This document shows, one piece after another, positions 1-64,000 of a DNA stretch of 64,000 bases. This DNA is from Bradyrhizobium sp. AZCC 1721 (GTDB lineage Bacteria; Pseudomonadota; Alphaproteobacteria; Rhizobiales; Xanthobacteraceae). Position 1 is the first letter of the stretch, and each line of letters starts with the position of its first letter. The stretch lies in assembly GCF_036924715.1 (NCBI RefSeq), contig NZ_JAZHSB010000001.1:1727001-1791000 (forward strand), read 5' to 3'. The translations under genes were made by a program, and so were the position numbers. The notes under the pieces were generated by a model. That model was not told the origin of the DNA. It saw nothing but the letters and a program-made list of their open reading frames with translations, and did not search any database.

Positions 1-287
1 CTTACGCGGTCTCAGAAGTCGATCCGGGTTCGAAGGTGCAGAGCGACGACGAACTGCTGGATTTCTGCCGCCGCACCGGCAGCACGGTCTATCACCCGAC
101 CTCGACCTGCCGGATGGGCAGCGATGCGCTCGCGGTCGTCGACCAGCGCTTGCGCGTGCGCGGCATCGAAGGCCTTCGCGTGGTCGACGCCTCGATCATG
201 CCGGACCTGATGTCGGGCAATACCAACGCGCCGACGATTATGATCGCAGAGAAGGCGTCCGACATGATTTTGGAGGATGCAAGGTAG
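1..287 (+). CDS. GMC-family oxidoreductase, C-terminal end (partial)
   Basis: The window opens inside this gene; the first whole codon is at base 3, so about 94 C-terminal residues are visible. They match the end of glucose-methanol-choline flavoenzymes such as choline or alcohol dehydrogenases. [11 protein letters not shown] carries the active-site histidine, and [17 protein letters not shown] carries the second conserved catalytic position (Asn) and the closing helix of the FAD domain. These enzymes oxidise alcohols with FAD. The substrate cannot be inferred from this fragment, and no neighbour downstream on this strand suggests a pathway. Confidence 0.9.
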
Positions 288-311
288 GCAACGGCGTCAG
301 CGGCAAACACC

Positions 312-446
312 GCTGTCATCATCCGCCAACGGGTCGCGCGAACGCGCGCCCGATGACAGGCTCCGGCGGATGATCCAGTACGCCGTGACGTCTCGGCTCT
401 TACCTCCGCTGGCGGTTACTGGATGCCCGCCTTCGCGGGCATAACG
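312..446. repeat. Intergenic palindromic repeat, GATGCCCGCCTTCGCGGGCAT type
   Basis: This noncoding stretch between the GMC gene and hemE contains nested inverted repeats. One is a GC-rich hairpin near 421-443 built on CCCGCCTTCGCGGGC. Another pairs GGATGATCCAGTACGCCG with TTACTGGAT sequences at its edge. Read on the minus strand it gives the peptide PAKAGIQ, a familiar spurious translation of this alphaproteobacterial repeat. No protein is supported here. Confidence 0.6.
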
Positions 447-459
447 ACGATGTCGCGCA

Positions 460-1506
460 TCATCCCTTCCACCCCCGCACCCGCTTGAGCATCTGCTCGA
501 CATGGGCGATCGGTGTTTCCGGCTGGATGCCGTGGCCGAGGTTGAAGATCAGCCGTCCTTGCGCGTAGTTTGCCAGCACGTCGTCGACGGCGCGGTCGAG
601 TGCGGCGCCGCCTGCGATCAACGCCAGCGGATCGAGATTGCCCTGCACGGCGACACGGTTCTGCACGCGCTCGCGGATCATGGAAGGTTCGGCCGCCCAG
701 TCGATGCTGACCGCGTTGACGCCCGTTGCCTCCACATAGGCCGGCAGCAGCGCGCCGGCGCCGCGCGGAAAGCCGATGATCTTGGCATCCGGCACTTGCG
801 CGCGCACGCCGACAACGATGCGCTTCGCGGGCTCGATCGACCAGCGCTCGAATTCGCGCGGCGGCAGCACGCCGGCCCAAGTGTCGAAGATCTGCAAGCA
901 GTCGGCGCCGGCCTTGAGCTGGCCGAGCAGATACTGGATCGAATTCTCCACCAGCACGTCGATGATTTCAGCGAACGCCTCGGGATGACGGTATGCCATC
1001 ATCCGCGCCGGCGCCTGGTCCGGCGTGCCCTGTCCTGCAACCATGTAGGTTGCGACCGTCCAGGGCGCGCCGCAGAAGCCGATCAGCGCGATCTCAGGTG
1101 CGAGCTCGCGCTTCACGCGACGTAACGCTTCATAGACCGGTTCGAGCTTGCCGAAATCGGCATGGCGCGCGAGCGCCGCCACTTGCTCCGGAGTATCGAG
1201 CGGATCGAGCCGCGGACCTTCGCCGGCCTCGAAGCGCACGGAGCGGCCGAGTGCGTAGGGGATGACGAGAATGTCGGAAAAAATGATCGCCGCATCGAAG
1301 TTGAAACGGCGGATCGGTTGCAGCGTTACCTCGGCGGCATATTCCGGCGTAAAGCACAGATCGAGAAAGCTTCCAGCCTTGGCGCGCAGCTCGCGATACT
1401 CCGGCAGATAGCGGCCGGCCTGTCGCATCATCCAGACCGGCGGCACCTTCTGCCTGCGGCCGGAGAGCACTTCGACAAAAGGTTTCACGACGGATTTCTG
1501 AGACAA
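460..1506 (-). CDS. hemE: Uroporphyrinogen decarboxylase
   Basis: HemE removes four carboxyl groups from uroporphyrinogen III to give coproporphyrinogen III in the cytoplasmic haem pathway. The N-terminal signature [13 protein letters not shown] (residues 26-38) supplies the conserved arginines that hold the substrate carboxylates, and GFPRGAG lies near residue 245. I place the start at a TTG (1506), preceded by AGGAA eight bases upstream, giving 348 residues, the usual length. An in-frame ATG at 1569 would add 21 residues that do not resemble the family. The gene stands alone, convergent with the GMC gene, with repeat DNA beyond its stop. Confidence 0.95.
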
Positions 1507-1605
1507 AACGTGGATTCCTGCGGGCGCGGCTGATGCGCCTCTGATACACGCAGGTTCCCTCGAGGCCAAGGACGGATAGCGAGGGCAAACGTGGAACCGG
1601 CGTAA

Positions 1606-1833
<228 letters not shown>

Positions 1834-1865
1834 TGCAAAAATGGTGTGAATCGTTTCGCGTGGCG

Positions 1866-1898
1866 AACGGCCTCCCCAAGGGAGGCCGTTTCTGTTTG
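1866..1898 (+). terminator. Rho-independent terminator
   Basis: A perfect stem, AACGGCCTCCC pairing with GGGAGGCCGTT around a very short loop, is followed by TTCTGTTT. It ends the small-protein gene on the plus strand. The hairpin lies between convergent genes and may also help stop slyX transcription. Confidence 0.85.
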
Positions 1899-1903
1899 TA
1901 CCT

Positions 1904-2128
1904 TCAATAATGCGGCGGCGGCTCGTTCGCCGGGCCGGGCAAGTTGCTTTCGGCTTCCCGCAGCCGCTCCTTCAGTTCAGCCAATTGGCGCGTCAAGGAA
2001 TCGATCTGGTGCCACTGTGCGGTAATCGTGTGATTCAGCACCTCGATCGTCTCATCCTGGAACGTCGCCCGTATTTCCAGCGCGTCGAGGCGCTCGCTCA
2101 GTGCGGTGACGTCATTCGTGCGCGCCAT
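1904..2128 (-). CDS. slyX: SlyX-family protein
   Basis: A 74-residue protein with the SlyX pattern: an N-terminal coiled coil (ALSERLDALEIRATFQDETI, then SLTRQLAELKERLREAE) and a proline-rich C-terminus ending PPHY, the characteristic SlyX tail. The biochemical role of SlyX is unknown; in enterics the gene lies near slyD. Here it begins 17 bases inside the end of trhO on the same strand, so the two are translationally coupled. The start is the ATG at 2128; longer readings only re-translate trhO. Confidence 0.85.
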   Translation of the reverse strand: MARTNDVTALSERLDALEIRATFQDETIEVLNHTITAQWHQIDSLTRQLAELKERLREAESNLPGPANEPPPHY

Positions 2129-2864
2129 CGTTCCCTCGTCGCTGCCGCAGGCCGTGGCCCAGCGCCACGCGTTCGTCGAACACGAAGCATTCGCCGCGCC
2201 AGCGGCTCTCATTCTCCGGTACGCCTTCGAGATAGCGGAGGATGCCGCCCTTGAGATGATAGACCTCGTCAAATCCGTGCGCCAGCAGATAGGCGCTGGC
2301 CTTCTCGCATCGGATACCGCCGGTACAGAACATCGCAATCCGCTTGTGCTTCGCCGGATCGAGCTTCTGTGCGGCGAATTCCTTGAACTGCCCAAAGCTC
2401 TTGATGCCGGGGTCGACGGCGCCTTCGAACGTCCCCATCGCCACTTCGAACGCATTGCGGGTGTCGATGATCAGCGTGTCGGGGGCTGCAATCAGTTCGT
2501 TCCAGTCTGACGGCTCGACATAGGTGCCGACCTGGCGCGTCGGATCGACCGCCATATCTCCGAGCGTAACGATTTCCTTCTTCAGCCGGATCTTCAGCCG
2601 CCGAAACGGCATCTCGGAAGCGGTCGAAAACTTGAGTTCGAGATTGCCGAGCCGCCCGCCGAAAAGGGCGCCGTGCTGCAATTCGCCGACGAACGCGTCG
2701 ATGCTCGCATCGCCGCCCGCAACCGTACCGTTGATGCCCTCATGCGCCAGCAGCACGCTGCCCTTCAGCCCGAGGTCTGCAGCAAACGACCGCAGCGGTT
2801 CGCGTAACTCCCGGAAGTCCGGCAGCGCGGCGAATTGATAGAAGGCGGCGACCTTGAGCGGCAT
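2112..2864 (-). CDS. trhO: tRNA uridine(34) hydroxylase, rhodanese family (TrhO/YceA)
   Basis: TrhO makes 5-hydroxyuridine at the wobble base of certain tRNAs using oxygen. The 250-residue protein has the N-terminal acylphosphatase-like domain (VLLAHEGINGTVAG near 38-51) and a rhodanese domain. The rhodanese active loop CTGGIRCEKAS (near 180-190) contains the catalytic cysteine and the second conserved cysteine of the family. It ends with the usual WRGECFVFD segment, but the C-terminal zinc-binding tail found in longer homologues is missing, as is common in alphaproteobacteria. It leads a two-gene unit with slyX. Confidence 0.93.
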   Translation of the reverse strand: MPLKVAAFYQFAALPDFRELREPLRSFAADLGLKGSVLLAHEGINGTVAGGDASIDAFVGELQHGALFGGRLGNLELKFSTASEMPFRRLKIRLKKEIVTLGDMAVDPTRQVGTYVEPSDWNELIAAPDTLIIDTRNAFEVAMGTFEGAVDPGIKSFGQFKEFAAQKLDPAKHKRIAMFCTGGIRCEKASAYLLAHGFDEVYHLKGGILRYLEGVPENESRWRGECFVFDERVALGHGLRQRRGNDGAHE

Positions 2865-2903
2865 GGCGATCGTTTATCAGGCGGGCCTCGCAGGGGAAAC
2901 CCC

Positions 2904-3020
2904 GTCGTCGTCCCTGCGAACGCAGGGACCCATAACCACCAGTCGTCGGAATGGCAGAAGGCGTCTACCGCACTGCCCATAGGACACAGCGTATGGGCCC
3001 CTGCGTTCGCAGGGGCGACG
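2904..3020. repeat. Paired inverted repeat, CCCTGCGAACGCAGGG family, copy A
   Basis: Two inverted copies of a 30-base motif with core CCCTGCGAACGCAGGG, one near 2904-2938 and one near 2991-3020, flank about 50 bases of unique sequence. Each arm is itself a hairpin. Further copies lie at 45261-45382 and 50692-50835 in the same head-to-head arrangement, like BIME-type elements. The element fills the trhO-ggt gap. Confidence 0.8.
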
Positions 3021-3148
3021 GAGATCGTGACTTTTCTTGGCATGCCAGCCATTGCCCTGCCGGGGATGAATATGCCAAAGAACCGTCTGTAAACCCGCCC
3101 GATGCTTCCGCGGGATGCTCAAGAAACGCTGAAAAGAAAGCACTCGCG

Positions 3149-4735
3149 ATGAGGAATTTCCATTTCGCCGGCCGCTCCACGGTCCATGCCCAGAACGCGA
3201 TGGTGGCAACGTCGCATCCGGAGGCCGCATTGGTCGCAATCGACGTGATGAGGGCGGGCGGCACGGCGGCGGACGCCGCGGTCGCGGCTTGCGCGTTGCT
3301 CGGCGTCATCGAGCCGCAATCGACCGGTATCGGGGGCGATTGCTTCGCGCTGATCCAACCCAGGGGCGAGGGCAAGATTGTCGCCTACAATGGCTCCGGC
3401 CGCGCGCCGATGGCGGCCAAGGCCGAATGGTACCTCGAACGCAAGATCCATTCGGTACCGCTGACCTCGGCGCATGCGGTGAGCATTCCCGGCGCGATCG
3501 ACGCCTGGGAGACGATCCTGCGCGACCACGGCAAGATGGGACTCGATACGCTTCTGCAGCCCGCGATCAAGGCTGCGGAGGAAGGCTACGTCGTCGCGCC
3601 CCGTATTGCTTTCGACTGGAAGAATCAGTTCGAGAAGCTGAAGAGCGGCACCAACACCGAGCGCTATCTGCTGCCGCACGGCAAGCCCGCGGTGGCTGGC
3701 GACGTGATCCACCAGCCCGAATTGGGCAAGACCCTGCGTGCGATCGCCAAGAACGGCCGCGACGCCTTTTATACCGGCGAGATCGCCGCGGACATGGTAG
3801 AGACCTTGCGCGGCATCGGCGGCCTGCACACGCTGGAAGATTTCGCCGCACATTCGACCGAGACGACATCGCCGATCGGCACGATGTACAAAGGCCACGA
3901 TGTCTGGCAGTGCCCGCCGAACGGTCCTGGCATTACCATGCTAGTGATGCTGAATATCCTTTCTCGCTTCGATCTAACGAAATTCGCGCCACTCAGCGTC
4001 GAGCGTTTCCATCTGGAGGCGGAAGCCGCGCGCATCGCTTACATGATGCGAGAGCAGTACGTCGCCGATCCGCAGCATGTTCATGTCGATGTCGCCGGAA
4101 TCCTCGCCAAGGAGTTCGCCGACGAGCACATCAAGAACATCCGGATGGACCGGCTGCTCGATCTGCCGAACGTCGCGCCGCCGATGAATCCATCGACCGT
4201 CTACATCACGGTGGTCGACAAGGACCGCAATGTCTGTTCGTTCATCAACTCGATCGCGCATTCCTTCGGCTCGGCGATCGTTTCCAACAAGACCGGCATC
4301 CTCCTGCAGAACCGCGCCGGCGGTTTCCGGATTCAGCCCGGCCATCCCAACTGCATCGCGCCGGGCAAGCGCCCGCTGCACACCATCATCCCGTCGCTCG
4401 CGACCAAGAACGGTCGCGCGATAATGCCGTTCGGCGTGATGGGCGGCCAGTATCAGCCGGTGGGACAGACCCACGTGCTGACCAATATGCTGGACTATGG
4501 TTGCGATGTGCAGGAAGCCATCGATATGCCGCGCGGCCTGCATTACGAAGGCGTCTACCAGCTCGAGGACAGCGTGCCGGCCGAGATCGTCGAGGGCCTG
4601 AAGAAGATCGGCCACAAGACTACCAGCGTGGTCGGTCCGCTCGGCGGCGGCCAGGCGATCTGGATCGACTGGGACAAGGGTACGCTGACCGGCGGTTCCG
4701 ATCCCCGCAAGGACGGTTGCGCGCTGGGCTACTGA
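3149..4735 (+). CDS. Gamma-glutamyltransferase family protein
   Basis: A 528-residue N-terminal-nucleophile hydrolase of the gamma-glutamyltranspeptidase family. These proenzymes cleave themselves before a threonine. Here the candidate is Thr350 in NPSTVYITVVD, which would become the N-terminus of the small subunit. The large-subunit start ATSHPEAALVAIDVMRAGGT and the GIGGDCFA segment are standard. There is no signal peptide, so this is a cytoplasmic form, unlike periplasmic Ggt. Such forms act on glutathione conjugates or other gamma-glutamyl or acyl amides; which one is not decidable. The ATG at 3149 fits the family start; an upstream in-frame start would translate repeat A. Confidence 0.9.
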   Translation: MRNFHFAGRSTVHAQNAMVATSHPEAALVAIDVMRAGGTAADAAVAACALLGVIEPQSTGIGGDCFALIQPRGEGKIVAYNGSGRAPMAAKAEWYLERKIHSVPLTSAHAVSIPGAIDAWETILRDHGKMGLDTLLQPAIKAAEEGYVVAPRIAFDWKNQFEKLKSGTNTERYLLPHGKPAVAGDVIHQPELGKTLRAIAKNGRDAFYTGEIAADMVETLRGIGGLHTLEDFAAHSTETTSPIGTMYKGHDVWQCPPNGPGITMLVMLNILSRFDLTKFAPLSVERFHLEAEAARIAYMMREQYVADPQHVHVDVAGILAKEFADEHIKNIRMDRLLDLPNVAPPMNPSTVYITVVDKDRNVCSFINSIAHSFGSAIVSNKTGILLQNRAGGFRIQPGHPNCIAPGKRPLHTIIPSLATKNGRAIMPFGVMGGQYQPVGQTHVLTNMLDYGCDVQEAIDMPRGLHYEGVYQLEDSVPAEIVEGLKKIGHKTTSVVGPLGGGQAIWIDWDKGTLTGGSDPRKDGCALGY

Positions 4736-4775
4736 GCGTCTAGAAGCTCGGTCTCTCCAGAAAGAGGTTCAACAG

Positions 4776-5234
4776 ATGCGCTTCTCGCGACGCACGATCT
4801 TCCGAACCGCATTTACCGCCATGGCAGCCGCGGTTTCAACGCCCGCTGCCATCAGGATGGCAGCGGCCCAGACCGCAGGAAAACCCATGACCACAGCTTC
4901 AGGCTTGCAGATCATCGACAGCAAGGTCGGCACCGGCGCCTCGCCCAAGACCGGCCAGACCTGCGTCATGCATTACACCGGCTGGCTGTACGAGGACGGC
5001 CAGAAGGGCAAGAAGTTCGATTCCTCCGTCGACCGTAACGAGCCGTTCGAGTTCAAGATCGGCCAGCGCCAGGTGATCGCCGGCTGGGACGAAGGCGTCG
5101 CATCGATGAACGTCGGCGGCAAGCGCACGCTGATCATTCCGCCCGCGCTCGGTTACGGCGCGCGCGGCGCCGGCGGCGTTATTCCGCCAAATGCGACGCT
5201 GATGTTCGACGTCGAATTGCTGGCGGTGAAGTAG
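4776..5234 (+). CDS. FKBP-type peptidyl-prolyl cis-trans isomerase, exported
   Basis: A 152-residue protein with an export signal (MRFSRRTIFRTAF plus a hydrophobic Ala-rich stretch to about residue 32; SRRTIF resembles a Tat motif) and one FKBP domain from about 42 to 152. The FK506-pocket residues are clear: CVMHYTGW, KKFDSS, VIAGWDEGV, and the closing IPPNATLMFDVELL. It catalyses rotation of prolyl bonds in folding envelope proteins. It follows ggt by about 40 bases and precedes the dehydrogenase by 26, so co-transcription is possible, with no obvious functional link. Confidence 0.93.
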   Translation: MRFSRRTIFRTAFTAMAAAVSTPAAIRMAAAQTAGKPMTTASGLQIIDSKVGTGASPKTGQTCVMHYTGWLYEDGQKGKKFDSSVDRNEPFEFKIGQRQVIAGWDEGVASMNVGGKRTLIIPPALGYGARGAGGVIPPNATLMFDVELLAVK

Positions 5235-5260
5235 CCGCACACTGAACGAGGGAGCGCATC

Positions 5261-6241
5261 GTGAAGGTCTCGATCCTCGACGACTATTTCGACACGCTGC
5301 GCACCCTCGATTGTTTCAGCAAGCTGGCGGGACACGACGTCACGATCTGGAACGATCACGTCCAGGATGTCGATGCGCTGGTGGAGCGCCTGCGCGATAC
5401 CGAGGCGCTCGTGTTAATCCGCGAGCGCACGCAGATCCGGACACCGCTGCTGGAACGCTTGCCGAAACTGAAGCTGATCAGCCAGCGCAGCGTCTACCCG
5501 CATATCGACATCGACACCTGCACCCGGCTCGGCATCGTCGTGTCGTCGAGCCAGCATGCCGATACGCCGTCCTATGCGACCGCCGAATTCACCTGGGGCC
5601 TGATCCTGGCGGCGATGCGCGCCATTCCGCAGCAGATGGCGGCGCTCAAGGCCGGCAAATGGCAGATCGGCGTCGGCCACACGCTGCGTGGCAAGACGCT
5701 CGGCATTTATGGCTATGGGCGGATCGGTGCCGTCGTCGCGGGCTACGGCAAGGCGTTCGGCATGAACGTGCTGGTATGGGCGCGCGAACCGGCCATGGCG
5801 AAGGCCCGCGCCGACGGATACGAGACTGCCGCGAGCAAGGCTGGTTTCTTCGAACGATGCGACGTCCTTTCGCTGCACATGCGGCTCGTCGATGCCACGC
5901 GCGGCATCGTGAAAGCAGAAGATCTTGCGCGCATGAAGCCGTCGGCGCTTCTGGTCAACACCAGCCGTGCGCCGCTGATCGAGCCGAACGCGCTGGTCAA
6001 CGCGCTGCGCGCCGGAAGACCTGGCATGGCGGCGGTGGACGTCTACGAAAAAGAGCCGCTTCGCGACGTCAGCGATCCCCTCCTGAACATGGACAACGTG
6101 GTCTGCACGCCGCATCTCGGCTACGTCTCGCGCGACGAATACGAAATCCAGTTCACGGATATCTTCGATCAGATCGTTGCCTATGCCGCCGGAACACCGA
6201 CGAATGTCGTCAATCCGGATGTGATGGCCAGACGGCGTTGA
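5261..6241 (+). CDS. D-2-hydroxyacid dehydrogenase family protein
   Basis: A 326-residue NAD(P)-dependent dehydrogenase of the D-isomer 2-hydroxyacid family. The dinucleotide fold shows GIYGYGRIG at 148-156. The catalytic set is complete: Arg236 ([10 protein letters not shown]), Glu265 (YEKEP) and His285 (CTPHLGY). The family includes glyoxylate and hydroxypyruvate reductases and phosphoglycerate dehydrogenases. There is no ACT domain and the length excludes SerA. An upstream GGGAG supports the ATG at 5261. Substrate unknown. Confidence 0.9.
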
Positions 6242-6370
6242 ATAGGCGGGGTGCGCCCGGCCATGACGAAAACCGGGACGCCCATGCGCCGCCGGCTCCC
6301 TTAATCTTCTGGTTTGCGGCCCCGGATTTCGATACCGTTGGGGACAAACGATCTTTCGAGAAAGCGCCCA

Positions 6371-6886
6371 ATGACCGGCACGCATGACCACACCCATTTG
6401 CACCACTCCCACGATCACGACGAGCGCTGGAAGCATGACGGCGTCCGCGTGATTCCCGGCAATCAGCTCGATCCCAACGTGCCCTCGACCGCGGGCATGG
6501 ACCGCAAGGCCGCGATCAATTTCGCCCGCGTCGGCGCGCAGAAATTGTGGGCGGGCACGGTGACGATCCGGCCCGATGCCAAGACCGGCGCGCATCACCA
6601 CGGCCATCTCGAAAGCATCATCTATGTCGTGAAGGGCAAGGCGCGGATGCGCTGGGGCGAACATCTGCAGTTCACCGCCGAGGCCGGCCCCGGCGATTTC
6701 ATCTTCGTGCCGCCCTACGTGCCGCATCAGGAGATCAATGCCAGCCGCGACGAGGTGCTGGAATGCGTGCTGGTGCGCTCTGACGGCGAGGCGGTGGCGA
6801 TCAATCTCGACATCGAGCCGGTGGAAAAGCCGGAGACCGTGCTGTGGGTCGATCCGGTGCACCGCGATCCCGCCGAGAAGAAGTGA
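6371..6886 (+). CDS. Cupin-domain protein with His-rich N-terminus
   Basis: A 171-residue single-domain cupin. GAHHHGHLESIIYVVKG contains the first-motif metal ligands (HxHx4E type), and PPYVPHQEIN gives the second-motif histidine. The N-terminus is strikingly His/Asp-rich (THDHTHLHHSHDHDE, seven His in residues 5-16), suggesting metal loading or storage. No fused domain identifies a reaction; a dioxygenase-like or small-molecule isomerase role is possible. The ATG at 6371 is chosen because upstream sequence reads as noncoding. Confidence 0.8.
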   Translation: MTGTHDHTHLHHSHDHDERWKHDGVRVIPGNQLDPNVPSTAGMDRKAAINFARVGAQKLWAGTVTIRPDAKTGAHHHGHLESIIYVVKGKARMRWGEHLQFTAEAGPGDFIFVPPYVPHQEINASRDEVLECVLVRSDGEAVAINLDIEPVEKPETVLWVDPVHRDPAEKK

Positions 6887-6930
6887 CGATCGCAACGTTA
6901 CCTGGCATCGCAGCCGCTTGAGAGAATCCC

Positions 6931-7668
6931 ATGACGCTTGTTCGCTACGAGAGCACGGGCCACGTCGCCACCATCACGATGGATCGTAGATCCTCGCACA
7001 ACGCGCTCAACAACGCCTTGTGCGACGAACTGCGGCAGGCCTGGCAGCGTTTTCACGACAGCGACGATCGCGTGGCGGTGCTCGCCTCGTCCGAGGACGC
7101 GTATTTCTCGGTCGGCGCCGACGTGAAGGATCTCCCCGTCAACATGTGGCACGCGGTGCCCGGCTTGGGCGTTGAGCTGGACAAGCCGGTCATTGCCGCG
7201 ACCTCGGGATGGGTCGTCGGCGGCGCCTTCGTGCTGGTGCAGATGGCCGACATGTGCGTGGCCTCGGAGACGACGCGCTTCATCTACCCCGAGGGCAAGA
7301 TCGGCACCACCGCTGGCGGCGTCTCCTCGGTGATGGCGCGCATGCCGCACAAGATCGCCATGGAATTCCTCCTGGTCGGTGAGGAAATGTCGGCGGAGCG
7401 GGCCTATCAGATTGGCTTCGTCAACAAGGTCGCGCCGAAGGGACAGCATGTCGCACTCGCCCAGGAGATGGCCGCAAAAATCGCCGCCAACGCGCCGCTG
7501 GTGGTTCGAGCCCTGAAGAAGCTCGCCCGCGATGCGATACCGAAGGGGCCCCTGGAGACGGTCGCCGAGGTGCGCCGGCTGCTCGACGTCGTGCGCGACA
7601 GCGACGACCTCAAGGAAGGCGTCAAGGCGTTCGCGGAAAAGCGCAAGCCTGACTTCAAGGGCAGGTAG
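6931..7668 (+). CDS. Enoyl-CoA hydratase/isomerase family protein
   Basis: A 245-residue crotonase-fold protein. The CoA and oxyanion-hole segments are at SSEDAYFSVGADVKDL (near 50-65) and ATSGWVVGGAFVLVQMADM (near 90-108); IYPEGKIGTTAGGVSS corresponds to the catalytic loop. Family members hydrate, isomerise or cleave acyl-CoA substrates. The usual GGG of the second oxyanion motif is GWVVGGAF here, so an exact reaction cannot be assigned. It follows the cupin gene by 44 bases and may share its transcript. Confidence 0.85.
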   Translation: MTLVRYESTGHVATITMDRRSSHNALNNALCDELRQAWQRFHDSDDRVAVLASSEDAYFSVGADVKDLPVNMWHAVPGLGVELDKPVIAATSGWVVGGAFVLVQMADMCVASETTRFIYPEGKIGTTAGGVSSVMARMPHKIAMEFLLVGEEMSAERAYQIGFVNKVAPKGQHVALAQEMAAKIAANAPLVVRALKKLARDAIPKGPLETVAEVRRLLDVVRDSDDLKEGVKAFAEKRKPDFKGR

Positions 7669-7794
7669 CGGCTATCCGCCGGCAGGTTCCAGTGACCGTG
7701 CGCCAACTCGCCGCCAGAAAAATAATTTGAAACGGGATGTCGGACTTGTCTCCGTCCGTTCGTCCTAGGTCCGAACCCGCGAAAGGAGCCCATC

Positions 7795-8226
7795 ATGGCC
7801 AAAATGATCTTCGTCAATCTGCCTGTCAGCGATCTCGCCCGCTCGACCGCCTTCTACCAGGCGATCGGCGGCGAAAAGAATCCGCAATTTTGCGATGATA
7901 CGGCGTCCTGCATGGTGTTTTCCGAGACCATCTACGTCATGCTGCTGACGCACGACAAATACCGCCAGTTCACCCCAAAGAAGATCGCCGACGCCAAGAC
8001 CACCAGCCAGGTTCTGATCTGCCTTTCCGCCGACAACCGTGAGGCGGTGGACGATATGGTCAGCAAGGCGCAAGGCGCAGGCGGCGGCGCCGACCCGGGC
8101 CCGAAACAGGATTACGGCTCCATGTATGGCCGCAGCTTCGAAGATCCCGACGGCCACCATTGGGAAGTGATGTGGATGGATGTCGCGGCCGCAACCGCTG
8201 CGCAATCCGCCACGGCCGCCGCCTGA
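7795..8226 (+). CDS. VOC-superfamily (glyoxalase-like) protein
   Basis: A 143-residue protein with one vicinal-oxygen-chelate module: FVNLPVSDLARSTAFYQAIG at the N-terminus and GRSFEDPDGHHWEVMWMD near the end, where the late His/Glu usually serve as metal ligands. Proteins of this size are often annotated as lactoylglutathione lyase-like, but real substrates vary widely. An AAGGAG ribosome site precedes the ATG. It is followed directly by a paired inverted repeat, which probably marks the end of its transcript. Confidence 0.85.
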   Translation: MAKMIFVNLPVSDLARSTAFYQAIGGEKNPQFCDDTASCMVFSETIYVMLLTHDKYRQFTPKKIADAKTTSQVLICLSADNREAVDDMVSKAQGAGGGADPGPKQDYGSMYGRSFEDPDGHHWEVMWMDVAAATAAQSATAAA

Positions 8227-8235
8227 TATGAACGC

Positions 8236-8325
8236 AGGGTGGGCAAAGCGATAGCGTGCCCACCATTACGTTCGCGATCCACCGAGAGATGGTGGGCACA
8301 GCGCTATGGCGCCTTTGCCCACCCT
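8236..8325. repeat. Paired inverted repeat, GGGTGGGCAAAG family, copy 1
   Basis: The arms AGGGTGGGCAAAGCG...GTGCCCACC and its reverse GGTGGGCAC...CTTTGCCCACCCT face each other across about 25 bases. The same element is at 55938-56028, and a single arm is at 45966-46001. It is intergenic and noncoding. Confidence 0.8.
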
Positions 8326-8647
8326 ATTTGCGCGTACGCTGGAGCCATCAACGCAGCAACCAGGCCAACTGCGGATAGCGAACAAAAGCAGTTACTGAAA
8401 TTCATTTGAAGCCGATCAATCTATCCCGACATCGCACCGGGTTGCACGCGTTTCGATGTGGCAGAATTATCACTCGCGCGGCTTACTCGCCCGCAGGTTA
8501 GTGATTGCGAAAACGCGTTCGATGCGATGGACATAAAAATCCGGAGCCATCACACTGAATTTCGCCGCAATGTCAGTTCGCTCCAGATTCCGCCCCAGAT
8601 CGTCCGTGAAGCCAGCGACCCGATCATTTTCTGTTCTGTCCGATTCG
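8326..8647. other. Intergenic stretch without a recognised gene
   Basis: About 320 bases between the repeat and the PMT glycosyltransferase. Short open frames exist on both strands (for example 8470-8718 minus), but none has a ribosome site or familiar sequence. It presumably holds the promoter of the next gene; no convincing boxes were seen. Confidence 0.4.
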
Positions 8648-9910
8648 ATGATGCGCACGGGCATCACCGCGGGACTTCTTTTTGTTCTCGCGCACTTTGC
8701 GATGCTGATCGGCGTCACCGCCCCGGAAAAATTCTATTTCGACGAGGTGCATTACGTCCCGGCGGCGCGGCAGATGCTTGAGCCGACGATGCGAGAGCCG
8801 ATGCTCAATCCGATGCATCCACCGCTCGCCAAGCAGTTCATCGCCCTGTCGATCCATTCATTAGGCGACGGACCGCTGGGCTGGCGATATCCGGCCGTGC
8901 TGTTCGGATCGCTCGCCGTTGTTGCGGTGTATCTGTGCGGCCTGGCGCTGTTCGCCGCCCAGAGCCCGGCGATTGCGGCGAGCCTGCTCGCCTTTTTCAA
9001 TCAGATGCTGTTCTTGCAATCGCGGATCGCGATGCTGGATATTTTTGCGCTCGCTTTCGGCCTGTTCGCCATCGCGGCATTCATGCATGGCTTTCGAAGA
9101 GAGCGGCCGCATCTGTGGTTCGCGCTTGCCGGGATCGGCTTTGGCCTATCGGCCGGCTGCAAATGGAGCGGGCTGTTCGCGCTCGCAGTCTGCATCGGCA
9201 TCGTCGCCGTGATCCGCTTGATGCAAAGCTGGCGCACTCACTTCGCGGATGCCGGGCCGGAGGATTGGTACCGGCCCGATCGCTGGCCCGGTTTCAAGGC
9301 CTGGCATTTCGCTGTCTGCTTCGCAGTAATTCCGGCCGTCGTTTATCTTGCCACCTTCATTCCGCTCTACGGATTGTCAGTTTCGGATATTCTGCAGGCG
9401 CAACGGCGCATCTTCAACGATAACACGACGAGTGCGATTGCAGGCCACACCTATATGAGTTCATGGCCGTCCTGGCCGTTCCTGGTGCGCCCGGTCTGGT
9501 ATCTTTTTGACAAGGTCGACGAAGACCATATCGCCGCCGTGGTCTTCCTCGGCAACCCGCTGATCCTGTGGCCGGCGCTGATTGCGGTCGCGATCTGCCT
9601 GCGCGACTGGATCGTGACGCGGCGGGCCGACGCCTTCCTGATACTGGCGTTCTATTTCGGCCCATACCTCGCATGGGCATTGCTGCCGCGAACGCTCGGC
9701 TTCATCTATTACTATCTGCCGGCGGCGACCACGGCGAGCCTTGCGCTGGTGTATGCCTTGAAACGCGGCAGCATGCCCGGTTGGGTGCTATGGGCCTACG
9801 TTGCAATCGGCTTTGCCGGCTTTGCCGCAATGTTGCCGATATCGGCCGCGTTCATAGGTACCTCGATGGCGACGTTCAGCCGCCTGATGATCTTCCAGAA
9901 CTGGATTTGA
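8648..9910 (+). CDS. PMT-type membrane glycosyltransferase (protein O-mannosyltransferase-like)
   Basis: A polytopic GT-C protein of about 420 residues. After the first helix comes the catalytic DE motif in FYFDEVHYVPAARQML and then NPMHPPLAK, both typical of the dolichol-phosphate-mannose protein mannosyltransferase (PMT) family. Roughly ten hydrophobic segments follow, with a loop AGHTYMSSWPSWPF. Family members transfer a sugar from a polyprenyl-phosphate donor at the outer face of the inner membrane. The start is uncertain: tandem ATGs at 8648/8651 sit just before helix 1, while an ATG at 8570 would add 26 polar residues. The gene stands alone. Confidence 0.85.
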   Translation: MMRTGITAGLLFVLAHFAMLIGVTAPEKFYFDEVHYVPAARQMLEPTMREPMLNPMHPPLAKQFIALSIHSLGDGPLGWRYPAVLFGSLAVVAVYLCGLALFAAQSPAIAASLLAFFNQMLFLQSRIAMLDIFALAFGLFAIAAFMHGFRRERPHLWFALAGIGFGLSAGCKWSGLFALAVCIGIVAVIRLMQSWRTHFADAGPEDWYRPDRWPGFKAWHFAVCFAVIPAVVYLATFIPLYGLSVSDILQAQRRIFNDNTTSAIAGHTYMSSWPSWPFLVRPVWYLFDKVDEDHIAAVVFLGNPLILWPALIAVAICLRDWIVTRRADAFLILAFYFGPYLAWALLPRTLGFIYYYLPAATTASLALVYALKRGSMPGWVLWAYVAIGFAGFAAMLPISAAFIGTSMATFSRLMIFQNWI

Positions 9911-9935
9911 GGCGGCCATTCGCGCTGTTTAGCCA

Positions 9936-9970
9936 ATAGAAAATCCGCCTGCCACTGGCGGCAGGCGGAT
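9936..9970 (-). terminator. Rho-independent terminator of the OmpA-domain gene
   Basis: The stem ATCCGCCTGCC pairs with GGCAGGCGGAT around a six-base loop. On the minus strand it runs into TTTTCTATT, so it ends transcription of the gene at 10000-10632. Confidence 0.85.
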
Positions 9971-9999
9971 CGGCTTTCAAAACCTCACTTTTCAAAAAC

Positions 10000-10632
10000 T
10001 CACTTGGAGGCGGTCTTGCTATCCATGTTGACGACCTGAACGCGGCGGTTGGTGGGGTCCATCGGCGCATTCGCGTCCTTCGGCTTGGTCTCGCCGTAAC
10101 CGACCGTCACGAGATTGGAACCGGCGATGCCGTACTTCTCGGTCAGGTACTTCTTGATCGTATCGGCACGTCGCTCGGAAAGATCCTGGTTGTAGGCCTC
10201 GCTGCCGATCGCGTCGGTATGACCGGCGACCACAAAGGTCGAACCCTTCAGGCTCGAATCGGAGAGCGCCTTGCCGAGTTCCTGCACAGCGGAAACCGAG
10301 TTCTTGCTGATGTCGGCCGAATTGTAGTCGAACTGAATTTCGAGATCGATCTTCGGTTTGCTCGCGGCAAGTTCCGCGATTTCCTGGCGCTCGCCGAGCG
10401 ACAGCGACCGGGTCTTGCGGTTGCGTAGGGTGTCGACGAAGCCGACTTCCTTGGCCTTTGCGGCAGCATCCACCGGCTGCTGCGGGCCGGTCGAAAGGCC
10501 GCGGGTCGCGCCCGGCTTCGGCTTCAGAGCGTCCAGGATCTTGTCGGCCGAGACGGTGTCGCCGGCGACGGCCAGCCCCGCCGTCATCGACAGCGCGGCG
10601 CCGATAGTCATGATCGAGAGAAAGCGGGTCAT
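10000..10632 (-). CDS. OmpA-family peptidoglycan-binding protein
   Basis: A 210-residue secreted protein: signal peptide MTRFLSIMTIGAALSMTAGL with AVAG cleavage region, a linker of about 60 residues, then an OmpA-C domain from about 95 to 205. Key motifs are the domain entry IQFDYNSADIS, VAGHTDAIGSEAYN (the conserved Asp for diaminopimelate binding), LSERRADTIKKYL, and the closing NRRVQV. There is no beta-barrel and no lipobox, so it is probably a periplasmic cell-wall-binding protein. A CRP-like palindrome lies 85 bases upstream of the start and a terminator follows the stop. Confidence 0.88.
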   Translation of the reverse strand: MTRFLSIMTIGAALSMTAGLAVAGDTVSADKILDALKPKPGATRGLSTGPQQPVDAAAKAKEVGFVDTLRNRKTRSLSLGERQEIAELAASKPKIDLEIQFDYNSADISKNSVSAVQELGKALSDSSLKGSTFVVAGHTDAIGSEAYNQDLSERRADTIKKYLTEKYGIAGSNLVTVGYGETKPKDANAPMDPTNRRVQVVNMDSKTASK

Positions 10633-10716
10633 TGTCGTAATCCTCACTGTTAACGCCTGCAAACTGGCGTGCATGACGTTTTGATGCTGCGACGATAGGA
10701 CGGGTTCAAAGCAGGC

Positions 10717-10736
10717 AATGTGATTCAAATCACATT
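10717..10736. promoter_or_regulatory. CRP/FNR-like palindrome
   Basis: AATGTGATTCAAATCACATT is a near-perfect palindrome containing TGTGA-N6-TCACA, the exact enteric CRP half-sites. It lies about 85 bases upstream of the OmpA-domain start codon, a position suiting activation or repression by a Crp/Fnr-family regulator. Which regulator would use it in this organism is unknown. Confidence 0.5.
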
Positions 10737-11096
10737 GGTAAAGGCTGCCTGATGTCGAAGTCGAGGCCGGTGACGCCGGAGGTCGCGGCGCTAGCTGCGC
10801 TGTCGTAACTGAACGGTCCAAGCAGGTGGCAACGACGCTTCGCCGGATAACGGACCGCTCCGTCACTTCCCGCCGCGACTTTGGAAAAGAAAAAGCGGCT
10901 CGTCGCGCCAGTGCCGATCTGTGGACAACAAATCGGCCAGATGCGCGTCTAGCAAAAACTACTCACAATACAATCTGAAGAAGAATTCGTTCGGGGCAAC
11001 CAACGGGCGGGGCGGGTGTTACAGTCAGTCAAGCGTCAGCGTGAGTATCTGGGTCATCGCACCAGCGCATCCGAGCCAGCCGGTTCCGGAAGTTCA
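10737..11096. other. Intergenic region, no recognised gene
   Basis: About 360 bases between the divergent OmpA-domain gene and the small membrane-protein gene. It is less GC-rich around 10940-10995 than its surroundings. It likely contains promoters for both genes; no protein-coding frame is convincing. Confidence 0.4.
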
Positions 11097-11327
11097 ATGC
11101 CAACACTGATCGGCGCGGCGATGATCGCCGCTGCAATCTTGCTGTCGACGCTGCTCAACGCGCTCGGCAGCCGCTATGTCGGGTTTGAAAGCCCGACGGA
11201 GGAGAGCGCGTGGCTGGTCGATCGCCTCACCGGCCATGTCTACAAATGCCATGCGCCGCAGCCCGGCCGCGCCTCCTGCGAGGCCGAGATCGCAACCGGC
11301 AGCGTCGGAGATCGGCAGAAGCAGTGA
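11097..11327 (+). CDS. Small single-span membrane protein, unknown function (76 aa)
   Basis: The protein begins with a hydrophobic helix (LIGAAMIAAAILLSTLLNAL, residues 4-23), followed by a polar periplasmic part with WLVDRLTGHVYKCHAPQPG and two cysteines that could form a disulphide. RLTGHVYKC resembles short periplasmic segments in other small rhizobial membrane proteins, but I cannot name a family. The ATG at 11097 is placed directly before the helix. It precedes the glycosylase gene by about 80 bases. Confidence 0.6.
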   Translation: MPTLIGAAMIAAAILLSTLLNALGSRYVGFESPTEESAWLVDRLTGHVYKCHAPQPGRASCEAEIATGSVGDRQKQ

Positions 11328-11405
11328 GGTGAGTTCGCGCCGCGAGGCGGCGGTCAGGGAACCCGGGACTCCCCACACGCGCGAATCCCGCTACATTGCC
11401 GTGCG

Positions 11406-12578
11406 ATGCCCCGCACGACTAAGCCCCATCTCCTGACCAAGCTGGAAGCCCGGCGAATCTGGCTGCACGCTCAACGGCTCGACACCAGCGAACCGTTCGG
11501 CGCCGGACCGCAGGCGGTCGCGGCCGTGGTGGACCATCTCGGCTATGTCCAGATCGACACCATCCACGTCATCGAGCGCTGCCATCACCACATTCTCTAT
11601 AGCCGCATCCCGGCTTACGCCCGCGCCGACCTGCGCCAGGCGCAGAGCGTCGACAAGAGCGTGTTCGAATACTGGACCCACGCCCTGTCCTATGTGCCGG
11701 CGAAGGATTTTCGCTTCTTCGTTCCGGCGATGCGAGAGCACCGGCGCGAAGGCCACCCATGGTTTGCCTCCGTCAAGCCGGAGGACACCCGCAAGGTGAT
11801 GCGGCTGTTGCGGCGCGACGGCGCGCTCACCATCCGCGACATCGAGGATGACATCCTGACCGAGAAAGAGCATCTGTGGCAGAGCCGAAAACCCTCGAAG
11901 CGGGCGCTGCAGCTTGCCTTCTACACCGGCGAGGTGACGATCTCCGAACGCACCGGCATGCTCAAGACCTATGAGCTGATGACGCGGCATTTCGGTTGGG
12001 ACAAGCCGCCAAAGCCGGCTCCCTCAGCGGAAATCACCGCCTACCTGCTCGACCGCGCGCTTCGCTCGCAAGGAATCGTCAGCCTGGATTCCGCCTGCCA
12101 TCTCGACGCGCCGAGTAAGCCCGCGGTGCGGCGCCTGATCGAGGCGCGGGTGCGGCGCAAGGAACTGGTGCCGGTCGCGCTTGAAGGCGCAGGCAAGCAG
12201 GAGCACTGGGCCCGGCCGGAAGTGCTGGAGGCGAATGGGACGGCGGATATAAGCGAGGGCCCGGTGCACATCCTCTCGCCGTTCGACCCCCTGATCATTC
12301 AGCGCAAGCGCACCGAACTGTTCTTCGATTACGGCCACCGCTTCGAGGCCTATGTGCCGAAGGAGAAGCGCCTGTTCGGCTATTTCGCGCTGCCGGTGCT
12401 GGTCGGCGAAGACATCGTCGCCGCCATCGATCTCAAAACCGACCGCCAGAACAAGAAACTCCTGTTGCAGAAATGGAGCTGGGTCGGCAAGGGCGCGGTG
12501 AGGGCGGCGCGCAAGGACTACAAGCGGCGCATCGAGGAAGAGCTGGATCGCTTCGAGCGGTTTCAGTTGGGGGAGTAG
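11406..12578 (+). CDS. YcaQ/AlkX-like winged-helix DNA glycosylase
   Basis: A 390-residue HTH_42 family protein. Members unhook DNA interstrand crosslinks or excise bulky alkylated purines. AlkZ-type enzymes carry a QxQ catalytic motif and YcaQ/AlkX types carry QxD. Here VDHLGYVQIDTIHVIERCHH shows Gln49-Ile-Asp51, so it fits the QxD (YcaQ) class. Other supports are LYSRIPAY, the FDPLIIQRKRTELFFDY segment, and the late HRFEAYVPKEKR. It stands between unrelated small genes; there is no biosynthetic cluster nearby, so a general repair role is likelier than self-resistance. Confidence 0.85.
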   Translation: MPRTTKPHLLTKLEARRIWLHAQRLDTSEPFGAGPQAVAAVVDHLGYVQIDTIHVIERCHHHILYSRIPAYARADLRQAQSVDKSVFEYWTHALSYVPAKDFRFFVPAMREHRREGHPWFASVKPEDTRKVMRLLRRDGALTIRDIEDDILTEKEHLWQSRKPSKRALQLAFYTGEVTISERTGMLKTYELMTRHFGWDKPPKPAPSAEITAYLLDRALRSQGIVSLDSACHLDAPSKPAVRRLIEARVRRKELVPVALEGAGKQEHWARPEVLEANGTADISEGPVHILSPFDPLIIQRKRTELFFDYGHRFEAYVPKEKRLFGYFALPVLVGEDIVAAIDLKTDRQNKKLLLQKWSWVGKGAVRAARKDYKRRIEEELDRFERFQLGE

Positions 12579-12646
12579 CGTTTGCGTTCGGGAACCCGAC
12601 TCCGCCTCATCGGTTAGTTCCATGTGCCACAGCCCGGGAGGGCGAC

Positions 12647-13153
12647 ATGGGCAAGGACAAATCGGTTCTGGAGAAATTCACCGACACGGTGAAGGAGATT
12701 GCGAACACCGCGACGGAAGCTGCCAGCCAGGCGCTGAAAGCCGACGAGCCGGGGTTGAAGGCCGACGAACGCGCGGCGGCCTACGTGCCGCTTGCTGCCG
12801 ATGGTCTCGTGTCCGATCCGCTGATGGTGCCGCCGACCGCAGCCGCGCCCGCACGGCAGAGGCGCACAACGAAACAACGGCGCCGCGCGCCGGCGGCCAG
12901 GGCGAGGAAAGCCGGAACGGCCAAGTCTCGAACGGCCAAGTCTCGAACTGCCAAGTCTCGAACTGCGAAAGCCCGAGCTGCGAAGGCTGGAGCCGCCAAG
13001 ACTCGAACCGCACAGGCGCGGAGCGCCAAGAAGACAACGAAGAGGTCGGCCGCAAGGAAATCGAGCAGCCAGAAATCGAGGCCGGCGAGCAAGACCGCGA
13101 GAAGCGCGACGGCCACCGCAAAGAAGTCTCGCAAGAAAGCTCGACGTGCCTGA
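12647..13153 (+). CDS. Histone H1-like Lys/Ala/Arg-rich protein
   Basis: A 168-residue protein with an acidic or neutral head (VLEKFTDTVKEIANTATEAA, residues 7-26) and a strongly basic tail from about residue 65 made of AK, SR, KK and TAK units. Residues near 95-135 are degenerate five-residue repeats (RTAKS x3, then RTAKA, RAAKA, GAAKT, RTAQA), encoded by a 15-base tandem repeat at about 12928-12970. Such tails occur in bacterial histone H1-like, nucleoid-associated proteins. DNA binding is inferred from charge only. The ATG at 12647 follows GGGAGGG. Confidence 0.7.
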   Translation: MGKDKSVLEKFTDTVKEIANTATEAASQALKADEPGLKADERAAAYVPLAADGLVSDPLMVPPTAAAPARQRRTTKQRRRAPAARARKAGTAKSRTAKSRTAKSRTAKARAAKAGAAKTRTAQARSAKKTTKRSAARKSSSQKSRPASKTARSATATAKKSRKKARRA

Positions 13154-13313
13154 TGCACGGGTGACGGGCGAGGCCATGGCCGGTGGAGGAGTGTTCCAGT
13201 TCGGCGTTCGGCGCGAGGACTTCTGAGTTCCGCTGTGCCGGGCTAAGGAGCTGGCTGGTCCGGAGGAAGCAATTACCTCTTAACCTCATCCGTCTTCACG
13301 GATTCATGATCTA

Positions 13314-13335
13314 TGACGAATATTGACATTCGTCA
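13314..13335. promoter_or_regulatory. Candidate TetR operator of the RND operon
   Basis: TGACGAAT and ATTCGTCA form a perfect 8-bp inverted repeat around a 6-base spacer. It overlaps the -35 box at 13323-13328, so a bound regulator would block RNA polymerase. The natural candidate is the TetR protein encoded at the end of the operon (17751-18359). Inferred from position and symmetry only. Confidence 0.65.
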
Positions 13336-13351
13336 GTCGCCATTCGATACT
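13323..13351 (+). promoter_or_regulatory. Sigma-70-type promoter of the RND operon
   Basis: A perfect -35 TTGACA, a 17-base spacer and the -10-like GATACT. The predicted start of transcription would be about 20 bases before the adaptor start codon, giving a short leader. Confidence 0.55.
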
Positions 13352-13380
13352 CGTCATCGGTTTCCGCGATGGAGAGTTCG

Positions 13381-14487
13381 ATGTTCGCCCGGTCCATTTT
13401 CTCTAGCTATTACAGGCTCTTGACAGGAGCTTTTTTGGCGCTTGCGGTGTTCGTGCTGGCTGGTTGCAATGAAAAAGCGACTGAGGCGGCCGCTCCCGGG
13501 CGCCCGGTTCTGGTTGCCACCGTGCACTATGCGGCCGAGACGCCGGAACGCAGTTTCGTTGGCACCATCCGTCCCCGGATCGAGACCGACATGGGCTTCC
13601 GCGTCCCCGGCAAGGTCGCCCGGCGTCTGGTCGAGGTCGGCCAGACCGTGGATGTCGGCCAGCCACTCGCCACCCTCGATGAGGTCGATCTGAAGCTGCA
13701 GGCCGAACAGGCCGAGGCCGAATTCCGCGCCGCTACTGGCGTGCTGGCACAGGCTGGCGCCGCCGAGCAGCGCGCCAAGGATCTGCGTGCCAAGGGCTGG
13801 ACCACCGACGCCCAGATGGATCAGAGCCGCGCCGCCGCCGATGAAGCGCGGGCGCGCCTTAATCGCGCCGAGCGGCAGGTCGAACTCACCAAGAACTCGC
13901 TGTCCTATGCAACGCTGGTCGCCGATACCCGCGGCGTGGTCACCGCGACCTTGATCGACGCCGGCCAGGTCGTCGCCGCCGGCCAGACCGCGGTCCGCGT
14001 CGCCCGCTTTGCCGAGAAGGAGGCCGTGGTCGCGATTCCCGAGACGCTGGTCGGCCGCGCCAAGTCCGGCACCGCCACCGTGACGCTATGGTCGGATTCG
14101 GAAAAGAAATATGCCGCGAAGCTGCGCGAGATCGCGCCTTCCGCAGACCCCGCTACGCGGACCTATCTGGCCAAATTCTCGCTGCCGGATGCCGACGACA
14201 AAGTCTCGCTTGGCATGACCGCCACCCTGACGCTGGCCGATGGGGCCAGCGAGCGCGTGGCAAAACTGCCGCTGTCGGCGCTGTTCAGCCAGGGCAGCAA
14301 TCCCTCGCTCTATATCGTCGACGATTCCGGCGCGATCGCACTGAAGCCGGTCGTCGTGAAATCCTACGAGAGCAATGCCGTCGTGATTTCAGGCGGCGTC
14401 AACGAAGGCGCCAAGGTGGTTGCGCTCGGCGTGCAGAAGCTCGATCCGGCCCAGAAGGTCCGGGTGGTCTCGTCGCTGTCGTTCTAG
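13381..14487 (+). CDS. RND efflux periplasmic adaptor (lipoprotein)
   Basis: The membrane-fusion subunit that joins an RND pump to an outer-membrane channel. It has 368 residues. A lipoprotein signal with lipobox LAGC (about residues 26-29) anchors it in the inner membrane. The barrel-sandwich half VPGKVARRLVEVGQTVDVG and its partner LVADTRGVVTATLIDAGQVV flank an alpha-helical hairpin (QAEQAEAEFRAA...ERQVELT). The start at 13381 is supported by GGAGAG four bases upstream; 13369 is the alternative. First gene of the operon. No outer-membrane channel gene accompanies it. Confidence 0.93.
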   Translation: MFARSIFSSYYRLLTGAFLALAVFVLAGCNEKATEAAAPGRPVLVATVHYAAETPERSFVGTIRPRIETDMGFRVPGKVARRLVEVGQTVDVGQPLATLDEVDLKLQAEQAEAEFRAATGVLAQAGAAEQRAKDLRAKGWTTDAQMDQSRAAADEARARLNRAERQVELTKNSLSYATLVADTRGVVTATLIDAGQVVAAGQTAVRVARFAEKEAVVAIPETLVGRAKSGTATVTLWSDSEKKYAAKLREIAPSADPATRTYLAKFSLPDADDKVSLGMTATLTLADGASERVAKLPLSALFSQGSNPSLYIVDDSGAIALKPVVVKSYESNAVVISGGVNEGAKVVALGVQKLDPAQKVRVVSSLSF

Positions 14488-14508
14488 CCCCGTCAATTAA
14501 CCCCGCGC

Positions 14509-14541
14509 CGTCATTGCGAGGAGCGAACGCTCGCAATGACG
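14509..14541. repeat. CGTCATTGCGAG hairpin repeat inside the RND operon
   Basis: CGTCATTGCGAG and CTCGCAATGACG form an inverted repeat around a few bases, between the adaptor and pump genes. It is the minimal form of the larger repeats at 18382-18523, 42987-43106 and 49197-49270. Within an operon it may slow ribosomes or stabilise the upstream message. Confidence 0.75.
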
Positions 14542-14578
14542 GTGGAAGTGCAAACGTATTTCGAAGTTGGAGAGTGAC

Positions 14579-17500
14579 ATGAAGCGCTTCAATCTTTCGG
14601 GCTGGGCGGTGAGCCATCCGACCCTGATCCTGTTCCTGATGATCGTGCTCGGCGTCGCCGGCTTCTTCTCCTACCAGCGGCTCGGCCGCGCCGAGGACCC
14701 GTTCTTCACCGTGAAGGTGGTGAACGTTTCCGCGATCTGGCCGGGCGCAACCGCGCAGGAAATGCAGACCCAGGTGGCCGACCCCATCGAAAAGAAGCTG
14801 CAGGAATTGCCGTTCTTCGAGAAGGTGCAGACCTATTCCAAGCCGTCGTTCACGGCGCTGCAGGTGACCTTCAAGGATTCGACGCCGCCGAAGGACGTGC
14901 CCTATCTGTTCTATCTGTTGCGCAAGAAGCTCGCCGACGTGCAGGGCCAGTTGCCCGCGGGTCTGCTCGGGCCGAACGTCAACGACGAATTTTCCGACGT
15001 CGATTCCATTCTCTACATGATGACCGGCGACGGCGCCGACTACGCGCAATTGAAGAAGGCCGCTGAAGGCATGCGTCAGCGCCTGTTGAAGGTTTCCGGC
15101 GTCACCAAGGTCAATCTCTACGGCACCCAGGACGAGCGCATTTTCGTCGAATTCTCCCACGCCAAGCTCGCAACGCTCGGCATCACGCCGCAGGCGCTAT
15201 TCGATTCGCTCGCCAAGCAGAACAACGTCACGCCCGCCGGCACGGTGGAAACTTCCTCGCAGCGCGTGCCGCTGCGCGTCACCGGCGCACTCGATGGCGC
15301 CAAGGCAGTCGCGGAAACCCCGGTCGAAAGCAACGGCCGCGTGTTCCGGCTCGGCGATATAGCGACCGTCACCCACGGCTTCGTCGACCCTCCGACCTTC
15401 GTCGCCCGTCAGGAAGGCAAGCCCGCGATCGGCATCGGCGTCGTCACCACCAAGGGCGCCAACATCCTCGAGCTCGGCAAGGAGGTCGAGAAGGCGACTA
15501 ACGGTTTCATGAAGGCGGTGCCGCAGGGCATCGAGGTCGAGCAGATCGCCGACCAGCCAAAGGTGGTCGAGCGCGCCGTCGGCGAGTTCGTTCATTCCTT
15601 CATCGAGGCGCTGGCGATCGTGCTGTTCGTGTCGTTCGTCGCGCTCGGCTGGCGCACGGGTATCGTGGTCGCCATGTCGGTGCCGCTGGTGCTCGCGATC
15701 GTGTTCATCGTCATGAACGCGATGTCGATCGACCTGCACCGCATCACGCTCGGCGCGCTGATCATCGCGCTCGGCCTGTTGGTCGACGACGCCATCATCG
15801 CGGTGGAGATGATGGTGGTAAAAATGGAACAGGGATGGGACCGCGTCCGCGCGGCGTCCTTTGCCTGGGAATCAACTGCGTTTCCGATGCTCACGGGGAC
15901 GCTGGTCACGGCCGCTGGCTTCCTCCCCATCGGCTTTGCCAATTCGGCGGTCGGCGAATATGCCGGCGGCATCTTCTGGATCGTGGCGATCTCGCTGGTC
16001 GCGTCCTGGTTCGTGGCGGTGATCTTCACGCCTTATCTCGGTGTCAAGCTGCTGCCTAACATCGCCGTGCACCACAACCACGATCCGCACGCGATCTACG
16101 AGACGCGGATGTATCGGGGCCTGCGCGCCGTGGTGCAGTGGTGCGTCGACCACCGTATCAAGGTGGTGGCAGCGACGGTCGGCGTGTTCGCGCTGTCGAT
16201 CGTGGGCTTTGGCAACGTGCAGCAGCAGTTCTTCCCGCTGTCGGAGCGGCCCGAGCTGTTCCTGCAACTGCGCCTGCCGGAAGGCACCGCCTTCAACGTC
16301 ACGGAGAAGTCCGTCAAGAAGGCCGAAGCGCTCTTGAAGGACGACAAGGATATCGCGACCTACACCGCCTATGTCGGTCAGGGTTCGCCGCGCTTCTGGC
16401 TCGGCCTCAATCCGCAACTGCCCAACGAGGCCTTTGCGGAGATCGTGATCGTCTCCAAGGACGTCGAGGCCCGCGAGCGGATCAAGGCGCGGCTGGAGAA
16501 GGCGGTCGCCGAGGGCGACCTGTCCGAAGCGCGCGTGCGCATCGATCGCTTCAATTTCGGCCCGCCGGTCGGTTTCCCGGTCCAGTTCCGCGTGATCGGC
16601 CCCGACCCCAACACCGTGCGCGACATCGCCTACAAGGTCCGCGATGTCATGAAGCAAAATCCCAATGTCACGGAGCCGCAGCTCGACTGGAACGAGCAGT
16701 CGCCTTACCTGAAGCTCGTGGTCGATCAGGACCGGGCCAGGGCGCTCGGCCTCACCCCGCAGGACGTCTCGCAGGCGCTTGCGATGCTGATCTCGGGCGC
16801 GCCGGTCACCACCATTCGCGACGGCATCGAGAAGGTCGGCGTGGTCGCGCGCGCGGTGCCGTCCGAGCGGCTCGACCTCGGCCGCGTCGGCGATCTCACC
16901 GTGACCTCGCGCAACGGCGTCGCCGTGCCGCTGCAGCAGATTGCCAGGATCGAATATTCCCATGAGGAGCCGATCATGTGGCGGCGCAACCGCGATATGG
17001 CGATCACGGTGCGGACCGACGTCGTCGACGGCGTGCAGGCGCCCGACGTCACCAACCAGATCTGGCCGAAGCTGAAGGAAATCCGCGATCATCTCGAGCC
17101 GGCCTACCGGATCGAGCCGGGCGGCGCGTTCGAGGAATCCGAAAAGGGCAACGCCTCGATAGCCCTGCTGTTTCCGCTGATGGCGCTGGTGATGCTTACT
17201 CTGCTGATGATCCAGTTGCAGAGCTTCTCGCGTCTGATCCTGGTGTTCCTGACCGCGCCGCTCGGCATCGTCGGCGCCTCGCTCGGCCTCAATATTGCCA
17301 ACCAGCCGTTCGGCTTCGTGGCGCTGCTCGGACTGATCGCGCTGGCCGGCATGATCATGCGCAACGCGGTGATTCTGGTCGATCAGATCGAGGCCGACGT
17401 TTCCCAAGGCCTGACGCGGAAGGAAGCCATCGTCGAGGCCACCGTCCGGCGGGCTCGCCCGGTGATCCTGACGGCGCTGGCGGCGATCCTGGCCATGATC

Positions 17501-17731
17501 CCGCTGTCCCGCTCCGCCTTCTGGGGGCCGATGGCGATCACCATCATGGGCGGCTTGTTTGTTGCAACCTTCCTGACCTTGCTGTACCTGCCGGGCCTTT
17601 ACGCCCTGTGGTTCAGGAAGAGCCTGGAAGAAAGCGGTCAGGCCGAGCAGCCCGATCTTGCAGCGCAACATCAGGCCAAGGAGCACCCCAAGGGTCCGCA
17701 CGCAATTCCGCTTGCCGACGCCGCAGAATAA
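14579..17731 (+). CDS. RND-family efflux pump, inner-membrane subunit
   Basis: A 1050-residue proton-driven exporter of the AcrB/MexB superfamily. It shows the duplicated RND layout: helix 1 at the N-terminus (PTLILFLMIVLGVAGFF), a large periplasmic loop, helices 2-6 from about 335, a second loop, and helices 8-12 from about 870. GLLVDDAIIAVEMMVVKMEQ holds the paired aspartates of helix 4 that relay protons, characteristic of drug-type (HAE) rather than metal-type pumps. GGAGAG precedes the ATG at 14579. Substrates unknown; the local TetR suggests induction by toxic compounds. Confidence 0.95.
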   Translation: MKRFNLSGWAVSHPTLILFLMIVLGVAGFFSYQRLGRAEDPFFTVKVVNVSAIWPGATAQEMQTQVADPIEKKLQELPFFEKVQTYSKPSFTALQVTFKDSTPPKDVPYLFYLLRKKLADVQGQLPAGLLGPNVNDEFSDVDSILYMMTGDGADYAQLKKAAEGMRQRLLKVSGVTKVNLYGTQDERIFVEFSHAKLATLGITPQALFDSLAKQNNVTPAGTVETSSQRVPLRVTGALDGAKAVAETPVESNGRVFRLGDIATVTHGFVDPPTFVARQEGKPAIGIGVVTTKGANILELGKEVEKATNGFMKAVPQGIEVEQIADQPKVVERAVGEFVHSFIEALAIVLFVSFVALGWRTGIVVAMSVPLVLAIVFIVMNAMSIDLHRITLGALIIALGLLVDDAIIAVEMMVVKMEQGWDRVRAASFAWESTAFPMLTGTLVTAAGFLPIGFANSAVGEYAGGIFWIVAISLVASWFVAVIFTPYLGVKLLPNIAVHHNHDPHAIYETRMYRGLRAVVQWCVDHRIKVVAATVGVFALSIVGFGNVQQQFFPLSERPELFLQLRLPEGTAFNVTEKSVKKAEALLKDDKDIATYTAYVGQGSPRFWLGLNPQLPNEAFAEIVIVSKDVEARERIKARLEKAVAEGDLSEARVRIDRFNFGPPVGFPVQFRVIGPDPNTVRDIAYKVRDVMKQNPNVTEPQLDWNEQSPYLKLVVDQDRARALGLTPQDVSQALAMLISGAPVTTIRDGIEKVGVVARAVPSERLDLGRVGDLTVTSRNGVAVPLQQIARIEYSHEEPIMWRRNRDMAITVRTDVVDGVQAPDVTNQIWPKLKEIRDHLEPAYRIEPGGAFEESEKGNASIALLFPLMALVMLTLLMIQLQSFSRLILVFLTAPLGIVGASLGLNIANQPFGFVALLGLIALAGMIMRNAVILVDQIEADVSQGLTRKEAIVEATVRRARPVILTALAAILAMIPLSRSAFWGPMAITIMGGLFVATFLTLLYLPGLYALWFRKSLEESGQAEQPDLAAQHQAKEHPKGPHAIPLADAAE

Positions 17732-17750
17732 TTGAACATTGAGAGCTGAC

Positions 17751-18359
17751 ATGACGCTGATTTCGGAACACATCGAGACTGACACCCGCGAGAAGATCCT
17801 CGTGGTGGCGGAGCGTCTGTTCAGGCAGATCGGCTATCAGAAGACGACGGTCGCCGACATCGCCAAGGAATTGCGGATGAGCCCCGCCAACGTCTATCGC
17901 TTCTTCGATTCGAAGAAGGCGATTCACGAGGGCGTGGCGCGGACCCTGATGGGCGAGGTCGAGGTCGAGGCGCAACGGATCGCGTCGATGCCCGGACCCG
18001 CGGCAGTCCGTCTGCGCGACATGATGAAGACCATCAATCGCATGAACACCGAGCGCTATGTCGGCGATTCCAAGCTGCATGAGATGGTCGAGATCGCGAT
18101 GCAGGAGGACTGGGGCGTCTGCGTCGCTCACATGGAGATGATTGCCCGGACCATCGGCCAGGTGATCGGGCAGGGCGCCGCCTCCGGCGAGTTCGAGGTT
18201 GCCGATTTGCAGCTCGCCTCGCTTTGCGCCTGCACCGCGATGATGCGGTTCTTCCACCCGCAGATGATCGCGCAATGCGCCACCAAGCCCGGCCCGACGA
18301 TCGACGAAATGATCGATTTCGTGATTGCGGGGCTGTCGCCACGTGCCAAGGCGAATTGA
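17751..18359 (+). CDS. TetR-family transcriptional regulator
   Basis: A 202-residue repressor-type protein. The N-terminal helix-turn-helix (TTVADIAKELRMSPANVYRFF, roughly residues 33-53) is typical of TetR, followed by SKKAIHEGVAR and a variable ligand domain. It is the last gene of the RND operon, 19 bases after the pump stop, the usual arrangement for a local repressor that releases on binding a pump substrate. The perfect inverted repeat at 13314-13335 is its likely binding site, so the operon would be autoregulated. Confidence 0.92.
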   Translation: MTLISEHIETDTREKILVVAERLFRQIGYQKTTVADIAKELRMSPANVYRFFDSKKAIHEGVARTLMGEVEVEAQRIASMPGPAAVRLRDMMKTINRMNTERYVGDSKLHEMVEIAMQEDWGVCVAHMEMIARTIGQVIGQGAASGEFEVADLQLASLCACTAMMRFFHPQMIAQCATKPGPTIDEMIDFVIAGLSPRAKAN

Positions 18360-18381
18360 GCTCTCCGCCACTTGACTCCAC

Positions 18382-18523
18382 CGTCATTGCGAGCGAAGCG
18401 ACTTGTCCGCCGTAGCTTTAGCAAAGGCGGAAGCAATCCATCGCGCCGCGTGCCGTGACATGGATTGCTTCGTCGCAAGCGCTCCCTAGCGCAAACGCTT
18501 CGCGTTTGTCGCAGGTAATGACG
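18382..18523. repeat. CGTCATTGCGAG / GCAATCCAT repeat
   Basis: Outer arms CGTCATTGCGAGCGAAGCG and ...GCAGGTAATGACG enclose inner inverted arms GAAGCAATCCATCGCG and CATGGATTGCTTCGTCGC, with a further small hairpin in the middle (CGCAAACGCTTCGCGTTTG). The element follows tetR and precedes the flavin reductase gene. Noncoding. Confidence 0.75.
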
Positions 18524-18540
18524 AAGAAGGACGAGCCGGA

Positions 18541-19173
18541 ATGGACGCCAAGAGCCCAAAAGACCTGCACTACTACGAGCCGAAGAACGGGCACGGCCTC
18601 AAGCACGACCCCTTCAACGCCATCATCGCCCCGCGCCCGATCGGGTGGATTTCCTCGCGCGATGGCAAGGGCAACGTCAATCTGGCGCCTTACAGCTTCT
18701 TCAACGCCTTCTGCTATCACCCGCCGATTATCGGCTTTTCCTCCACCAACTGGAAAGACAGCGCGGGCAATATCCAGGAGACCGGCGAGTTCGTCTGGAA
18801 TCTCGCCACAATGGATCTGGCGAAGCAGATGAACGCGACGGCGGCCCACGTTGCCGCTGATGTCGACGAGTTCAAGCTCGCAGGCCTTACGGCCGCGTCC
18901 TGCAAGCTCGTCAACGTGCCCCGGGTAGCGGAAAGCCCCGTTGCCTTCGAATGCAAGCTGACGCAGATCATCCAATTGCAGGGCAAGGACGGCGAAAAGG
19001 CACAGGCCTGGCTGACGCTCGGCGAAGTCGTCGCCGTCCACATCGACAAGGCCTTCATCAAGGACGGCGTTTACCAGACCGGCCTCGCCCATCCGATCGT
19101 CCGCGCCGGCCGCCGCGGCGACTATTTCGAGATCAAGCCGGAAAACATGTTCGAGATGATCCGGCCGGATTAA
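18541..19173 (+). CDS. Flavin reductase family protein (DIM6/NTAB type)
   Basis: A 210-residue split-barrel flavoprotein. IIAPRPIGWISSRDGKGNVN (near residues 29-48) and APYSFFNAFCYHPPIIGFSS are the FMN-binding segments of this family, and the FVWNLAT motif follows. Members reduce flavin with NAD(P)H for partner monooxygenases or act as stand-alone FMN proteins. There is no monooxygenase gene beside it. The ATG at 18541 lies 17 bases after the repeat element, so its ribosome site (AAGAAGGACGAG) borders the repeat. Confidence 0.88.
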   Translation: MDAKSPKDLHYYEPKNGHGLKHDPFNAIIAPRPIGWISSRDGKGNVNLAPYSFFNAFCYHPPIIGFSSTNWKDSAGNIQETGEFVWNLATMDLAKQMNATAAHVAADVDEFKLAGLTAASCKLVNVPRVAESPVAFECKLTQIIQLQGKDGEKAQAWLTLGEVVAVHIDKAFIKDGVYQTGLAHPIVRAGRRGDYFEIKPENMFEMIRPD

Positions 19174-19281
19174 GCGAATGTAATCCGGATGCAGCCTACG
19201 AGTCGTGCGCATGCGCGCCCCACGGCAGCACGGAACTCCGACGCGCCGAAATGCTTATCGTCGGTATTTCGGAGATTGCCG

Positions 19282-20275
19282 ATGATCCGCTCTTTTGCCG
19301 GGCTGACCGTGCTCGCCTGCCTTGTCCACCCGGCCTTCGCAGGCCTCGATGCGGCGGCGGTCAACAACGCGGAGTTCAGGGGCAAGCCGCCGGCCAACGG
19401 CAAGATCGATCCCATTGTCGTCAAGGCCCAGGTGCTGCTCGACCGCGCTAATTTCTCGCCGGGCGAGGTCGACGGCGAGCTCGGCGAGAACGCCCAGAAA
19501 GCCTTGCGGGCGTTCGCCGAAGCCAAAGGCCTCATCGTCAACAAGCAGCCGCTGACCCCCGAGGTCTGGAGCGCTTTGATCGCGAGCAGCGCGGATGCCA
19601 TCGTCGTCGACTACAAGGTCGCAGCGGCAGACGTGAAGGGGCCGTTCCTAAAGAAGCTCCCCGCCAGGATGGAAAAAATGAAAGGGCTGAAGGCGCTCAA
19701 TTACACCAGCCCGCGCGAGGCCATCGCCGAGAAATTTCACATGAGCGAGGCGCTGCTCGCGGCCCTCAACCCCGGCAAGAAATTCGACCAGGCCGACCAG
19801 ACGATCTCGGTAATCAATGTGATGGCCAAAGAGACGAAACCAATTGCAACCCGTGTCGAGGTCGACAAGAGCTCCCAGACCGTCAAGGCGTTCGCGAATT
19901 CCGACCTGATCGCCTTCTTTCCCGCGACCGTCGGAAGCGAAGAGAAGCCGACCCCGAGCGGCGTGCTCAAGGTGATCTCGATCGATGCCCCGCCCGTACT
20001 ACCGCTACAACCCGGATTATAAGTTCAAGGAAGTCAGATCCAGGCGCGCCTTCACGATCAAGCCCGGGCCGAACAACCCCGTCGGAACGCAGTGGATCGG
20101 ACTGTCCGCGGAAGGCTACGGCATTCACGGCACGGCAAACCCGTCGAAAATAAGCAAGGCGGAATCTCACGGCTGCGTGCGTCTCACCAATTGGGACGCC
20201 GACAAGTTGGCAAAACTCCTGAAGAAGGGCACCGAGGTCGCGTTCATCGAGCGGCAGGCGGCGAACCGGAAGTGA
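19282..20275 (+). pseudogene. L,D-transpeptidase (YkuD) with a +1 frameshift
   Basis: The first part (19282-20022) has a signal peptide (MIRSFAGLTVLACLVHPAFAG), a peptidoglycan-binding-like region and the start of a YkuD domain up to TPSGVLKVISID. The rest of the catalytic domain, RPYYRYNPDYKFKEV through IHGTANPS and the active-site SHGCVRLTNWD, is in the next frame (from about 19985 to 20275). Dropping one C from the CCCC run at 19988-19991 rejoins them into a protein of about 330 residues that would crosslink peptidoglycan stems. As sequenced, the catalytic cysteine is not translated with the N-terminus. It is either a recent mutation or a sequence error. Confidence 0.85.
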
Positions 20276-20301
20276 TTTCTCTCAGGCGCAATGTCACCGG
20301 A

Positions 20302-21606
20302 TCATTCGTCCGTGGCAAACGCGTCGTAAACCAGCTTCTTGAACGCGGGTGTGATGCGTGCACGTTCGTTCTGGGTCTGCTCCAGCAGGATGTAGATCAT
20401 GTCCAGCGTCGGGTCGACACCGAAATAGGTGCCGCTGCCGCTATCCCATTTGAGTTCGCCGATCGACCCTGGCGGCGGCGGCTTGGCATTTCCCGGATCG
20501 GTGCGCACGGCAAAACCATAGCCGTAGCCAAAGCCATCTCCGGGAAAGTAGTAATAGTCCCGCGCGACGCCGGAGCCGGGCCCGATATGGTCTGACGTCA
20601 TCGACTTGAATGCGGCCGGGCTAAGGTAGCGTTTGCCATCGAGTTGCCCGCCGTTGAGGATCATCTGGGCAAAACGGGCATAGTCGTTCAGTGTCGAGAC
20701 CAGCCCGCCGCCGCCGGATTCCCATTCCGGATGGGCGCGGCGTGCAGTCTCCGCAAGTTTCAGGATGGTATCGCTTGGCAGCGGCTCCGCCATCCGCGCG
20801 CGTTCGTCGGCACTTTCCAGCACGAATTTCGTGCTGGTCATGCCGAGCGGATCGAAGATGTGCTGCTTTTCAAACTGATAGAGTGTCTGCCCGGATACGA
20901 TCTCGATGACGCGTCCGAGGACGTCGGTTGAATGTCCGTAACGCCAAAGCGTGCCGGGTTGTCGTGCCAGGGGCAACCTGGCGATGCGATCGGCAAACAC
21001 CTTGTTGGTGTAACGCCCATCGAAAAGGCCCGATTCCGAATAGGCCTTCATGATCAGCTTGCCGCCGATGTAATCGTACGTGATGCCCGACGTATGGCGC
21101 AGCAGATCCATGATGGTCACCGGCCGATCTGCCGGGACAAGCGTCAAGACGTTCTTGCCGTCAATGGTGTCGGAACCGACAAGTACCTTCGCGTCAGCAA
21201 ACGCCGGAATGAATTTGGAGGCGGGATCGGCGGGCGAGAGCTTGCCTGCGTCGATCAACATCATCGCCGCGACGCTGGTGATTGGCTTCGTCATCGAATG
21301 AAGCGCAAAGATCGTATCTGATGTCATCGGAGCCTTGGTCTCGACATCCTGAACGCCGAAACATTTCAGATAGACCGGTCTGCCGTGTTGCTGAATCAAT
21401 ACGACGGCGCCCGGCAACCGCCCCGTTGCAACTTCGTTGTTGAAAAATTCAGTGATACGTTCGAGCTTGCTCGGCGATGGCGCGGGGGCCGCTTGGTTGG
21501 CTGCTGCCATGTCCGTCCAGATTGCCAGTGACAAGGCCGCAGCAAAAAGTCGTTTGCCGCGAGATCCAGCGGTGCAATGCAATATCTGTCGAGTCGGCAT
21601 CTTCAT
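20302..21606 (-). CDS. Serine hydrolase, beta-lactamase/class C family, exported
   Basis: A 434-residue protein of the beta-lactamase-like penicillin-binding fold. The catalytic motif SMTK (Ser104-Lys107) lies in ALHSMTKPITSVAAMML, with a YGH second motif in LWRYGHSTDVLGRVIE and the HTSGITYDY segment typical of esterase/beta-lactamase hydrolases. A signal peptide precedes (AAALSLAIWTDMAAA, to about residue 36). It could be an esterase, amidase or D-aminopeptidase; true beta-lactamase activity is not implied. The start at 21606 is chosen over a much longer upstream frame without family sequence. It is divergent from the SMP-30 gene. Confidence 0.88.
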   Translation of the reverse strand: MKMPTRQILHCTAGSRGKRLFAAALSLAIWTDMAAANQAAPAPSPSKLERITEFFNNEVATGRLPGAVVLIQQHGRPVYLKCFGVQDVETKAPMTSDTIFALHSMTKPITSVAAMMLIDAGKLSPADPASKFIPAFADAKVLVGSDTIDGKNVLTLVPADRPVTIMDLLRHTSGITYDYIGGKLIMKAYSESGLFDGRYTNKVFADRIARLPLARQPGTLWRYGHSTDVLGRVIEIVSGQTLYQFEKQHIFDPLGMTSTKFVLESADERARMAEPLPSDTILKLAETARRAHPEWESGGGGLVSTLNDYARFAQMILNGGQLDGKRYLSPAAFKSMTSDHIGPGSGVARDYYYFPGDGFGYGYGFAVRTDPGNAKPPPPGSIGELKWDSGSGTYFGVDPTLDMIYILLEQTQNERARITPAFKKLVYDAFATDE

Positions 21607-21880
21607 TTTGATTTGCCCCGCGGGCCGACTGATTTGCCGGAGAATTCGACCAACTGTCGAATGACTAGCATGTCGCGCACCTTGTCGCCACGTGGGCAAT
21701 TGCCCCAAGCGCGATGATGGCAGAGCCTTCCGACGGACATGCGTTGGACGAGGTGATGCCATTTTCGGCTGCAAGCTTGAGCAGAGAGCTGAATCGAAGC
21801 TCTCGTAACCAGGTGCGGACTTGGTTAACCTCAGGTTGCCAGGCCGGATCAACGGCCGGCGAACAGATTGGGAGGATGCG

Positions 21881-23122
21881 ATGACACGCCAGGAGCGGCG
21901 CGATCCAGAACAGCAGCGCGATCCAGAAGTGACGATTTCACGACGAACGCTTGTCCAGGGTTTGGCGGTATGCGCCGGTGCTACCGTCGCGGGGGCCGGC
22001 AGCGCATTGGCCCAGACCGGTCCTGTGGCGCCTCCGTCAACAGTCACCAGCCCGCCGCGCGATTTCAGTCCACGCGGTGCCCCCACCACCTATTTCTGGG
22101 ACCCCGACATCATCGCCGTCGATCCATCCTTCAACAATCTCGCCCAGCCCAATACGGCGATCAAGCGCCTCTACACCGGTCTGTTGTGGGCCGAAGGCCC
22201 CGCCTGGAGCGCGCAGGGGCGCTATCTCCTGTGGAGCGACATTCCCAATAACAGGCAGATGCGATGGTCAGAGGATGACGGTCATGTCAGCGTCTTCCGC
22301 ACGCCATCCAACAACAGTAACGGCAACTCGTTTGATTTCCAGGGACGACAGCTTTCCTGCGAGCATCTCACCCGGCGCGTCGTGCGCTATGAGCATGACG
22401 GCACCGCAACCGTGCTGGCTGACTCCTATAACGGCAAGAAGCTGAACTCGCCGAACGATGTCGTCGCGCATCCGGACGGCAGCTACTGGTTCACCGATCC
22501 GCCCTATGGCGGCATGCTCTATGAGGGGGAGCCTGACGTCGCGGGCGGGCCGAGCAATCCTGCCGGCAAGCTCAATCCGCGGATCGGTCAGCCGGCAGGC
22601 TTCGTGCCGGGCAAGCGCGAACTGCCGACCAACTGCTATCGCATCGATCCGTCTGGTCGTGTTGACCTCGTCGTGACCGAGGAACAGGTGCCCGATCCCA
22701 ATGGCCTCTGCTTCTCGCCTGACTACAAAAAACTGTATGTCGCCTCTACCGGCAAGGGGCCGGGCGACACCGGTCCGGGCGGCAAGGGCGACATGTTCGT
22801 GTTCGACGTCGGCACCGACAACAAGCTGACCAACCACAAGCGGTTCAGCGATTTCATGGTCGACGGCGTGAAGTGCGGACCGGACGGCGTGCGCTGCGAC
22901 GTCAACGGTAATGTCTGGTGCTCCAGCAATGCCGGCCGCGCCGTCGGCTACAGCGGCGTGACGGTATGGTCCCCCGAGGGCAAGCTGATCGGCCGCATCC
23001 GTTTGCCCGAAGTGTGCGGCAACATCTGCTTCGGCGGCCCCAAGCGCAACCGCCTGTTCATGGCCGCGAGCCAGTCGCTCTACGCCGTGTACACGGCAAC
23101 GCAGGGTGCCGGACCGGGTTGA
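21881..23122 (+). CDS. SMP-30/gluconolactonase-family protein with Tat signal
   Basis: A 413-residue six-bladed propeller protein of the SMP-30/gluconolaconase/LRE family. A twin-arginine signal is clear: SRRTLVQGLAVCAGATVAGA (residues 20-39), ending ALAQ at 45. Propeller motifs include LWAEGPAWSAQGRYLLWSDI, KLNSPNDVVAHPDGSYWFTD (conserved Asn/Asp metal ligands) and DPNGLCFSPDYKKLYV. It probably hydrolyses a sugar lactone or similar ester in the periplasm. GGAGG five bases before 21881 fixes the start. It diverges from the serine hydrolase across about 275 bases with no clear operator. Confidence 0.9.
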   Translation: MTRQERRDPEQQRDPEVTISRRTLVQGLAVCAGATVAGAGSALAQTGPVAPPSTVTSPPRDFSPRGAPTTYFWDPDIIAVDPSFNNLAQPNTAIKRLYTGLLWAEGPAWSAQGRYLLWSDIPNNRQMRWSEDDGHVSVFRTPSNNSNGNSFDFQGRQLSCEHLTRRVVRYEHDGTATVLADSYNGKKLNSPNDVVAHPDGSYWFTDPPYGGMLYEGEPDVAGGPSNPAGKLNPRIGQPAGFVPGKRELPTNCYRIDPSGRVDLVVTEEQVPDPNGLCFSPDYKKLYVASTGKGPGDTGPGGKGDMFVFDVGTDNKLTNHKRFSDFMVDGVKCGPDGVRCDVNGNVWCSSNAGRAVGYSGVTVWSPEGKLIGRIRLPEVCGNICFGGPKRNRLFMAASQSLYAVYTATQGAGPG

Positions 23123-23144
23123 CCGGCTAGCCTTGCTCACGATC

Positions 23145-23180
23145 TCATTCCGGGCTCTCGCTTCGCGAGCCCCGGAATGA
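23145..23180. repeat. TCATTCCGGG...CCCGGAATGA hairpin
   Basis: TCATTCCGGGCTCTCG and CGAGCCCCGGAATGA form a strong stem just after the SMP-30 gene. It is a common rhizobial intergenic palindrome and may act as an attenuating or protective 3' structure. There is no following T tract, so it is not a typical terminator. Confidence 0.7.
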
Positions 23181-23318
23181 CGAGAGGGCGATTCATTAAA
23201 ATTTGCTGCAAATTGGCAACCGCCAACCAACCGCTCCGGCAAAAGTTGGGCACGCTTAAACGGAGCGTTTATTGCGAACGGACCACCCTTCTTCGCACGA
23301 AGGGAGGCTCGTCCACCA

Positions 23319-23585
23319 ATGCCCATATTCAAATATTTTACCGTCGTAGGATCGACACTGCTCGTATTGCTGTTTGTTTCGAACGCTTACCTCGCCGACG
23401 ACGAAAGCAATTTGCGCTTCGACGGATCGCTATACGGGAGCGCGCTTTACGCGCCTCGCGTGGCAGAAACCCAAGCGACCACGGAGCTTCGCTTTACCCG
23501 CGATGTCACGCCTGCCGTTCGCGTCAAGGAAGTATTTGCCGTGTTCGTCCCCAATGAGCGACGCCGCAACAAGCGTGATTCATGA
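23319..23585 (+). CDS. Small exported or membrane-anchored protein (88 aa)
   Basis: The protein starts with a hydrophobic segment (FTVVGSTLLVLLFVSNAYLA, residues 7-26), followed by DDESNLRFDGSLYGSALYAP and a basic tail ending NERRRNKRDS. It may be anchored with a periplasmic tail or cleaved after AYLA. GGGAGG eleven bases upstream supports the ATG. I recognise no family; small proteins with the same layout are frequent in rhizobial genomes. It is isolated between the SMP-30 gene and the beta-oxidation operon. Confidence 0.65.
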   Translation: MPIFKYFTVVGSTLLVLLFVSNAYLADDESNLRFDGSLYGSALYAPRVAETQATTELRFTRDVTPAVRVKEVFAVFVPNERRRNKRDS

Positions 23586-23837
23586 CACCGGCGTGCCCGC
23601 GGTTGAGACCGGTGGGCGCTCCCGAGCGGCATCCATCCGGCAACGTTGTCGGTCTCTAAACGCCGGATAATGCAGGCATTTTGGAACGGGCCCGGGTCTG
23701 CGCCGTTATCTCCAAGTTCAGTTTCGCGTCATTTGCCGATGCGAAGCGTCTCCGAAACCCGTGCTTTTCAGCTAGGATGAACCCATGTTTGGTATAGGTG
23801 AGGCGAGACGTCGCGCCCCGATCATGAGGAGGTCGCC

Positions 23838-26105
23838 ATGAGCTTCCGCCGCGATTTCATTAGCAAACCGATCTTCGCTTTCGCGCGCGGCGCGATGCCC
23901 GCGATGTCCGATACCGAGCGCGAGGCGCTGGAGGCGGGCGACGTCTGGTGGGACGCCGATCTCTTCACCGGCAATCCGGACTGGTCGAAATTGCTGGCTG
24001 TCGCGCCGGCGACGCTGACTGAAGAAGAAAAGGCCTTTCTTAACGGTCCCGTCGACGAGCTTTGCGCCATGCTCGACGAGTGGAAGATCAATTGGGAATG
24101 GCGTGATCTTCCGCCGGAGGTATGGTCCTTCATCAAGCGGCACAAGTTCTTCGGCATGATCATTCCGAAGGAGTTTGGCGGGCTCGGCTTCTCGCCTTAT
24201 GCGCATTCGGAAGTTGTGCGAAAGCTTTCGTCGCGCTCGCTGACCGCAGCCGTCACCGTGATGGTGCCGAATTCGCTCGGCCCGGGCGAGTTGTTGATGC
24301 GCTTCGGTACCAAGGAGCAGCAGGACAGGTGGCTGCCGCGGCTCGCCGAAGGCGCCGACATTCCTTGCTTCGGCCTGACCAGCCCTGAAGCCGGCTCGGA
24401 CGCGGCCTCGATGGTCGACACCGGCATTATCTGCAAGGGCAGTTTCGAGGGCCGGGAAGTCATCGGCCTGCGGCTGAACTGGCACAAGCGCTACATCACG
24501 CTGGGGCCGGTCTCGACACTGCTCGGTCTCGCTTTCAAGGCCTATGATCCCGATCATCTCGTGGGCCAGCAGGAAGAACTCGGTATTACCGTAGCCCTGA
24601 TCCCGACCCATCTGCCCGGCGTCGAGATCGGCCGCCGCCATCTGCCGGCGATGCAGATGTTCCAGAACGGTCCGAACTGGGGTCGCGACGTGTTCATTCC
24701 GATGGACTACATCATCGGGGGGCAGGAGCGGCTGGGCCAGGGCTGGAAGATGCTGATGACGGCATTGGCTGCTGGCCGCGGCATCTCGCTGCCGTCGCTG
24801 TCGGCCGCGGGGGCGGCGTATGCGGCGCGCACCACGGGCGCCTATGCCCGTATCCGCGAGCAGTTCGGCATCTCCATCGGCAAGTTCGAAGGCATCGAGG
24901 AGCCGCTCGCGCGCATCGCCGGCACCGCCTATCTGCTCGATGCCGCGCGGCGGCTGACCTGCGCAGCGCTCAACCAGGGACACCATCCCGCCGTCATCTC
25001 GGGCATCATGAAGCTGCACGCCACCGAGCGGATGCGGATCGTGATCGACGACGCCATGGATATCCATGGCGGTAAGGCCGTGATCGACGGACCGCAGAAC
25101 TACATGGGCAGCCTCTATCGCGCGGTGCCGGTCGGCATTACCGTTGAAGGCGCCAATATCCTCACGCGAAATCTCATCGTGTTCGGGCAAGGTGCGATCC
25201 GCGCTCATCCATTCCTGCTCGACGAAATGAATGCGCTTGGTGAAGCCGATCGTGCCAAGGGCTTGGACGCCTTCGACAAGGCATTCTGGAGTCATGTCGG
25301 CCACAGCTTCAGGACCATGTTCCGTGCCTGGGGCCGAAGCTGGACCTTCGGCCTGTTCGCGCCGGCGCCCGATGCCGGCGAGGCAACGCGATTCTATCGC
25401 CAGCTCTCGCGCTACTCGTCGGCATTCGCGCTGTGCGCCGACATGGCGCTGTTGACGCTTGGCGGCGCGCTCAAACGCAAGGAAATGCTCTCGGCCCGAT
25501 TCGGCGACATTCTGTCCGAACTCTATCTGCTGTCCGCCGCGCTGAAACGCTGGCAAGACGAGGGACGGCAGAAGGAAGATTTCGCCGCGCTCGAATGGTG
25601 CATGGCGAGCGGCTTCAAGACCATCGAGAACCGCTTTGCCGAAATCCTCGCCAACCTGCCTAACCGGTTCGTGGCGGTGATCCTGAAATTCCTGATCCAG
25701 CCGTTCGGTGCGCGCGTGCTCGGCCCCTCCGACCGCATCGTGCATCAATGCGCGCAGCTCGTGCTGGAGCCATCGGCTGCGCGCGACCGGCTCACCTCCG
25801 ATCTGTCATCCGTCGATGATGATGGCGGCATCGCCCGACTGGAGAAGGCGTTCCGGCTGGTGGCGGCTGCGGACGACGTCGCAAAGCAGATGCGCGCCGC
25901 GCGGCTGCATGACTGGAGAGAGGCGGTGAAAAAGGGTGTCATCACTCAGGCCCAGGGCGAGAAGCTGCAGGCGGCACATGAAGCCGTTGCCAAGGTGATC
26001 GAAGTCGACGATTTCGCGCCCGAGGCGTTGTCGCCGATTTACAGCAAGGGGGCCGACGTGCATCAGTTCTTCCAGGAACTGGGTGAACAGAGGGCGGCAA
26101 GCTGA
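23838..26105 (+). CDS. fadE: Acyl-CoA dehydrogenase, FadE type
   Basis: FAD-dependent first step of fatty-acid beta-oxidation, converting acyl-CoA to trans-2-enoyl-CoA. At 755 residues it is of the long FadE class rather than the 380-residue class. Segments include FGMIIPKEFGGLGFSPYAHS, CFGLTSPEAGSDAASM (flavin and substrate loop), and VEGANILTRNLIVFGQGAI near 435-453. The long C-terminal extension is the FadE-specific domain. GAGGAGG precedes the ATG. Its stop overlaps the next start by one base (TGATG), so it leads a four-gene operon: fadE, thiolase, hydratase/dehydrogenase, thioesterase. Confidence 0.92.
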   Translation: MSFRRDFISKPIFAFARGAMPAMSDTEREALEAGDVWWDADLFTGNPDWSKLLAVAPATLTEEEKAFLNGPVDELCAMLDEWKINWEWRDLPPEVWSFIKRHKFFGMIIPKEFGGLGFSPYAHSEVVRKLSSRSLTAAVTVMVPNSLGPGELLMRFGTKEQQDRWLPRLAEGADIPCFGLTSPEAGSDAASMVDTGIICKGSFEGREVIGLRLNWHKRYITLGPVSTLLGLAFKAYDPDHLVGQQEELGITVALIPTHLPGVEIGRRHLPAMQMFQNGPNWGRDVFIPMDYIIGGQERLGQGWKMLMTALAAGRGISLPSLSAAGAAYAARTTGAYARIREQFGISIGKFEGIEEPLARIAGTAYLLDAARRLTCAALNQGHHPAVISGIMKLHATERMRIVIDDAMDIHGGKAVIDGPQNYMGSLYRAVPVGITVEGANILTRNLIVFGQGAIRAHPFLLDEMNALGEADRAKGLDAFDKAFWSHVGHSFRTMFRAWGRSWTFGLFAPAPDAGEATRFYRQLSRYSSAFALCADMALLTLGGALKRKEMLSARFGDILSELYLLSAALKRWQDEGRQKEDFAALEWCMASGFKTIENRFAEILANLPNRFVAVILKFLIQPFGARVLGPSDRIVHQCAQLVLEPSAARDRLTSDLSSVDDDGGIARLEKAFRLVAAADDVAKQMRAARLHDWREAVKKGVITQAQGEKLQAAHEAVAKVIEVDDFAPEALSPIYSKGADVHQFFQELGEQRAAS

Positions 26106-27388
26106 TGGCGCGACCGGTCTTTATCGTCGACGGCAGCCGGACGCCGTTCTTGAAAGCGCGCTCCGGCCCCGGGCCCTTCACGCCGGTCGATCTCGCCGTG
26201 CAATGCGGCCGGCCGCTTCTGGCGCGGCAGCCATTCGCACCGACCGCCTTTGATCAGGTCATTCTCGGCTGCGTCAACGTCATCGCCGACGAGATGAATC
26301 CGGCCCGTGTCGCCGCGCTCCGGCTCGGCATGGGCGAGAAGATGGTCGCCTTCACCGTGCAAATCAATTGCGGCTCCGGCATGCAATCGATCGACACCGG
26401 TTATCGTTACATCCGCGAGGGCGTCTCCGACCTGATCCTGGCAGGCGGCGCCGAAGCGCTGAGCCATGCCCCGCTGGTCTGGCCGCAACAGGGCGTGCGC
26501 TGGTTCGCAGGGCTTGCAGGGGCAAAAGGTATCGGCGCGAAAGCCATGGCTGCGCTGAAAGTGAAGCCCGGCTATTTCAAGCCGATCATCGGGCTTGAGC
26601 GCGGCCTGACCGACCCCATCACCGAACTCAATATGGGTCAGACCGCCGAAGTGGTCGGCCATCTCTTCGGCATCACCCGCGCGCAATCGGATGCCTATGC
26701 TGCCGAAAGTCACAAGCGACTCGCAAAGGCGCAATCGCAGGGCTGGCTCAAAGATGAAGTAGAGACCGCATTCGCGCGCGACGGAAAGTTCTACGATCAC
26801 GACGATGGCGTGCGGCCGGACTCGACACCGGAGAGCTTGGCAAAGCTGAAGCCGGTGTTCGAGCGTCCCTGGGGTAAGGTCACTGCCGGCAATTCCTCGC
26901 AGATCACCGATGGCGCGTCCTGGGTGATCCTGGCTTCCGAAGAGGCCGTTGCCAAGCACGGCCTGACGCCGAAGGCGGTCATCCTCGACAGCCAGTGGTC
27001 GGCGCTCGATCCCGGCATCATGGGCCTGGGGCCGGTGCTGTCGGCGACGGAGCTTCTCAAGCGCAACAAGCTGACGCTTTCGGATATCGAGAGCTGGGAA
27101 TTGAACGAGGCGTTTGCGACGCAGGTGCTGGGCTGCCTCGCCGCCTGGAACGACGAAAAATTCTGCAAGGAGATTCTCGGCCTCGACGGCGCGGCGGGCG
27201 AGCTCGATCAGACGAAGTTGAACGTCGATGGCGGCGCGATCAGCCTCGGCCATCCCGTAGGCTGCAGCGGCAATCGCATCGTGCTGCATTTGGTCAACGC
27301 CATGAAGCGATTGGGCACCAGGCGCGGCATCGCCACCGAATGTATCGGCGGCGGGCAGGGCGGCGCGATGTTGATAGAGACGGTGTGA
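26105..27388 (+). CDS. Acetyl-CoA acyltransferase (thiolase), FadI type
   Basis: A 427-residue thiolase that releases acetyl-CoA from 3-ketoacyl-CoA in the last beta-oxidation step. The acylated cysteine is Cys89 in INCGSGMQS. The C-terminal catalytic segments are ELNEAFATQVLGC, GGAISLGHPVGCSG (His and second Cys) and GGGQGGAMLIE. Its length and position directly before a multifunctional FadJ/FadB-like enzyme indicate the FadI/FadA partner role in a trifunctional complex. Start and preceding stop overlap, implying coupled translation. Confidence 0.93.
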   Translation: MARPVFIVDGSRTPFLKARSGPGPFTPVDLAVQCGRPLLARQPFAPTAFDQVILGCVNVIADEMNPARVAALRLGMGEKMVAFTVQINCGSGMQSIDTGYRYIREGVSDLILAGGAEALSHAPLVWPQQGVRWFAGLAGAKGIGAKAMAALKVKPGYFKPIIGLERGLTDPITELNMGQTAEVVGHLFGITRAQSDAYAAESHKRLAKAQSQGWLKDEVETAFARDGKFYDHDDGVRPDSTPESLAKLKPVFERPWGKVTAGNSSQITDGASWVILASEEAVAKHGLTPKAVILDSQWSALDPGIMGLGPVLSATELLKRNKLTLSDIESWELNEAFATQVLGCLAAWNDEKFCKEILGLDGAAGELDQTKLNVDGGAISLGHPVGCSGNRIVLHLVNAMKRLGTRRGIATECIGGGQGGAMLIETV

Positions 27389-27390
27389 GC

Positions 27391-29487
27391 ATGGATAGCC
27401 AGATCATGAACGTTCTCGGCGATCGCGTGCTCGAACTCGGGCCGGAGCCTGACGCTGAGCGCCCGTACAAGAATTTCAGGCTGACCCGCGATGGCGACGG
27501 CGTCGCCTGGCTCTTGTTCGATCGCGAAGGCACCAGCGCCAACACGCTGTCCGCCGATCTGATCGAGGAACTCAGCAAGGTGTTGTCCGAGCTGGAAACC
27601 GCGCGGCCGACCGGTCTCGTCATCCGCTCCGCCAAAAAATCCGGCTTCATCGCCGGCGCCGACGTCAACGCCTTTCGCGGCGCCACCGATGTGGCGGCAG
27701 TCGAGGCTGAGATCGGCCGCGCGCATGCCGTGATCGATCGGCTCGAAGCCCTGCGCGTTCCGAGCGTGGCCGTGATCCACGGCTTCTGCCTCGGCGGCGG
27801 CCTCGAAGTGGCGCTGGCCTGTCAGATGCGGATCGCGATCGAGGACGCGCGGTTTGGCTTCCCCGAGGTGATGCTCGGCCTGCACCCCGGTCTCGGCGGC
27901 ACCGTACGTTTCACGCAGCTTGTCAATCCGATGCAGGCGATGCCGCTGATGCTGACCGGCAAGACCATCGATGCCCGCCGCGCAAAATCGCTCGGGCTGG
28001 TCGATGCCGTGACGCAGGAGCGGCATGTCTTGAATGCCGTGAAGGATGCCGTGTCCGGCCGCTTGAACCGCGCGAAGCCCGGGTTTCTCAACTCCGTTCT
28101 CAGCCTCGGCCCGATCAAGGGCTTTCTCGCCTCGCGCATGCGCCGCGAGGCCGGCAAGGCGGCGCGCGAGGAGCATTATCCCGCGCCCTATGCGCTGATC
28201 GATCTCTGGGAAAGGCACGGCGGCGACCGGCGGGCGATGCTGAATGCGGAGAAAGCGTCTTTCGCCAGATTGATGGTGACGCCAACCGCGCAAAACCTGA
28301 TCCGCGTGTTCTTCCTGCGCGAGCAGATGAAGAAGCTCGCGGGATCCGGCAACAGGATCGAGCATGTTCACGTCATCGGCGCCGGCGCCATGGGTGGCGA
28401 CATCGCCGCCTGGTGCGCCGGCCAGGATTTGCGGGTGACACTCGCTGACATGAAGCCGGAGCCAATCGCAGGCGCGATCAAGCGCGCTGCCGATCTCTAC
28501 GGCAAGATCCTGCGCAAGCGGACTGCCGTGCGCGATGCGCTGGACCGGCTGATGCCGGACATGCAGGCCGAGGGCGTCCGCAACGCCGATCTCATCATCG
28601 AGGCGGTGCCGGAGAAGCTGGAGCTGAAGCAGAAGGTCTATGCCGACCTCGAACCGAAGATGAAGCCCGGCGCGATTCTTGCTACCAACACGTCGAGCAT
28701 CCCGCTGCAGGACCTGCGCACCACGCTGCAAAAACCCGAGCGGCTTCTCGGGCTGCACTTCTTCAATCCGGTCTCGCGGCTGCAACTCGTCGAAGTCGTC
28801 AGCCATGACGGCACCGATGCGCAACTCCTGAAGGAGGCGCTCGCCTTCGTCGGCGCCATCGACCGGTTGCCGCTGCCCGTAAAGTCGTCGCCCGGCTTCC
28901 TCGTCAACCGCGCGCTGACGCCCTACATGCTGGAAGCGATGCTGATGCTGGACGAGAAGATCGACAAGACGGTCATCGACGCCGCCGCGAAAAAGTTCGG
29001 CATGCCGATGGGCCCGATCGAACTCGCCGACCAGGTCGGCCTCGACATCTGTCTCGACGTCGGCGACATGCTGCGCTCGAAGTTCGGTGACGCGCTTCCG
29101 CCGACGCCGGCCTGGTTGCGTGAGAAGGTTGCCAGAGGCGAACTCGGCCGTAAGGCGGGCAAGGGCTTTTACACCTGGAAGGGCGACAAGGCCGATACCT
29201 CATCAGGCCTGCCCGCGACATCGGAGCCCTCGGCGGAAATGATCGACAGGCTGATCCTGCCGATGTCGAATGTCTGTGTCGCCTGCTTGCGCGAAGGCAT
29301 CGTCGACGATGCCGACGCGGTCGACGGCGCCGTCATCTTCGGCACCGGCTACGCGCCGTTCCGCGGCGGTCCTCTGAACTATGCGCGAACCCGAGGGGTA
29401 GAGAACGTGGTCTCGACGCTGCGGGCGCTTACGGAAAAATTCGGCGGAAGATTTGCGCCGGATGCTGGTTGGGAGAATTTCAAGTGA
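27391..29487 (+). CDS. Multifunctional enoyl-CoA hydratase / 3-hydroxyacyl-CoA dehydrogenase (FadJ/FadB type)
   Basis: A 698-residue fusion performing hydration and oxidation in beta-oxidation. The N-terminal crotonase domain (to about 270) has SGFIAGADVNAF and HGFCLGGGLEVALACQ forming the oxyanion hole. The NAD-binding domain begins at VHVIGAGAMGGDIAAW (about residue 326), with LATNTSSIPL and LHFFNPVSRLQLVEVV. The last part is the 3-hydroxyacyl-CoA dehydrogenase C-terminal domain (AKKFGMPMGPIELADQVGLD; GKGFYTW). The ATG at 27391 lies two bases after the thiolase stop. It pairs with the thiolase upstream. Confidence 0.93.
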   Translation: MDSQIMNVLGDRVLELGPEPDAERPYKNFRLTRDGDGVAWLLFDREGTSANTLSADLIEELSKVLSELETARPTGLVIRSAKKSGFIAGADVNAFRGATDVAAVEAEIGRAHAVIDRLEALRVPSVAVIHGFCLGGGLEVALACQMRIAIEDARFGFPEVMLGLHPGLGGTVRFTQLVNPMQAMPLMLTGKTIDARRAKSLGLVDAVTQERHVLNAVKDAVSGRLNRAKPGFLNSVLSLGPIKGFLASRMRREAGKAAREEHYPAPYALIDLWERHGGDRRAMLNAEKASFARLMVTPTAQNLIRVFFLREQMKKLAGSGNRIEHVHVIGAGAMGGDIAAWCAGQDLRVTLADMKPEPIAGAIKRAADLYGKILRKRTAVRDALDRLMPDMQAEGVRNADLIIEAVPEKLELKQKVYADLEPKMKPGAILATNTSSIPLQDLRTTLQKPERLLGLHFFNPVSRLQLVEVVSHDGTDAQLLKEALAFVGAIDRLPLPVKSSPGFLVNRALTPYMLEAMLMLDEKIDKTVIDAAAKKFGMPMGPIELADQVGLDICLDVGDMLRSKFGDALPPTPAWLREKVARGELGRKAGKGFYTWKGDKADTSSGLPATSEPSAEMIDRLILPMSNVCVACLREGIVDDADAVDGAVIFGTGYAPFRGGPLNYARTRGVENVVSTLRALTEKFGGRFAPDAGWENFK

Positions 29488-29912
29488 ACGAACCCCGTCT
29501 GCACGCGCCGGTCTCGACCGAGAGCGAGACCCGCGGTGATCTCTGCATTCGCACGCTGGCGATGCCGGCCGACACCAACGCCAATGGCGACATCTTCGGC
29601 GGCTGGCTCTTGAGCCAGATGGATATCGGCGGCGGCGTTTTCGCTTCCAAGATCGCGAAATCGCGCACGGTGACGGTCGCGATCGAGGCGATGAATTTCC
29701 GCAAGGCCGTCTATGTCGGCGACCTCGTTTCGGTCTACGCCAATCTGGTGCGGGTCGGGCGCACCTCGATCACGGTGCATCTCGAAGCTTGGGTCGTGCG
29801 CCGCAAGGAGTTGCAACAGATCCTGGTGACCGACGGCAACTTCACCTACGTCTCGATCGACGACAACGGCCGTCCGCAGCCAGTCAGTCCGGACGGCGTG
29901 ATCAAGACCTAA
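29484..29912 (+). CDS. Acyl-CoA thioesterase, YciA-like hotdog fold
   Basis: A 142-residue hotdog-fold thioesterase. RTLAMPADTNANGDIFGGWL is the hallmark of the YciA/BACH group, with the catalytic Asp in the loop after NANGD; VTVAIEAMNFRKAVYVGDLV follows. It hydrolyses acyl-CoAs to free CoA. The GTG start at 29484 overlaps the fadJ stop as GTGA, with GGGAG eight bases upstream, so it is the fourth gene of the beta-oxidation operon. It probably recycles CoA during fatty-acid breakdown. Confidence 0.9.
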   Translation: MNEPRLHAPVSTESETRGDLCIRTLAMPADTNANGDIFGGWLLSQMDIGGGVFASKIAKSRTVTVAIEAMNFRKAVYVGDLVSVYANLVRVGRTSITVHLEAWVVRRKELQQILVTDGNFTYVSIDDNGRPQPVSPDGVIKT

Positions 29913-29915
29913 ATC

Positions 29916-30350
29916 TTACGGGCAGGGACGCTCATAGCCGTCACGGCCGATGAAGGTACCACGGCGCGGGTCATAGGTCTGCGAGCGCATGCAGCGCGGC
30001 GTGTCGTCGTAATACCGGGGCGGCGGGGGTGCGTATTGCGCCTGGACGCCGCAATAGCGCGGCGAAACTTCCTGCCACCCGCCGGGCTGCTCCACGTAGC
30101 AACCGCCCTGATAGTAGCGATAGCCGCCGGGCCGCGGCTCGCCCTGGGCGCCGATCGCAGCACCCGTCGTCGCCCCGACGATCGCGCCAACCGCCGCACC
30201 GCGGCCGCCGCCGAGCGCGCCGCCGACAATCGCGCCCGCCGCGCCGCCGAACAGTGCGCCGCCGAGCGTGCTTTCCTGCGCCGCCGCCTCCTGGAGCGGC
30301 GCGCAAGCCGCAAGGACCACCAGCATCGAGAGCGCGAATTTCGGTATCAT
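29916..30350 (-). CDS. Glycine-zipper lipoprotein with BA14K-like C-terminus
   Basis: A 144-residue envelope protein. A lipoprotein signal ends at the lipobox LAAC (residues about 13-16). Next is a glycine zipper with repeated GGxxG/GAAxG spacing (LGGALFGGAAGAIVGGALGG), which inserts in or packs along membranes. The C-terminus, MRSQTYDPRRGTFIGRDGYE then RPCP, matches the BA14K family of Brucella and rhizobia, small immunoreactive proteins with reported carbohydrate binding. Four cysteines may form disulphides. The gene ends three bases from the thioesterase stop on the other strand. Confidence 0.75.
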   Translation of the reverse strand: MIPKFALSMLVVLAACAPLQEAAAQESTLGGALFGGAAGAIVGGALGGGRGAAVGAIVGATTGAAIGAQGEPRPGGYRYYQGGCYVEQPGGWQEVSPRYCGVQAQYAPPPPRYYDDTPRCMRSQTYDPRRGTFIGRDGYERPCP

Positions 30351-30492
30351 GTCAGTTCTCCGGCCATTTGAACGATTCGCTAGCGTGTTCCGAACCAGCT
30401 TTGGCATAGGTTGGCCTTGCGGCGCAACGGCGGAAGCAGGAACAATTGCCCGTCCAACCCGTTGTAGGCCCGGAATAAATCGAGGCTGGGCC

Positions 30493-30681
30493 ATGTCGGA
30501 CACCTACATCATCGAAGTCGGCTCGCAGCCGGCCGGGATTATCGTGCGCGCTCCCGGCGGCTATCAGTTCTTCGCCGCCTCGCACCGTTTCAACCGGCTG
30601 GAAGGACAGATATTTCGCAACGCGCGCGAGGCCGAGCGTGCGGCCTACCATCTTGTCAGCGGGGTGACGCTGGCGGCATGA
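30493..30681 (+). CDS. Small conserved hypothetical protein (62 aa)
   Basis: A compact protein, MSDTYIIEVGSQPAGIIVRA to the end LVSGVTLAA. It has no signal peptide and no transmembrane helix. Alternating residues predict two or three beta strands followed by a helix (NAREAERAAYHLVSG). Proteins with a GIIVRxxGGYxFFA segment occur in rhizobia without known function. The ATG at 30493 is preceded only by a weak GGGCC site. It is isolated between convergent and divergent neighbours. Confidence 0.6.
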   Translation: MSDTYIIEVGSQPAGIIVRAPGGYQFFAASHRFNRLEGQIFRNAREAERAAYHLVSGVTLAA

Positions 30682-30705
30682 CCGCCAGCGCCAGTCTTCC
30701 GGCGG

Positions 30706-31161
30706 TCAGAGCTTGGTGGCCGACCGCGACAGCAGCTTCCAGTCCGAGCCCTGTTTCTGCCAGTTCATCAGGATGTGCAGGTTCTGCGGCGTCTTCTTGC
30801 CGTCGGTGAACTCCTGCTCGCCGACGAAGTTGAAGCGCACGATGGCCGCCGGGCCGACGACACGGATCGTGGGGTTCTTGTATTCAAGCGAGGTCCATTT
30901 GTATTTCGCATTCTTGACTCCCGCCAGCAGTGCCGCCTTGTCGTCGACAGATCCGCTGGAGTGGCTGTAGCTGAGTTCTTCCGCGCAGAGCGGGGCGATC
31001 CCCTCGGCATTGCCGGCCGCCTGCGCTGCACGGAAAGCTTCGACGTTCTTCGCGATGGCATCCTCGTCCGCGCCGGCAATAGCGGGGACCACGCTCATGA
31101 GCCCAACCCCAAGCCCAAGTGCGAGTACGGGCAAGGCGAGCTGACGGCGATCGATCTTCAT
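30706..31161 (-). CDS. Exported SnoaL/NTF2-fold protein
   Basis: A 151-residue protein with a signal peptide (MKIDRRQLALPVLALGLGVG through AIAGA, about 31 residues) and one NTF2-like domain. The pattern VEAFRAAQAAGNAEGIAPLC, then LSYSHSSGSVDDKAALLAGV, then IVRFNFVGEQEF and LHILMNWQKQGSDWKLLSRS is that of DUF4440/SnoaL-like proteins, which form small ligand pockets. No catalytic residues can be assigned. A strong GGAGGAAACC site before the ATG at 31161 fixes the start. It diverges from glpR. Confidence 0.8.
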   Translation of the reverse strand: MKIDRRQLALPVLALGLGVGLMSVVPAIAGADEDAIAKNVEAFRAAQAAGNAEGIAPLCAEELSYSHSSGSVDDKAALLAGVKNAKYKWTSLEYKNPTIRVVGPAAIVRFNFVGEQEFTDGKKTPQNLHILMNWQKQGSDWKLLSRSATKL

Positions 31162-31394
31162 GGTTTCCTCCATTCGTTTCTGGTTGTGATCACAGTGTCG
31201 CCGCCACAAATTGCTTTGTCGAGCGGCCGCACGCATGGTGCTCGCATGGCTTCGGGCGCGGTTGCCTTAACCAGGATTCGTTGTTTCGCCCTGCCAAACG
31301 CCTTTGCGGCCTATCTACCTCGTTGACCGCGCTCCTAATCAGCCGCACCATAACGGCATCTTTGTGCCCAAGTCTGTTCTTCAGGGGTGCTGCC

Positions 31395-32237
31395 ATGGCC
31401 GGATTGTCCCACCGTCAGACTGAAATCCTCAACATCGCCCGCGCCTTTGGCCGGGTGATGGTGGAAGACCTCGCCAAGCGTTTCGAGGTTTCGGCGCAGA
31501 CCATCCGAAAAGACCTCAACGACCTCTGCGACCAGCGCTCGCTGACGCGCATCCATGGCGGCGCCATTATCGCCTCCGGCGTGGAGAACCTCGCCTATGA
31601 GGCGCGGCGCTTCGTGGCGGCAGAGGAAAAGCGGGCGATCGGCGTGGCCGCTGCATCGCGGATTCCGAACGGCTGCTCGCTGTTCATCAACATTGGCACC
31701 ACGACGGAAGAAGTCGCGAGCGCGCTGACCTCGCATGAGGATTTGTTGGTGATCACCAACAACCTCAACGTCGCGATGCTTTTGTACCGGCATCCGCGCA
31801 TCGAGGTGATCGTGGCGGGCGGCGCGGTGCGCCGTGCCGACGGCGCGGTGATCGGCTCGACCGCGATCAGCCTGATCGGCCAGTTCAAGGTCGACTACGC
31901 CATCATCGGGGCGTCTGCGATCGACGAGGAGGGCGCGCTCCTGGACTTCGACTATCGCGAGGTGCAGGCGGCGCAAGCGATCATCGCCAACGCCCGCAGC
32001 GTCATGCTGGTCGCGGATTCCACAAAACTCCGCCGCAGCGCGCCGGTGCGCATCGCCCATCTCAGCCAGATCCAGACCTTTGTGACTGACGCGCCGTTGC
32101 CGGCAGGTCTTGCCAGTATCTGCAGCCACCGCGGCATCGAGGTGGTTCAGGCGATGGAGAAGCTGGCGACGGATATCGACGATCCTGCTACTGAGCCTGC
32201 CGCGGCCACGACCGCCGCGCCTATCCGCTTGCGCTAG
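31395..32237 (+). CDS. glpR: DeoR-family repressor, glycerol-3-phosphate regulon (GlpR)
   Basis: A 280-residue DeoR-type regulator. The N-terminal winged helix (LSHRQTEILNIARAFGRVMV; EVSAQTIRKDLNDLC) binds DNA. The ligand domain has NIGTTTEEVASAL, a sugar-phosphate loop, and DFDYREVQAAQAIIANA. Its neighbourhood (glpD and glpSTPQUV downstream on the same strand) identifies it as the glycerol-3-phosphate-responsive repressor. The last 39 residues after ICSHRGIEV are odd: the 28 bases encoding this peptide recur exactly at 33860-33887, followed there by another in-frame ending. The present 3' end therefore looks replaced. Confidence 0.88.
   Translation: MAGLSHRQTEILNIARAFGRVMVEDLAKRFEVSAQTIRKDLNDLCDQRSLTRIHGGAIIASGVENLAYEARRFVAAEEKRAIGVAAASRIPNGCSLFINIGTTTEEVASALTSHEDLLVITNNLNVAMLLYRHPRIEVIVAGGAVRRADGAVIGSTAISLIGQFKVDYAIIGASAIDEEGALLDFDYREVQAAQAIIANARSVMLVADSTKLRRSAPVRIAHLSQIQTFVTDAPLPAGLASICSHRGIEVVQAMEKLATDIDDPATEPAAATTAAPIRLR
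32118..32145 (+). repeat. 28-bp direct repeat, left copy (in glpR)
   Basis: This stretch of glpR, encoding ICSHRGIEV plus one base, is identical to 33860-33887 and lies 1742 bases from it in the same orientation and codon phase. The six bases to the left are also similar. It marks the left boundary of the CGNR/EamA insertion. Confidence 0.9.
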
Positions 32238-32839
32238 TTTCTGGCCGCGGCGCGTCGTCGCCGCTGTTTTTCGCGATTGCCGCACCCGATCATGCTACAC
32301 CATTGCCGGCGCTGACTCTTGCTCGTGTCGAGGTAGTAGACATCGCAATCAGCGGCAGCGCATTTTCGGATTCTCGTGCGCTCCTCATCGACCAGTAAAG
32401 ATTCGATCGCCAGCGCGCAGGCATGCAGCGGAATTTCAGGTGTCCGCGGCGAACACCAGCGGTATCTGACCAATCCTCCCGACCGCGAACCGACCAGCGC
32501 TCGGGCAGCGTGGGCGGCCCTGATCGAGGCAGAGAGGGCGTCCAGGTCCGGCTGCCGCGTCGGCCGTCCCGAGACTTTCCCTGCCAGGATGTCGTGAAGG
32601 TGCTCGCGAAGCCTGCGCGCGCCTTTCACGATGCGATCGGCCGCCGGACCACGCAGCCGCAGCAGCGACTTAACAATCGGTGGCTCGATAAGTCCAGCCA
32701 ATTCAGCGAACCGTACCAGGTCATGGTAAGTCGCGAGATTTTCGATCGGCTCGTCAGAGGGCCGCTCATCCAGCGTATTCACGAAATCGAGAGCTGGATG
32801 TCCGCCACTCCATTCGAAACCATTGCAGCGGTTGTTCAT
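32234..32839 (-). CDS. CGNR zinc-finger / ABATE-domain transcriptional regulator
   Basis: A 201-residue regulator. The N-terminal ABATE (stress-induced) domain opens with HPALDFVNTLDERPSDEP. The C-terminal CGNR finger is CAAADCDVYYLDTSKSQRR followed by WCSMIGCGNREKQRRRR, with four zinc cysteines and the name-giving CGNR. These proteins are putative DNA-binding regulators, often beside transporters. It diverges from the EamA transporter gene (89 bases between starts), its probable target. Its stop overlaps the glpR stop by four bases tail-to-tail, which fits arrival with the inserted segment. Confidence 0.88.
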   Translation of the reverse strand: MNNRCNGFEWSGGHPALDFVNTLDERPSDEPIENLATYHDLVRFAELAGLIEPPIVKSLLRLRGPAADRIVKGARRLREHLHDILAGKVSGRPTRQPDLDALSASIRAAHAARALVGSRSGGLVRYRWCSPRTPEIPLHACALAIESLLVDEERTRIRKCAAADCDVYYLDTSKSQRRQWCSMIGCGNREKQRRRRAAARN

Positions 32840-32927
32840 CTCGTCCTTGTTCGGTGGCTCGTTCTGGCGTAACCATTAAAATGCTCTATTCAGGTTATCA
32901 TTCCTGCGACCTTGATGGAAGTGGATC

Positions 32928-33854
32928 ATGTCCGAGTTGGCCGCCGATCGGCGCGTGCCCGGGAATTACGTTCGCGGGGCTCTCTACGGACTCGCGGCCG
33001 TAAGCATCTGGTCGGGTTGGATTGTTGTGGCTCGGCTCGGGCTAAAGACGAGCCTTACGCCGTGGGACATCGCGGCGCTTCGTTTCGGCGTGGCCGGCGT
33101 GCTCCTGCTGCCTTATGTGCTGCAGAAGGGTCTCGCGTTCGAACGCTTGGGGTTGATCGGATTGGCGGCAATCGTGCTTGGCGGTGGCGCTCCTGTGCTG
33201 CTCGCCAACACCGGTCTGCTGTTCGCCCCTGCGGCCCATGCCGGTGCCCTGTTTCCCGGAGTGATGCCGCTGGCGGTTGCTATTTTGGCTGCAGCCTTCC
33301 TGCACGAAGCGTTCACGGGCGCGAAAAAGATCGGCTTCGCGCTGATCATGATGGGTGTCGCCGGCATCGCATGGGGCACGGCCGGGGCGATCGATCCGAA
33401 GCAGACAATGGGACACGCGCTGTTCATCGCCTCCGCGTTTGCGTGGGCCTGCTACACGGTGGCGATGCGGCGGGCGCGGCTTGATGGATTGCATGCTGCA
33501 GGCATCGCCGCGGTCGGTGCCTTGATGCTCTATGTCCCCGGCTACGTTCTTGCGGAGGGCACAAGCCTTGGCAGGGCATCTTTGGGTGACGTTGCTCTTC
33601 AGGCATTTGTGCAGGGCGTTCTGACGGCGATTGTTTCGCTGGTTTTTTACGGACGCGCGGTCAGCTTGCTCGGCGCTTCAAGCGGGGCCGCCTTTGCCTC
33701 ACTATCCCCCGTGATGACGGCGGTGATGGCCATACCGATTCTCGGGGAATGGCCGGTGACGCTGGACTGGATCGCTATCGCCTCGATCTCGGCCGGTGTT
33801 TACGTCGTGAGCGGCGGACCGCTGCCGGGCCGGGCCTACTCGGATTCTGCGTAG
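32928..33854 (+). CDS. EamA/DMT-family metabolite exporter
   Basis: A 308-residue inner-membrane protein with ten predicted helices as two EamA repeats (first from about residue 16, GALYGLAAVSIWSGWIVVAR; second from about 160). The ending LGEWPVTLDWIAIASISAGV with a following VYVVSG is typical of drug/metabolite transporters such as RhtA/YdcZ-like exporters of amino acids or toxins. Substrate unknown. The adjacent divergent CGNR protein probably regulates it. Its stop lies six bases before the right copy of the glpR repeat. Confidence 0.88.
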   Translation: MSELAADRRVPGNYVRGALYGLAAVSIWSGWIVVARLGLKTSLTPWDIAALRFGVAGVLLLPYVLQKGLAFERLGLIGLAAIVLGGGAPVLLANTGLLFAPAAHAGALFPGVMPLAVAILAAAFLHEAFTGAKKIGFALIMMGVAGIAWGTAGAIDPKQTMGHALFIASAFAWACYTVAMRRARLDGLHAAGIAAVGALMLYVPGYVLAEGTSLGRASLGDVALQAFVQGVLTAIVSLVFYGRAVSLLGASSGAAFASLSPVMTAVMAIPILGEWPVTLDWIAIASISAGVYVVSGGPLPGRAYSDSA

Positions 33855-33859
33855 GCAGC

Positions 33860-33931
33860 ATCTGCAGCCACCGCGGCATCGAGGTGGATTCCGGTGGCGA
33901 GCCGGCTTCGACCGTAGTGCGGCTGAAGTAG
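33860..33931 (+). pseudogene. Detached 3' end of glpR (with right copy of the 28-bp repeat)
   Basis: Bases 33860-33887 repeat glpR 32118-32145 exactly. The frame then continues DSGGEPASTVVRLK and stops at 33931. Joined to glpR at the repeat this gives 264 residues, a normal GlpR length, with a C-terminus ending VVRLK, comparable to PIRLR of the present glpR. There is no start codon or ribosome site of its own. I interpret it as the original glpR end, displaced by the CGNR/EamA segment. Confidence 0.7.
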
Positions 33932-33938
33932 CGGGCGA

Positions 33939-34547
33939 TTATCCGGGCGAGCCGAGCAGCGATCTCGTTTTCAGGAACTCCCGACACTTGGCGAGGCCGG
34001 GCCAAACGACAAGAGAAGCCTGCGCATGGGGTAAGAAAGCCTGGTGCAGATTCAGCAACTCCGCATGCATTCCCGGGTAAGGGCCCGGTCCCGGACGCAG
34101 GATCGCATCCAGCGCGCCACTTAAGAGGTCTGCGACATCGTCGGTCGAAGTTATCAGAACATAGTCCGGCGACCGTTCTGTGTTCGCAAGTTTCGCCAAC
34201 AGGCCATCCGGGTCGTCCGTCAAGTTCGGAGAGACACCCAGCCGCAACGCTTTTGTCGGCAATGTGCGGGCGACAGCATCCGCAGCCGCCGACATGCGCT
34301 CGAAGGCATCGCTGATGGTGGGCAGCATGGCCTCGCCATGGCCGGTGAGGATGAGGCCGCGGGGCATGCGCTGAAACAGCGGAACTCCCAGGATCTGCTC
34401 CAGATGCTTGATCTGCTGGCTGACGGCGCCCGGCGTTACCGAAAGCTCCTGCGCAGCCAGTTTGAAGCTGAGATGACGACCGGCAGCCTCGAAGGCTCGC
34501 AGTCCGTTGAGCGGAGGCAGTCTGTAGCTCACCAGGATTCCATCCAT
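33939..34547 (-). CDS. LysR-family regulator with shortened effector domain
   Basis: A 202-residue protein, about 100 shorter than usual LysR proteins. The winged helix is intact and GcvA-like (PLNGLRAFEAAGRHLSFKLA; LSVTPGAVSQQIKHLEQIL; VPLFQRMPRGLILTGHGE). The effector domain begins normally (LRLGVSPNLTD; STDDVADLLSGALDAILRPG; YPGMHAELL) and then jumps to QASLVVWPGLAKCREFL, a segment expected near the C-terminus. The middle half of the domain seems deleted in frame. It diverges from the RidA-like gene, a probable target. It may be a decaying copy or a ligand-independent regulator. Confidence 0.8.
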   Translation of the reverse strand: MDGILVSYRLPPLNGLRAFEAAGRHLSFKLAAQELSVTPGAVSQQIKHLEQILGVPLFQRMPRGLILTGHGEAMLPTISDAFERMSAAADAVARTLPTKALRLGVSPNLTDDPDGLLAKLANTERSPDYVLITSTDDVADLLSGALDAILRPGPGPYPGMHAELLNLHQAFLPHAQASLVVWPGLAKCREFLKTRSLLGSPG

Positions 34548-34661
34548 AGGCGTTAGGCGCGCGCAGATTAGAAAATCTGACTCAACTGTCCAGGAAAAAT
34601 GGTTTGTGCGCGACGAGTGCACCGGTGCACGAGATGATGTTTCGAGGACAGGAGAGACCTA

Positions 34662-35045
34662 ATGCACATCCGACGCATCAATGCCGAAGCAGTAACCGTG
34701 CCGACGACTGGCTACAGCCAGGCGCTAGAGGTCAGCGGTCACACCCGTCTGCTTTTTGTAAGTGGCCAGATTCCGTTCGGCATCGACGGCACCGTCCCTG
34801 AGGGCTTTGAAGCGCAGTGCAGGCTCGCCTGGCGAAACGTCGAGGCTCAGCTCAAGGCAGCCGGCATGACCCTCGACAATCTGGTCATGCACCGGACCTA
34901 CCTTGCCGACCGGCGCTACGCCCTCGTCAATCGCTCCGTGCGAAACGAGGTACTTGGTGGACGGGAAACAGCGCTGACGGTGGTTATCGCTGGTATCTTC
35001 GACGAGGCGTGGCTTCTCGAAGTCGAGGCCGTGGCCGCGGGCTGA
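34662..35045 (+). CDS. RidA-family protein lacking the catalytic arginine
   Basis: A 127-residue YjgF/RidA-fold protein: TTGYSQALEVSGHTRLLFVS, AWRNVEAQLKAAGMTLDNLV, then HRTYLADRRYALVNRSVRNE. Active RidA hydrolyses 2-imino acids using an Arg in a late P-A-R-T/S motif. The equivalent here is ETALTVV, with Leu in the Arg position by my alignment, so deaminase activity is doubtful. It diverges from the shortened LysR gene by about 115 bases, suggesting a regulator-target pair. Rid proteins of other subgroups are found in catabolic clusters. Confidence 0.85.
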   Translation: MHIRRINAEAVTVPTTGYSQALEVSGHTRLLFVSGQIPFGIDGTVPEGFEAQCRLAWRNVEAQLKAAGMTLDNLVMHRTYLADRRYALVNRSVRNEVLGGRETALTVVIAGIFDEAWLLEVEAVAAG

Positions 35046-35211
35046 TACCGAAACCCAATGCGCCGCGGCCTGTGCGGCCAAACCTGAACTTACCCTCAAG
35101 TAGGAAGCCCGGTTCCCCGCTTTCGACTTGCTTTCGTTTTTCTTTGTGATTAACTCCCATCCGAAAGCAAAATCGCCGAAGCGAAGAGGCGATCGCCGGG
35201 GAAGCGTTTCG

Positions 35212-36756
35212 TTGGATCGGATATTCGACCTCGCCATCATCGGAGGCGGCATCAATGGCTGCGGCATCGCGCGCGATGCGGCGGGCCGAGGTAATTCCGT
35301 TTTCCTGTGTGAAATGAATGACTTGGCGAGTGGAACGTCGTCCTGGTCGACCAAGCTGGTGCATGGCGGGCTGCGCTATCTCGAATATTACGAGTTCCGC
35401 CTGGTCCGCGAGGCGCTGATCGAGCGCGAAATCCTTTGGCAGATCGCGCCTCACATTATCAGACCTTTGCGTTTCGTTTTGCCGCACCACGCTGGCTTGC
35501 GGCCGGCCTGGCTGCTCAGGTTAGGGTTGTTCCTGTACGACCACATCGGCGGCCGTCATCTCCTGCCGCCGACGCGCTCGGTCGATCTCCTCCATGACGA
35601 GGTGGGCAAACCCTTGATCGCCAACCGCTACAGAAAAGGCTTCGAATATTCCGATTGCTTCGTCGATGACGCGCGCCTTGTCGTGCTCACCGCACGCGAT
35701 GCGGCCGATCGCGGCGCCGAAATTCACACCCGCTCGCGCGCGGTCGAGATACGGCAGGTGGATGGCATCTGGCACGTGACCGTCGAGAAAGCCATCAGCG
35801 GCGAGCGCTCGACCATCCAGGCGCGCGCGCTGGTCAATGCCGGCGGCCCATGGGTCGAGCAGGTGCTGTCGTCGGGCTCAGGCGTCAACGCGCGGGCAAA
35901 GGTGCGGCTGGTGCAGGGCTCCCACATCGTGGTGCGCAAGCTCTATGAGCACGACCGCGCCTACATCTTCCAGAATGCCGACGGCCGCATCATCTTCGTC
36001 ATCCCCTACCAGGACGACTTTACGCTGATCGGCACCACCGATCGCGACTACGACGGCGACCCGGCCAAGGTGAAAGCCAGCCCTGAGGAGATTCAATATC
36101 TCTGCGCCTCCGCCAGCGAGTATCTGAAGAAGCCGGTGCTGCCCGCGGATGTGGTCTGGACTTATTCTGGCGTCCGCCCGCTTTATGATGACGGCGCCAG
36201 CGAGGCCAGGGCCGCGACCCGCGATTACGTGTTCGAGCTCGATACGCCCGGCGGTGCGCCGCTGTTGTCGATCTATGGCGGCAAGATCACGACCTATCGG
36301 CGGCTCGCCGAGGAAGCACTGGAACGGCTTTCGCCATATTTGAGCAGCGACAAAGCGAAAGAGGGCTGGACAGGCAAGGCGCCACTGCCTGGCGGCAACA
36401 TGGATGTTTCGGCGGTCGCTGCGCTGACGGCGGAACTGACGCGGAAGTATCCGTTCCTCACCTCGGCGCATGCCAACCGGCTCGCGCATGCCTATGGCAC
36501 GCGCGCGACAAAATTGCTCGGCCATGCGAAATCATTGGCTGATCTAGGTCAGGCGTTTGGCGCTACCTTGACCGAAAGCGAGGTCCGGTACCTGATTTCG
36601 ACCGAGTGGGCTTGCAGCGCCGAAGACGTGGCGTGGCGAAGGTCTAAACTCGGCTTGCGACTGTCGGTCGATGAAATCGCCGTGCTTGACGAATGGATCA
36701 AGGCCAACAGCGCTTCCGGTGAACGTACCTTGCGCGAAGCGGGAGGGCGGACATGA
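35212..36756 (+). CDS. glpD: Glycerol-3-phosphate dehydrogenase, FAD-dependent
   Basis: Membrane-associated flavoenzyme oxidising glycerol-3-phosphate to dihydroxyacetone phosphate and passing electrons to quinone. FAD motif LAIIGGGINGCGIARDAAGR begins at residue 7; GTSSWSTKLVHGGLRYLE and the late IYGGKITTYRRLAEEAL are family hallmarks. A TTG at 35212 (GGGGAAG upstream) gives 514 residues and places the FAD motif correctly; an in-frame start at 35128 would add a hydrophobic piece not found in GlpD. The stop overlaps glpS as ATGA. First enzyme gene of the glycerol operon. Confidence 0.95.
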   Translation: MDRIFDLAIIGGGINGCGIARDAAGRGNSVFLCEMNDLASGTSSWSTKLVHGGLRYLEYYEFRLVREALIEREILWQIAPHIIRPLRFVLPHHAGLRPAWLLRLGLFLYDHIGGRHLLPPTRSVDLLHDEVGKPLIANRYRKGFEYSDCFVDDARLVVLTARDAADRGAEIHTRSRAVEIRQVDGIWHVTVEKAISGERSTIQARALVNAGGPWVEQVLSSGSGVNARAKVRLVQGSHIVVRKLYEHDRAYIFQNADGRIIFVIPYQDDFTLIGTTDRDYDGDPAKVKASPEEIQYLCASASEYLKKPVLPADVVWTYSGVRPLYDDGASEARAATRDYVFELDTPGGAPLLSIYGGKITTYRRLAEEALERLSPYLSSDKAKEGWTGKAPLPGGNMDVSAVAALTAELTRKYPFLTSAHANRLAHAYGTRATKLLGHAKSLADLGQAFGATLTESEVRYLISTEWACSAEDVAWRRSKLGLRLSVDEIAVLDEWIKANSASGERTLREAGGRT

Positions 36757-37892
36757 GCGTCACGCTCGAACACGTCACGCGAACCGTGGATGGCATGGCG
36801 ACCATTCGCGATGTCTCGCTGACGCTGGAGCGCGGCACGCTGAGCGTGCTGCTCGGGCCGACGTTGTCGGGCAAGACCTCGATCATGCGGCTGCTCGCCG
36901 GTCTCGACAAGCCGTCAACCGGTCGCGTGCTGGTCGACGGCAACGACGTCACCGGCGCCGACGTGCGACAGCGCTCGGTTGCGATGGTCTATCAGCAGTT
37001 CATCAATTATCCGTCGCTGACGGTGTACGAGAACATCGCCTCGCCGCTACGCGTGCAGGGCAGGCCCCGCGAGGAGATCGACCGGCGCGTGCAGGAGGCC
37101 GCGAAACTCTTGCGGCTCGAGCCCTATCTGAAGCGCACGCCGCTGCAGCTTTCCGGCGGCCAGCAGCAGCGAACGGCGATCGCGCGTGCGCTGGTCAAGG
37201 GCGCCGACCTCGTGCTGCTCGATGAGCCGCTCGCCAATCTCGATTACAAGCTCCGCGAGGAGCTGCGCACCGAACTGCCGCGTATCTTCGAGGCGTCGGG
37301 CGCGATCTTCGTCTATGCCACGACTGAGCCCTCGGAGGCGCTGCTGCTCGGCGGCAACACGGTGTGCATGTGGGAAGGCCAGGCGCTTCAGGCCGGCCAT
37401 ACATCGCAAGTCTATCGCCGTCCCGATACGCTGCGGGTCGCACAGGTATTCTCAGATCCGCCGCTCAACATCGTCGGTATCGAGAAGAAGAACGGGCAGG
37501 TCGCATATGCTGGTGGTATCCAGGCGCCGGCCGCCGGGCTCTATGCGCAGCTTCCGGACGGCCCCTATCGCGTCGGTTTCCGCGCCCACCAGCTCGAAGT
37601 GGCGAACGGCGTCGCCGGCCGCCACGCGTTTCACGCCACCGTCACCGTGACCGAGATCACTGGCTCGGAAAGTTTCGTGCATCTCAACCGCGACGCTTCC
37701 AACTGGGTTGCGGTGCTGCCGGGCGTGCATGAATATGAGCCCGGCCAGACGCTCGATGCCGTGCTCGATCCCGACAATGTCTTCGTGTTCGACGCCGCCG
37801 ATCGCCTGGTCGCAGCGCCAGCCCTCGCGTTTTCAAGCGAAATGCGTAGCGTTTCGCATGGAGAAAACGCATCAAAAGCCAAGAGCATGTGA
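36753..37892 (+). CDS. glpS: Glycerol ABC transporter ATPase GlpS
   Basis: A 379-residue CUT1-type ATP-binding subunit. Walker A is GPTLSGKTS (near 36-44), the Q-loop follows in VAMVYQQFINYPSLTVYENI, the signature LSGGQQQRTAIARAL is near 133-147, and Walker B is VLLDEPLANLD. The C-terminal regulatory region ends AFSSEMRSVSHGEN. In rhizobia GlpS and GlpT form a pair of non-identical ATPases for the GlpSTPQUV glycerol importer. The start overlaps the glpD stop by four bases, so dehydrogenase and transporter are co-translated. Confidence 0.93.
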   Translation: MSVTLEHVTRTVDGMATIRDVSLTLERGTLSVLLGPTLSGKTSIMRLLAGLDKPSTGRVLVDGNDVTGADVRQRSVAMVYQQFINYPSLTVYENIASPLRVQGRPREEIDRRVQEAAKLLRLEPYLKRTPLQLSGGQQQRTAIARALVKGADLVLLDEPLANLDYKLREELRTELPRIFEASGAIFVYATTEPSEALLLGGNTVCMWEGQALQAGHTSQVYRRPDTLRVAQVFSDPPLNIVGIEKKNGQVAYAGGIQAPAAGLYAQLPDGPYRVGFRAHQLEVANGVAGRHAFHATVTVTEITGSESFVHLNRDASNWVAVLPGVHEYEPGQTLDAVLDPDNVFVFDAADRLVAAPALAFSSEMRSVSHGENASKAKSM

Positions 37893-37904
37893 GGGAGATG
37901 CGAT

Positions 37905-38990
37905 ATGGCACGCATTGACCTCGTCGATCTCGCGCATTCCTACGGCGGCAATGACGCTGCGCCCGAATCCTTTGCATTGAAGCCGGTGACCATGACCTGG
38001 CGGCAGGGCGGGGCCTACGCGCTGCTCGGCCCCTCCGGCTGCGGCAAGACCACGCTGCTCAATCTGATCTCCGGCATCGTCACGCCGTCGCGCGGAAAAA
38101 TCCTGTTCGACGGCGCCGATATCACGCCACTGTCGACCCAGAAGCGCAACATCGCGCAGGTGTTCCAGTTTCCGGTGATCTACGACACCATGACGGTCGG
38201 ACAGAACCTCGCATTCCCGCTGCAGAATCGCGGCGTGCCGAAGGCCGAGGTCGAGGCGCGGGTGAGGCAGATCGCCGATCTTCTCGATCTGACGTTCCAT
38301 CTCGACCGCAAGGCGACGCGCCTGACCGCGGACGCCAAGCAGAAGATTTCGCTCGGCCGCGGCCTGGTCCGTTCCGACGTTGCCGCCGTACTATTCGACG
38401 AGCCGCTGACGGTGATCGATCCTGAATTGAAGTGGCAGTTGCGCTCGAAGTTGAAAGCGCTGCATCGCGAACTCGATCTCACGATGATCTACGTCACCCA
38501 TGACCAGACCGAGGCGCTGACTTTTGCCGATACGGTGGTGGTCATGCATGACGGCCGCGTGGTGCAGAGCGGCACGCCGGCCGAACTGTTTGACAAGCCC
38601 GCGCATACATTCGTGGGTTACTTTATCGGCTCGCCCGGCATGAACATCGTGCCGGCTGTCGTGAGCGGGCATGAGGCCCGGATCGACGGCCACATCATCG
38701 GCCTGCACCGCAATTACGGCGTGCTGCCGGCGGGTGCGAAGATTGAAATCGGTGTGCGGCCGGAATTCGTCAATATCGCCGCTCCCGCGTCCGGCTTGCT
38801 ATCGGCCGCGATCGAACGGATCGACGATCTTGGTCGCGCCCGCTTCGCCCGCGTTCGCATCGGCGACGCCAAGTTTGCCGCGCGCGTGCCGCCGGGATTC
38901 TCCGTGCCCGACAACATGGTCGGGCTGGTGTTCGATCCCGCTCATGTTCACGTCTATGCCGACAGCCGTCTGGTCGAGGGGGTTGCCTGA
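37905..38990 (+). CDS. glpT: Glycerol ABC transporter ATPase GlpT, degenerate signature
   Basis: A 361-residue second ATPase. Walker A GPSGCGKTT (near 40-48), Walker B LFDEPLTVIDPEL and the switch His (YVTHDQTEAL) are intact. The signature is LTADAKQKISLGRGLV instead of LSGGQ, so one composite ATP site of the GlpS/GlpT dimer probably differs in activity. The C-terminal TOBE region (IEIGVRPEFVNIA) is present. It follows glpS by 12 bases and overlaps the glpP start by one base. Unrelated to the Pho-type antiporter also called GlpT in enterics. Confidence 0.92.
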   Translation: MARIDLVDLAHSYGGNDAAPESFALKPVTMTWRQGGAYALLGPSGCGKTTLLNLISGIVTPSRGKILFDGADITPLSTQKRNIAQVFQFPVIYDTMTVGQNLAFPLQNRGVPKAEVEARVRQIADLLDLTFHLDRKATRLTADAKQKISLGRGLVRSDVAAVLFDEPLTVIDPELKWQLRSKLKALHRELDLTMIYVTHDQTEALTFADTVVVMHDGRVVQSGTPAELFDKPAHTFVGYFIGSPGMNIVPAVVSGHEARIDGHIIGLHRNYGVLPAGAKIEIGVRPEFVNIAAPASGLLSAAIERIDDLGRARFARVRIGDAKFAARVPPGFSVPDNMVGLVFDPAHVHVYADSRLVEGVA

Positions 38991-39892
38991 TGGACAAGAT
39001 CGTCAACCAAAAAGCCTGGTTCCTGGTGCTGCCGGTATTCGCGGTGGTCGCGTTCTCCGCGATTCTGCCGCTGATGACGGTGGTGAACTATTCGATGCAG
39101 GACACGTTCGGCAACAACCAGTTCTTCTGGAATGGCGTCGGCTGGTTCAAGGAGCTGCTCGATCCCTCGACCGATCTCGGCGGACGCTTCCTGGCCTCGC
39201 TCGGCCGTAATCTGTTGTTCTCCGCAATCATCCTGGCGATCGAGGTGCCGCTCGGCATCGTTGTGGCGCTGTCGATGCCGCGCGAGGGCTGGACCGTCGC
39301 CGTATGTCTTGTGATTCTCGCTTTGCCGCTGCTCATTCCGTGGAACGTGGTCGGCACGATCTGGCAGATTTTCGGCCGGCCCGATATCGGCCTGCTCGGC
39401 TATACGCTCAACAGCCTCGGCTTCGACTACAATTACGTCTCCAACGAGTTCGATGCCTGGGCGACCGTCATCGTGATGGACGTGTGGCACTGGACCAGCC
39501 TCGTCGCGCTGCTGTGCTATGCCGGGCTGAAGTCGATCCCGGACGCGTATTACCAGGCGGCTCAGATCGACGGCGCCTCGCGCTGGGCGGTGTTCAAGGC
39601 GATCCAATTGCCGAAGATGAACCGCGTGCTGCTGATCGCCGTGCTGCTGCGCTTCATGGACAGTTTTATGATCTACACCGAGCCGTTCGTCGTGACCGGC
39701 GGCGGTCCGGGCAACTCGACCACCTTCGTTTCGATCGAATTGGTCAAGATCGCGCTCGGGCAATTCGACCTCGGCAAGGCTGCCGCTCTCTCGCTCGTCT
39801 ACAATTTGATCATCCTGATCGTGTGCTGGGTATTCTACACCGTCATGACCAATGCCGGGGCCGAACGTCCCGCCAAGCAGGGAGGCGCGTGA
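38990..39892 (+). CDS. glpP: Glycerol ABC transporter permease GlpP
   Basis: A 300-residue MalF-type permease with about six helices. The first is near residues 9-30 (LVLPVFAVVAFSAILPLMTV). The EAA loop that contacts the ATPases is DAYYQAAQIDGASRWAVFKA (near 183-202), followed by IQLPKM. The late TEPFVVTGGGPGNSTTF segment is typical of CUT1 permeases. The start overlaps the glpT stop, and its own stop overlaps glpQ, so synthesis of the four proteins is tightly coupled. Confidence 0.93.
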   Translation: MDKIVNQKAWFLVLPVFAVVAFSAILPLMTVVNYSMQDTFGNNQFFWNGVGWFKELLDPSTDLGGRFLASLGRNLLFSAIILAIEVPLGIVVALSMPREGWTVAVCLVILALPLLIPWNVVGTIWQIFGRPDIGLLGYTLNSLGFDYNYVSNEFDAWATVIVMDVWHWTSLVALLCYAGLKSIPDAYYQAAQIDGASRWAVFKAIQLPKMNRVLLIAVLLRFMDSFMIYTEPFVVTGGGPGNSTTFVSIELVKIALGQFDLGKAAALSLVYNLIILIVCWVFYTVMTNAGAERPAKQGGA

Positions 39893-40698
39893 TGCATTCG
39901 ATTCCCGGCCGCCGACTCATCATCTCGCTGTTTTTGATCTTCCTGCTGTTGCCGATCTACTGGCTCGTCAACATGAGCTTCAAGACCAATGCCGAGATCG
40001 TCACCACGATGACGCTGTGGCCGCACCAGCCGACGCTGGAAAACTACAAACGCATCTTCACCGATGAGAGCTGGTATTCCGGCTACATCAACTCGCTGAC
40101 CTACGTGATCATCAACACCGTGATCTCGATCGCGGTGGCGCTGCCGGCCGCCTACGGCTTCTCGCGCTACCGCTTCCTCGGCGACAAGCATCTGTTCTTC
40201 TGGCTGTTGTCGAACCGCATGGCGCCGGCCGCGGTGTTCGCGCTGCCGTTCTTCAATCTCTACTCGGCGATCAACCTGTTCGATACGCCATGGGCGGTCG
40301 CGCTGGCGCACTGCATCTTCAATGTGCCGCTGGCGGTCTGGATTCTCGAAGGCTTCGTCTCGGGCGTGCCGCGCGAGATCGACGAGACCGCATTCCTCGA
40401 CGGCTATTCGTTCCCGCGTTTCTTCGTCAAGATCCTGGTGCCGCTGATCGCGAGCGGCATCGGCGTCGCCGCGTTCTTCTGCTTCATGTTCTCCTGGGTC
40501 GAATTGCTGCTGGCGCGTACCTTGACGTCGGTCAACGCCAAGCCGATCTCCGCGATCATGACCCGCACGGTCTCAGCCGCGGGCATGGATTGGGGGCTAC
40601 TGGCGGCAGCCGGCGTGCTCACCATCATCCCCGGTGCCTTGGTGATCTGGTTCGTCCGCAACTACATCGCGCGCGGTTTTGCGCTGGGCAGGGTGTAG
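39892..40698 (+). CDS. glpQ: Glycerol ABC transporter permease GlpQ
   Basis: A 268-residue MalG-type permease, partner of GlpP. After the N-terminal helix (LIISLFLIFLLLPIYWLVNM) come SFKTNAEI, a typical MalG opening, and the EAA loop PREIDETAFLDGYSFPRFFV (near 159-178). The protein ends RNYIARGFALGRV, the standard MalG-like tail. The ATG at 39892 overlaps the glpP TGA (GTGATG). Not the periplasmic phosphodiesterase named GlpQ in enterics. Confidence 0.92.
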   Translation: MHSIPGRRLIISLFLIFLLLPIYWLVNMSFKTNAEIVTTMTLWPHQPTLENYKRIFTDESWYSGYINSLTYVIINTVISIAVALPAAYGFSRYRFLGDKHLFFWLLSNRMAPAAVFALPFFNLYSAINLFDTPWAVALAHCIFNVPLAVWILEGFVSGVPREIDETAFLDGYSFPRFFVKILVPLIASGIGVAAFFCFMFSWVELLLARTLTSVNAKPISAIMTRTVSAAGMDWGLLAAAGVLTIIPGALVIWFVRNYIARGFALGRV

Positions 40699-40700
40699 CC

Positions 40701-41027
40701 ATGGAAAACATCGCATGGATGGCCTGGACGCTGCCGACCGCGATCTTCTTCGTGATGCTGGCGCTGACGCTCGGCGTGATGACGTGGCTTGGGATCGCGT
40801 ATCCCGAAGCCGAGCGCGTCGGCATCCTGCGCATTCCGACCACGCGCGGCGACCGGCTTTTCATTTCGCTGGTGCTTGCCGCCGTCATCCATCTGTTGTG
40901 GATCGCCTTTGTCGGCACCGATCCGATCGCGACGCTGCCGATCGAGGAGGGCGTTGAGATTTCGAGCCTGTGGCTCGCAACCCTGATTTCGCTCGTTTCG
41001 GCCGTTGCGATCTTTCGCACGGTCTGA
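40701..41027 (+). CDS. glpU: DUF2160 membrane protein (GlpU)
   Basis: A 108-residue inner-membrane protein with three predicted helices (TLPTAIFFVMLALTLGVMTW; LFISLVLAAVIHLLWIAFVG; SLWLATLISLVSAVAIFRT). DUF2160 proteins are found almost exclusively in glycerol ABC operons between the permease and binding-protein genes, as here. Their role is unknown; an accessory membrane subunit is plausible. It starts two bases after glpQ. Confidence 0.9.
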   Translation: MENIAWMAWTLPTAIFFVMLALTLGVMTWLGIAYPEAERVGILRIPTTRGDRLFISLVLAAVIHLLWIAFVGTDPIATLPIEEGVEISSLWLATLISLVSAVAIFRTV

Positions 41028-41102
41028 AACGGCGGAAAAAGACAGATCCGGGATCAACCCGGGCCTGAATATGTGTTTGTCGCTGCAACCGGAGGATCCA
41101 AC

Positions 41103-42899
41103 ATGCGACGCTTGAGAGGAAGGAATGGTCCCTTGACCAAGGAGAGCTTTCTGACGATGACCAGCGCGGCTGCGCTGATCGCCGCATCCGTGACCATTGC
41201 CGCACCTGCGCGTGCGGATGACGCCGTCAATCAAAGGTGGATCGACAGCGAATTCCAGCCCTCGACGCTGTCGAAGGCGGACCAGATGAAGGAGTTGCAA
41301 TGGTTCGCCAAGGCCGCCGAGCCCTTCAAGGGCATGGAAATCAACGTCGTGTCGGAAACGATCACGACGCATGAATATGAATCGCGGACGCTGGCGAAAG
41401 CCTTCACCGAGATCACCGGGATCAAGGTCAAGCACGACCTGATCCAGGAGGGCGACGTCGTCGAAAAGCTGCAGACCCAGATGCAGTCCGGCAAGAACGT
41501 CTATGACGGCTGGATCAACGATTCGGACCTGATCGGCACCCACGTCCGCTACGGCCAGACCGTGATCCTGTCGGACTACATGACCGGCGAGGGCAAGGAC
41601 GTCACCAACCCGCAGCTCGACGTCAACGACTTCATCGGCAAATCCTTCACCACGGGCCCGGACGGCAAGCTCTATCAGTTGCCCGACCAGCAGTTCGCGA
41701 ACTTGTATTGGTTCCGTTACGACTGGTTCTCCAATCCGGAATACAAGGCCAAGTTCAAGGCCAAGTATGGCTACGAGCTCGGCGTTCCCGTGAACTGGTC
41801 GGCCTATGAGGACATCGCCGAGTTCTTCACCAACGACATCAAGGAGATCAACGGCGTCAAGGTCTATGGCCACATGGACTATGGCAAGAAGGATCCCTCG
41901 CTCGGCTGGCGTTTCACCGACGCCTGGCTGTCGATGGCCGGCAACGGCGACAAGGGCATCCCGAACGGTAAGCCGGTCGACGAATGGGGCATCCGCATGG
42001 AAGGCTGCCGTCCGGTGGGTTCTTCCGTCGAGCGCGGCGGTGACACCAACGGTCCGGCGGCGGTCTATTCGATCACCAAGTATCTCGACTGGATGAAGAA
42101 GTATGCCCCGCCGCAGGCGCAAGGCATGACCTTCTCCGAATCGGGACCGGTGCCGGCACAAGGTGCGATCGCCCAGCAGATCTTCTGGTACACCGCCTTC
42201 ACCGCCGACATGGTGAAGCCCGGTATTGCGGTCGTGAACGCGGACGGCACGCCGAAGTGGCGCATGGCGCCGTCGCCGCACGGCTCGTACTGGAAGGAGG
42301 GCATGAAGCTCGGCTACCAGGACGCCGGCTCCGCGACGCTGCTGAAGTCGACCCCGCCCGATCGCCGCAAGGCGGCCTGGCTCTATCTGCAGTTCATCAA
42401 CTCCAAGACGGTCAGCTTGAAGAAGAGCCATGTCGGCCTCACGTTCGTGCGTGAATCCGACATCTGGGACAAGTCGTTCACCGAGCGCGCGCCGAAGCTC
42501 GGCGGCCTGATCGAGTTCTACCGCTCGCCCGCGCGCGTGCAGTGGACCCCGACCGGTAACAACGTGCCTGACTATCCGAAGCTCGCGCAATTGTGGTGGC
42601 AGAACATCGGCGATGCATCGTCCGGTGCAAAGACGCCGCAAGCTGCGATGGATGCGCTGGCCGCAGCGCAGGACTCGGTGCTCGAGCGTCTCGAGAAGAG
42701 TGGCGTGCAGAAGGAGTGCGGGCCGAAGCTGAACAAGAAGGAGACGGCCGAGTTCTGGTTCGCCAAGGCCGAGAAGGACAAGACCATCGCGCCGCAGCGC
42801 AAGCTGGCGAACGAGAAGCCGAAGGGCGAGACCGTCGACTACGACGCGCTGATCAAGTCGTGGCCGGCCACGCCCCCGAAGCGGGCGGAGGCGAAGTGA
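41103..42899 (+). CDS. glpV: Glycerol ABC transporter substrate-binding protein GlpV
   Basis: A 598-residue periplasmic binding protein, long for CUT1 proteins but normal for GlpV. Its signal peptide runs to about residue 39 (TMTSAAALIAASVTIAAPAR then ADD). Features include ITGIKVKHDLIQEGDVVEKL, DLIGTHVRYGQTV and YQLPDQQFANLYWFRYDWF. It captures glycerol for GlpSTPQ. GGAGG seven bases before the ATG gives strong translation, useful because binding proteins are needed in excess. A strong terminator 50 bases after the stop ends the operon. Confidence 0.93.
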   Translation: MRRLRGRNGPLTKESFLTMTSAAALIAASVTIAAPARADDAVNQRWIDSEFQPSTLSKADQMKELQWFAKAAEPFKGMEINVVSETITTHEYESRTLAKAFTEITGIKVKHDLIQEGDVVEKLQTQMQSGKNVYDGWINDSDLIGTHVRYGQTVILSDYMTGEGKDVTNPQLDVNDFIGKSFTTGPDGKLYQLPDQQFANLYWFRYDWFSNPEYKAKFKAKYGYELGVPVNWSAYEDIAEFFTNDIKEINGVKVYGHMDYGKKDPSLGWRFTDAWLSMAGNGDKGIPNGKPVDEWGIRMEGCRPVGSSVERGGDTNGPAAVYSITKYLDWMKKYAPPQAQGMTFSESGPVPAQGAIAQQIFWYTAFTADMVKPGIAVVNADGTPKWRMAPSPHGSYWKEGMKLGYQDAGSATLLKSTPPDRRKAAWLYLQFINSKTVSLKKSHVGLTFVRESDIWDKSFTERAPKLGGLIEFYRSPARVQWTPTGNNVPDYPKLAQLWWQNIGDASSGAKTPQAAMDALAAAQDSVLERLEKSGVQKECGPKLNKKETAEFWFAKAEKDKTIAPQRKLANEKPKGETVDYDALIKSWPATPPKRAEAK

Positions 42900-42908
42900 C
42901 ATCGTAGA

Positions 42909-42937
42909 TGTCATGGCCGGGCTTGACCCGGCCATCC
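42909..42937. repeat. ATGGCCGGG...CCCGGCCAT palindrome
   Basis: TCATGGCCGGGCTTGACCCGGCCATCC is a short hairpin of a common rhizobial repeat type, placed between glpV and its terminator. It could protect the 3' end of the long operon message. Confidence 0.6.
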
Positions 42938-42949
42938 ACAAACAAAACC

Positions 42950-42980
42950 AAAGGCCGGGAGCGATCCCGGCCTTTTTTCT
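42950..42980 (+). terminator. Rho-independent terminator of the glycerol operon
   Basis: AAGGCCGGGA pairs with TCCCGGCCTT around the loop GCGA and runs into a six-T tract (TTTTTTCT). It closes glpD-glpSTPQUV. Confidence 0.92.
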
Positions 42981-42986
42981 TTCGGC

Positions 42987-43106
42987 CGTCATTGCGAGGA
43001 GCGAAGCGACGAAGCAATCCATCTCGCCGCAAGCGGAGACGTGGATTGCTTCGCGGAGCCTGTCATCCGGCGGCGCTTTGCGCCGACCGGGTGGCTCGCA
43101 ATGACG
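42987..43106. repeat. CGTCATTGCGAG / GCAATCCAT repeat
   Basis: Outer arms CGTCATTGCGAG and CTCGCAATGACG enclose inner arms GAAGCAATCCATCTCG and CGTGGATTGCTTCG, plus a GC-rich GTCATCCGGCGGCGC segment. Same family as 18382-18523 and 49197-49270. It ends about 20 bases from the stop of the alkene reductase gene. Confidence 0.75.
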
Positions 43107-43126
43107 GGGAGAGGGCGTCGCGTCTC

Positions 43127-44227
43127 TCACTCCGCCGCTTGCGCCGCTGCCAACGTCGGATAATCCGTGTATCCCTTCGCGCCTCCGCCGTAGAACGTCG
43201 CCTTGTCCCACTCATTCAGCGGCGCGCCCTGCTTCAGCCGCTCGACCAGGTCAGGGTTCGAGATGAACGGCTTGCCGAATGCGATCAGGTCGGCGGCGCC
43301 GGCTTGGAGCACTTTCGTCGCGAGGTCGAAGTCATAGCCGTTGTTGGCGACGTAGGCTCCGCCAAAGCGCTTGCGCAAGGACGCGTAATCGAACGGAGCG
43401 ATATCGCGCGGGCCGCCGGTCGCGCCTTCGATGACGTGGATGTAGCTCAGCTTCAGCGCGCTGAGCCCATCCACGATATGATCGAACAGCGGCTGCGGAT
43501 TGCTATCGGACACATCATTGGCCGGCGTCACCGGCGAGATGCGGATGCCGGTGCGCTCGGGGCCTGCGATCGCGGCCACCGCCTGCGACACTTCCAGCAT
43601 CAGCTTTGCGCGGTTCTCGATTCCTCCGCCGTAAGCATCCGTGCGCTTGTTGGTGCCGTCCTTGGCGAATTGGTCGAGCAGGTAGCCATTGGCGCCGTGG
43701 ATCTCGACGCCGTCAAAACCGGCGGCCAGCGCGTTCTCGGTGCCGCGCTTGAAGTCGTCGATGATCCCTGGAATTTCCGACAGCTCCAGCGCGCGCGGTT
43801 CGGAGATTTCGGTGAAGGTGCCGCCCACAAATGTCTTGCCCTTGGCGCGGATCGCCGAAGGCGCGACCGGCTTGCCGCCGCCGGGCTGCAGCATGGTGTG
43901 CGAGATGCGGCCGACATGCCAGATCTGGATGAAGATGCGCCCGCCCTTTTCGTGCACGCGGTCGGTGACCTTGCGCCAGCCTTCGACCTGCTCCTTCGAA
44001 TAGATGCCGGGCGTGTCCTGATAGCCCTGGCCCTGCTGCGAAACCTGGCTCGCTTCGGTGATGAGCAATCCGGCGGAAGCGCGCTGGCCGTAATAGTCGA
44101 CCGCAAGCGGGCTCGGCACCATGCCGGGCGGTACCGCGCGGTTGCGGGTCAGCGGCGCCATCACGAGGCGGTTGGGGAGCGTAATCGGGCCAAGCTTGAA
44201 GGGCTCGAACAGTTTGGTCTGGCTCAT
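43127..44227 (-). CDS. Alkene reductase, Old Yellow Enzyme family (NemA-like)
   Basis: A 366-residue FMN-dependent TIM-barrel ene-reductase. It opens with KLFEPFKLGPITLPNRLVMA, standard for this family. MAPLTRNRA is the FMN contact, and the substrate-binding pair is His/Asn in EIHGANGYLLDQF. FISNPDLVERL near the end binds the FMN phosphate. Family members reduce activated C=C bonds, nitroesters or N-ethylmaleimide with NADPH. The start at 44227 is the family ATG; further upstream sequence lacks similarity. Monocistronic; repeat DNA lies beyond the stop. Confidence 0.92.
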   Translation of the reverse strand: MSQTKLFEPFKLGPITLPNRLVMAPLTRNRAVPPGMVPSPLAVDYYGQRASAGLLITEASQVSQQGQGYQDTPGIYSKEQVEGWRKVTDRVHEKGGRIFIQIWHVGRISHTMLQPGGGKPVAPSAIRAKGKTFVGGTFTEISEPRALELSEIPGIIDDFKRGTENALAAGFDGVEIHGANGYLLDQFAKDGTNKRTDAYGGGIENRAKLMLEVSQAVAAIAGPERTGIRISPVTPANDVSDSNPQPLFDHIVDGLSALKLSYIHVIEGATGGPRDIAPFDYASLRKRFGGAYVANNGYDFDLATKVLQAGAADLIAFGKPFISNPDLVERLKQGAPLNEWDKATFYGGGAKGYTDYPTLAAAQAAE

Positions 44228-44445
44228 GTCGGAGATGTCCGGATGGATGATGATAAAGAAGAGTTGGGCATTGCCGGCAATTCTCGCAATCCCCGAGCCA
44301 TTCGGCGTGCGCAGACGAGCTGCGCACGGTACCGGCCGCGCCGGTGTCGAGCAGTAGCGTTTGCGTGCCGCCGTAGGATAATTGTTTCGAAACCGGCATC
44401 GGCGCAGCATAGGCAACCTCTCTACGGGTGCCGGATCACAGTGGT

Positions 44446-45069
44446 TCAAGCTTCCTTCATCAAGCTCTGGTGTGCGGCAAATCCCATGCGCCTGTTCTCC
44501 AATTCCGCGATCAGCCCTGCGGAATCGACTTGCAGCAGCTCGAACGTCAGGCATTCGCAACCGATGGCGCGGAGCACCTGACTAGCGGCTTTATGGGCGC
44601 TATTGCTGAAGCTCTGGTGGTCCATCTGAATTTCCAGGCGGGACTTTCGGTTGCACACCGCTTTCGCGACCGATTGCAGGCGGATGAAGATCTCGTCCCG
44701 GTAGTTCTGGGTGCTTTCGAAAGCGGCCCTGGGATCGACGATTTTCGTCCGGACGACATAGACGAGGCTGACCGCAAAGCGATCGGCGGACACCGCGCCT
44801 TGCGTGAACCGAAACACTTCGGAGCGCAAATCGATCCGCGCCAATTGGCGGCTGCCGGCGCGGATCCGGTGCCGGCCGGGCATCAGGGCCTTTTCAAAAC
44901 GCCCGTTCCGGTAGAGCAGCACGGTTTCGAACTGCTGCACGCAGACCCGATCGAAGCCGAGCAGCGCCATGACGCCTTTCCTGAACAGCGTCGAAAGCCA
45001 GGTCCATGCGCCGGCGATTAAAACGATTACAATCAAAGAAAAAACGATAGAGCCCAAAAGTTCACCCAC
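44446..45069 (-). CDS. SPFH/band-7 (slipin-like) membrane protein
   Basis: A 207-residue protein with an N-terminal membrane helix (LGSIVFSLIVIVLIAGAWTW, residues 5-24), a second hydrophobic piece, and an SPFH domain: VQQFETVLLYRNGRFEKALM, PGRHRI, then VSADRFAVSLVYVVRTKIVD and a helical AAFESTQNYRDEIFIRLQSV. SPFH proteins form oligomeric membrane scaffolds for proteases and microdomains. It lacks the long C-terminal coiled coil of flotillins. No NfeD-type partner gene is adjacent. Role unknown. Confidence 0.85.
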   Translation of the reverse strand: MGELLGSIVFSLIVIVLIAGAWTWLSTLFRKGVMALLGFDRVCVQQFETVLLYRNGRFEKALMPGRHRIRAGSRQLARIDLRSEVFRFTQGAVSADRFAVSLVYVVRTKIVDPRAAFESTQNYRDEIFIRLQSVAKAVCNRKSRLEIQMDHQSFSNSAHKAASQVLRAIGCECLTFELLQVDSAGLIAELENRRMGFAAHQSLMKEA

Positions 45070-45260
45070 TTTTATCCTTCCCTGCCGTGTTTTATCTCGT
45101 TGGCGGATACCGCGATATTAGCTCTTCTCTTGGGTCTTCCTGCGTCGAAAATAAGTCATTCTATCTGAAGTAGAACTATTCAATCGAAAAAAACTTGGCT
45201 CTCCCCGCCATTTGGATTTCCGATCGGCGCATCATGACGACCGATGGCCCGGCCTTCCCC

Positions 45261-45382
45261 GTCGTCCCTGCGAATGCAGGGACCCATAGCCACCGCTCTT
45301 GTTTTGTCGGCGGGATAGCGGCTCCGGCTTCATTTCCCAGTTCGCATTTGTGGTTATGGGTCCCTGCGTTCGCAGGGACGAC
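45261..45382. repeat. Paired inverted repeat, CCCTGCGAACGCAGGG family, copy B
   Basis: The arms GTCGTCCCTGCGAATGCAGG and CCCTGCGTTCGCAGGGACGA face each other across about 60 unique bases, extending outward to ACCCATAGCCACC and GGTTATGGGT. One arm has a T/C change in the loop relative to copies A and C. Lies in the 45.07-46.10 kb gene-free stretch. Confidence 0.8.
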
Positions 45383-45436
45383 ACACTGAATATGCCTCCG
45401 CATTCTCGCGACGCATTGCGCCCGAGGTTTTGCTCT

Positions 45437-45735
45437 CAACCTCCCGCCATCAATGAGAGGGCGCAGGGAAGACCGGGTGCTTGCTGCACCCGCGGTCTCG
45501 TGTGCCATTGCGCATAAAGAACACGCACACGAGCATACAGGTACAGCGGGAGCATCCCGGCCTTCCCTGCGCAATGGCTTTACGGCTTACTTCGTGCTCT
45601 TCCCGGAGAACGGCTCTTTTGCCTCCGTCGCCCCCGAGAAGCTTTCGCTTCTCAAAGAACTTAACGCCAGCACCGCGGCGCCCGAACCACACGACTTCGC
45701 TGTACGCTTACCGCGCGCTACGTCTATCGCGCCAT
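45437..45735. repeat. Long noncoding repeat element of Bradyrhizobium type
   Basis: About 300 bases starting GGGCGCAGGGAAGACCGGGT and including AACACGCACACGAGCATACA, CGGCCTTCCCTGCGCAATGG and TTTACGGCTTACTTCGTGCT. Its ends are partly inverted (GCGCAGGGAAGACCGGG versus CCGGCCTTCCCTGCGC). I recall near-identical sequences scattered through Bradyrhizobium and Rhodopseudomonas genomes; that is memory, not a search. Frames within it have no ribosome site. Together with copies B and E it explains most of the 1-kb gap between the SPFH and Fis-like genes. Confidence 0.6.
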
Positions 45736-45965
45736 CAGCGTCCATCGCATCTCGCCGCACGTTCGTGACGATCGCGAGCGCCCCTCAATGGGTGAGACGC
45801 GCGGAGTTATGCGACTGATTTGCCTCTCGCGTGAAGCGGAATATTTTTGATTCCCGGGCTTGACACGATTTCGGAAAATCAGAATTGATTTGCCCGTCGT
45901 GCCAATTGGTCGCAGGGCGCAGCACGAAATCGAGCTTGCGCAGCAGGCAAATCAGTTCGCGGTCC

Positions 45966-46001
45966 GTAGGGTGGGCAAAGGCGCAAAGCGCCGTGCCCAC
46001 C
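45966..46001. repeat. Single arm of the GGGTGGGCAAAG repeat family
   Basis: GTAGGGTGGGCAAAGGCGCA followed by AAGCGCCGTGCCCACC is one half of the paired element seen at 8236-8325 and 55938-56028. It forms one hairpin (GGCGC/GCGCC and GGTGGGC/GCCCACC). The opposing arm is missing here. Confidence 0.75.
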
Positions 46002-46095
46002 AGCTCACGCCGTGTTCATGTGCGCACGCTTCCTCCTTCGCTGTTCGAGCTACGGCGAGACAGGTCCGCTTTGCCGACGCTACGCTCTGCTCGAC

Positions 46096-46377
46096 CTAGC
46101 TGTACGCGGGAATGTCGACGCCATCAGACGCATACTGCCGGATCTTGTTGCGCATCGTGCGCACCGAAAGTCCGAGCACGCGCGCGGCGTGGGTGCGGTT
46201 GCCGTGGCAGCGCGCCAATGTCTGCAGCACGAGTTCGCGCTCGATCGCCTCGACGGTGGAGCCGATCAGCATTGGCACGACCTCGTGGGGTGAGGGGGTT
46301 GGAGAAACCGACAGCGGAATCTCGGGCACGGGAACACAGTCCACGCCAAGGTAAAAATCATCATACTCCCGGGGCAT
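46096..46377 (-). CDS. Orphan Fis-type DNA-binding protein, FlbD C-terminal-like
   Basis: A 93-residue protein whose C-terminal half (ERELVLQTLARCHGNRTHAA, then RVLGLSVRTMRNKIRQYASD) is the Fis-type helix-turn-helix of NtrC-family regulators, closest to that of the flagellar regulator FlbD (GNRTHAA...LSxRTxRNK). No receiver or AAA+ domain exists, and the N-terminal 45 residues (MPREYDDFYLGVDCVPVPEI) are unlike Fis. The start at 46377 is fixed by GGAGG five bases upstream. It may regulate sigma-54 or flagellar promoters without ATP hydrolysis; no flagellar genes are nearby. Confidence 0.75.
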   Translation of the reverse strand: MPREYDDFYLGVDCVPVPEIPLSVSPTPSPHEVVPMLIGSTVEAIERELVLQTLARCHGNRTHAARVLGLSVRTMRNKIRQYASDGVDIPAYS

Positions 46378-46520
46378 CAACACCTCCCGATCGACGCCTG
46401 CTCCGGAACGCAGAGCAGAAACATCAGGAATCACACTCCCCCCGCCGCAGGGAAGCGTGGGCGCGAATGGTTAACGGAAGGTTAATGGGCGCGGAAAAGG
46501 TTTCCTGGGCTTGGCACGCT

Positions 46521-46557
46521 CACGTCCAGCGTGATCTTCATCGAACAGAAGTTTCGG
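46521..46557 (-). repeat. Short duplicate of a thiC segment
   Basis: This stretch matches 47170-47205 inside thiC at about 33 of 37 positions, including 17 consecutive identical bases (GCGTGATCTTCATCGA and neighbours). On the minus strand both encode [16 protein letters not shown], the peptide following the ThiC cluster cysteines. Sequence on either side is unrelated. It lies just beyond the 3' end of the hypothetical gene 46584-46994. Confidence 0.5.
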
Positions 46558-46583
46558 ATGTCTCTCCGTTCACTTGCCACCCG

Positions 46584-46994
46584 CTACCGCGCCGGCTCCT
46601 TCGCCCGTTCTTCCGCTGCGACCGCTTCTGCAGGCTTGCCCGAGCGGACCATCAGAAACGTCCCCGATGCTGCAGCGCCCGGCACCTTCCAGCGCCCGTC
46701 GATTTCCGTCGCCTCGGCATTGACTGTGCCCTCGTAAGCGACGGCGCCATAGCCGTGGCCGGGCGGCTCGTAACGTTTAATGAACGAGACGGCGCTGCCG
46801 GATCGATGGCCCGCAATCGAGGCGTTGTGGGTACTGATCGGGCAGCCGGGCACCGTGCAGGGTTCGGTCACGTTTCCCGTGAACGCGCCACCGGTTTCGA
46901 TGAGCGTCGCCAGAAACGTGACCATTCCAACCTGCCGCTGAACATAGGTGCCGTCCCAGATACCGGTCAGGCTGTCGGTCATTGCGGCCGGCAT
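46584..46994 (-). CDS. Hypothetical protein (136 aa)
   Basis: A protein of beta-rich appearance: TDSLTGIWDGTYVQRQVGMV, then FLATLIETGGAFTGNVTEPC and GAVAYEGTVNAEATEIDGRW, ending in a charged Ala/Glu tail. TGIWDGTY...FTGNVTE suggests a small barrel fold like domains that begin with 'GxWxGxY'. No signal peptide. Two cysteines (TEPCTVPGC) are close together. An ATG at 46982 is an alternative start. It lies 13 bases after thiC on the same strand and could be read from the thi operon, but nothing links it to thiamin. Confidence 0.65.
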   Translation of the reverse strand: MPAAMTDSLTGIWDGTYVQRQVGMVTFLATLIETGGAFTGNVTEPCTVPGCPISTHNASIAGHRSGSAVSFIKRYEPPGHGYGAVAYEGTVNAEATEIDGRWKVPGAAASGTFLMVRSGKPAEAVAAEERAKEPAR

Positions 46995-47007
46995 GGGTGC
47001 GCAGGCC

Positions 47008-48930
<1,923 letters not shown>

Positions 48931-48980
48931 TCATTCCGGACGGCCCGACCTTCGGATTCATCCGGTAGCGAATGTGTGGC

Positions 48981-49151
48981 GCGAGCCCCCACCCGTCGCG
49001 CGCTGACGCGCGCGCCACCCTCCCCCGCAAGCGGGAGAGGGGAACGAGAGCTCGCGGCGCTCTCGGACGTAAATCGGAGAGAGTGACCAAGGGATCGCTG
49101 CGCCCCCTCTCCCGCTTGCGGGGGAGGGCCGGGGTGGGGGTGCCTCCGCGA
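48981..49151. repeat. Inverted CCCTCTCCCGCTTGCGGG repeat
   Basis: Two large arms face each other: CCCCCACCC...CCCTCCCCCGCAAGCGGGAG near 48985-49042, and CTCTCCCGCTTGCGGGGGAG followed by GGCCGGGGTGGGGG near 49107-49140. A central palindrome (GCGCGCTGACGCGCGC) lies in the left arm. This could fold into a long hairpin between thiE and thiC and reduce read-through into thiC. Confidence 0.75.
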
Positions 49152-49196
49152 GCGATGAAGTATCCGTTGTCACCAGATGTTTCTTCCGTCATTGCG

Positions 49197-49270
49197 AGCG
49201 CAGCGAAGCAATCCATCGCACCGCAAGCGGAGATGTGGATTGCTTCGTCGCTGCGCTCCTCGCAATGACG
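49197..49270. repeat. CGTCATTGCGAG / GCAATCCAT repeat
   Basis: CGTCATTGCGAGCGCAGCG with GAAGCAATCCATCGCACCGC faces GGATTGCTTCGTCGC and CTCGCAATGACG. This is the most compact full copy of the family in the window, ending 23 bases from the thiE stop. Confidence 0.8.
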
Positions 49271-49293
49271 GCTGTGGCTGTTTCGCAAACTCA

Positions 49294-49902
49294 TCACGCC
49301 GCCTCCGCGCTTTGGCCGAGCCACTGCCGCACCCGCGCGTCGGGGTCGGCGTTCTGGGTGACGTCGCTGACGACGGCGATCGAGTCGGCGCCGGCGGCGT
49401 AGATTTCGGCTGATTGTTCGAACTTGATGCCGCCGATCGCGACCAGCGGGATGTTGCCGATGCGCTTTTTCCATTCGGTGATCTTTGGAATGCCCTGCGG
49501 CGCAAAACGCATCGATTTCAGCGTGGTCGGGAAAATCGGACCGAGCGCGATGTAGTCCGGTTTGGCGGCAAGCGCGGTCGCCAACTCCTCGTCGTCGTGG
49601 GTGGAGATGCCGAGCGTCAGCCCTGCTTTGCGGATTTCGTTGAGGTCGGCGTCGACCAGATCTTCCTGGCCGAGATGCAGGTGCTTTGCGCCGGCGACGA
49701 TCGCTGCGCGCCAGTAATCGTTGACCACGAGTTTGGCGTCGGTGCCCTTGATGACCTCCAGCGCGTCGGTCACGATCTGCAGCGCCCCGGCGTCGTCGAG
49801 GTTCTTGGCGCGCAACTGGATGGTGCCGGCGCCGAGCAGCGCCAGCCGCGCTACCCAGGCGACGCTGTCGACAACGGGATAAAAGCGATCAGGATACGGC
49901 AT
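49294..49902 (-). CDS. thiE: Thiamine phosphate synthase ThiE
   Basis: ThiE joins hydroxymethylpyrimidine diphosphate with thiazole phosphate to give thiamin phosphate. The 202-residue TIM barrel shows the family order: [20 protein letters not shown] (near 25-44), [34 protein letters not shown], and [14 protein letters not shown]. The phosphate-binding ending IPLVAIGGI is present. It overlaps the end of thiG by 14 bases on the same strand, so the two are translationally coupled. Confidence 0.94.
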
Positions 49903-50671
49903 GCCAGAACGGTGTCCCGATCACAGGGGTGGAGGGCGAGGCGAAGTCGCGGGCTTCCATCAGGCCGGCTTCGTAAGCGGCGCGGCCGGCTTCGACGCCG
50001 AGGCGGAAGGCGTTGGCCATTGCGACGGGATCGGTTGCCTTTGCCACCGCGGTGTTGAGCAGCACGGCGTCGTAGCCGAGTTCGAGGGCGTGGGCGGCAT
50101 GCGACGGGGCGCCGATGCCGGCATCGACCACCAGCGTCACGTCAGGCAGGCGCTCGCGCATCAGTTTTAGCGCATCGCGGTTGGTGATCCCCTTCGCGCT
50201 GCCGATCGGCGCGGCCCAGGGCATCACCACCTTGCACCCCGTTTCGACCAGCCGCATCGCCACCGAAAGATCCTCGGTGCAATAGGGGAACACCTCAAAG
50301 CCATCCTTGATCAGGATTCCGGCGGCTTCGACCAGGCCGACCACGTCGGGCTGCAGCGTGTCGTTGTCGGCGATCACTTCGAGCTTGATCCAGGGCGTAC
50401 CGAACAATTCGCGCGCCAGCTTTGCGGTGGTCACCGCCTCGCGCACGCTGCGGCAGCCGGCGGTGTTCGGCAGCACGGTGACATCGAGCTCGCGGATTAG
50501 CGACCAGAACGCATCGCCGGTCTTGCCGCCGGCAGCCTCGCGCCGCAGCGACACCGTGACGATGTTGGCGCCGGAGGCGCGGATCGCCTCCTGCATGATC
50601 GCCGGCGAGGGATAGAGCGCCGTGCCGATCAGCAGGCGGGAGGAGAAGGTTTTGCCGTAGAAGTTCAGCAT
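49889..50671 (-). CDS. thiG: Thiazole synthase ThiG
   Basis: ThiG builds the thiazole ring from deoxyxylulose phosphate, dehydroglycine and ThiS-thiocarboxylate. The protein has 260 residues. [20 protein letters not shown] opens the barrel. The Schiff-base lysine lies in [11 protein letters not shown], and phosphate-binding loops are [13 protein letters not shown] and [20 protein letters not shown]. It follows thiS, separated by about 190 bases containing repeat C. Dehydroglycine would come from ThiO, encoded upstream, as in Bacillus-type pathways rather than from ThiH. Confidence 0.95.
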
Positions 50672-50691
50672 GGTGTCGCAACTTTCAATTC

Positions 50692-50835
50692 GTCGTCCCT
50701 GCGAACGCAGGGACCCCTAGCGTGAGCGCAATGGCGCTCATCGCGGCCGCGTGATCTCTCTTGTGGCGCCATGGCAGATACCGTCGTTCAGCACGAAGGC
50801 CGGTGGTTATGGGTCCCTGCGTTCGCAGGGACGAC
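50692..50835. repeat. Paired inverted repeat, CCCTGCGAACGCAGGG family, copy C
   Basis: CGTCGTCCCTGCGAACGCAG and CCCTGCGTTCGCAGGGACGA are inverted around about 85 bases. The element sits inside the thi operon between thiS and thiG, adding structure to the message there. Confidence 0.8.
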
Positions 50836-50860
50836 GTGTGGAGAGTGCGTGCGTTCATCC

Positions 50861-51058
50861 TCACCCTCCCTGTCGTGGCGTGATGATCTCGATTTCGTCG
50901 CCGGCTTTCAGCGCGGTCTCGGCCCAGCGGCTTTTCGGCAGCACGTCGTAATTCACGGCGATCGCGAAATGCGTGCCTTCGTATTCGAGCTCGGAGAGCA
51001 GGGCGTCGACGCGCTCCGAAGCGATCTCGCGCTGTTCGCCGTTGATGGTCACACGCAT
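50861..51058 (-). CDS. thiS: Sulfur carrier protein ThiS
   Basis: A 65-residue ubiquitin-like protein, MRVTINGEQREIASERVDAL to the end PRQGG. The C-terminal Gly-Gly is adenylated and converted to a thiocarboxylate that donates sulfur to ThiG. FAIAVNYDVLPKSRW and ALKAGDEIEIITP match the family core. It overlaps the end of thiO by ten bases. The ThiF/MoeB activating enzyme is not in this window. Confidence 0.95.
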   Translation of the reverse strand: MRVTINGEQREIASERVDALLSELEYEGTHFAIAVNYDVLPKSRWAETALKAGDEIEIITPRQGG

Positions 51059-52062
51059 CGCATCACCTCATTGTCGATCTGGCCGCGCTGCACATAGTTC
51101 AGCGTCAGCTCGGCCAGCGCCGGCGCCACAAGAAAACCGTGGCGGTAAAGGCCGTTGACCGCGATCTTGTTCTCGCGAACCGTGATCCGCGGCAGATTGT
51201 CGGGGAAGGCGGGACGCAAGCCCGAACCGAATTCGACGATGCGCGCTTCGGCAAAGGCCGGATGCACGGCATAGGCCGCGCCGAGCAACTCCAGCGCCGA
51301 ACGCACGCTGACGCCGGTGTCCTCGGCCTCGATCGAGGTCGCGCCCAGCATGAATATTCTGTCGCCGCGCGGGATGACGTAGAGCGGCCAGCGCGGATGG
51401 ATCAACCGCACCGGGCGCAACAGCTCGACTTCGCTCGTCTCGATGATGATCATCTCGCCCTTGACGCCGCGCAATTCCGGCTGCTCGTCGCGCGCCGAGA
51501 GCCCGCGGCAGTCGATCACGATGCCGTCGAGATCTTCCGCACTGATATCGCAATCGAACTTGATCGTGCCGCCGGCGGCTTCGATGCGCGCATGCAGCTC
51601 GGGCAGCACCTTGCGCGGCTCGACATGGCCCTCCTCGGCATAGAACAGGCCGTCGCGAAAACGGCCGTCCAGCGAGGGTTCGAGCGCGCCGACGCCGCTT
51701 GCGTCGAGCCTGACATGGCCGTTGGTGAGTTTGGCAAAACGCTCGAAATCGGCGCGGTCGCGCGGATGCGCCACCACCAGCGATCCGTTGAACGGGGTAT
51801 TAGGAAAGAGCTCGCGCCACAAATCGAGCGAGCGGAAGCCGAGCCGGCCGATCACGGGCTCGGACGTCTCTGCCTCGCAATAAGGCGCCAGCATGCCGCC
51901 GGCCCAGTGGCTGGTGGAAAGCGTCATAGCGGCGTCACTGCGCTCGTACAGAGTGACGGCGTGGCCGCCCTGTGCGAACAGCAGCGCCTGCCATGCGCCG
52001 GCAATGCCCGCGCCGATGATGGAGACGGGGGAATCCCCCCGCAGATCTGACTTCTGGTACAT
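51049..52062 (-). CDS. thiO: Glycine oxidase ThiO
   Basis: FAD-dependent oxidase that turns glycine into the imine (dehydroglycine) used by ThiG. It has 337 residues. VSIIGAGIAGAWQALLFAQG (residues 13-32) binds FAD; ERSDAAMTLSTSHWAGGMLA follows as in ThiO. The C-terminal PLYVIPRGDRIFMLGATSIE and the YRHGFLVAPALAEL ending are diagnostic. It is the first gene after the TPP riboswitch, whose aptamer ends only about five bases before the ATG, so translation of the whole thi unit is probably controlled here. Confidence 0.94.
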   Translation of the reverse strand: MYQKSDLRGDSPVSIIGAGIAGAWQALLFAQGGHAVTLYERSDAAMTLSTSHWAGGMLAPYCEAETSEPVIGRLGFRSLDLWRELFPNTPFNGSLVVAHPRDRADFERFAKLTNGHVRLDASGVGALEPSLDGRFRDGLFYAEEGHVEPRKVLPELHARIEAAGGTIKFDCDISAEDLDGIVIDCRGLSARDEQPELRGVKGEMIIIETSEVELLRPVRLIHPRWPLYVIPRGDRIFMLGATSIEAEDTGVSVRSALELLGAAYAVHPAFAEARIVEFGSGLRPAFPDNLPRITVRENKIAVNGLYRHGFLVAPALAELTLNYVQRGQIDNEVMRCV

Positions 52063-52063
52063 C

Positions 52064-52196
52064 CCTGTCCCTTCGCCGGTATGACCCGGATCAGGTTCAA
52101 AGGGTCACCGCGGTCCCAGACCTCTACTTTGAAGAAGTAGAACTGCCCAAGCTTGCGGTATCTCAGCTCCTCGTCGGAGCACCCCTCGGAACAGGG
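52064..52196 (-). ncRNA. TPP riboswitch (THI element)
   Basis: Read on the minus strand, the conserved pieces occur in order: GAGGGGTGCTCC, then GCTGAGATACC, then ACCCTTTGAACCTGATC and CGGGTCATACCGGCGAAGGG. These are the P2/P3 and P4/P5 cores of the thiamin pyrophosphate aptamer. The variable P3 arm is extended (TTCTACTTCTTCAAAGTAGA hairpin). The 3' helix includes the AGGGACAGGG that serves as ribosome site for thiO, so ligand binding would hide it and block translation. Confidence 0.95.
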
Positions 52197-52255
52197 CTAA
52201 TGTAGGCAGATGTGCCCGCGTGTCAACGCGGCTTTGCAGGAACTTGCAATGCTGC

Positions 52256-52380
52256 CGTGTCCCGGACGCAGCGCAGCGCCCTTTAGCGGTGCGCTGCTGA
52301 GCCGGGGCCCAGGACGGCTAGTATTGGGTCCCGGTTCTGCGGAGCAGCGCAAACGCGCTGCACCGCGCCCGGGACACGAG
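52256..52380. repeat. TCCCGGACGCAGCGCAGC repeat
   Basis: CGTGTCCCGGACGCAGCGCA faces CGCGCCCGGGACACG around internal inverted segments (AGCGGTGCGCTGCTGAGCC and GGAGCAGCGCAAACGCGCTG). It occupies the gap between the riboswitch leader and the lytic transglycosylase gene. Similar elements are common in Bradyrhizobium intergenic DNA, from memory. Confidence 0.65.
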
Positions 52381-52386
52381 ATTTAG

Positions 52387-52905
52387 CTATTTTGTCGCCT
52401 GCAGCGCGTTCGCGTCAGCCGGCGTTCCGACCGGCGCGGCGACGATTTTCGGCGTCGCACCGCTCGCCAGCACGGGCGCGATCTGCAGCGGCTTCTCCTG
52501 CCGCTGGCGCTTTGCGGCGTAATAATAGCCGCTCGCATAGTAACGCACGGCGCGGCCGTGATCGCCGCCCGCGGCGCGATAGGCGCCGGCGAGATATTTG
52601 ATGCCCCAGGCGAGATTGGTGTCGGGATCGCGCAGCCCCGCGGCGTCGCCGGTGTAGCCGAGGCCGCGCGCGGTCGGCAGCTTGATCTGCATCAACCCGA
52701 TGGTGCCGCCGCGTCCGACCAGGTTCGGATGATACTTGCTCTCGCGCACGATCACCCGGTGCACCAGCGCTTCCGGCACGTTGTTGGCGGCGGCGTGGGC
52801 GGCGACCATGCTTTGATATTGCGCGCGGCTCTGCGCCATTGCCGAGGGTGAAACCAGGAGCGCTGCCATGGCGGAAAGCCAGACAAACTTCAGAAAACTT
52901 TTCAT
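52387..52905 (-). CDS. Lytic transglycosylase, SLT domain
   Basis: A 172-residue exported muramidase-like enzyme. A signal peptide (FLKFVWLSAMAALLVSPSAM then AQ) is followed by an SLT domain: catalytic Glu in VHRVIVRESKYHPNLVG, then GGTIGLMQIKLPTARGLGYT, then NLAWGIKYLAGAYRAAGGDH and YYASGYY. It cleaves the MurNAc-GlcNAc bond of peptidoglycan. The start at 52905 is directly before the signal peptide. The C-terminus (KIVAAPVGTPADANALQ) is Ala/Pro-rich and unstructured. Confidence 0.92.
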   Translation of the reverse strand: MKSFLKFVWLSAMAALLVSPSAMAQSRAQYQSMVAAHAAANNVPEALVHRVIVRESKYHPNLVGRGGTIGLMQIKLPTARGLGYTGDAAGLRDPDTNLAWGIKYLAGAYRAAGGDHGRAVRYYASGYYYAAKRQRQEKPLQIAPVLASGATPKIVAAPVGTPADANALQATK

Positions 52906-53258
52906 AAAAATTGATCTCGGCGGATGGACGCGTGAACGAGTGGCGCTTTCGATTAGTTCCACCGGCGGGCCAAGATGTGGCGAAAAACGGACGGCATTAC
53001 GGCGAGATGTCTGCGGGCGATGCATGTGTTAACGAGCACGTCCAGCGGGACGCTTACGTTGTGCGTGCGATGCATTGCATCGAGCGACGTGAATCTGCGT
53101 CATGCGGACGCGCAAGGAATGTCGTGCAAAAGACGCAGTCAAGGTGTAAAGAAGACGCCGGGACAAAAGCCAATTCATTCCGACAGCAAACCTGTCCATT
53201 CAACGATATTCAAAAAGCGAGACGTCGTTACGACGTCCGAAGTCTAGGGAGATGCGCC
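52906..53258. other. Intergenic region with promoter-type sequence
   Basis: About 350 bases between the divergent transglycosylase and zinc-ribbon genes. Base composition is lower in GC than the genes beside it. Frames inside have no family features. It contains the palindrome at 53221-53237 and, I assume, two promoters. Confidence 0.4.
53221..53237 (+). promoter_or_regulatory. GACGTCG-TTA-CGACGTC palindrome
   Basis: A perfect 7-bp inverted repeat with a 3-base loop, 21 bases before the start of the zinc-ribbon gene. It is either an operator or a leader hairpin close to the ribosome site GGGAGATG. No T tract follows. Confidence 0.45.
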
Positions 53259-53453
53259 ATGGCTCGACTCGACTCCAGCTATCTGCCTCGCGGAAATCCC
53301 TGTGCCCAGTGCGGCAAGCCGATCGCGAGACCGGATTGGGTCGAAAGCAGCCCGGGTCGCGCGTCCTTCCTCTGGTTCTGCCGCGCCTGCGACTATCGCT
53401 TCGAGGCGATCGCGATTTACGAGGACGCGGATCCCGACGCGCTCGCGGCCTGA
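53259..53453 (+). CDS. Small zinc-ribbon-like protein (64 aa)
   Basis: The protein contains two CxxC pairs, CAQCGKP at residues 15-18 and CRACDYRF near 41-44, spaced like a treble-clef or zinc-ribbon knuckle. The C-terminus is acidic (YEDADPDALAA). Small CxxC proteins of this layout are common and uncharacterised in rhizobia; RNA, DNA or protein binding are all possible. GGGAG precedes the ATG and the upstream palindrome suggests regulation. Confidence 0.75.
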   Translation: MARLDSSYLPRGNPCAQCGKPIARPDWVESSPGRASFLWFCRACDYRFEAIAIYEDADPDALAA

Positions 53454-53476
53454 TCGGCTCAATTAATCTGCAATCG

Positions 53477-54340
53477 TTAGGCGGCCGGTCGCCGGCTGCG
53501 CTGCTGCACCGGCAGTTCTATCCGGACCAGCAGTCCGTGCGGCTGCCGGTCGTGCAGCGACAGCGCGCCGCCATGCGCCAGCACCACAGCATTGGCGATC
53601 GACAGCCCCAATCCGAAACCTGCGGCCTCGTCCATGTTGCGGGCGTCGTCGCCGCGCACGAACGGCTCCAGCACATCCTTCTTGCGTACATCCGAAATGC
53701 CGGGGCCGTCGTCCTCGACTTCGATGATCGCCAAGTCCGGTGGCAAGTTCGGTGACAAATCCGGTGACATGCGCAGGCGGACGGTCGCCTCGGTGCCGAA
53801 GCGGACGGCATTCTCAACCAGATTGGTGATGCTGCGATGCAGATCGTCGGGCCGCACGGTCGCCATCGCATGCGCGGGGCCGTCATAAGCGACCTTGTGC
53901 CCGATGTCGGCAAACTGGTCGGTGACGAGTTGCAGCGTGCTGGCAATATCGACCAGCGTCATCGCTTCCAGCCCGCGGTCGTTGCGCAGGAACGACAGCA
54001 CGGATTCCAGCATCGAGCGCATCTGGTCGAGATCGCCGAGCATGCGTTGGCGATGCGTGCGGTCTTCGATGAATTCTGCGCGCAACCGCATCCGCGTGAT
54101 CGGCGTTCGCAAATCATGGCTGATGGCGGCGAACATTTTGATGCGGTCGTCGAGCAGGCCGGTGATGCGCTGACGCATCCGGTTGAGCGCCTTCGCCAGG
54201 AAGCGGATTTCTTCCGGGCCGCGTTCGGGAAGCGGCGCCTCGGTGCCGTTCAGGCTGAAACTTTCGGCCGCCTTCGCAAACGACGACAGCGGCGCGGTTA
54301 GCGCCCCCGCGCCGCCCACAGCCCGAGCATCGACCACCGC
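53477..54340 (-). pseudogene. Histidine kinase remnant (EnvZ-like), N-terminus lost and frameshifted
   Basis: The C-terminal cytoplasmic part of a sensor kinase is intact: HAMP-like LTAPLSSFAKAAESFSLNGT, H-box FAAISHDLRTPITRMRLRAE, N-box ITNLVENAVRFG, then DDGPGI and GFGLGLSI. Upstream the frame loses similarity. In the neighbouring frame SMLGLWAAR would join ALTAPL if one G were removed from the run at 54304-54308, but only a few residues of the last membrane helix remain before unrelated sequence. The periplasmic sensor, both helices and any partner response regulator are absent. A 12-base tandem repeat (TCCGGTGACAAG-like, near 53737-53772) adds SPNLPPD in the ATPase domain. Confidence 0.75.
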
Positions 54341-54500
54341 CTCTTCCTCGGCACTGTTGATCGACACCAGAGCTGACGTTCCCTCGCCGCGCCTTGCAAC
54401 CATCCTTTGTCGAATAGGAAAGGATGGTTGTCTCATTTGTCGAGGGCGGAACCGGTAACGCACTGCAGCGTTGGTTCTATACAGATGTGTGGAGGGTCCG

Positions 54501-54878
54501 ATGGCAAGCGATGTCATGGCCAAGCCGCATCAGTTGATCGCGAGCGACCGCGTCGAGGGGACCGCGGTGCGCCGGCCGAACGGGGACATGATCGGCCACA
54601 TCGAACGGCTGATGATCGACAAGGTCACCGGTAAAGTATCGTATGCAATCCTGAGTTTCGGCGGGTTTCTGGGCCTCGGAGCCAATCTGCTGCCGCTGCC
54701 CTGGGGACGGCTTCGCTACAACACGAAGTTCGAAGCCTACGAACTCGACATCGACGATGAAGAGTTGAGGCGCGCGCCGTCATTCCGTGCGGACAAGGAT
54801 TTCGACTGGGGCGATCGCGCAAAGGAAGCCGAGCTGCATCGCTATTACCGTATGCCGCCTTACTGGGGCGGCTTCTGA
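54501..54878 (+). CDS. PRC-barrel domain protein, cytoplasmic (125 aa)
   Basis: A PRC-barrel fold protein: VEGTAVRRPNGDMIGHIERL, MIDKVTGKVSYAILSFGGFL and LPLPWGRLRYNTKFEAYELD are the barrel strands. The C-terminal 40 residues (FRADKDFDWGDRAKEAELHR then YYRMPPYWGGF) are typical of rhizobial versions. These domains bind proteins or RNA in photosynthetic reaction centres and RimM; here the partner is unknown. GGAGGG before the ATG fixes the start. It is followed by a second, exported PRC-barrel gene, suggesting an envelope or stress role. Confidence 0.88.
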   Translation: MASDVMAKPHQLIASDRVEGTAVRRPNGDMIGHIERLMIDKVTGKVSYAILSFGGFLGLGANLLPLPWGRLRYNTKFEAYELDIDDEELRRAPSFRADKDFDWGDRAKEAELHRYYRMPPYWGGF

Positions 54879-54974
54879 TGCAGTCGGATCGGCGTGTTTC
54901 ATGCGAAAACGCGTGGAACACTTGTTGAAGTGCCGGGTTTTCCTCGAAGCGTTTCTGAACTGAGGAGAACGGAT

Positions 54975-55514
54975 ATGTTAACGAAAACTGCCGTTGCCGG
55001 CCTCGCGGCGTCCGCGTTGCTGGCGAGTGTAGCGTTTGCGCAGCAAAGTCCTTCGGCAACGACTGACAGCGCCAAGACCGCCGCACCTGCGGCTGCAACC
55101 GATACCTCGTCGTTCAAGGGTACCTGGCGGGCTTCGAAGCTGGTCGGCCTGAACGTGTACAACGATAGCAACGAAAGCCTCGGCTCGATCAATGATCTCC
55201 TGACCGACAAGAGCGGCGATATCAAAGCAGCCGTGATCGGTGTCGGCGGCTTCCTCGGCGTCGGCGAGCACCTGGTTGCGGTGCCCATCGACAAGGTGAA
55301 GTTCGTTGATGAGCCGGTTGCCTACACCGGCACCGCGGGTGCGCCCGCTACAGGTGGCGCACGGACAGGCGCAGGGGGAGGCACTGGCACGACGGGTGCC
55401 GCGACGGCGCCTGCCGCGCCGAAGAAGAATCCGTGGTATCCGGATCACGCTGTGTTCAGCGCGACGAAGGATCAGCTAAAGGCGATGCCGGAGTTCAAGT
55501 ACTCGACCGAATGA
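54975..55514 (+). CDS. PRC-barrel domain protein, exported (179 aa)
   Basis: Signal peptide MLTKTAVAGLAASALLASVA then FAQ (cleavage near residue 23), an Ala/Thr linker, and one PRC-barrel (WRASKLVGLNVYNDSNESLG; LLTDKSGDIKAAVIGVGGFL; VPIDKVKF). After the barrel a glycine-rich low-complexity linker (ARTGAGGGTGTTGAATA) leads to a conserved tail NPWYPDHAVFSATKDQLKAM. GAGGAGA supports the start. It lies 96 bases after the cytoplasmic PRC gene and is closed by a hairpin downstream. Confidence 0.85.
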   Translation: MLTKTAVAGLAASALLASVAFAQQSPSATTDSAKTAAPAAATDTSSFKGTWRASKLVGLNVYNDSNESLGSINDLLTDKSGDIKAAVIGVGGFLGVGEHLVAVPIDKVKFVDEPVAYTGTAGAPATGGARTGAGGGTGTTGAATAPAAPKKNPWYPDHAVFSATKDQLKAMPEFKYSTE

Positions 55515-55540
55515 GGCCGCGGTCTTAAACACCAGGCTCC

Positions 55541-55582
55541 CTCAAAATGGCTGGACGGCATCACGCCGCCCGGCCATTTGAG
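55541..55582 (+). terminator. Possible terminator hairpin
   Basis: CTCAAAATGGCTGGACGGC pairs imperfectly with GCCGCCCGGCCATTTGAG around ATCAC, followed by TTTGG only. The stem is strong but the T tract is weak, so termination is uncertain. Confidence 0.45.
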
Positions 55583-55710
55583 TTTGGAAATGCCCGTTCG
55601 CGCAATGGTGCAGCGCATCCTATCTGCGCGGATTTCCCGATGATAGGTTGTATCGTGGCAGGAGCATCTGCCTCCTGTCTTGCATGATCCTGCGTCAACG
55701 GGAGGACGAC

Positions 55711-55926
55711 ATGGCGGACAGCGTCTACAAGGTCATCGAGCTGATCGGCACCAGCAGCGAATCCTGGGAGAAGGCCGCCGCTGGCGCGGTCAGCCGCGCC
55801 GGAGAAACCCTGCGGGATCTTCGTGTTGCCGAAGTGGTCCAGCTTGACTTGCAGCTTGATGCCCAAGGCAAGGTGGAAGCCTACCGCGCCAAGCTGAAAG
55901 TCTCATTCAAGTTCGAGGGGGCGTAG
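55711..55926 (+). CDS. Dodecin
   Basis: A 71-residue flavin/CoA-binding protein that assembles into dodecamers. MADSVYKVIELIGTSSESWE has the conserved SSxSWE motif, with the tryptophan that stacks on riboflavin-type ligands. AAGAVSRAGETLRDLRVAEV is the single helix, and the rest forms a three-stranded sheet (LKVSFKFE). Dodecins buffer free flavin and protect from photodamage. GGAGG precedes the ATG. No flavin biosynthesis genes are adjacent. Confidence 0.93.
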   Translation: MADSVYKVIELIGTSSESWEKAAAGAVSRAGETLRDLRVAEVVQLDLQLDAQGKVEAYRAKLKVSFKFEGA

Positions 55927-55937
55927 TCGGCAGTTTC

Positions 55938-56028
55938 GTAGGGTGGGCAAGGCGCTTGCGCCGTGCCCACCATTTATCCACGATTGTTGCCTTAAGTGGT
56001 GGGCACGCTTGCGCTTTGCCCACCCTAC
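55938..56028. repeat. Paired inverted repeat, GGGTGGGCAAAG family, copy 2
   Basis: GTAGGGTGGGCAAGGCGCTT and CGCTTTGCCCACCCTAC are inverted around TTTATCCACGATTGTTGCC. The whole intergenic region between dodecin and the DUF4403 gene is this element, with an extra TTTGCGCACCCTAC fragment after it. Confidence 0.8.
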
Positions 56029-56057
56029 GATCTTTGCGCACCCTACAATTTGCAACA

Positions 56058-57626
56058 TCACAGCGCCGACAGTGCGCTGACGTAGACATCGATGGCGCCT
56101 TCCGCTTCGGCGATCACGCGCAGCGTTTTGGAATCGAAGGCGATGCCGGCGAGCCGCAGCTTGCTGATCTCGGCCGAGACCCGCAGGCCGTTCTCGTTCT
56201 TCTGAAGATCGGCGATCGCTGCTGCAATCTTCTTCTGCGCGTTGCCGGCGAACGGCTTGAGGTCGACGACAGCCTTGTCAGCCAGCGTTTTCTGCAAATG
56301 CGGGATGGCCGCGCGCGCCGCGGCGCCCAACAGCCCGAAGGCAGCCTCCGACTCGACGGCGAGTTCGATGTCGGTCAGCCGCAGCGTCTGCTCGGGCTGA
56401 TCGAGCACCGGCTTGCCCCAGATATGCACATTGGCCTCGCCGCCGAGGCCCAAGAAGCTCTTCTTTTCCGTGGCGCTGACCAGAAGCGAGATCAGCAGGC
56501 GGTCGCCGGAAGCGGCCACGGTGGCGCGCTTGACCGTGACGTCGACCGCGCCCGACCCGTCTTCAGGAAAAGTCTTCCCGGCGAACTGCGCCTCCACGAT
56601 CTTGTTGATCTCGGTGAACGGCATGTCGATGGGCACGCCGATCGCGACCCGTCCCGGCGTCGGTGGCACCATCGCGATCGTAGCGGGGAACGGACAGGAC
56701 GGCTTGGTTTCGCTCGGTGTGATCCTGGTTTCCGCCTCGATGCCGAGCATCAGTGTCAGGTTCGAAGCATCGACGCGCGGCTGCGCGGCAACCGCCCGGG
56801 TGGGGCGCAATTCCAGCCACAGCGCCGGCATCGTCGAACCGGCTGTCGTGCCCTGCAGCGGAATAGAACGGCAGGCCTTGGCCCACTGCACCCGCGCGTT
56901 CCGTTCGAAAGTCGGATCGTTGCGCATGCGCGCCTGCACCAGCGCGATTTGCTCGGCGACATTCTGGTCGATCAACGGCTTCACCTGCGCGGGCACGTTG
57001 ACGCGCGCGCCGGCCACGCTGAGGCTGGTGTCGCCGAGATTGACCTGCGCTGCGAGATTAGGCTCGATGCGCCAGTTCGCGGCGATCTGTGGTCGCGCTG
57101 ATATGACGACGTTGCCCTTGATCTCGGCGCTGGCGTTGAGGTTCTTGATATTCACGCTGCCGATCTGCTTGGAGACGTTGCCGCCGAGCAGGCTTCCGAG
57201 TGCTTCGCCAACCGCACCCGTCGCCTTCGCCGACAGCGAGCCGGTTACGTTCAGTGTGCCCGTCAACGGCGTCGCCAGCGACAGCACGTCCTGCGCGCCA
57301 GTCGCTGCGATCGGCCCGCGCGACGCGGTCCAGCCGATGTCGGCGTTTTGCAGGATCTGCGAAATCGGATTGTCGGCCTTGCCGGCGAAATTGCGCGGCG
57401 CGCCGCGATCGGCGGCATCGCGGATCGCCGACAGCGCAATCGCAATCGGCGCCATCACCGTGGATGCGCGCGCCGCCGGCGGCAGCGGCGACAATTCGGC
57501 GAGCGCGGGCGCGCTGTTCGTGGCGCGAGGCGTGACGAAGTCCATCACCTTCAGGCTGACCACAAACGACATGACGAGGACCGCAAGCGCGATCGCAATG
57601 GTCTTGACCCGCATCGGCAGGTGCAT
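56058..57626 (-). CDS. DUF4403 family protein, inner-membrane anchored
   Basis: A 522-residue protein with an N-terminal membrane anchor (TIAIALAVLVMSFVVSLKVM, near residues 8-27) and a long periplasmic part. The pattern ISARPQIAANWRIEPNLAAQ, LIDQNVAEQIALVQARMRND, WAKACRSIP and VAIGVPIDMPFTEINKIVEA belongs to DUF4403, related by fold to lipid-binding SMP/BPI-like tubes. A role in lipid transport between membranes is inference. The start at 57626 has GGGGG four bases upstream. It probably follows the L,D-transpeptidase gene across a terminator. Confidence 0.8.
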   Translation of the reverse strand: MHLPMRVKTIAIALAVLVMSFVVSLKVMDFVTPRATNSAPALAELSPLPPAARASTVMAPIAIALSAIRDAADRGAPRNFAGKADNPISQILQNADIGWTASRGPIAATGAQDVLSLATPLTGTLNVTGSLSAKATGAVGEALGSLLGGNVSKQIGSVNIKNLNASAEIKGNVVISARPQIAANWRIEPNLAAQVNLGDTSLSVAGARVNVPAQVKPLIDQNVAEQIALVQARMRNDPTFERNARVQWAKACRSIPLQGTTAGSTMPALWLELRPTRAVAAQPRVDASNLTLMLGIEAETRITPSETKPSCPFPATIAMVPPTPGRVAIGVPIDMPFTEINKIVEAQFAGKTFPEDGSGAVDVTVKRATVAASGDRLLISLLVSATEKKSFLGLGGEANVHIWGKPVLDQPEQTLRLTDIELAVESEAAFGLLGAAARAAIPHLQKTLADKAVVDLKPFAGNAQKKIAAAIADLQKNENGLRVSAEISKLRLAGIAFDSKTLRVIAEAEGAIDVYVSALSAL

Positions 57627-57717
57627 CGTGCCCCCGGACCCCAATGAATCGCCCCACAGCGTTTTACAGGGGTGGCGAGGGGGACGCCACTGCACATTGC
57701 CGCGACCTTAGGTCAAC

Positions 57718-57747
57718 GCAAAACGGCCCCGGCGAACGCCAGGGCCG
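57718..57747 (-). terminator. Rho-independent terminator of the L,D-transpeptidase gene
   Basis: On the minus strand GCGGCCCTGGCG pairs with CGCCGGGGCCG (one mismatch) around TT and runs into TTTTGCGTT. It separates the transpeptidase from the DUF4403 gene. Confidence 0.75.
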
Positions 57748-57774
57748 CTTCTCGCATTAAGAAAAGCTAATGCC

Positions 57775-58449
57775 TCAACGGATGGTCCGGCCGAGATCGG
57801 CGCGGCGATCCGTCATCGGCAGCACGATCACCTTGGTTCCGACGCTGACCCGGGAATAGAGATCAATGACGTCTTCGTTGGTGAGGCGGAGGCAGCCTGA
57901 AGAAACGCGGGTGCCGATCGTCTCCGGCGCGTTGGTGCCGTGGATGCGATAGATGGTGCCGCCGAGATACATCGCGCGGGCGCCGAGCGGATTACCCGGG
58001 CCGCCGGTCATGTGGCGCGGCAAATAGGGTTGGCGGGCGATCATTTGCGGGGGCGGGGTCCAGGCCGGCCATTCGGCCTTGCGGGTGATGGTCTGGGTGC
58101 CCGACCAGGTGAAGCCGTCGCGGCCGATGCCGATGCCGTAGCGCATCGCCTGGCCGTTGCCGAGCACGAGGTAGAGATAGGTGTTCGGAGTATCGATGAT
58201 GATCGTGCCCGGCGCCTCGCGGGTGTAGTAGTTCACGACCTGGCGGCGCAGGCGGGCCGGCAGCTCGAAGCGCTCTTCTTCCTCAGGCGCAGCGGCAACC
58301 GGCGGCGGGGCCGCTTCGATCTGGGGCAGGAAGAACGGAAACAGCGGCAGCGGAGCCGCAGTGGCGGGCGTGGAAAATGCGGTGGCGCCAATCGCCAGCG
58401 CGCCAAAGGCGGCGGCCGCGAAGCGGCTCAGTATCAATGAATTGGACAT
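57775..58449 (-). CDS. L,D-transpeptidase (YkuD domain), intact
   Basis: A 224-residue exported enzyme that makes 3-3 crosslinks or attaches proteins to peptidoglycan. Signal peptide: ALAIGATAFSTPATA (to about residue 31). YkuD domain from about 78: GTIIIDTPNTYLYLVLGNGQ, then RIHGTNAPETIGTRVSSGCL containing the HxxN...SxGC catalytic histidine and cysteine, then RLTNEDVIDLYSRV. It is the only intact YkuD gene in the window, the other (19282-20275) being frameshifted. Confidence 0.92.
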   Translation of the reverse strand: MSNSLILSRFAAAAFGALAIGATAFSTPATAAPLPLFPFFLPQIEAAPPPVAAAPEEEERFELPARLRRQVVNYYTREAPGTIIIDTPNTYLYLVLGNGQAMRYGIGIGRDGFTWSGTQTITRKAEWPAWTPPPQMIARQPYLPRHMTGGPGNPLGARAMYLGGTIYRIHGTNAPETIGTRVSSGCLRLTNEDVIDLYSRVSVGTKVIVLPMTDRRADLGRTIR

Positions 58450-58586
58450 GATCGTCCCCCTGTTTGTCGCACCAGTTCGGCGCGTCGTTGGGGAAACCTC
58501 TACCGATGAACCGTTTCAGGACATTTGCACGAAATCGCCAAAATGGTTTCGTGGCGTTAGGGAATTGTTTCGTTAAGGTTTCGTTG

Positions 58587-58740
58587 CCCTCTCCCCTTGT
58601 GGGAGAGGGTGGATCGAATGAGCATCAGCTCATTCGAGACGGGTGATCTTTGGAGGCAACCCCTTCATCCGGCGCCATAGCCGATGCAAAGCATCGGCGT
58701 TCTAAGAGACGGCGCCTATGCCACCTTCTCCCATCCCTGA
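58587..58740. repeat. CCCTCTCCC...GGGAGAGGG repeat with nested palindromes
   Basis: CCCTCTCCCCTTGTGGGAGAGG opens the element, and ACCTTCTCCCATCCCTGAGAG closes it. Inside are GAGCATCAGCTCATTC and GATGCAAAGCATCGGCG hairpins and paired GGCGCC blocks. Related in its ends to the repeat at 48981-49151. Noncoding; it fills the gap between the L,D-transpeptidase and the next small gene. Confidence 0.6.
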
Positions 58741-58744
58741 GAGC

Positions 58745-58924
58745 CTAAAGGGCGCGTGTAACCAATGCCGCCACCCGCCTCTGGAAGCCACTGATCTGTC
58801 TGAATGCTTCCCGCCGCTCTGATCCTTCAGGCAGCCGTTGCGCGGCTTCCCACAAGTTCACCAGCAACCGCGCCATATCGATCAATTCATTAAATTCCGG
58901 CATTCCAACGGTGCGTTGGCTCAA
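58745..58924 (-). CDS. Small helical protein (about 59 aa)
   Basis: The reading frame MPEFNELIDMARLLVNLWEA followed by AQRLPEGSERREAFRQISGF and QRRVAALVTRAL has coding character: amphipathic helices and no low-complexity shadow. A TTG at 58924 is preceded by AGAGGA seven bases upstream and adds MSQRTVG; the ATG at 58903 (52 residues) lacks a ribosome site. I know no function. Similar tiny proteins occur in rhizobial accessory regions. Confidence 0.55.
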   Translation of the reverse strand: MSQRTVGMPEFNELIDMARLLVNLWEAAQRLPEGSERREAFRQISGFQRRVAALVTRAL

Positions 58925-59132
58925 TGTTAGGTCCTCTTGATACGAACGGACTAATATGAGGGAGGATCGCGGCTTGATGGCGCGCGGTCAGTAAGGGAAG
59001 AGAGTAATGTACAACTCGCCTTATTGATGCAGTTGCCGCGCGGAAGTACTGGCGCAGCAAAAGGTGCTCTTCTCCACGCACGCGGCGTAACATCGATCTC
59101 TACGTTTTACTCATGTTGAAAACGAGGATCGG

Positions 59133-59399
59133 TCAGCATTTGCGGCATCCCTGTGTCATGCAGCCGTCATATTGGAGCCGGTGCGTTCTAGGGCTATACG
59201 CTGATAATCGCTTGGCTTCTACCTTCACAGCCGAGGCCAAGGCGAGCTGGGTTCTCTCGCCCTCATGCTCCAGATCGTCCCAATAGGAGGCGATCAGCTT
59301 TCGGGGCGATGACTTCAACCGGATCAATAGGCGCAGCGAGTTGGAGTGGTCGGGACGTTGGTGGTGGACGAGGTTATCGTCCTCTGCCATGGGGGGCAT
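59133..59399 (-). CDS. Hypothetical protein (88 aa)
   Basis: A possible gene: AEDDNLVHHQRPDHSNSLRL, LIRLKSSPRKLIASYWDDLE, HEGERTQLALASAVKVEAKR. Its amino-acid mix (Tyr, Trp, Lys, Glu; balanced charge) looks coding, while the opposite strand does not. Codon use is less GC-biased than in neighbours, suggesting transferred DNA. No ribosome site is visible at 59399 or 59390. The C-terminus CMTQGCRKC has three cysteines. Function unknown; it could be part of a decayed gene. Confidence 0.4.
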   Translation of the reverse strand: MPPMAEDDNLVHHQRPDHSNSLRLLIRLKSSPRKLIASYWDDLEHEGERTQLALASAVKVEAKRLSAYSPRTHRLQYDGCMTQGCRKC

Positions 59400-59731
59400 G
59401 ACGTGCTTTGCAATGCGCAGCCGCTCGGCACAAGGCTGGACCGGCTGCGCACCATTGCGGGCACAGGAACGGACATGAAAGCCGCGAGTTGATCGCTGAA
59501 TGGCAGAAGTCGATCCTGACAGGGCTATTCGGCTATGAGAAACATCGTGAACGAGACCGGTGAGATCGTCGCCAAGGCAACGCATGACGGCACGTTGGTC
59601 GGCGGGCACCACCGCATCGCGGTGGCGGCTAGCCTCGGTCAAAAGCTGCTTTGGCAGGACAGCGGCGAACCTGTGAGCCTTGATGCCTTCTTCAGGCATC
59701 CGCATCCGAGTAGTTCTCAGGCGGCACATAG
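59400..59731. other. Degraded accessory DNA without a clear gene
   Basis: About 330 bases with open frames on both strands (for example plus 59535-59753, beginning MRNIVNETGEIVAKATHDG) that lack known motifs or ribosome sites. It lies between the hypothetical gene and the DUF2285 remnant and looks like residue of an old insertion. Confidence 0.4.
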
Positions 59732-59878
59732 CTTGAGGCGCCCGCTGACGTAGCGCCAACAGGACCAGCCCTCACTGAGTATGACGAGGAGCACATCATC
59801 ACGTACATGCGCATGCTTGATGCTGATCAACAAGCGACGCCTGCCTTTGCCTGTAACTTTCGACCATGGCAGGCGTAG
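59732..59878 (+). pseudogene. DUF2285-like gene remnant
   Basis: In this frame APTGPALTEYDEEHIITYMR then MLDAD matches, from memory, the N-terminal part of small DUF2285 proteins found in rhizobial mobile regions, which continue with a GADWREVARIVL-like segment. Here the frame instead reads QQATPAFACNFRPWQA and stops. There is no upstream start codon (a TAG lies at 59729). It is a truncated piece, useful as a marker of former mobile DNA. Confidence 0.55.
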
Positions 59879-59887
59879 CCTTCTCGG

Positions 59888-60103
59888 CTAGCGCCTTGAT
59901 GGTGTGGAACGGATTGTTAGGGTCGCTTGGGGTCTCGGTCGTGGCAAAGGAGGTGATACAGGCCCCGCGAAGGCAACGGGCTTGGCCACGGGAGGCTGTG
60001 GCTGCACGACTGCCGCGTCGTTCACGGGACTGCTGTGGCGGCCTACAATGTAAGCCCCTAGCGCCGTGACAACCAGTAGAACGAGTAGCGTTTTTGCCCG
60101 CAT
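59888..60103 (-). CDS. Small membrane-anchored proline-rich protein (71 aa)
   Basis: MRAKTLLVLLVVTALGAYIV forms a single membrane helix or signal, followed by a Pro/Val-rich tail (QPQPPVAKPVAFAGPVSPPL then PRPRPQATLTIR). The start at 60103 is preferred; an upstream ATG at 60139 would overlap the preceding gene and add 12 residues. Function unknown. Confidence 0.5.
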   Translation of the reverse strand: MRAKTLLVLLVVTALGAYIVGRHSSPVNDAAVVQPQPPVAKPVAFAGPVSPPLPRPRPQATLTIRSTPSRR

Positions 60104-60119
60104 ACTCGCGCCACTACCG

Positions 60120-60296
60120 TTAGCCGGTTTTTCGAGCATTCATGGCCCGCTCAACCTCGTCGGCTAGTTGATCCAGATGCCGCGCAAGCCGGTCGAACAT
60201 CTCGCGCTTCGCTTTGTCGATAGCCAAGTCCCTGACAAGCGCGCATTCGGCCGTGTCTTTGCGCAGCTTCTCCAAATGGGTTTGATAATCCTTCAT
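60120..60296 (-). CDS. Small charged helical protein (58 aa)
   Basis: MKDYQTHLEKLRKDTAECAL, VRDLAIDKAKREMFDRLARH, LDQLADEVERAMNARKTG: a fully helical, charged sequence with heptad-like spacing, clearly coding. I recall closely similar small proteins in many Bradyrhizobium genomes, without assigned function. It may dimerise as a coiled coil. It precedes the proline-rich membrane protein by 17 bases on the same strand, so the two may be co-transcribed. Confidence 0.7.
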   Translation of the reverse strand: MKDYQTHLEKLRKDTAECALVRDLAIDKAKREMFDRLARHLDQLADEVERAMNARKTG

Positions 60297-60463
60297 TGTC
60301 TACTGCCTGTCTTAATTTTCCGTGACGGTGGCACGGAGAACAGGAGGCTGACCTAACAAATGTTAGGTCGTGGCCGACATTCGAGAAGGGAAAGAAAGGA
60401 AGAGCGCCGCAATACGTCCGGCGCCGGCAAATCTAATCGAAGGGGGAAAGCCCACCTAACCAA

Positions 60464-61864
60464 TCAAGCCTGGCCAGCGCGCATTCGCGGTATGTCGGCT
60501 TGGCCGGTGGCAAGGACCGCACGGCGGTCAGCGACCGCGTGGTGGAATTGTTCGAGCGCGAGCCCAATCACCGAGAGGTCGCCGTCCTCGACTGCGCCGT
60601 CGTCATAGCAATCGAGCGCGTGACGCAATATGCCGTCGGCTGTGTTCTGCATCTCCGCCAGCTCTTCCGGCGTTTCCGCCTTGCGTACCCTAGAAATCAG
60701 GTCGAGCAGTTCGTCGCGATGGCCTACGTACACTTCGCGCTCGTCCCTGTTCCAGTAGTGCTTGAACCAGGCGCCGGCCGAGCCCAAGCCCGACAGGATC
60801 AGGATCGCGAACCAGATGTAGTCGGTGTATTTTTCGAGGAACGTTCGCTCGTTGCCGTCGATATAGGCGGCTGCGCCAGCATGCGCCGGTAGTGCGGCGT
60901 CCTTTTCGGTATCCGGCTTCTCGATCTGCGAGGCGGTAGGCAATTCACGCGCGAGCTGCTGGCGGTTGGTGAAGAGCTGGCGGGCGAAGGCGGCGACCGC
61001 CGTATCCGACAATGACTTCGGCGCGATGATCAGATGGTTGACGGCAACGGTGTCGACCTTGTCTTCCGGCCGCTGCGGCGAAGAGCCGAAGATGCTGGCG
61101 GGAATTTCCTCGGATTCGTAGATCGGGTTTTTCTTGGCGATCGCGTCGGAAACCTCGATCGGCAGGAATTTCGGCTCGCCGCGGGCAGCAGCCGTTGCAG
61201 CGATCGCGTCCACGGTGATCTTGCTCTTGAGCGGGCCTACCGCCATGAAGGCGTCGACCGACTGATCTTTCGCCATTTCGCCGAGCTGATTGGTGGCGAA
61301 CTGGCTGATCGTGACCCTATCGGGATTGATGCCGGACTCCTTTAGAATACTGCGCAACAGCGCGACATTGGCCTGCGTCCGCCCGATCACGCCGACGCGG
61401 TGGCCGGCCAGTTCATCGAGACTCTTGATCTTGGGCGTGGGCTGCTTCTTCGAACCCTTGGCGGGAAGGCCGGAGGGCGCCCACAGCACGACGACATTCT
61501 TGCGCAGGATGGCAACCGACTCGGCATTCGTCGGCAGGTTCAGGTCGCCGCGGGCGACGGCGAGATCGGCCTTGCCGTCCGTGAACAGGGCGATGCTCTC
61601 CACCGCCCCTTCCGTCGTGATCGGCGTCAGCCGCACCGAGCTGCCCTCGCGCGCAAAGGTCTGCGCCATCAACTGGATCAGCTTCTGGTCGTCGCTGCCG
61701 GCCGGGCCGACCGCAATCCGCAGCGTCGTCGGCCGCAGCACGTAATACAACGTGCCCGCGGCGACGCCGAACGCGAGCATGCCGGCGGCAAGGATCAGAA
61801 GCGCATAGCTCTTTCGCTTCCGCCGGCGGCGGGATCGCGCAGAATTGTCGTTGTGGTCTGTCAT
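60464..61864 (-). CDS. Membrane-anchored TAXI-family TRAP-type binding protein
   Basis: A 466-residue protein. A basic N-terminus (RSRRRRKRK) precedes a membrane helix (ALLILAAGMLAFGVAAGTLY, near 21-40). A TAXI solute-binding domain follows (LRIAVGPAGSDDQKLIQLMA; DLAVARGDLNLP; LAGHRVGVIGRTQANVALLR). A second helix is near 350-370 (YIWFAILILSGLGSAGAWFK), and the last 95 residues are cytoplasmic and helical (REVYVGHRDELLDLISRVRK). TAXI proteins normally feed TRAP transporters; no permease gene is nearby. The layout suggests a sensor or scaffold rather than a free binding protein. Confidence 0.85.
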   Translation of the reverse strand: MTDHNDNSARSRRRRKRKSYALLILAAGMLAFGVAAGTLYYVLRPTTLRIAVGPAGSDDQKLIQLMAQTFAREGSSVRLTPITTEGAVESIALFTDGKADLAVARGDLNLPTNAESVAILRKNVVVLWAPSGLPAKGSKKQPTPKIKSLDELAGHRVGVIGRTQANVALLRSILKESGINPDRVTISQFATNQLGEMAKDQSVDAFMAVGPLKSKITVDAIAATAAARGEPKFLPIEVSDAIAKKNPIYESEEIPASIFGSSPQRPEDKVDTVAVNHLIIAPKSLSDTAVAAFARQLFTNRQQLARELPTASQIEKPDTEKDAALPAHAGAAAYIDGNERTFLEKYTDYIWFAILILSGLGSAGAWFKHYWNRDEREVYVGHRDELLDLISRVRKAETPEELAEMQNTADGILRHALDCYDDGAVEDGDLSVIGLALEQFHHAVADRRAVLATGQADIPRMRAGQA

Positions 61865-61994
61865 CTCGCTGTCACGTTACACGAAAATGCGTGGAGGGGG
61901 CTTAAAAACATCCTTACATATCGATGACGTCATACGCTTGAAATATCCATGGCTGAACGTCGGATTTGAGAATCATTAATCTCGGGTCCGGGAC

Positions 61995-63050
61995 ATGAAG
62001 ATATTGATTGCGACCGATGCGTGGCATCCGCAGGTGAACGGTGTCGTCCGCACGCTGACGTCGCTGGCGCGCAGCGCCGCTGCGCTCGATGCCGATATCA
62101 GCTTCCTCACCCCAGACGGGTTTCCTTCCCTCGGCGTGCCGACCTATCCCGGCTTACGCGTCGCGCTGCCGAACCGGCGCGAGATCGCGCGACGGATCGA
62201 AGAGGCGGCGCCCGACGCGATCCATATCGCAACCGAGGGGCCGATCGGCTGGATGGTGCGCGCCTATTGCCGGCGCCGCAAGCTTTCGTTCACCACGTCC
62301 TATACGACGCGCTTTCCCGAATATATCGCCGTCCGCACCGGGCTGCCGGCCGCCGTCGGCTATGCGGTGCTGCGGCAGTTTCATGCCGCGTCTTCCACGG
62401 TCATGGTCGCCACCGACTCGCTGCGGCAGGAACTTACTGGGCGGGGCTTTCGGAAACTTGGCTTCTGGACGCGCGGCGTCGACACCGAATTGTTCAACCC
62501 GCATAATCCTGCGACGCTCGATCTGCCGCGGCCGATCTTCATGACGATGGGCCGCGTCGCGGTGGAGAAGAATCTCGATGCGTTTCTGTCGCTCGACCTG
62601 CCGGGATCGAAAGTGGTTGTCGGCGACGGACCGCAGAAGGCGCAGCTCGCGCAAAAATACCCTGACGCAATTTTCCTCGGCGAGAAGAAGGGCGCGGAGT
62701 TGACCGCGCATCTGGCCGCCGCCGACGTCTTCGTATTTCCGAGCCTTACCGACACGTTCGGCGTCGTGCAGCTTGAGGCATTGGCCTGCGGCACCCCGGT
62801 CGCGGCATTCCCGGTCACCGGGCCAAAGGACGTCATTGCCGATCATCCGATCGGCGCGCTCGACACCGATCTGCGCAGCGCGTGCTTGCGCGCGCTGCCG
62901 ATGTCGCGCGAGGCCTGCCGGAATTTTGCACTGGCGCGCTCCTGGGAAAACAGCGCGCGGCAGTTCCTCGGCAATCTGACCGCGCTGCAGCCGAGTCGCG
63001 TGTTGCGACCGGTGCGCCGGGTGCCTGCCGCGAGCGCCGTGCAGGGCTGA
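61995..63050 (+). CDS. GT4-family glycosyltransferase (alpha-mannosyltransferase-like)
   Basis: A 351-residue GT-B fold enzyme. The acceptor domain starts ILIATDAWHPQVNGVVRTL with the typical GGV-like loop. The donor domain has FMTMGRVAVEKNLDAFLSLD, VVVGDGPQKAQLAQKYPDAI and the ExxG-type nucleotide-sugar motif in FVFPSLTDTFGVVQLEALAC. It resembles enzymes adding mannose or glucose to diacylglycerol or phosphatidylinositol in bacteria. It lies 60 bases before the phospholipid methyltransferase gene, hinting at a role in membrane lipid glycosylation. Confidence 0.88.
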   Translation: MKILIATDAWHPQVNGVVRTLTSLARSAAALDADISFLTPDGFPSLGVPTYPGLRVALPNRREIARRIEEAAPDAIHIATEGPIGWMVRAYCRRRKLSFTTSYTTRFPEYIAVRTGLPAAVGYAVLRQFHAASSTVMVATDSLRQELTGRGFRKLGFWTRGVDTELFNPHNPATLDLPRPIFMTMGRVAVEKNLDAFLSLDLPGSKVVVGDGPQKAQLAQKYPDAIFLGEKKGAELTAHLAAADVFVFPSLTDTFGVVQLEALACGTPVAAFPVTGPKDVIADHPIGALDTDLRSACLRALPMSREACRNFALARSWENSARQFLGNLTALQPSRVLRPVRRVPAASAVQG

Positions 63051-63110
63051 ACCGAAAAGTTCGACCATCAACGCAAGTCATACGCGTGAGACGAGAAGGC
63101 AGAACCAACC

Positions 63111-63800
63111 ATGGCAGACATCATCAAGCTTGACGGTACCAGATCCCTGGATTTCGACCGCGAAACGGTCGAGCAGGCCTACGATCGCTGGGCGCCGGTT
63201 TACGACCTCGTGTTCGGGGGCGTGTTCAGCAAGGGCCGCAAGGCGGCGATCCAGGCGACCAACAAGATCGGCGGCCGCGTGCTCGAGGTCGGCGTCGGCA
63301 CCGGCATTTCGCTGCCGCTATACGCGCCGCATCTGCGCATCTTCGGCACCGACATTTCGGAAGCGATGCTGCAGAAGGCGAAGAAGCGCGTCGATGAACT
63401 CGGCCTGAAGAACGTCGAGGGCCTTGCCGTCATGGACGCCGAGAATCTCGAATTCCCCGACGATTGCTTCGACGTGGTGATGGCGCAGTATGTGGTCACT
63501 GCCGTGCCGAACCCCGAAAAAGCACTCGACGAATTCGCCCGCGTGCTGCGGCCGGGCGGCGAACTCATCATCCTCACCCGCGTCAGCGCCGATGCCGGCA
63601 TGCGCCGCTTCATCGAGCAGCGGCTGCAGCCGGTGGTGCGTCCGCTCGGCTTCCGCACCGCCGAATTCGCCTGGTCGCGCTATGCGCAATGGCTGGCGGG
63701 CGCGCGCGGCATGGAGCTGGCGGAGCGCCGCCTGGTGCCGCCGCTCGGTCACTTCTCGCTGGTGCGCTTTCGGAAAATCGACGTCGCCGCGGCTGCCTGA
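63111..63800 (+). CDS. pmtA: Phosphatidylethanolamine N-methyltransferase (PmtA-like)
   Basis: A 229-residue class I SAM-dependent methyltransferase. Motif I is GGRVLEVGVGTGISLPLYAP (near 54-73), followed by IFGTDISEAML (acidic SAM ligand) and FDVVMAQYVVTAVPNPEKAL. The N-terminal AYDRWAPVYDLVFGGVFSKG and the FRTAEFAWSRYAQWLAG tail resemble PmtA enzymes of rhizobia and Rhodobacter, which methylate phosphatidylethanolamine toward phosphatidylcholine. Bradyrhizobium has several Pmt paralogues, so the exact methylation step is uncertain. Confidence 0.78.
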   Translation: MADIIKLDGTRSLDFDRETVEQAYDRWAPVYDLVFGGVFSKGRKAAIQATNKIGGRVLEVGVGTGISLPLYAPHLRIFGTDISEAMLQKAKKRVDELGLKNVEGLAVMDAENLEFPDDCFDVVMAQYVVTAVPNPEKALDEFARVLRPGGELIILTRVSADAGMRRFIEQRLQPVVRPLGFRTAEFAWSRYAQWLAGARGMELAERRLVPPLGHFSLVRFRKIDVAAAA

Positions 63801-63920
63801 CGCGCCCTGATCGCCGTTGCGCCATCGCGCCGCTGCGAACTGTCACATGTCATTATCATGATGTCACATGCCGGACATCGAATCTCAGTAGAACGATCCC
63901 ATCGCAATTTGGGGGAGAAC

Positions 63921-64000
63921 ATGATCAAGAACTTTCTGCAGGAACTGCGTACCCAGCGCTGGGACGACCATCGCTACTATCACCACAGCCGCATCAACCA
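63921..64000 (+). CDS. Start of a conserved membrane protein gene (partial)
   Basis: Only the first 26 codons are present: MIKNFLQELRTQRWDDHRYY then HHSRIN. A strong GGGGGAG site lies three bases before the ATG. This opening, rich in aromatic and His residues (DDHRYYHHSRIN), is one I associate with a conserved rhizobial membrane protein whose hydrophobic part follows. The region just upstream carries direct repeats TGTCACATG at 63840-63870, possibly regulatory. Confidence 0.7.
   Translation, partial: MIKNFLQELRTQRWDDHRYYHHSRIN

Follow-up and report, generated by a model that had tools for sequence, protein, structure and literature searches.

A Bradyrhizobium TAXI Protein with Two Predicted Membrane Helices and a Conserved Cytoplasmic Tail

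A gene for a TAXI protein with two predicted membrane helices, which we refer to as bitopic, lies on the minus strand of the DNA analyzed here (hereafter the window: the whole stretch of 64,000 nucleotides, representing bases 1727001-1791000 of a 7.15 Mb, one-contig genome of Bradyrhizobium). An earlier interpretation, made from the letters alone (the sequence-only reading), had placed the open reading frame at 60464-61864 on the minus strand, and both the coordinates and the strand proved to be exact. TAXI domains normally work outside the cell membrane, passing nutrients to a transporter. The gene, its parts as predicted and its neighbors are as follows (KD, Kyte-Doolittle hydropathy).

60464..61864, minus strand: bitopic TAXI gene, 466 amino acids plus stop
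61811..61864, minus strand: basic N-terminus, predicted to be cytoplasmic, residues 1-18; poorly conserved
61736..61810, minus strand: first predicted membrane helix, residues 19-43; KD 2.17; no Cys; read as an uncleaved anchor
60854..61735, minus strand: TAXI (venus-flytrap) domain, predicted to be periplasmic, residues 44-337; altered ligand residues D59 and R105
60761..60826, minus strand: second predicted membrane helix, residues 347-368; KD 1.58; contains G361-S362-x-x-A365
60467..60760, minus strand: tail, predicted to be cytoplasmic, residues 369-466; modelled helices 342-393 (including helix 2), 399-421 and 427-452
61995..63050, plus strand: GT4 glycosyltransferase, divergent from the TAXI gene
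63111..63800, plus strand: methyltransferase (Methyltransf_11), neighbor only
57775..58449, minus strand: L,D-transpeptidase (YkuD), neighbor only

The assignment of a TAXI domain by the sequence-only reading holds. In a Pfam scan PF16868 matched residues 72-334 of the protein with 65.6 bits against a cut-off of 27 (E 7.5e-18), and a profile built from 36 members of the family retrieved the solved TAXI proteins 1us4 (5.6e-23) and 8u79 (7.4e-23), the TAXI homology spanning family-profile positions 48-325 in the alignment with solved TAXI proteins. The score of TIGR02122 against the window protein (80.9 bits, E 7.5e-23) is below the curated cut-off of 84.35; the same model matched all 36 rows of family alignment A1 at E 0.001 or better, the best at 1.8e-34 (alignments A1 and A2 contain 36 and 32 rows, respectively, picked for diversity). 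No recognizable output or effector domain was found anywhere in the window protein in the Pfam scan at E 1.

For the study of topology, 87 members of the family were aligned. These derive from 88 proteins extracted from the loci, from which L118, a conventional TAXI protein, was excluded and in which L007 was replaced by P0001, to which it is identical; L163/L144, whose frame is broken, were kept out of the alignment. The two highest KD peaks of the window protein fall at residues 21-39 (2.17) and 349-367 (1.58), and both hydrophobic segments are kept in all 87 members, in agreement with the original view that the TAXI domain is bracketed by two helices. The first helix has a KD peak of 1.84 or more in 87/87 members, with the basic side N-terminal in 73/87. 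There is no lipobox at this helix in the window protein and no cysteine near it; its long hydrophobic run (residues 19-43), the missing cysteine and the start of the TAXI fold some four residues later argue for a predicted membrane anchor. The second helix peaks at 1.0 or more in every one of the 87 members and at 1.2 or more in 83 (median 1.62), and the tail peaks at a median of 0.57. Since the TAXI body, too, has a median KD peak of 1.26 and 4 of the 87 second helices lie below 1.2, hydrophobicity alone is no proof for the weakest second helices. The content of lysine plus arginine is higher on the C-terminal than on the N-terminal side of helix 2 in 81/87 members, with six ties and no reversals. 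Hydrophobicity, charge bias and the modelled helix described below all speak against a second segment that fails to span the membrane; the segment appears to behave as a conserved membrane helix, chance being ruled out by the 87-member alignment. By prediction, none of the members is a free or lipid-anchored protein confined to the periplasm, helix 2 and the tail being present in 87/87.

The tail that follows helix 2 is conserved both in length and in sequence. Residues 369-452 contain no insertion in any of the 87 members and are ungapped in 81, one residue being missing in the other six; L402 is kept in 87/87 and R447 in 84/87. The sequence-only reading, which had proposed collecting homologs to examine the residues of the tail, had given it 95 residues; its length counted from residue 369 is 98. 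Among 17 close orthologs (136 pairs), the tail has a dN/dS of 0.16, helix 2 of 0.11 and the TAXI domain of 0.12, as against 0.41 at the N-terminal and 0.55 at the C-terminal end; purifying selection acts on both the tail and helix 2. AlphaFold, supplied with 17 sequences for the full-length protein and 15 for the tail, modelled residues 342-393 as one 52-residue helix that comprises helix 2 and the first helix of the tail, followed by helices at 399-421 and 427-452. The pLDDT of the tail was 62-83 in 10-residue blocks of the full-length model and averaged 73.3 when the tail was modelled alone. The TAXI domain was modelled poorly (pLDDT of 20-45 in 10-residue blocks) because only 17 close sequences entered; the model is unusable there and does not show how the domain would be coupled to helix 2.

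A profile search of solved structures returned no credible relative of the tail, the best match being 7rdr (E 0.044), and the best match of the tail model in Foldseek had an E of 0.12. In a fold comparison the best score was that of the CorA cytosolic domain (Z 11.8, rmsd 6.0 over 112 residues), which is under the level of about 13 given for helical bundles; the PDB fold matches are generic. As a rough figure, a profile of the tail matched at least 27 of 398 genomes at the level of the phylum, one of these being a chance match (L165), and, equally roughly, at least 7 of 385 at the level of the class, ten candidates having been scored in most of the genomes. L165 had been considered as a relative of the tail: the protein, a histidine kinase as named by eye, matched at E 3.9e-5, but there is no TAXI match there, and we judge the similarity to be a chance one between a membrane helix and a coiled coil.

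The family extends beyond this genome. One or more strong full-length matches were obtained in each of the 36 Bradyrhizobium genomes searched, the present one among them, and 45/60 genomes of the same search match at E 0.001, a threshold at which the weaker matches include ordinary TAXI proteins. All 17 loci with close relatives of the gene in named records are from Bradyrhizobium. The genome itself encodes three bitopic copies (the window gene and those at 34827-36182 and 6607813-6609087) as well as several soluble TAXI proteins whose signal sequences look ordinary by eye. In a tree of 62 rows, thinned from 101, the window gene's clade joins that of the 34827 copy in a single starred group (100/100). 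The genus contributes two or more additional clades; four other families of the order are represented as well, and G219 is the one row from outside the order. Copies are also found on plasmids of Bradyrhizobium japonicum, one of which is typed as conjugative. Public plasmid records call such genes TRAP transporter subunits, a label that would be misleading for the bitopic copies. Three members scanned with PADLOC gave no match that would indicate a role in defense. Broken copies were observed as well: one on a Tardiphaga plasmid (L175 4992-6706) lies under three annotated genes, and another, in a relative, consists of three matched pieces (G023:C61:28806-30144).

TAXI proteins of TRAP systems are secreted or lipid-anchored and are paired with a fused permease, according to PMC12344293 and PMC11574862. 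The bitopic family differs from them in having two predicted membrane helices, a predicted cytoplasmic tail and no permease beside the gene. The window, which covers 2.1 kb on one side of the TAXI gene, contains no DctM match and hence, as first noted from the sequence, no TRAP permease; there are 22 DctM matches elsewhere in the genome. A tblastn search with the three TAXI-type permeases of this genome found none at any of the 83 family loci for which 4 kb or more of flanking sequence was available on each side (shortest flank 4.5 kb; 82 distinct loci, as L046 and L078 share one gene), and the same search matched both conventional TAXI control loci, L118 and L119. A TAXI-type TRAP permease beside the gene, the kind of arrangement named by the sequence-only reading as contrary to its proposal, thus did not turn up (0/83). 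Calling the gene an orphan was correct, but the term is less telling than it might seem: at least two soluble TAXI proteins of the same genome (L002 and L004) are also without a permease within 1.5 kb on each side.

Could the protein nevertheless be a membrane-anchored binding protein for a TRAP permease encoded elsewhere, helix 2 and the tail being a mere anchor? We consider this highly improbable. The genome does offer candidates, precisely three TAXI-type permeases (TRAP_fused) scoring above the cut-off besides the DctM matches, and membrane tethering of TAXI proteins is already in print; but each of the three permeases adjoins a soluble TAXI protein and so is already provided with a partner, and a plain anchor needs no selected tail of constant length. 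Moreover, TRAP_fused was absent at 1e-50 from 12 of 54 family-bearing genomes. Ten of the 12 do carry other, DctP-type TRAP permeases, and for the remaining two, G219 and G243, there was not a single DctM match. Full-length bitopic members were confirmed in both of these genomes, which are rated 100% complete and are in 120 and 6 contigs, respectively; a permease gene could have been overlooked, but hardly in both genomes. The two genomes, with the protein and without a TRAP permease match, provide a natural test bed. In G375, another of the 12, the reading frame of the family copy is broken.

The predicted ligand-binding site likewise departs from that of glutamate-binding TAXI proteins. In VcGluP the key residues for glutamate are Tyr45 and Gln93, and Gln78 of TtGluBP is the counterpart of Gln93, as described in PMC11574862. 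A family-profile alignment to TtGluBP places the corresponding positions at residues 59 and 105 of the window protein, if, as we read the alignment, Tyr45 of VcGluP belongs at the tyrosine of the G-V-Y-F-P stretch of TtGluBP. Among the 87 members, position 59 is D in 53, A in 21, E in 11, V in one and Q in one, position 105 is R in 86 and P in one, and D107 is invariant (87/87). The glutamate-type pair of Tyr and Gln was therefore not found, with D, A or E at position 59 in 85/87 members and R at position 105 in 86/87. The family has a two-lobed domain homologous to that of TtGluBP (1us4) and VcGluP and shares the C-terminal H-x-G-A motif, but where these use Tyr and Gln for glutamate, it has D/A/E and Arg. 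Given the conservation of R105 and D107, the predicted pocket would appear to have been rebuilt and not simply lost. Arg105 in this pocket suggests an acidic ligand; in DctP-type proteins, according to PMC11574862, a pocket arginine is used for the acidic ligand.

These findings bear on two further questions. First, given the lack of an adjacent permease, the presence of partners for the genome's own permeases, the family genomes in which no such permease was found and the replacement of the glutamate residues, shuttling for a TRAP system is very unlikely. The earlier statement that the protein is not a shuttle is thus well supported, both by the lack of a neighboring TAXI-type permease and by the family genomes in which none was found. 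Second, the protein might be a structural scaffold of the cell envelope that binds no ligand, its altered pocket being dead and its tail organizing membrane complexes. The replacement of the key ligand residues and the genes of lipid or cell-wall type beside the window copy (for the glycosyltransferase, the methyltransferase, the L,D-transpeptidase and a DUF4403 protein, the last two located downstream of the TAXI gene) are compatible with such a role. We nonetheless regard it as distinctly improbable: the pocket is conserved in its new form, which would be needless if it were dead, and other clades have other neighbors.

The glycosyltransferase gene, in particular, is core to the genus (35/36 genomes), but in no more than 14 of these 35 does it adjoin the TAXI gene. 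With other copies of the family located elsewhere, we rejected a functional link to the glycosyltransferase, the methyltransferase and the L,D-transpeptidase of the window. Indeed, among the family loci examined there is no constant partner gene, and neighbors differ between clades. Comparing gene neighbors across loci, a check put forward by the sequence-only reading, was thus carried through, but it yielded no constant partner and a gene order that depends on the clade. A link to typA or argG at loci of family f26 and others was set aside as inherited gene order near housekeeping genes and not partnership (typA, argG and mutL were named by eye from the starts of their proteins). So was an idea involving polyphosphate, which had arisen from PhoD, CYTH-CHAD and PPK2-like genes next to certain copies (the PPK2-like one identified by eye), as the loci were too few.

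Near single copies lies a variety of transporter and channel genes: TauE/SafE, SulP, Nramp, two MFS transporters, a chromate transporter, a bestrophin-like protein and a cNMP-binding ion channel. Proteins with at least four strong hydrophobic segments make up 13 of the 64 nearest gene families as compared with 19 of the 265 further ones (Fisher p 0.004), in a test that was post hoc and relied on a crude ORF caller that admits spurious ORFs; second-nearest downstream genes are also rich in multi-helix proteins (7/39). We treat the enrichment as a lead only. It would fit a tethered accessory of a non-TRAP membrane protein, in which the TAXI domain presents or senses a solute for a paired channel or secondary transporter and the tail holds the complex together. 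A printed precedent is the coupling of a TAXI protein to GltS: BP0403 of Bordetella pertussis, a predicted lipoprotein whose additional N-terminal domains lie outside the membrane, is coupled to gltS (PMC12344293). The likeness is that in both cases the TAXI domain is accompanied by additional helical sequence and has no TRAP permease in its vicinity; the difference is that the present genome has no GltS match. Of 13 genomes searched for GltS (PF03616), G375 alone gave a match, and the other 12, the present one among them, gave none. An accessory role is rather unlikely in our estimation, although the least so of the three alternatives considered: apart from the limits of the enrichment, the transporters are diverse and unrelated in type, some are encoded on the opposite strand, and most family loci, including that of the window, have no adjacent transporter.

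On three Methylobacterium plasmids, a PAS-domain gene is found directly upstream of the bitopic TAXI gene and on the same strand, at the following positions.

L172, 5166-5774: PAS-domain gene, on which the profile was run
L173, 3167-3775: PAS-domain gene
L174, 3166-3774: PAS-domain gene

The two genes are separated by 88, 120 and 88 bases, respectively. These are three of five Methylobacterium plasmid matches, the other two, H4 (no annotation there) and H7, being outside the count. The PAS protein is a candidate for a cytoplasmic partner, the pairing representing one orthologous locus.

How do these features compare with systems already described? Membrane-anchored TAXI proteins were reportedly the subject of work by Roden et al. 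in 2023. According to PMC11574862, which cites Roden et al. 2023, a considerable fraction of TAXI proteins are lipoproteins. Tethering as such is a shared feature; what sets the present family apart is the second helix and the conserved cytoplasmic tail. No TAXI protein with both was recognized among the open-licence papers listed. The architecture appears to be new for a known TAXI domain, anchored TAXI proteins being already in print. Histidine kinases and chemoreceptors are bitopic, with a periplasmic sensor between two helices. The TAXI protein resembles them in its N-in helix, its putative sensor and a second helix that continues into cytoplasmic helices, and it differs from them in that no recognizable output domain was found in the Pfam scan.

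Taken together, the sequence evidence points to a bitopic protein that carries a conserved cytoplasmic module, is independent of a TAXI-type TRAP permease and of GltS, and probably senses or holds something instead of carrying it. From the topology, the continuous helix 2 and the rebuilt pocket, we infer that it could be a transmembrane sensor or adaptor, a reading that we prefer to the others and hold to be about evenly balanced between right and wrong. The sequence-only reading had spoken of a signal transducer or a scaffold, which fits the anatomy but goes beyond it, with neither an output domain nor a constant partner gene at hand. In the sensor model, the TAXI domain would lie in the periplasm between the N-in helix and a second helix running unbroken into a cytoplasmic module of three helices. 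The flytrap would close on a small ligand, probably an acidic one given Arg105; its C-terminal end, with the conserved H-x-G-A motif located a little ahead of helix 2, would move and thereby shift that helix; and the helical tail would then hold its partner, in the cytoplasm or in the membrane, in a different way. The protein would thus be a sensor made from a TRAP-type binding protein that, having no output domain of its own, would act via a partner encoded elsewhere. More tentatively, and with somewhat less confidence than in the sensor model itself, we suggest that TAXI proteins with a second helix and a three-helix cytoplasmic output module may constitute a class of TRAP-independent transmembrane receptors, whose paralogous clades in Bradyrhizobium and its relatives would each adapt a solute signal to a different partner in the membrane or the cytoplasm. 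If the sensor reading is true, a binding protein for transport has been turned into a receptor, and soil and root-nodule bacteria would have a new type of receptor.

Finally, we note several features of the window and of other loci. Downstream of the TAXI gene, on the minus strand, are a small ORF for 58 amino acids (60120-60296), whose product is charged and helical by eye, and an overlapping ORF for 83 amino acids (59888-60139) with one hydrophobic segment, also by eye, and with relatives in five other loci. Two adjacent genes on the plus strand (54471-54878 and 54894-55514) appear by eye to be PRC-barrel-like, and each is present in 14 loci including the window. In Bradyrhizobium, L092 (3190-9870), L087 and L098 have a same-strand series of DUF3302-like, HlyD-like, bitopic TAXI, DUF3300 and DUF2950 genes; the DUF3302-like and HlyD-like genes of L092 are below the Pfam cut-offs, and L092 and L098 contain an extra gene. 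At the typA/phoD locus (L043), a soluble TAXI-like protein (7371-8534; PF16868, 1.3e-14) is encoded about 1.2 kb upstream of a bitopic paralog, so that two TAXI genes share one conserved neighborhood. Lastly, an ORF for 818 amino acids elsewhere in the genome (L010, 4543267-4547037) combines in one chain a TAXI-like domain and what appears by eye to be a binding protein like those of branched-chain ABC-type systems.
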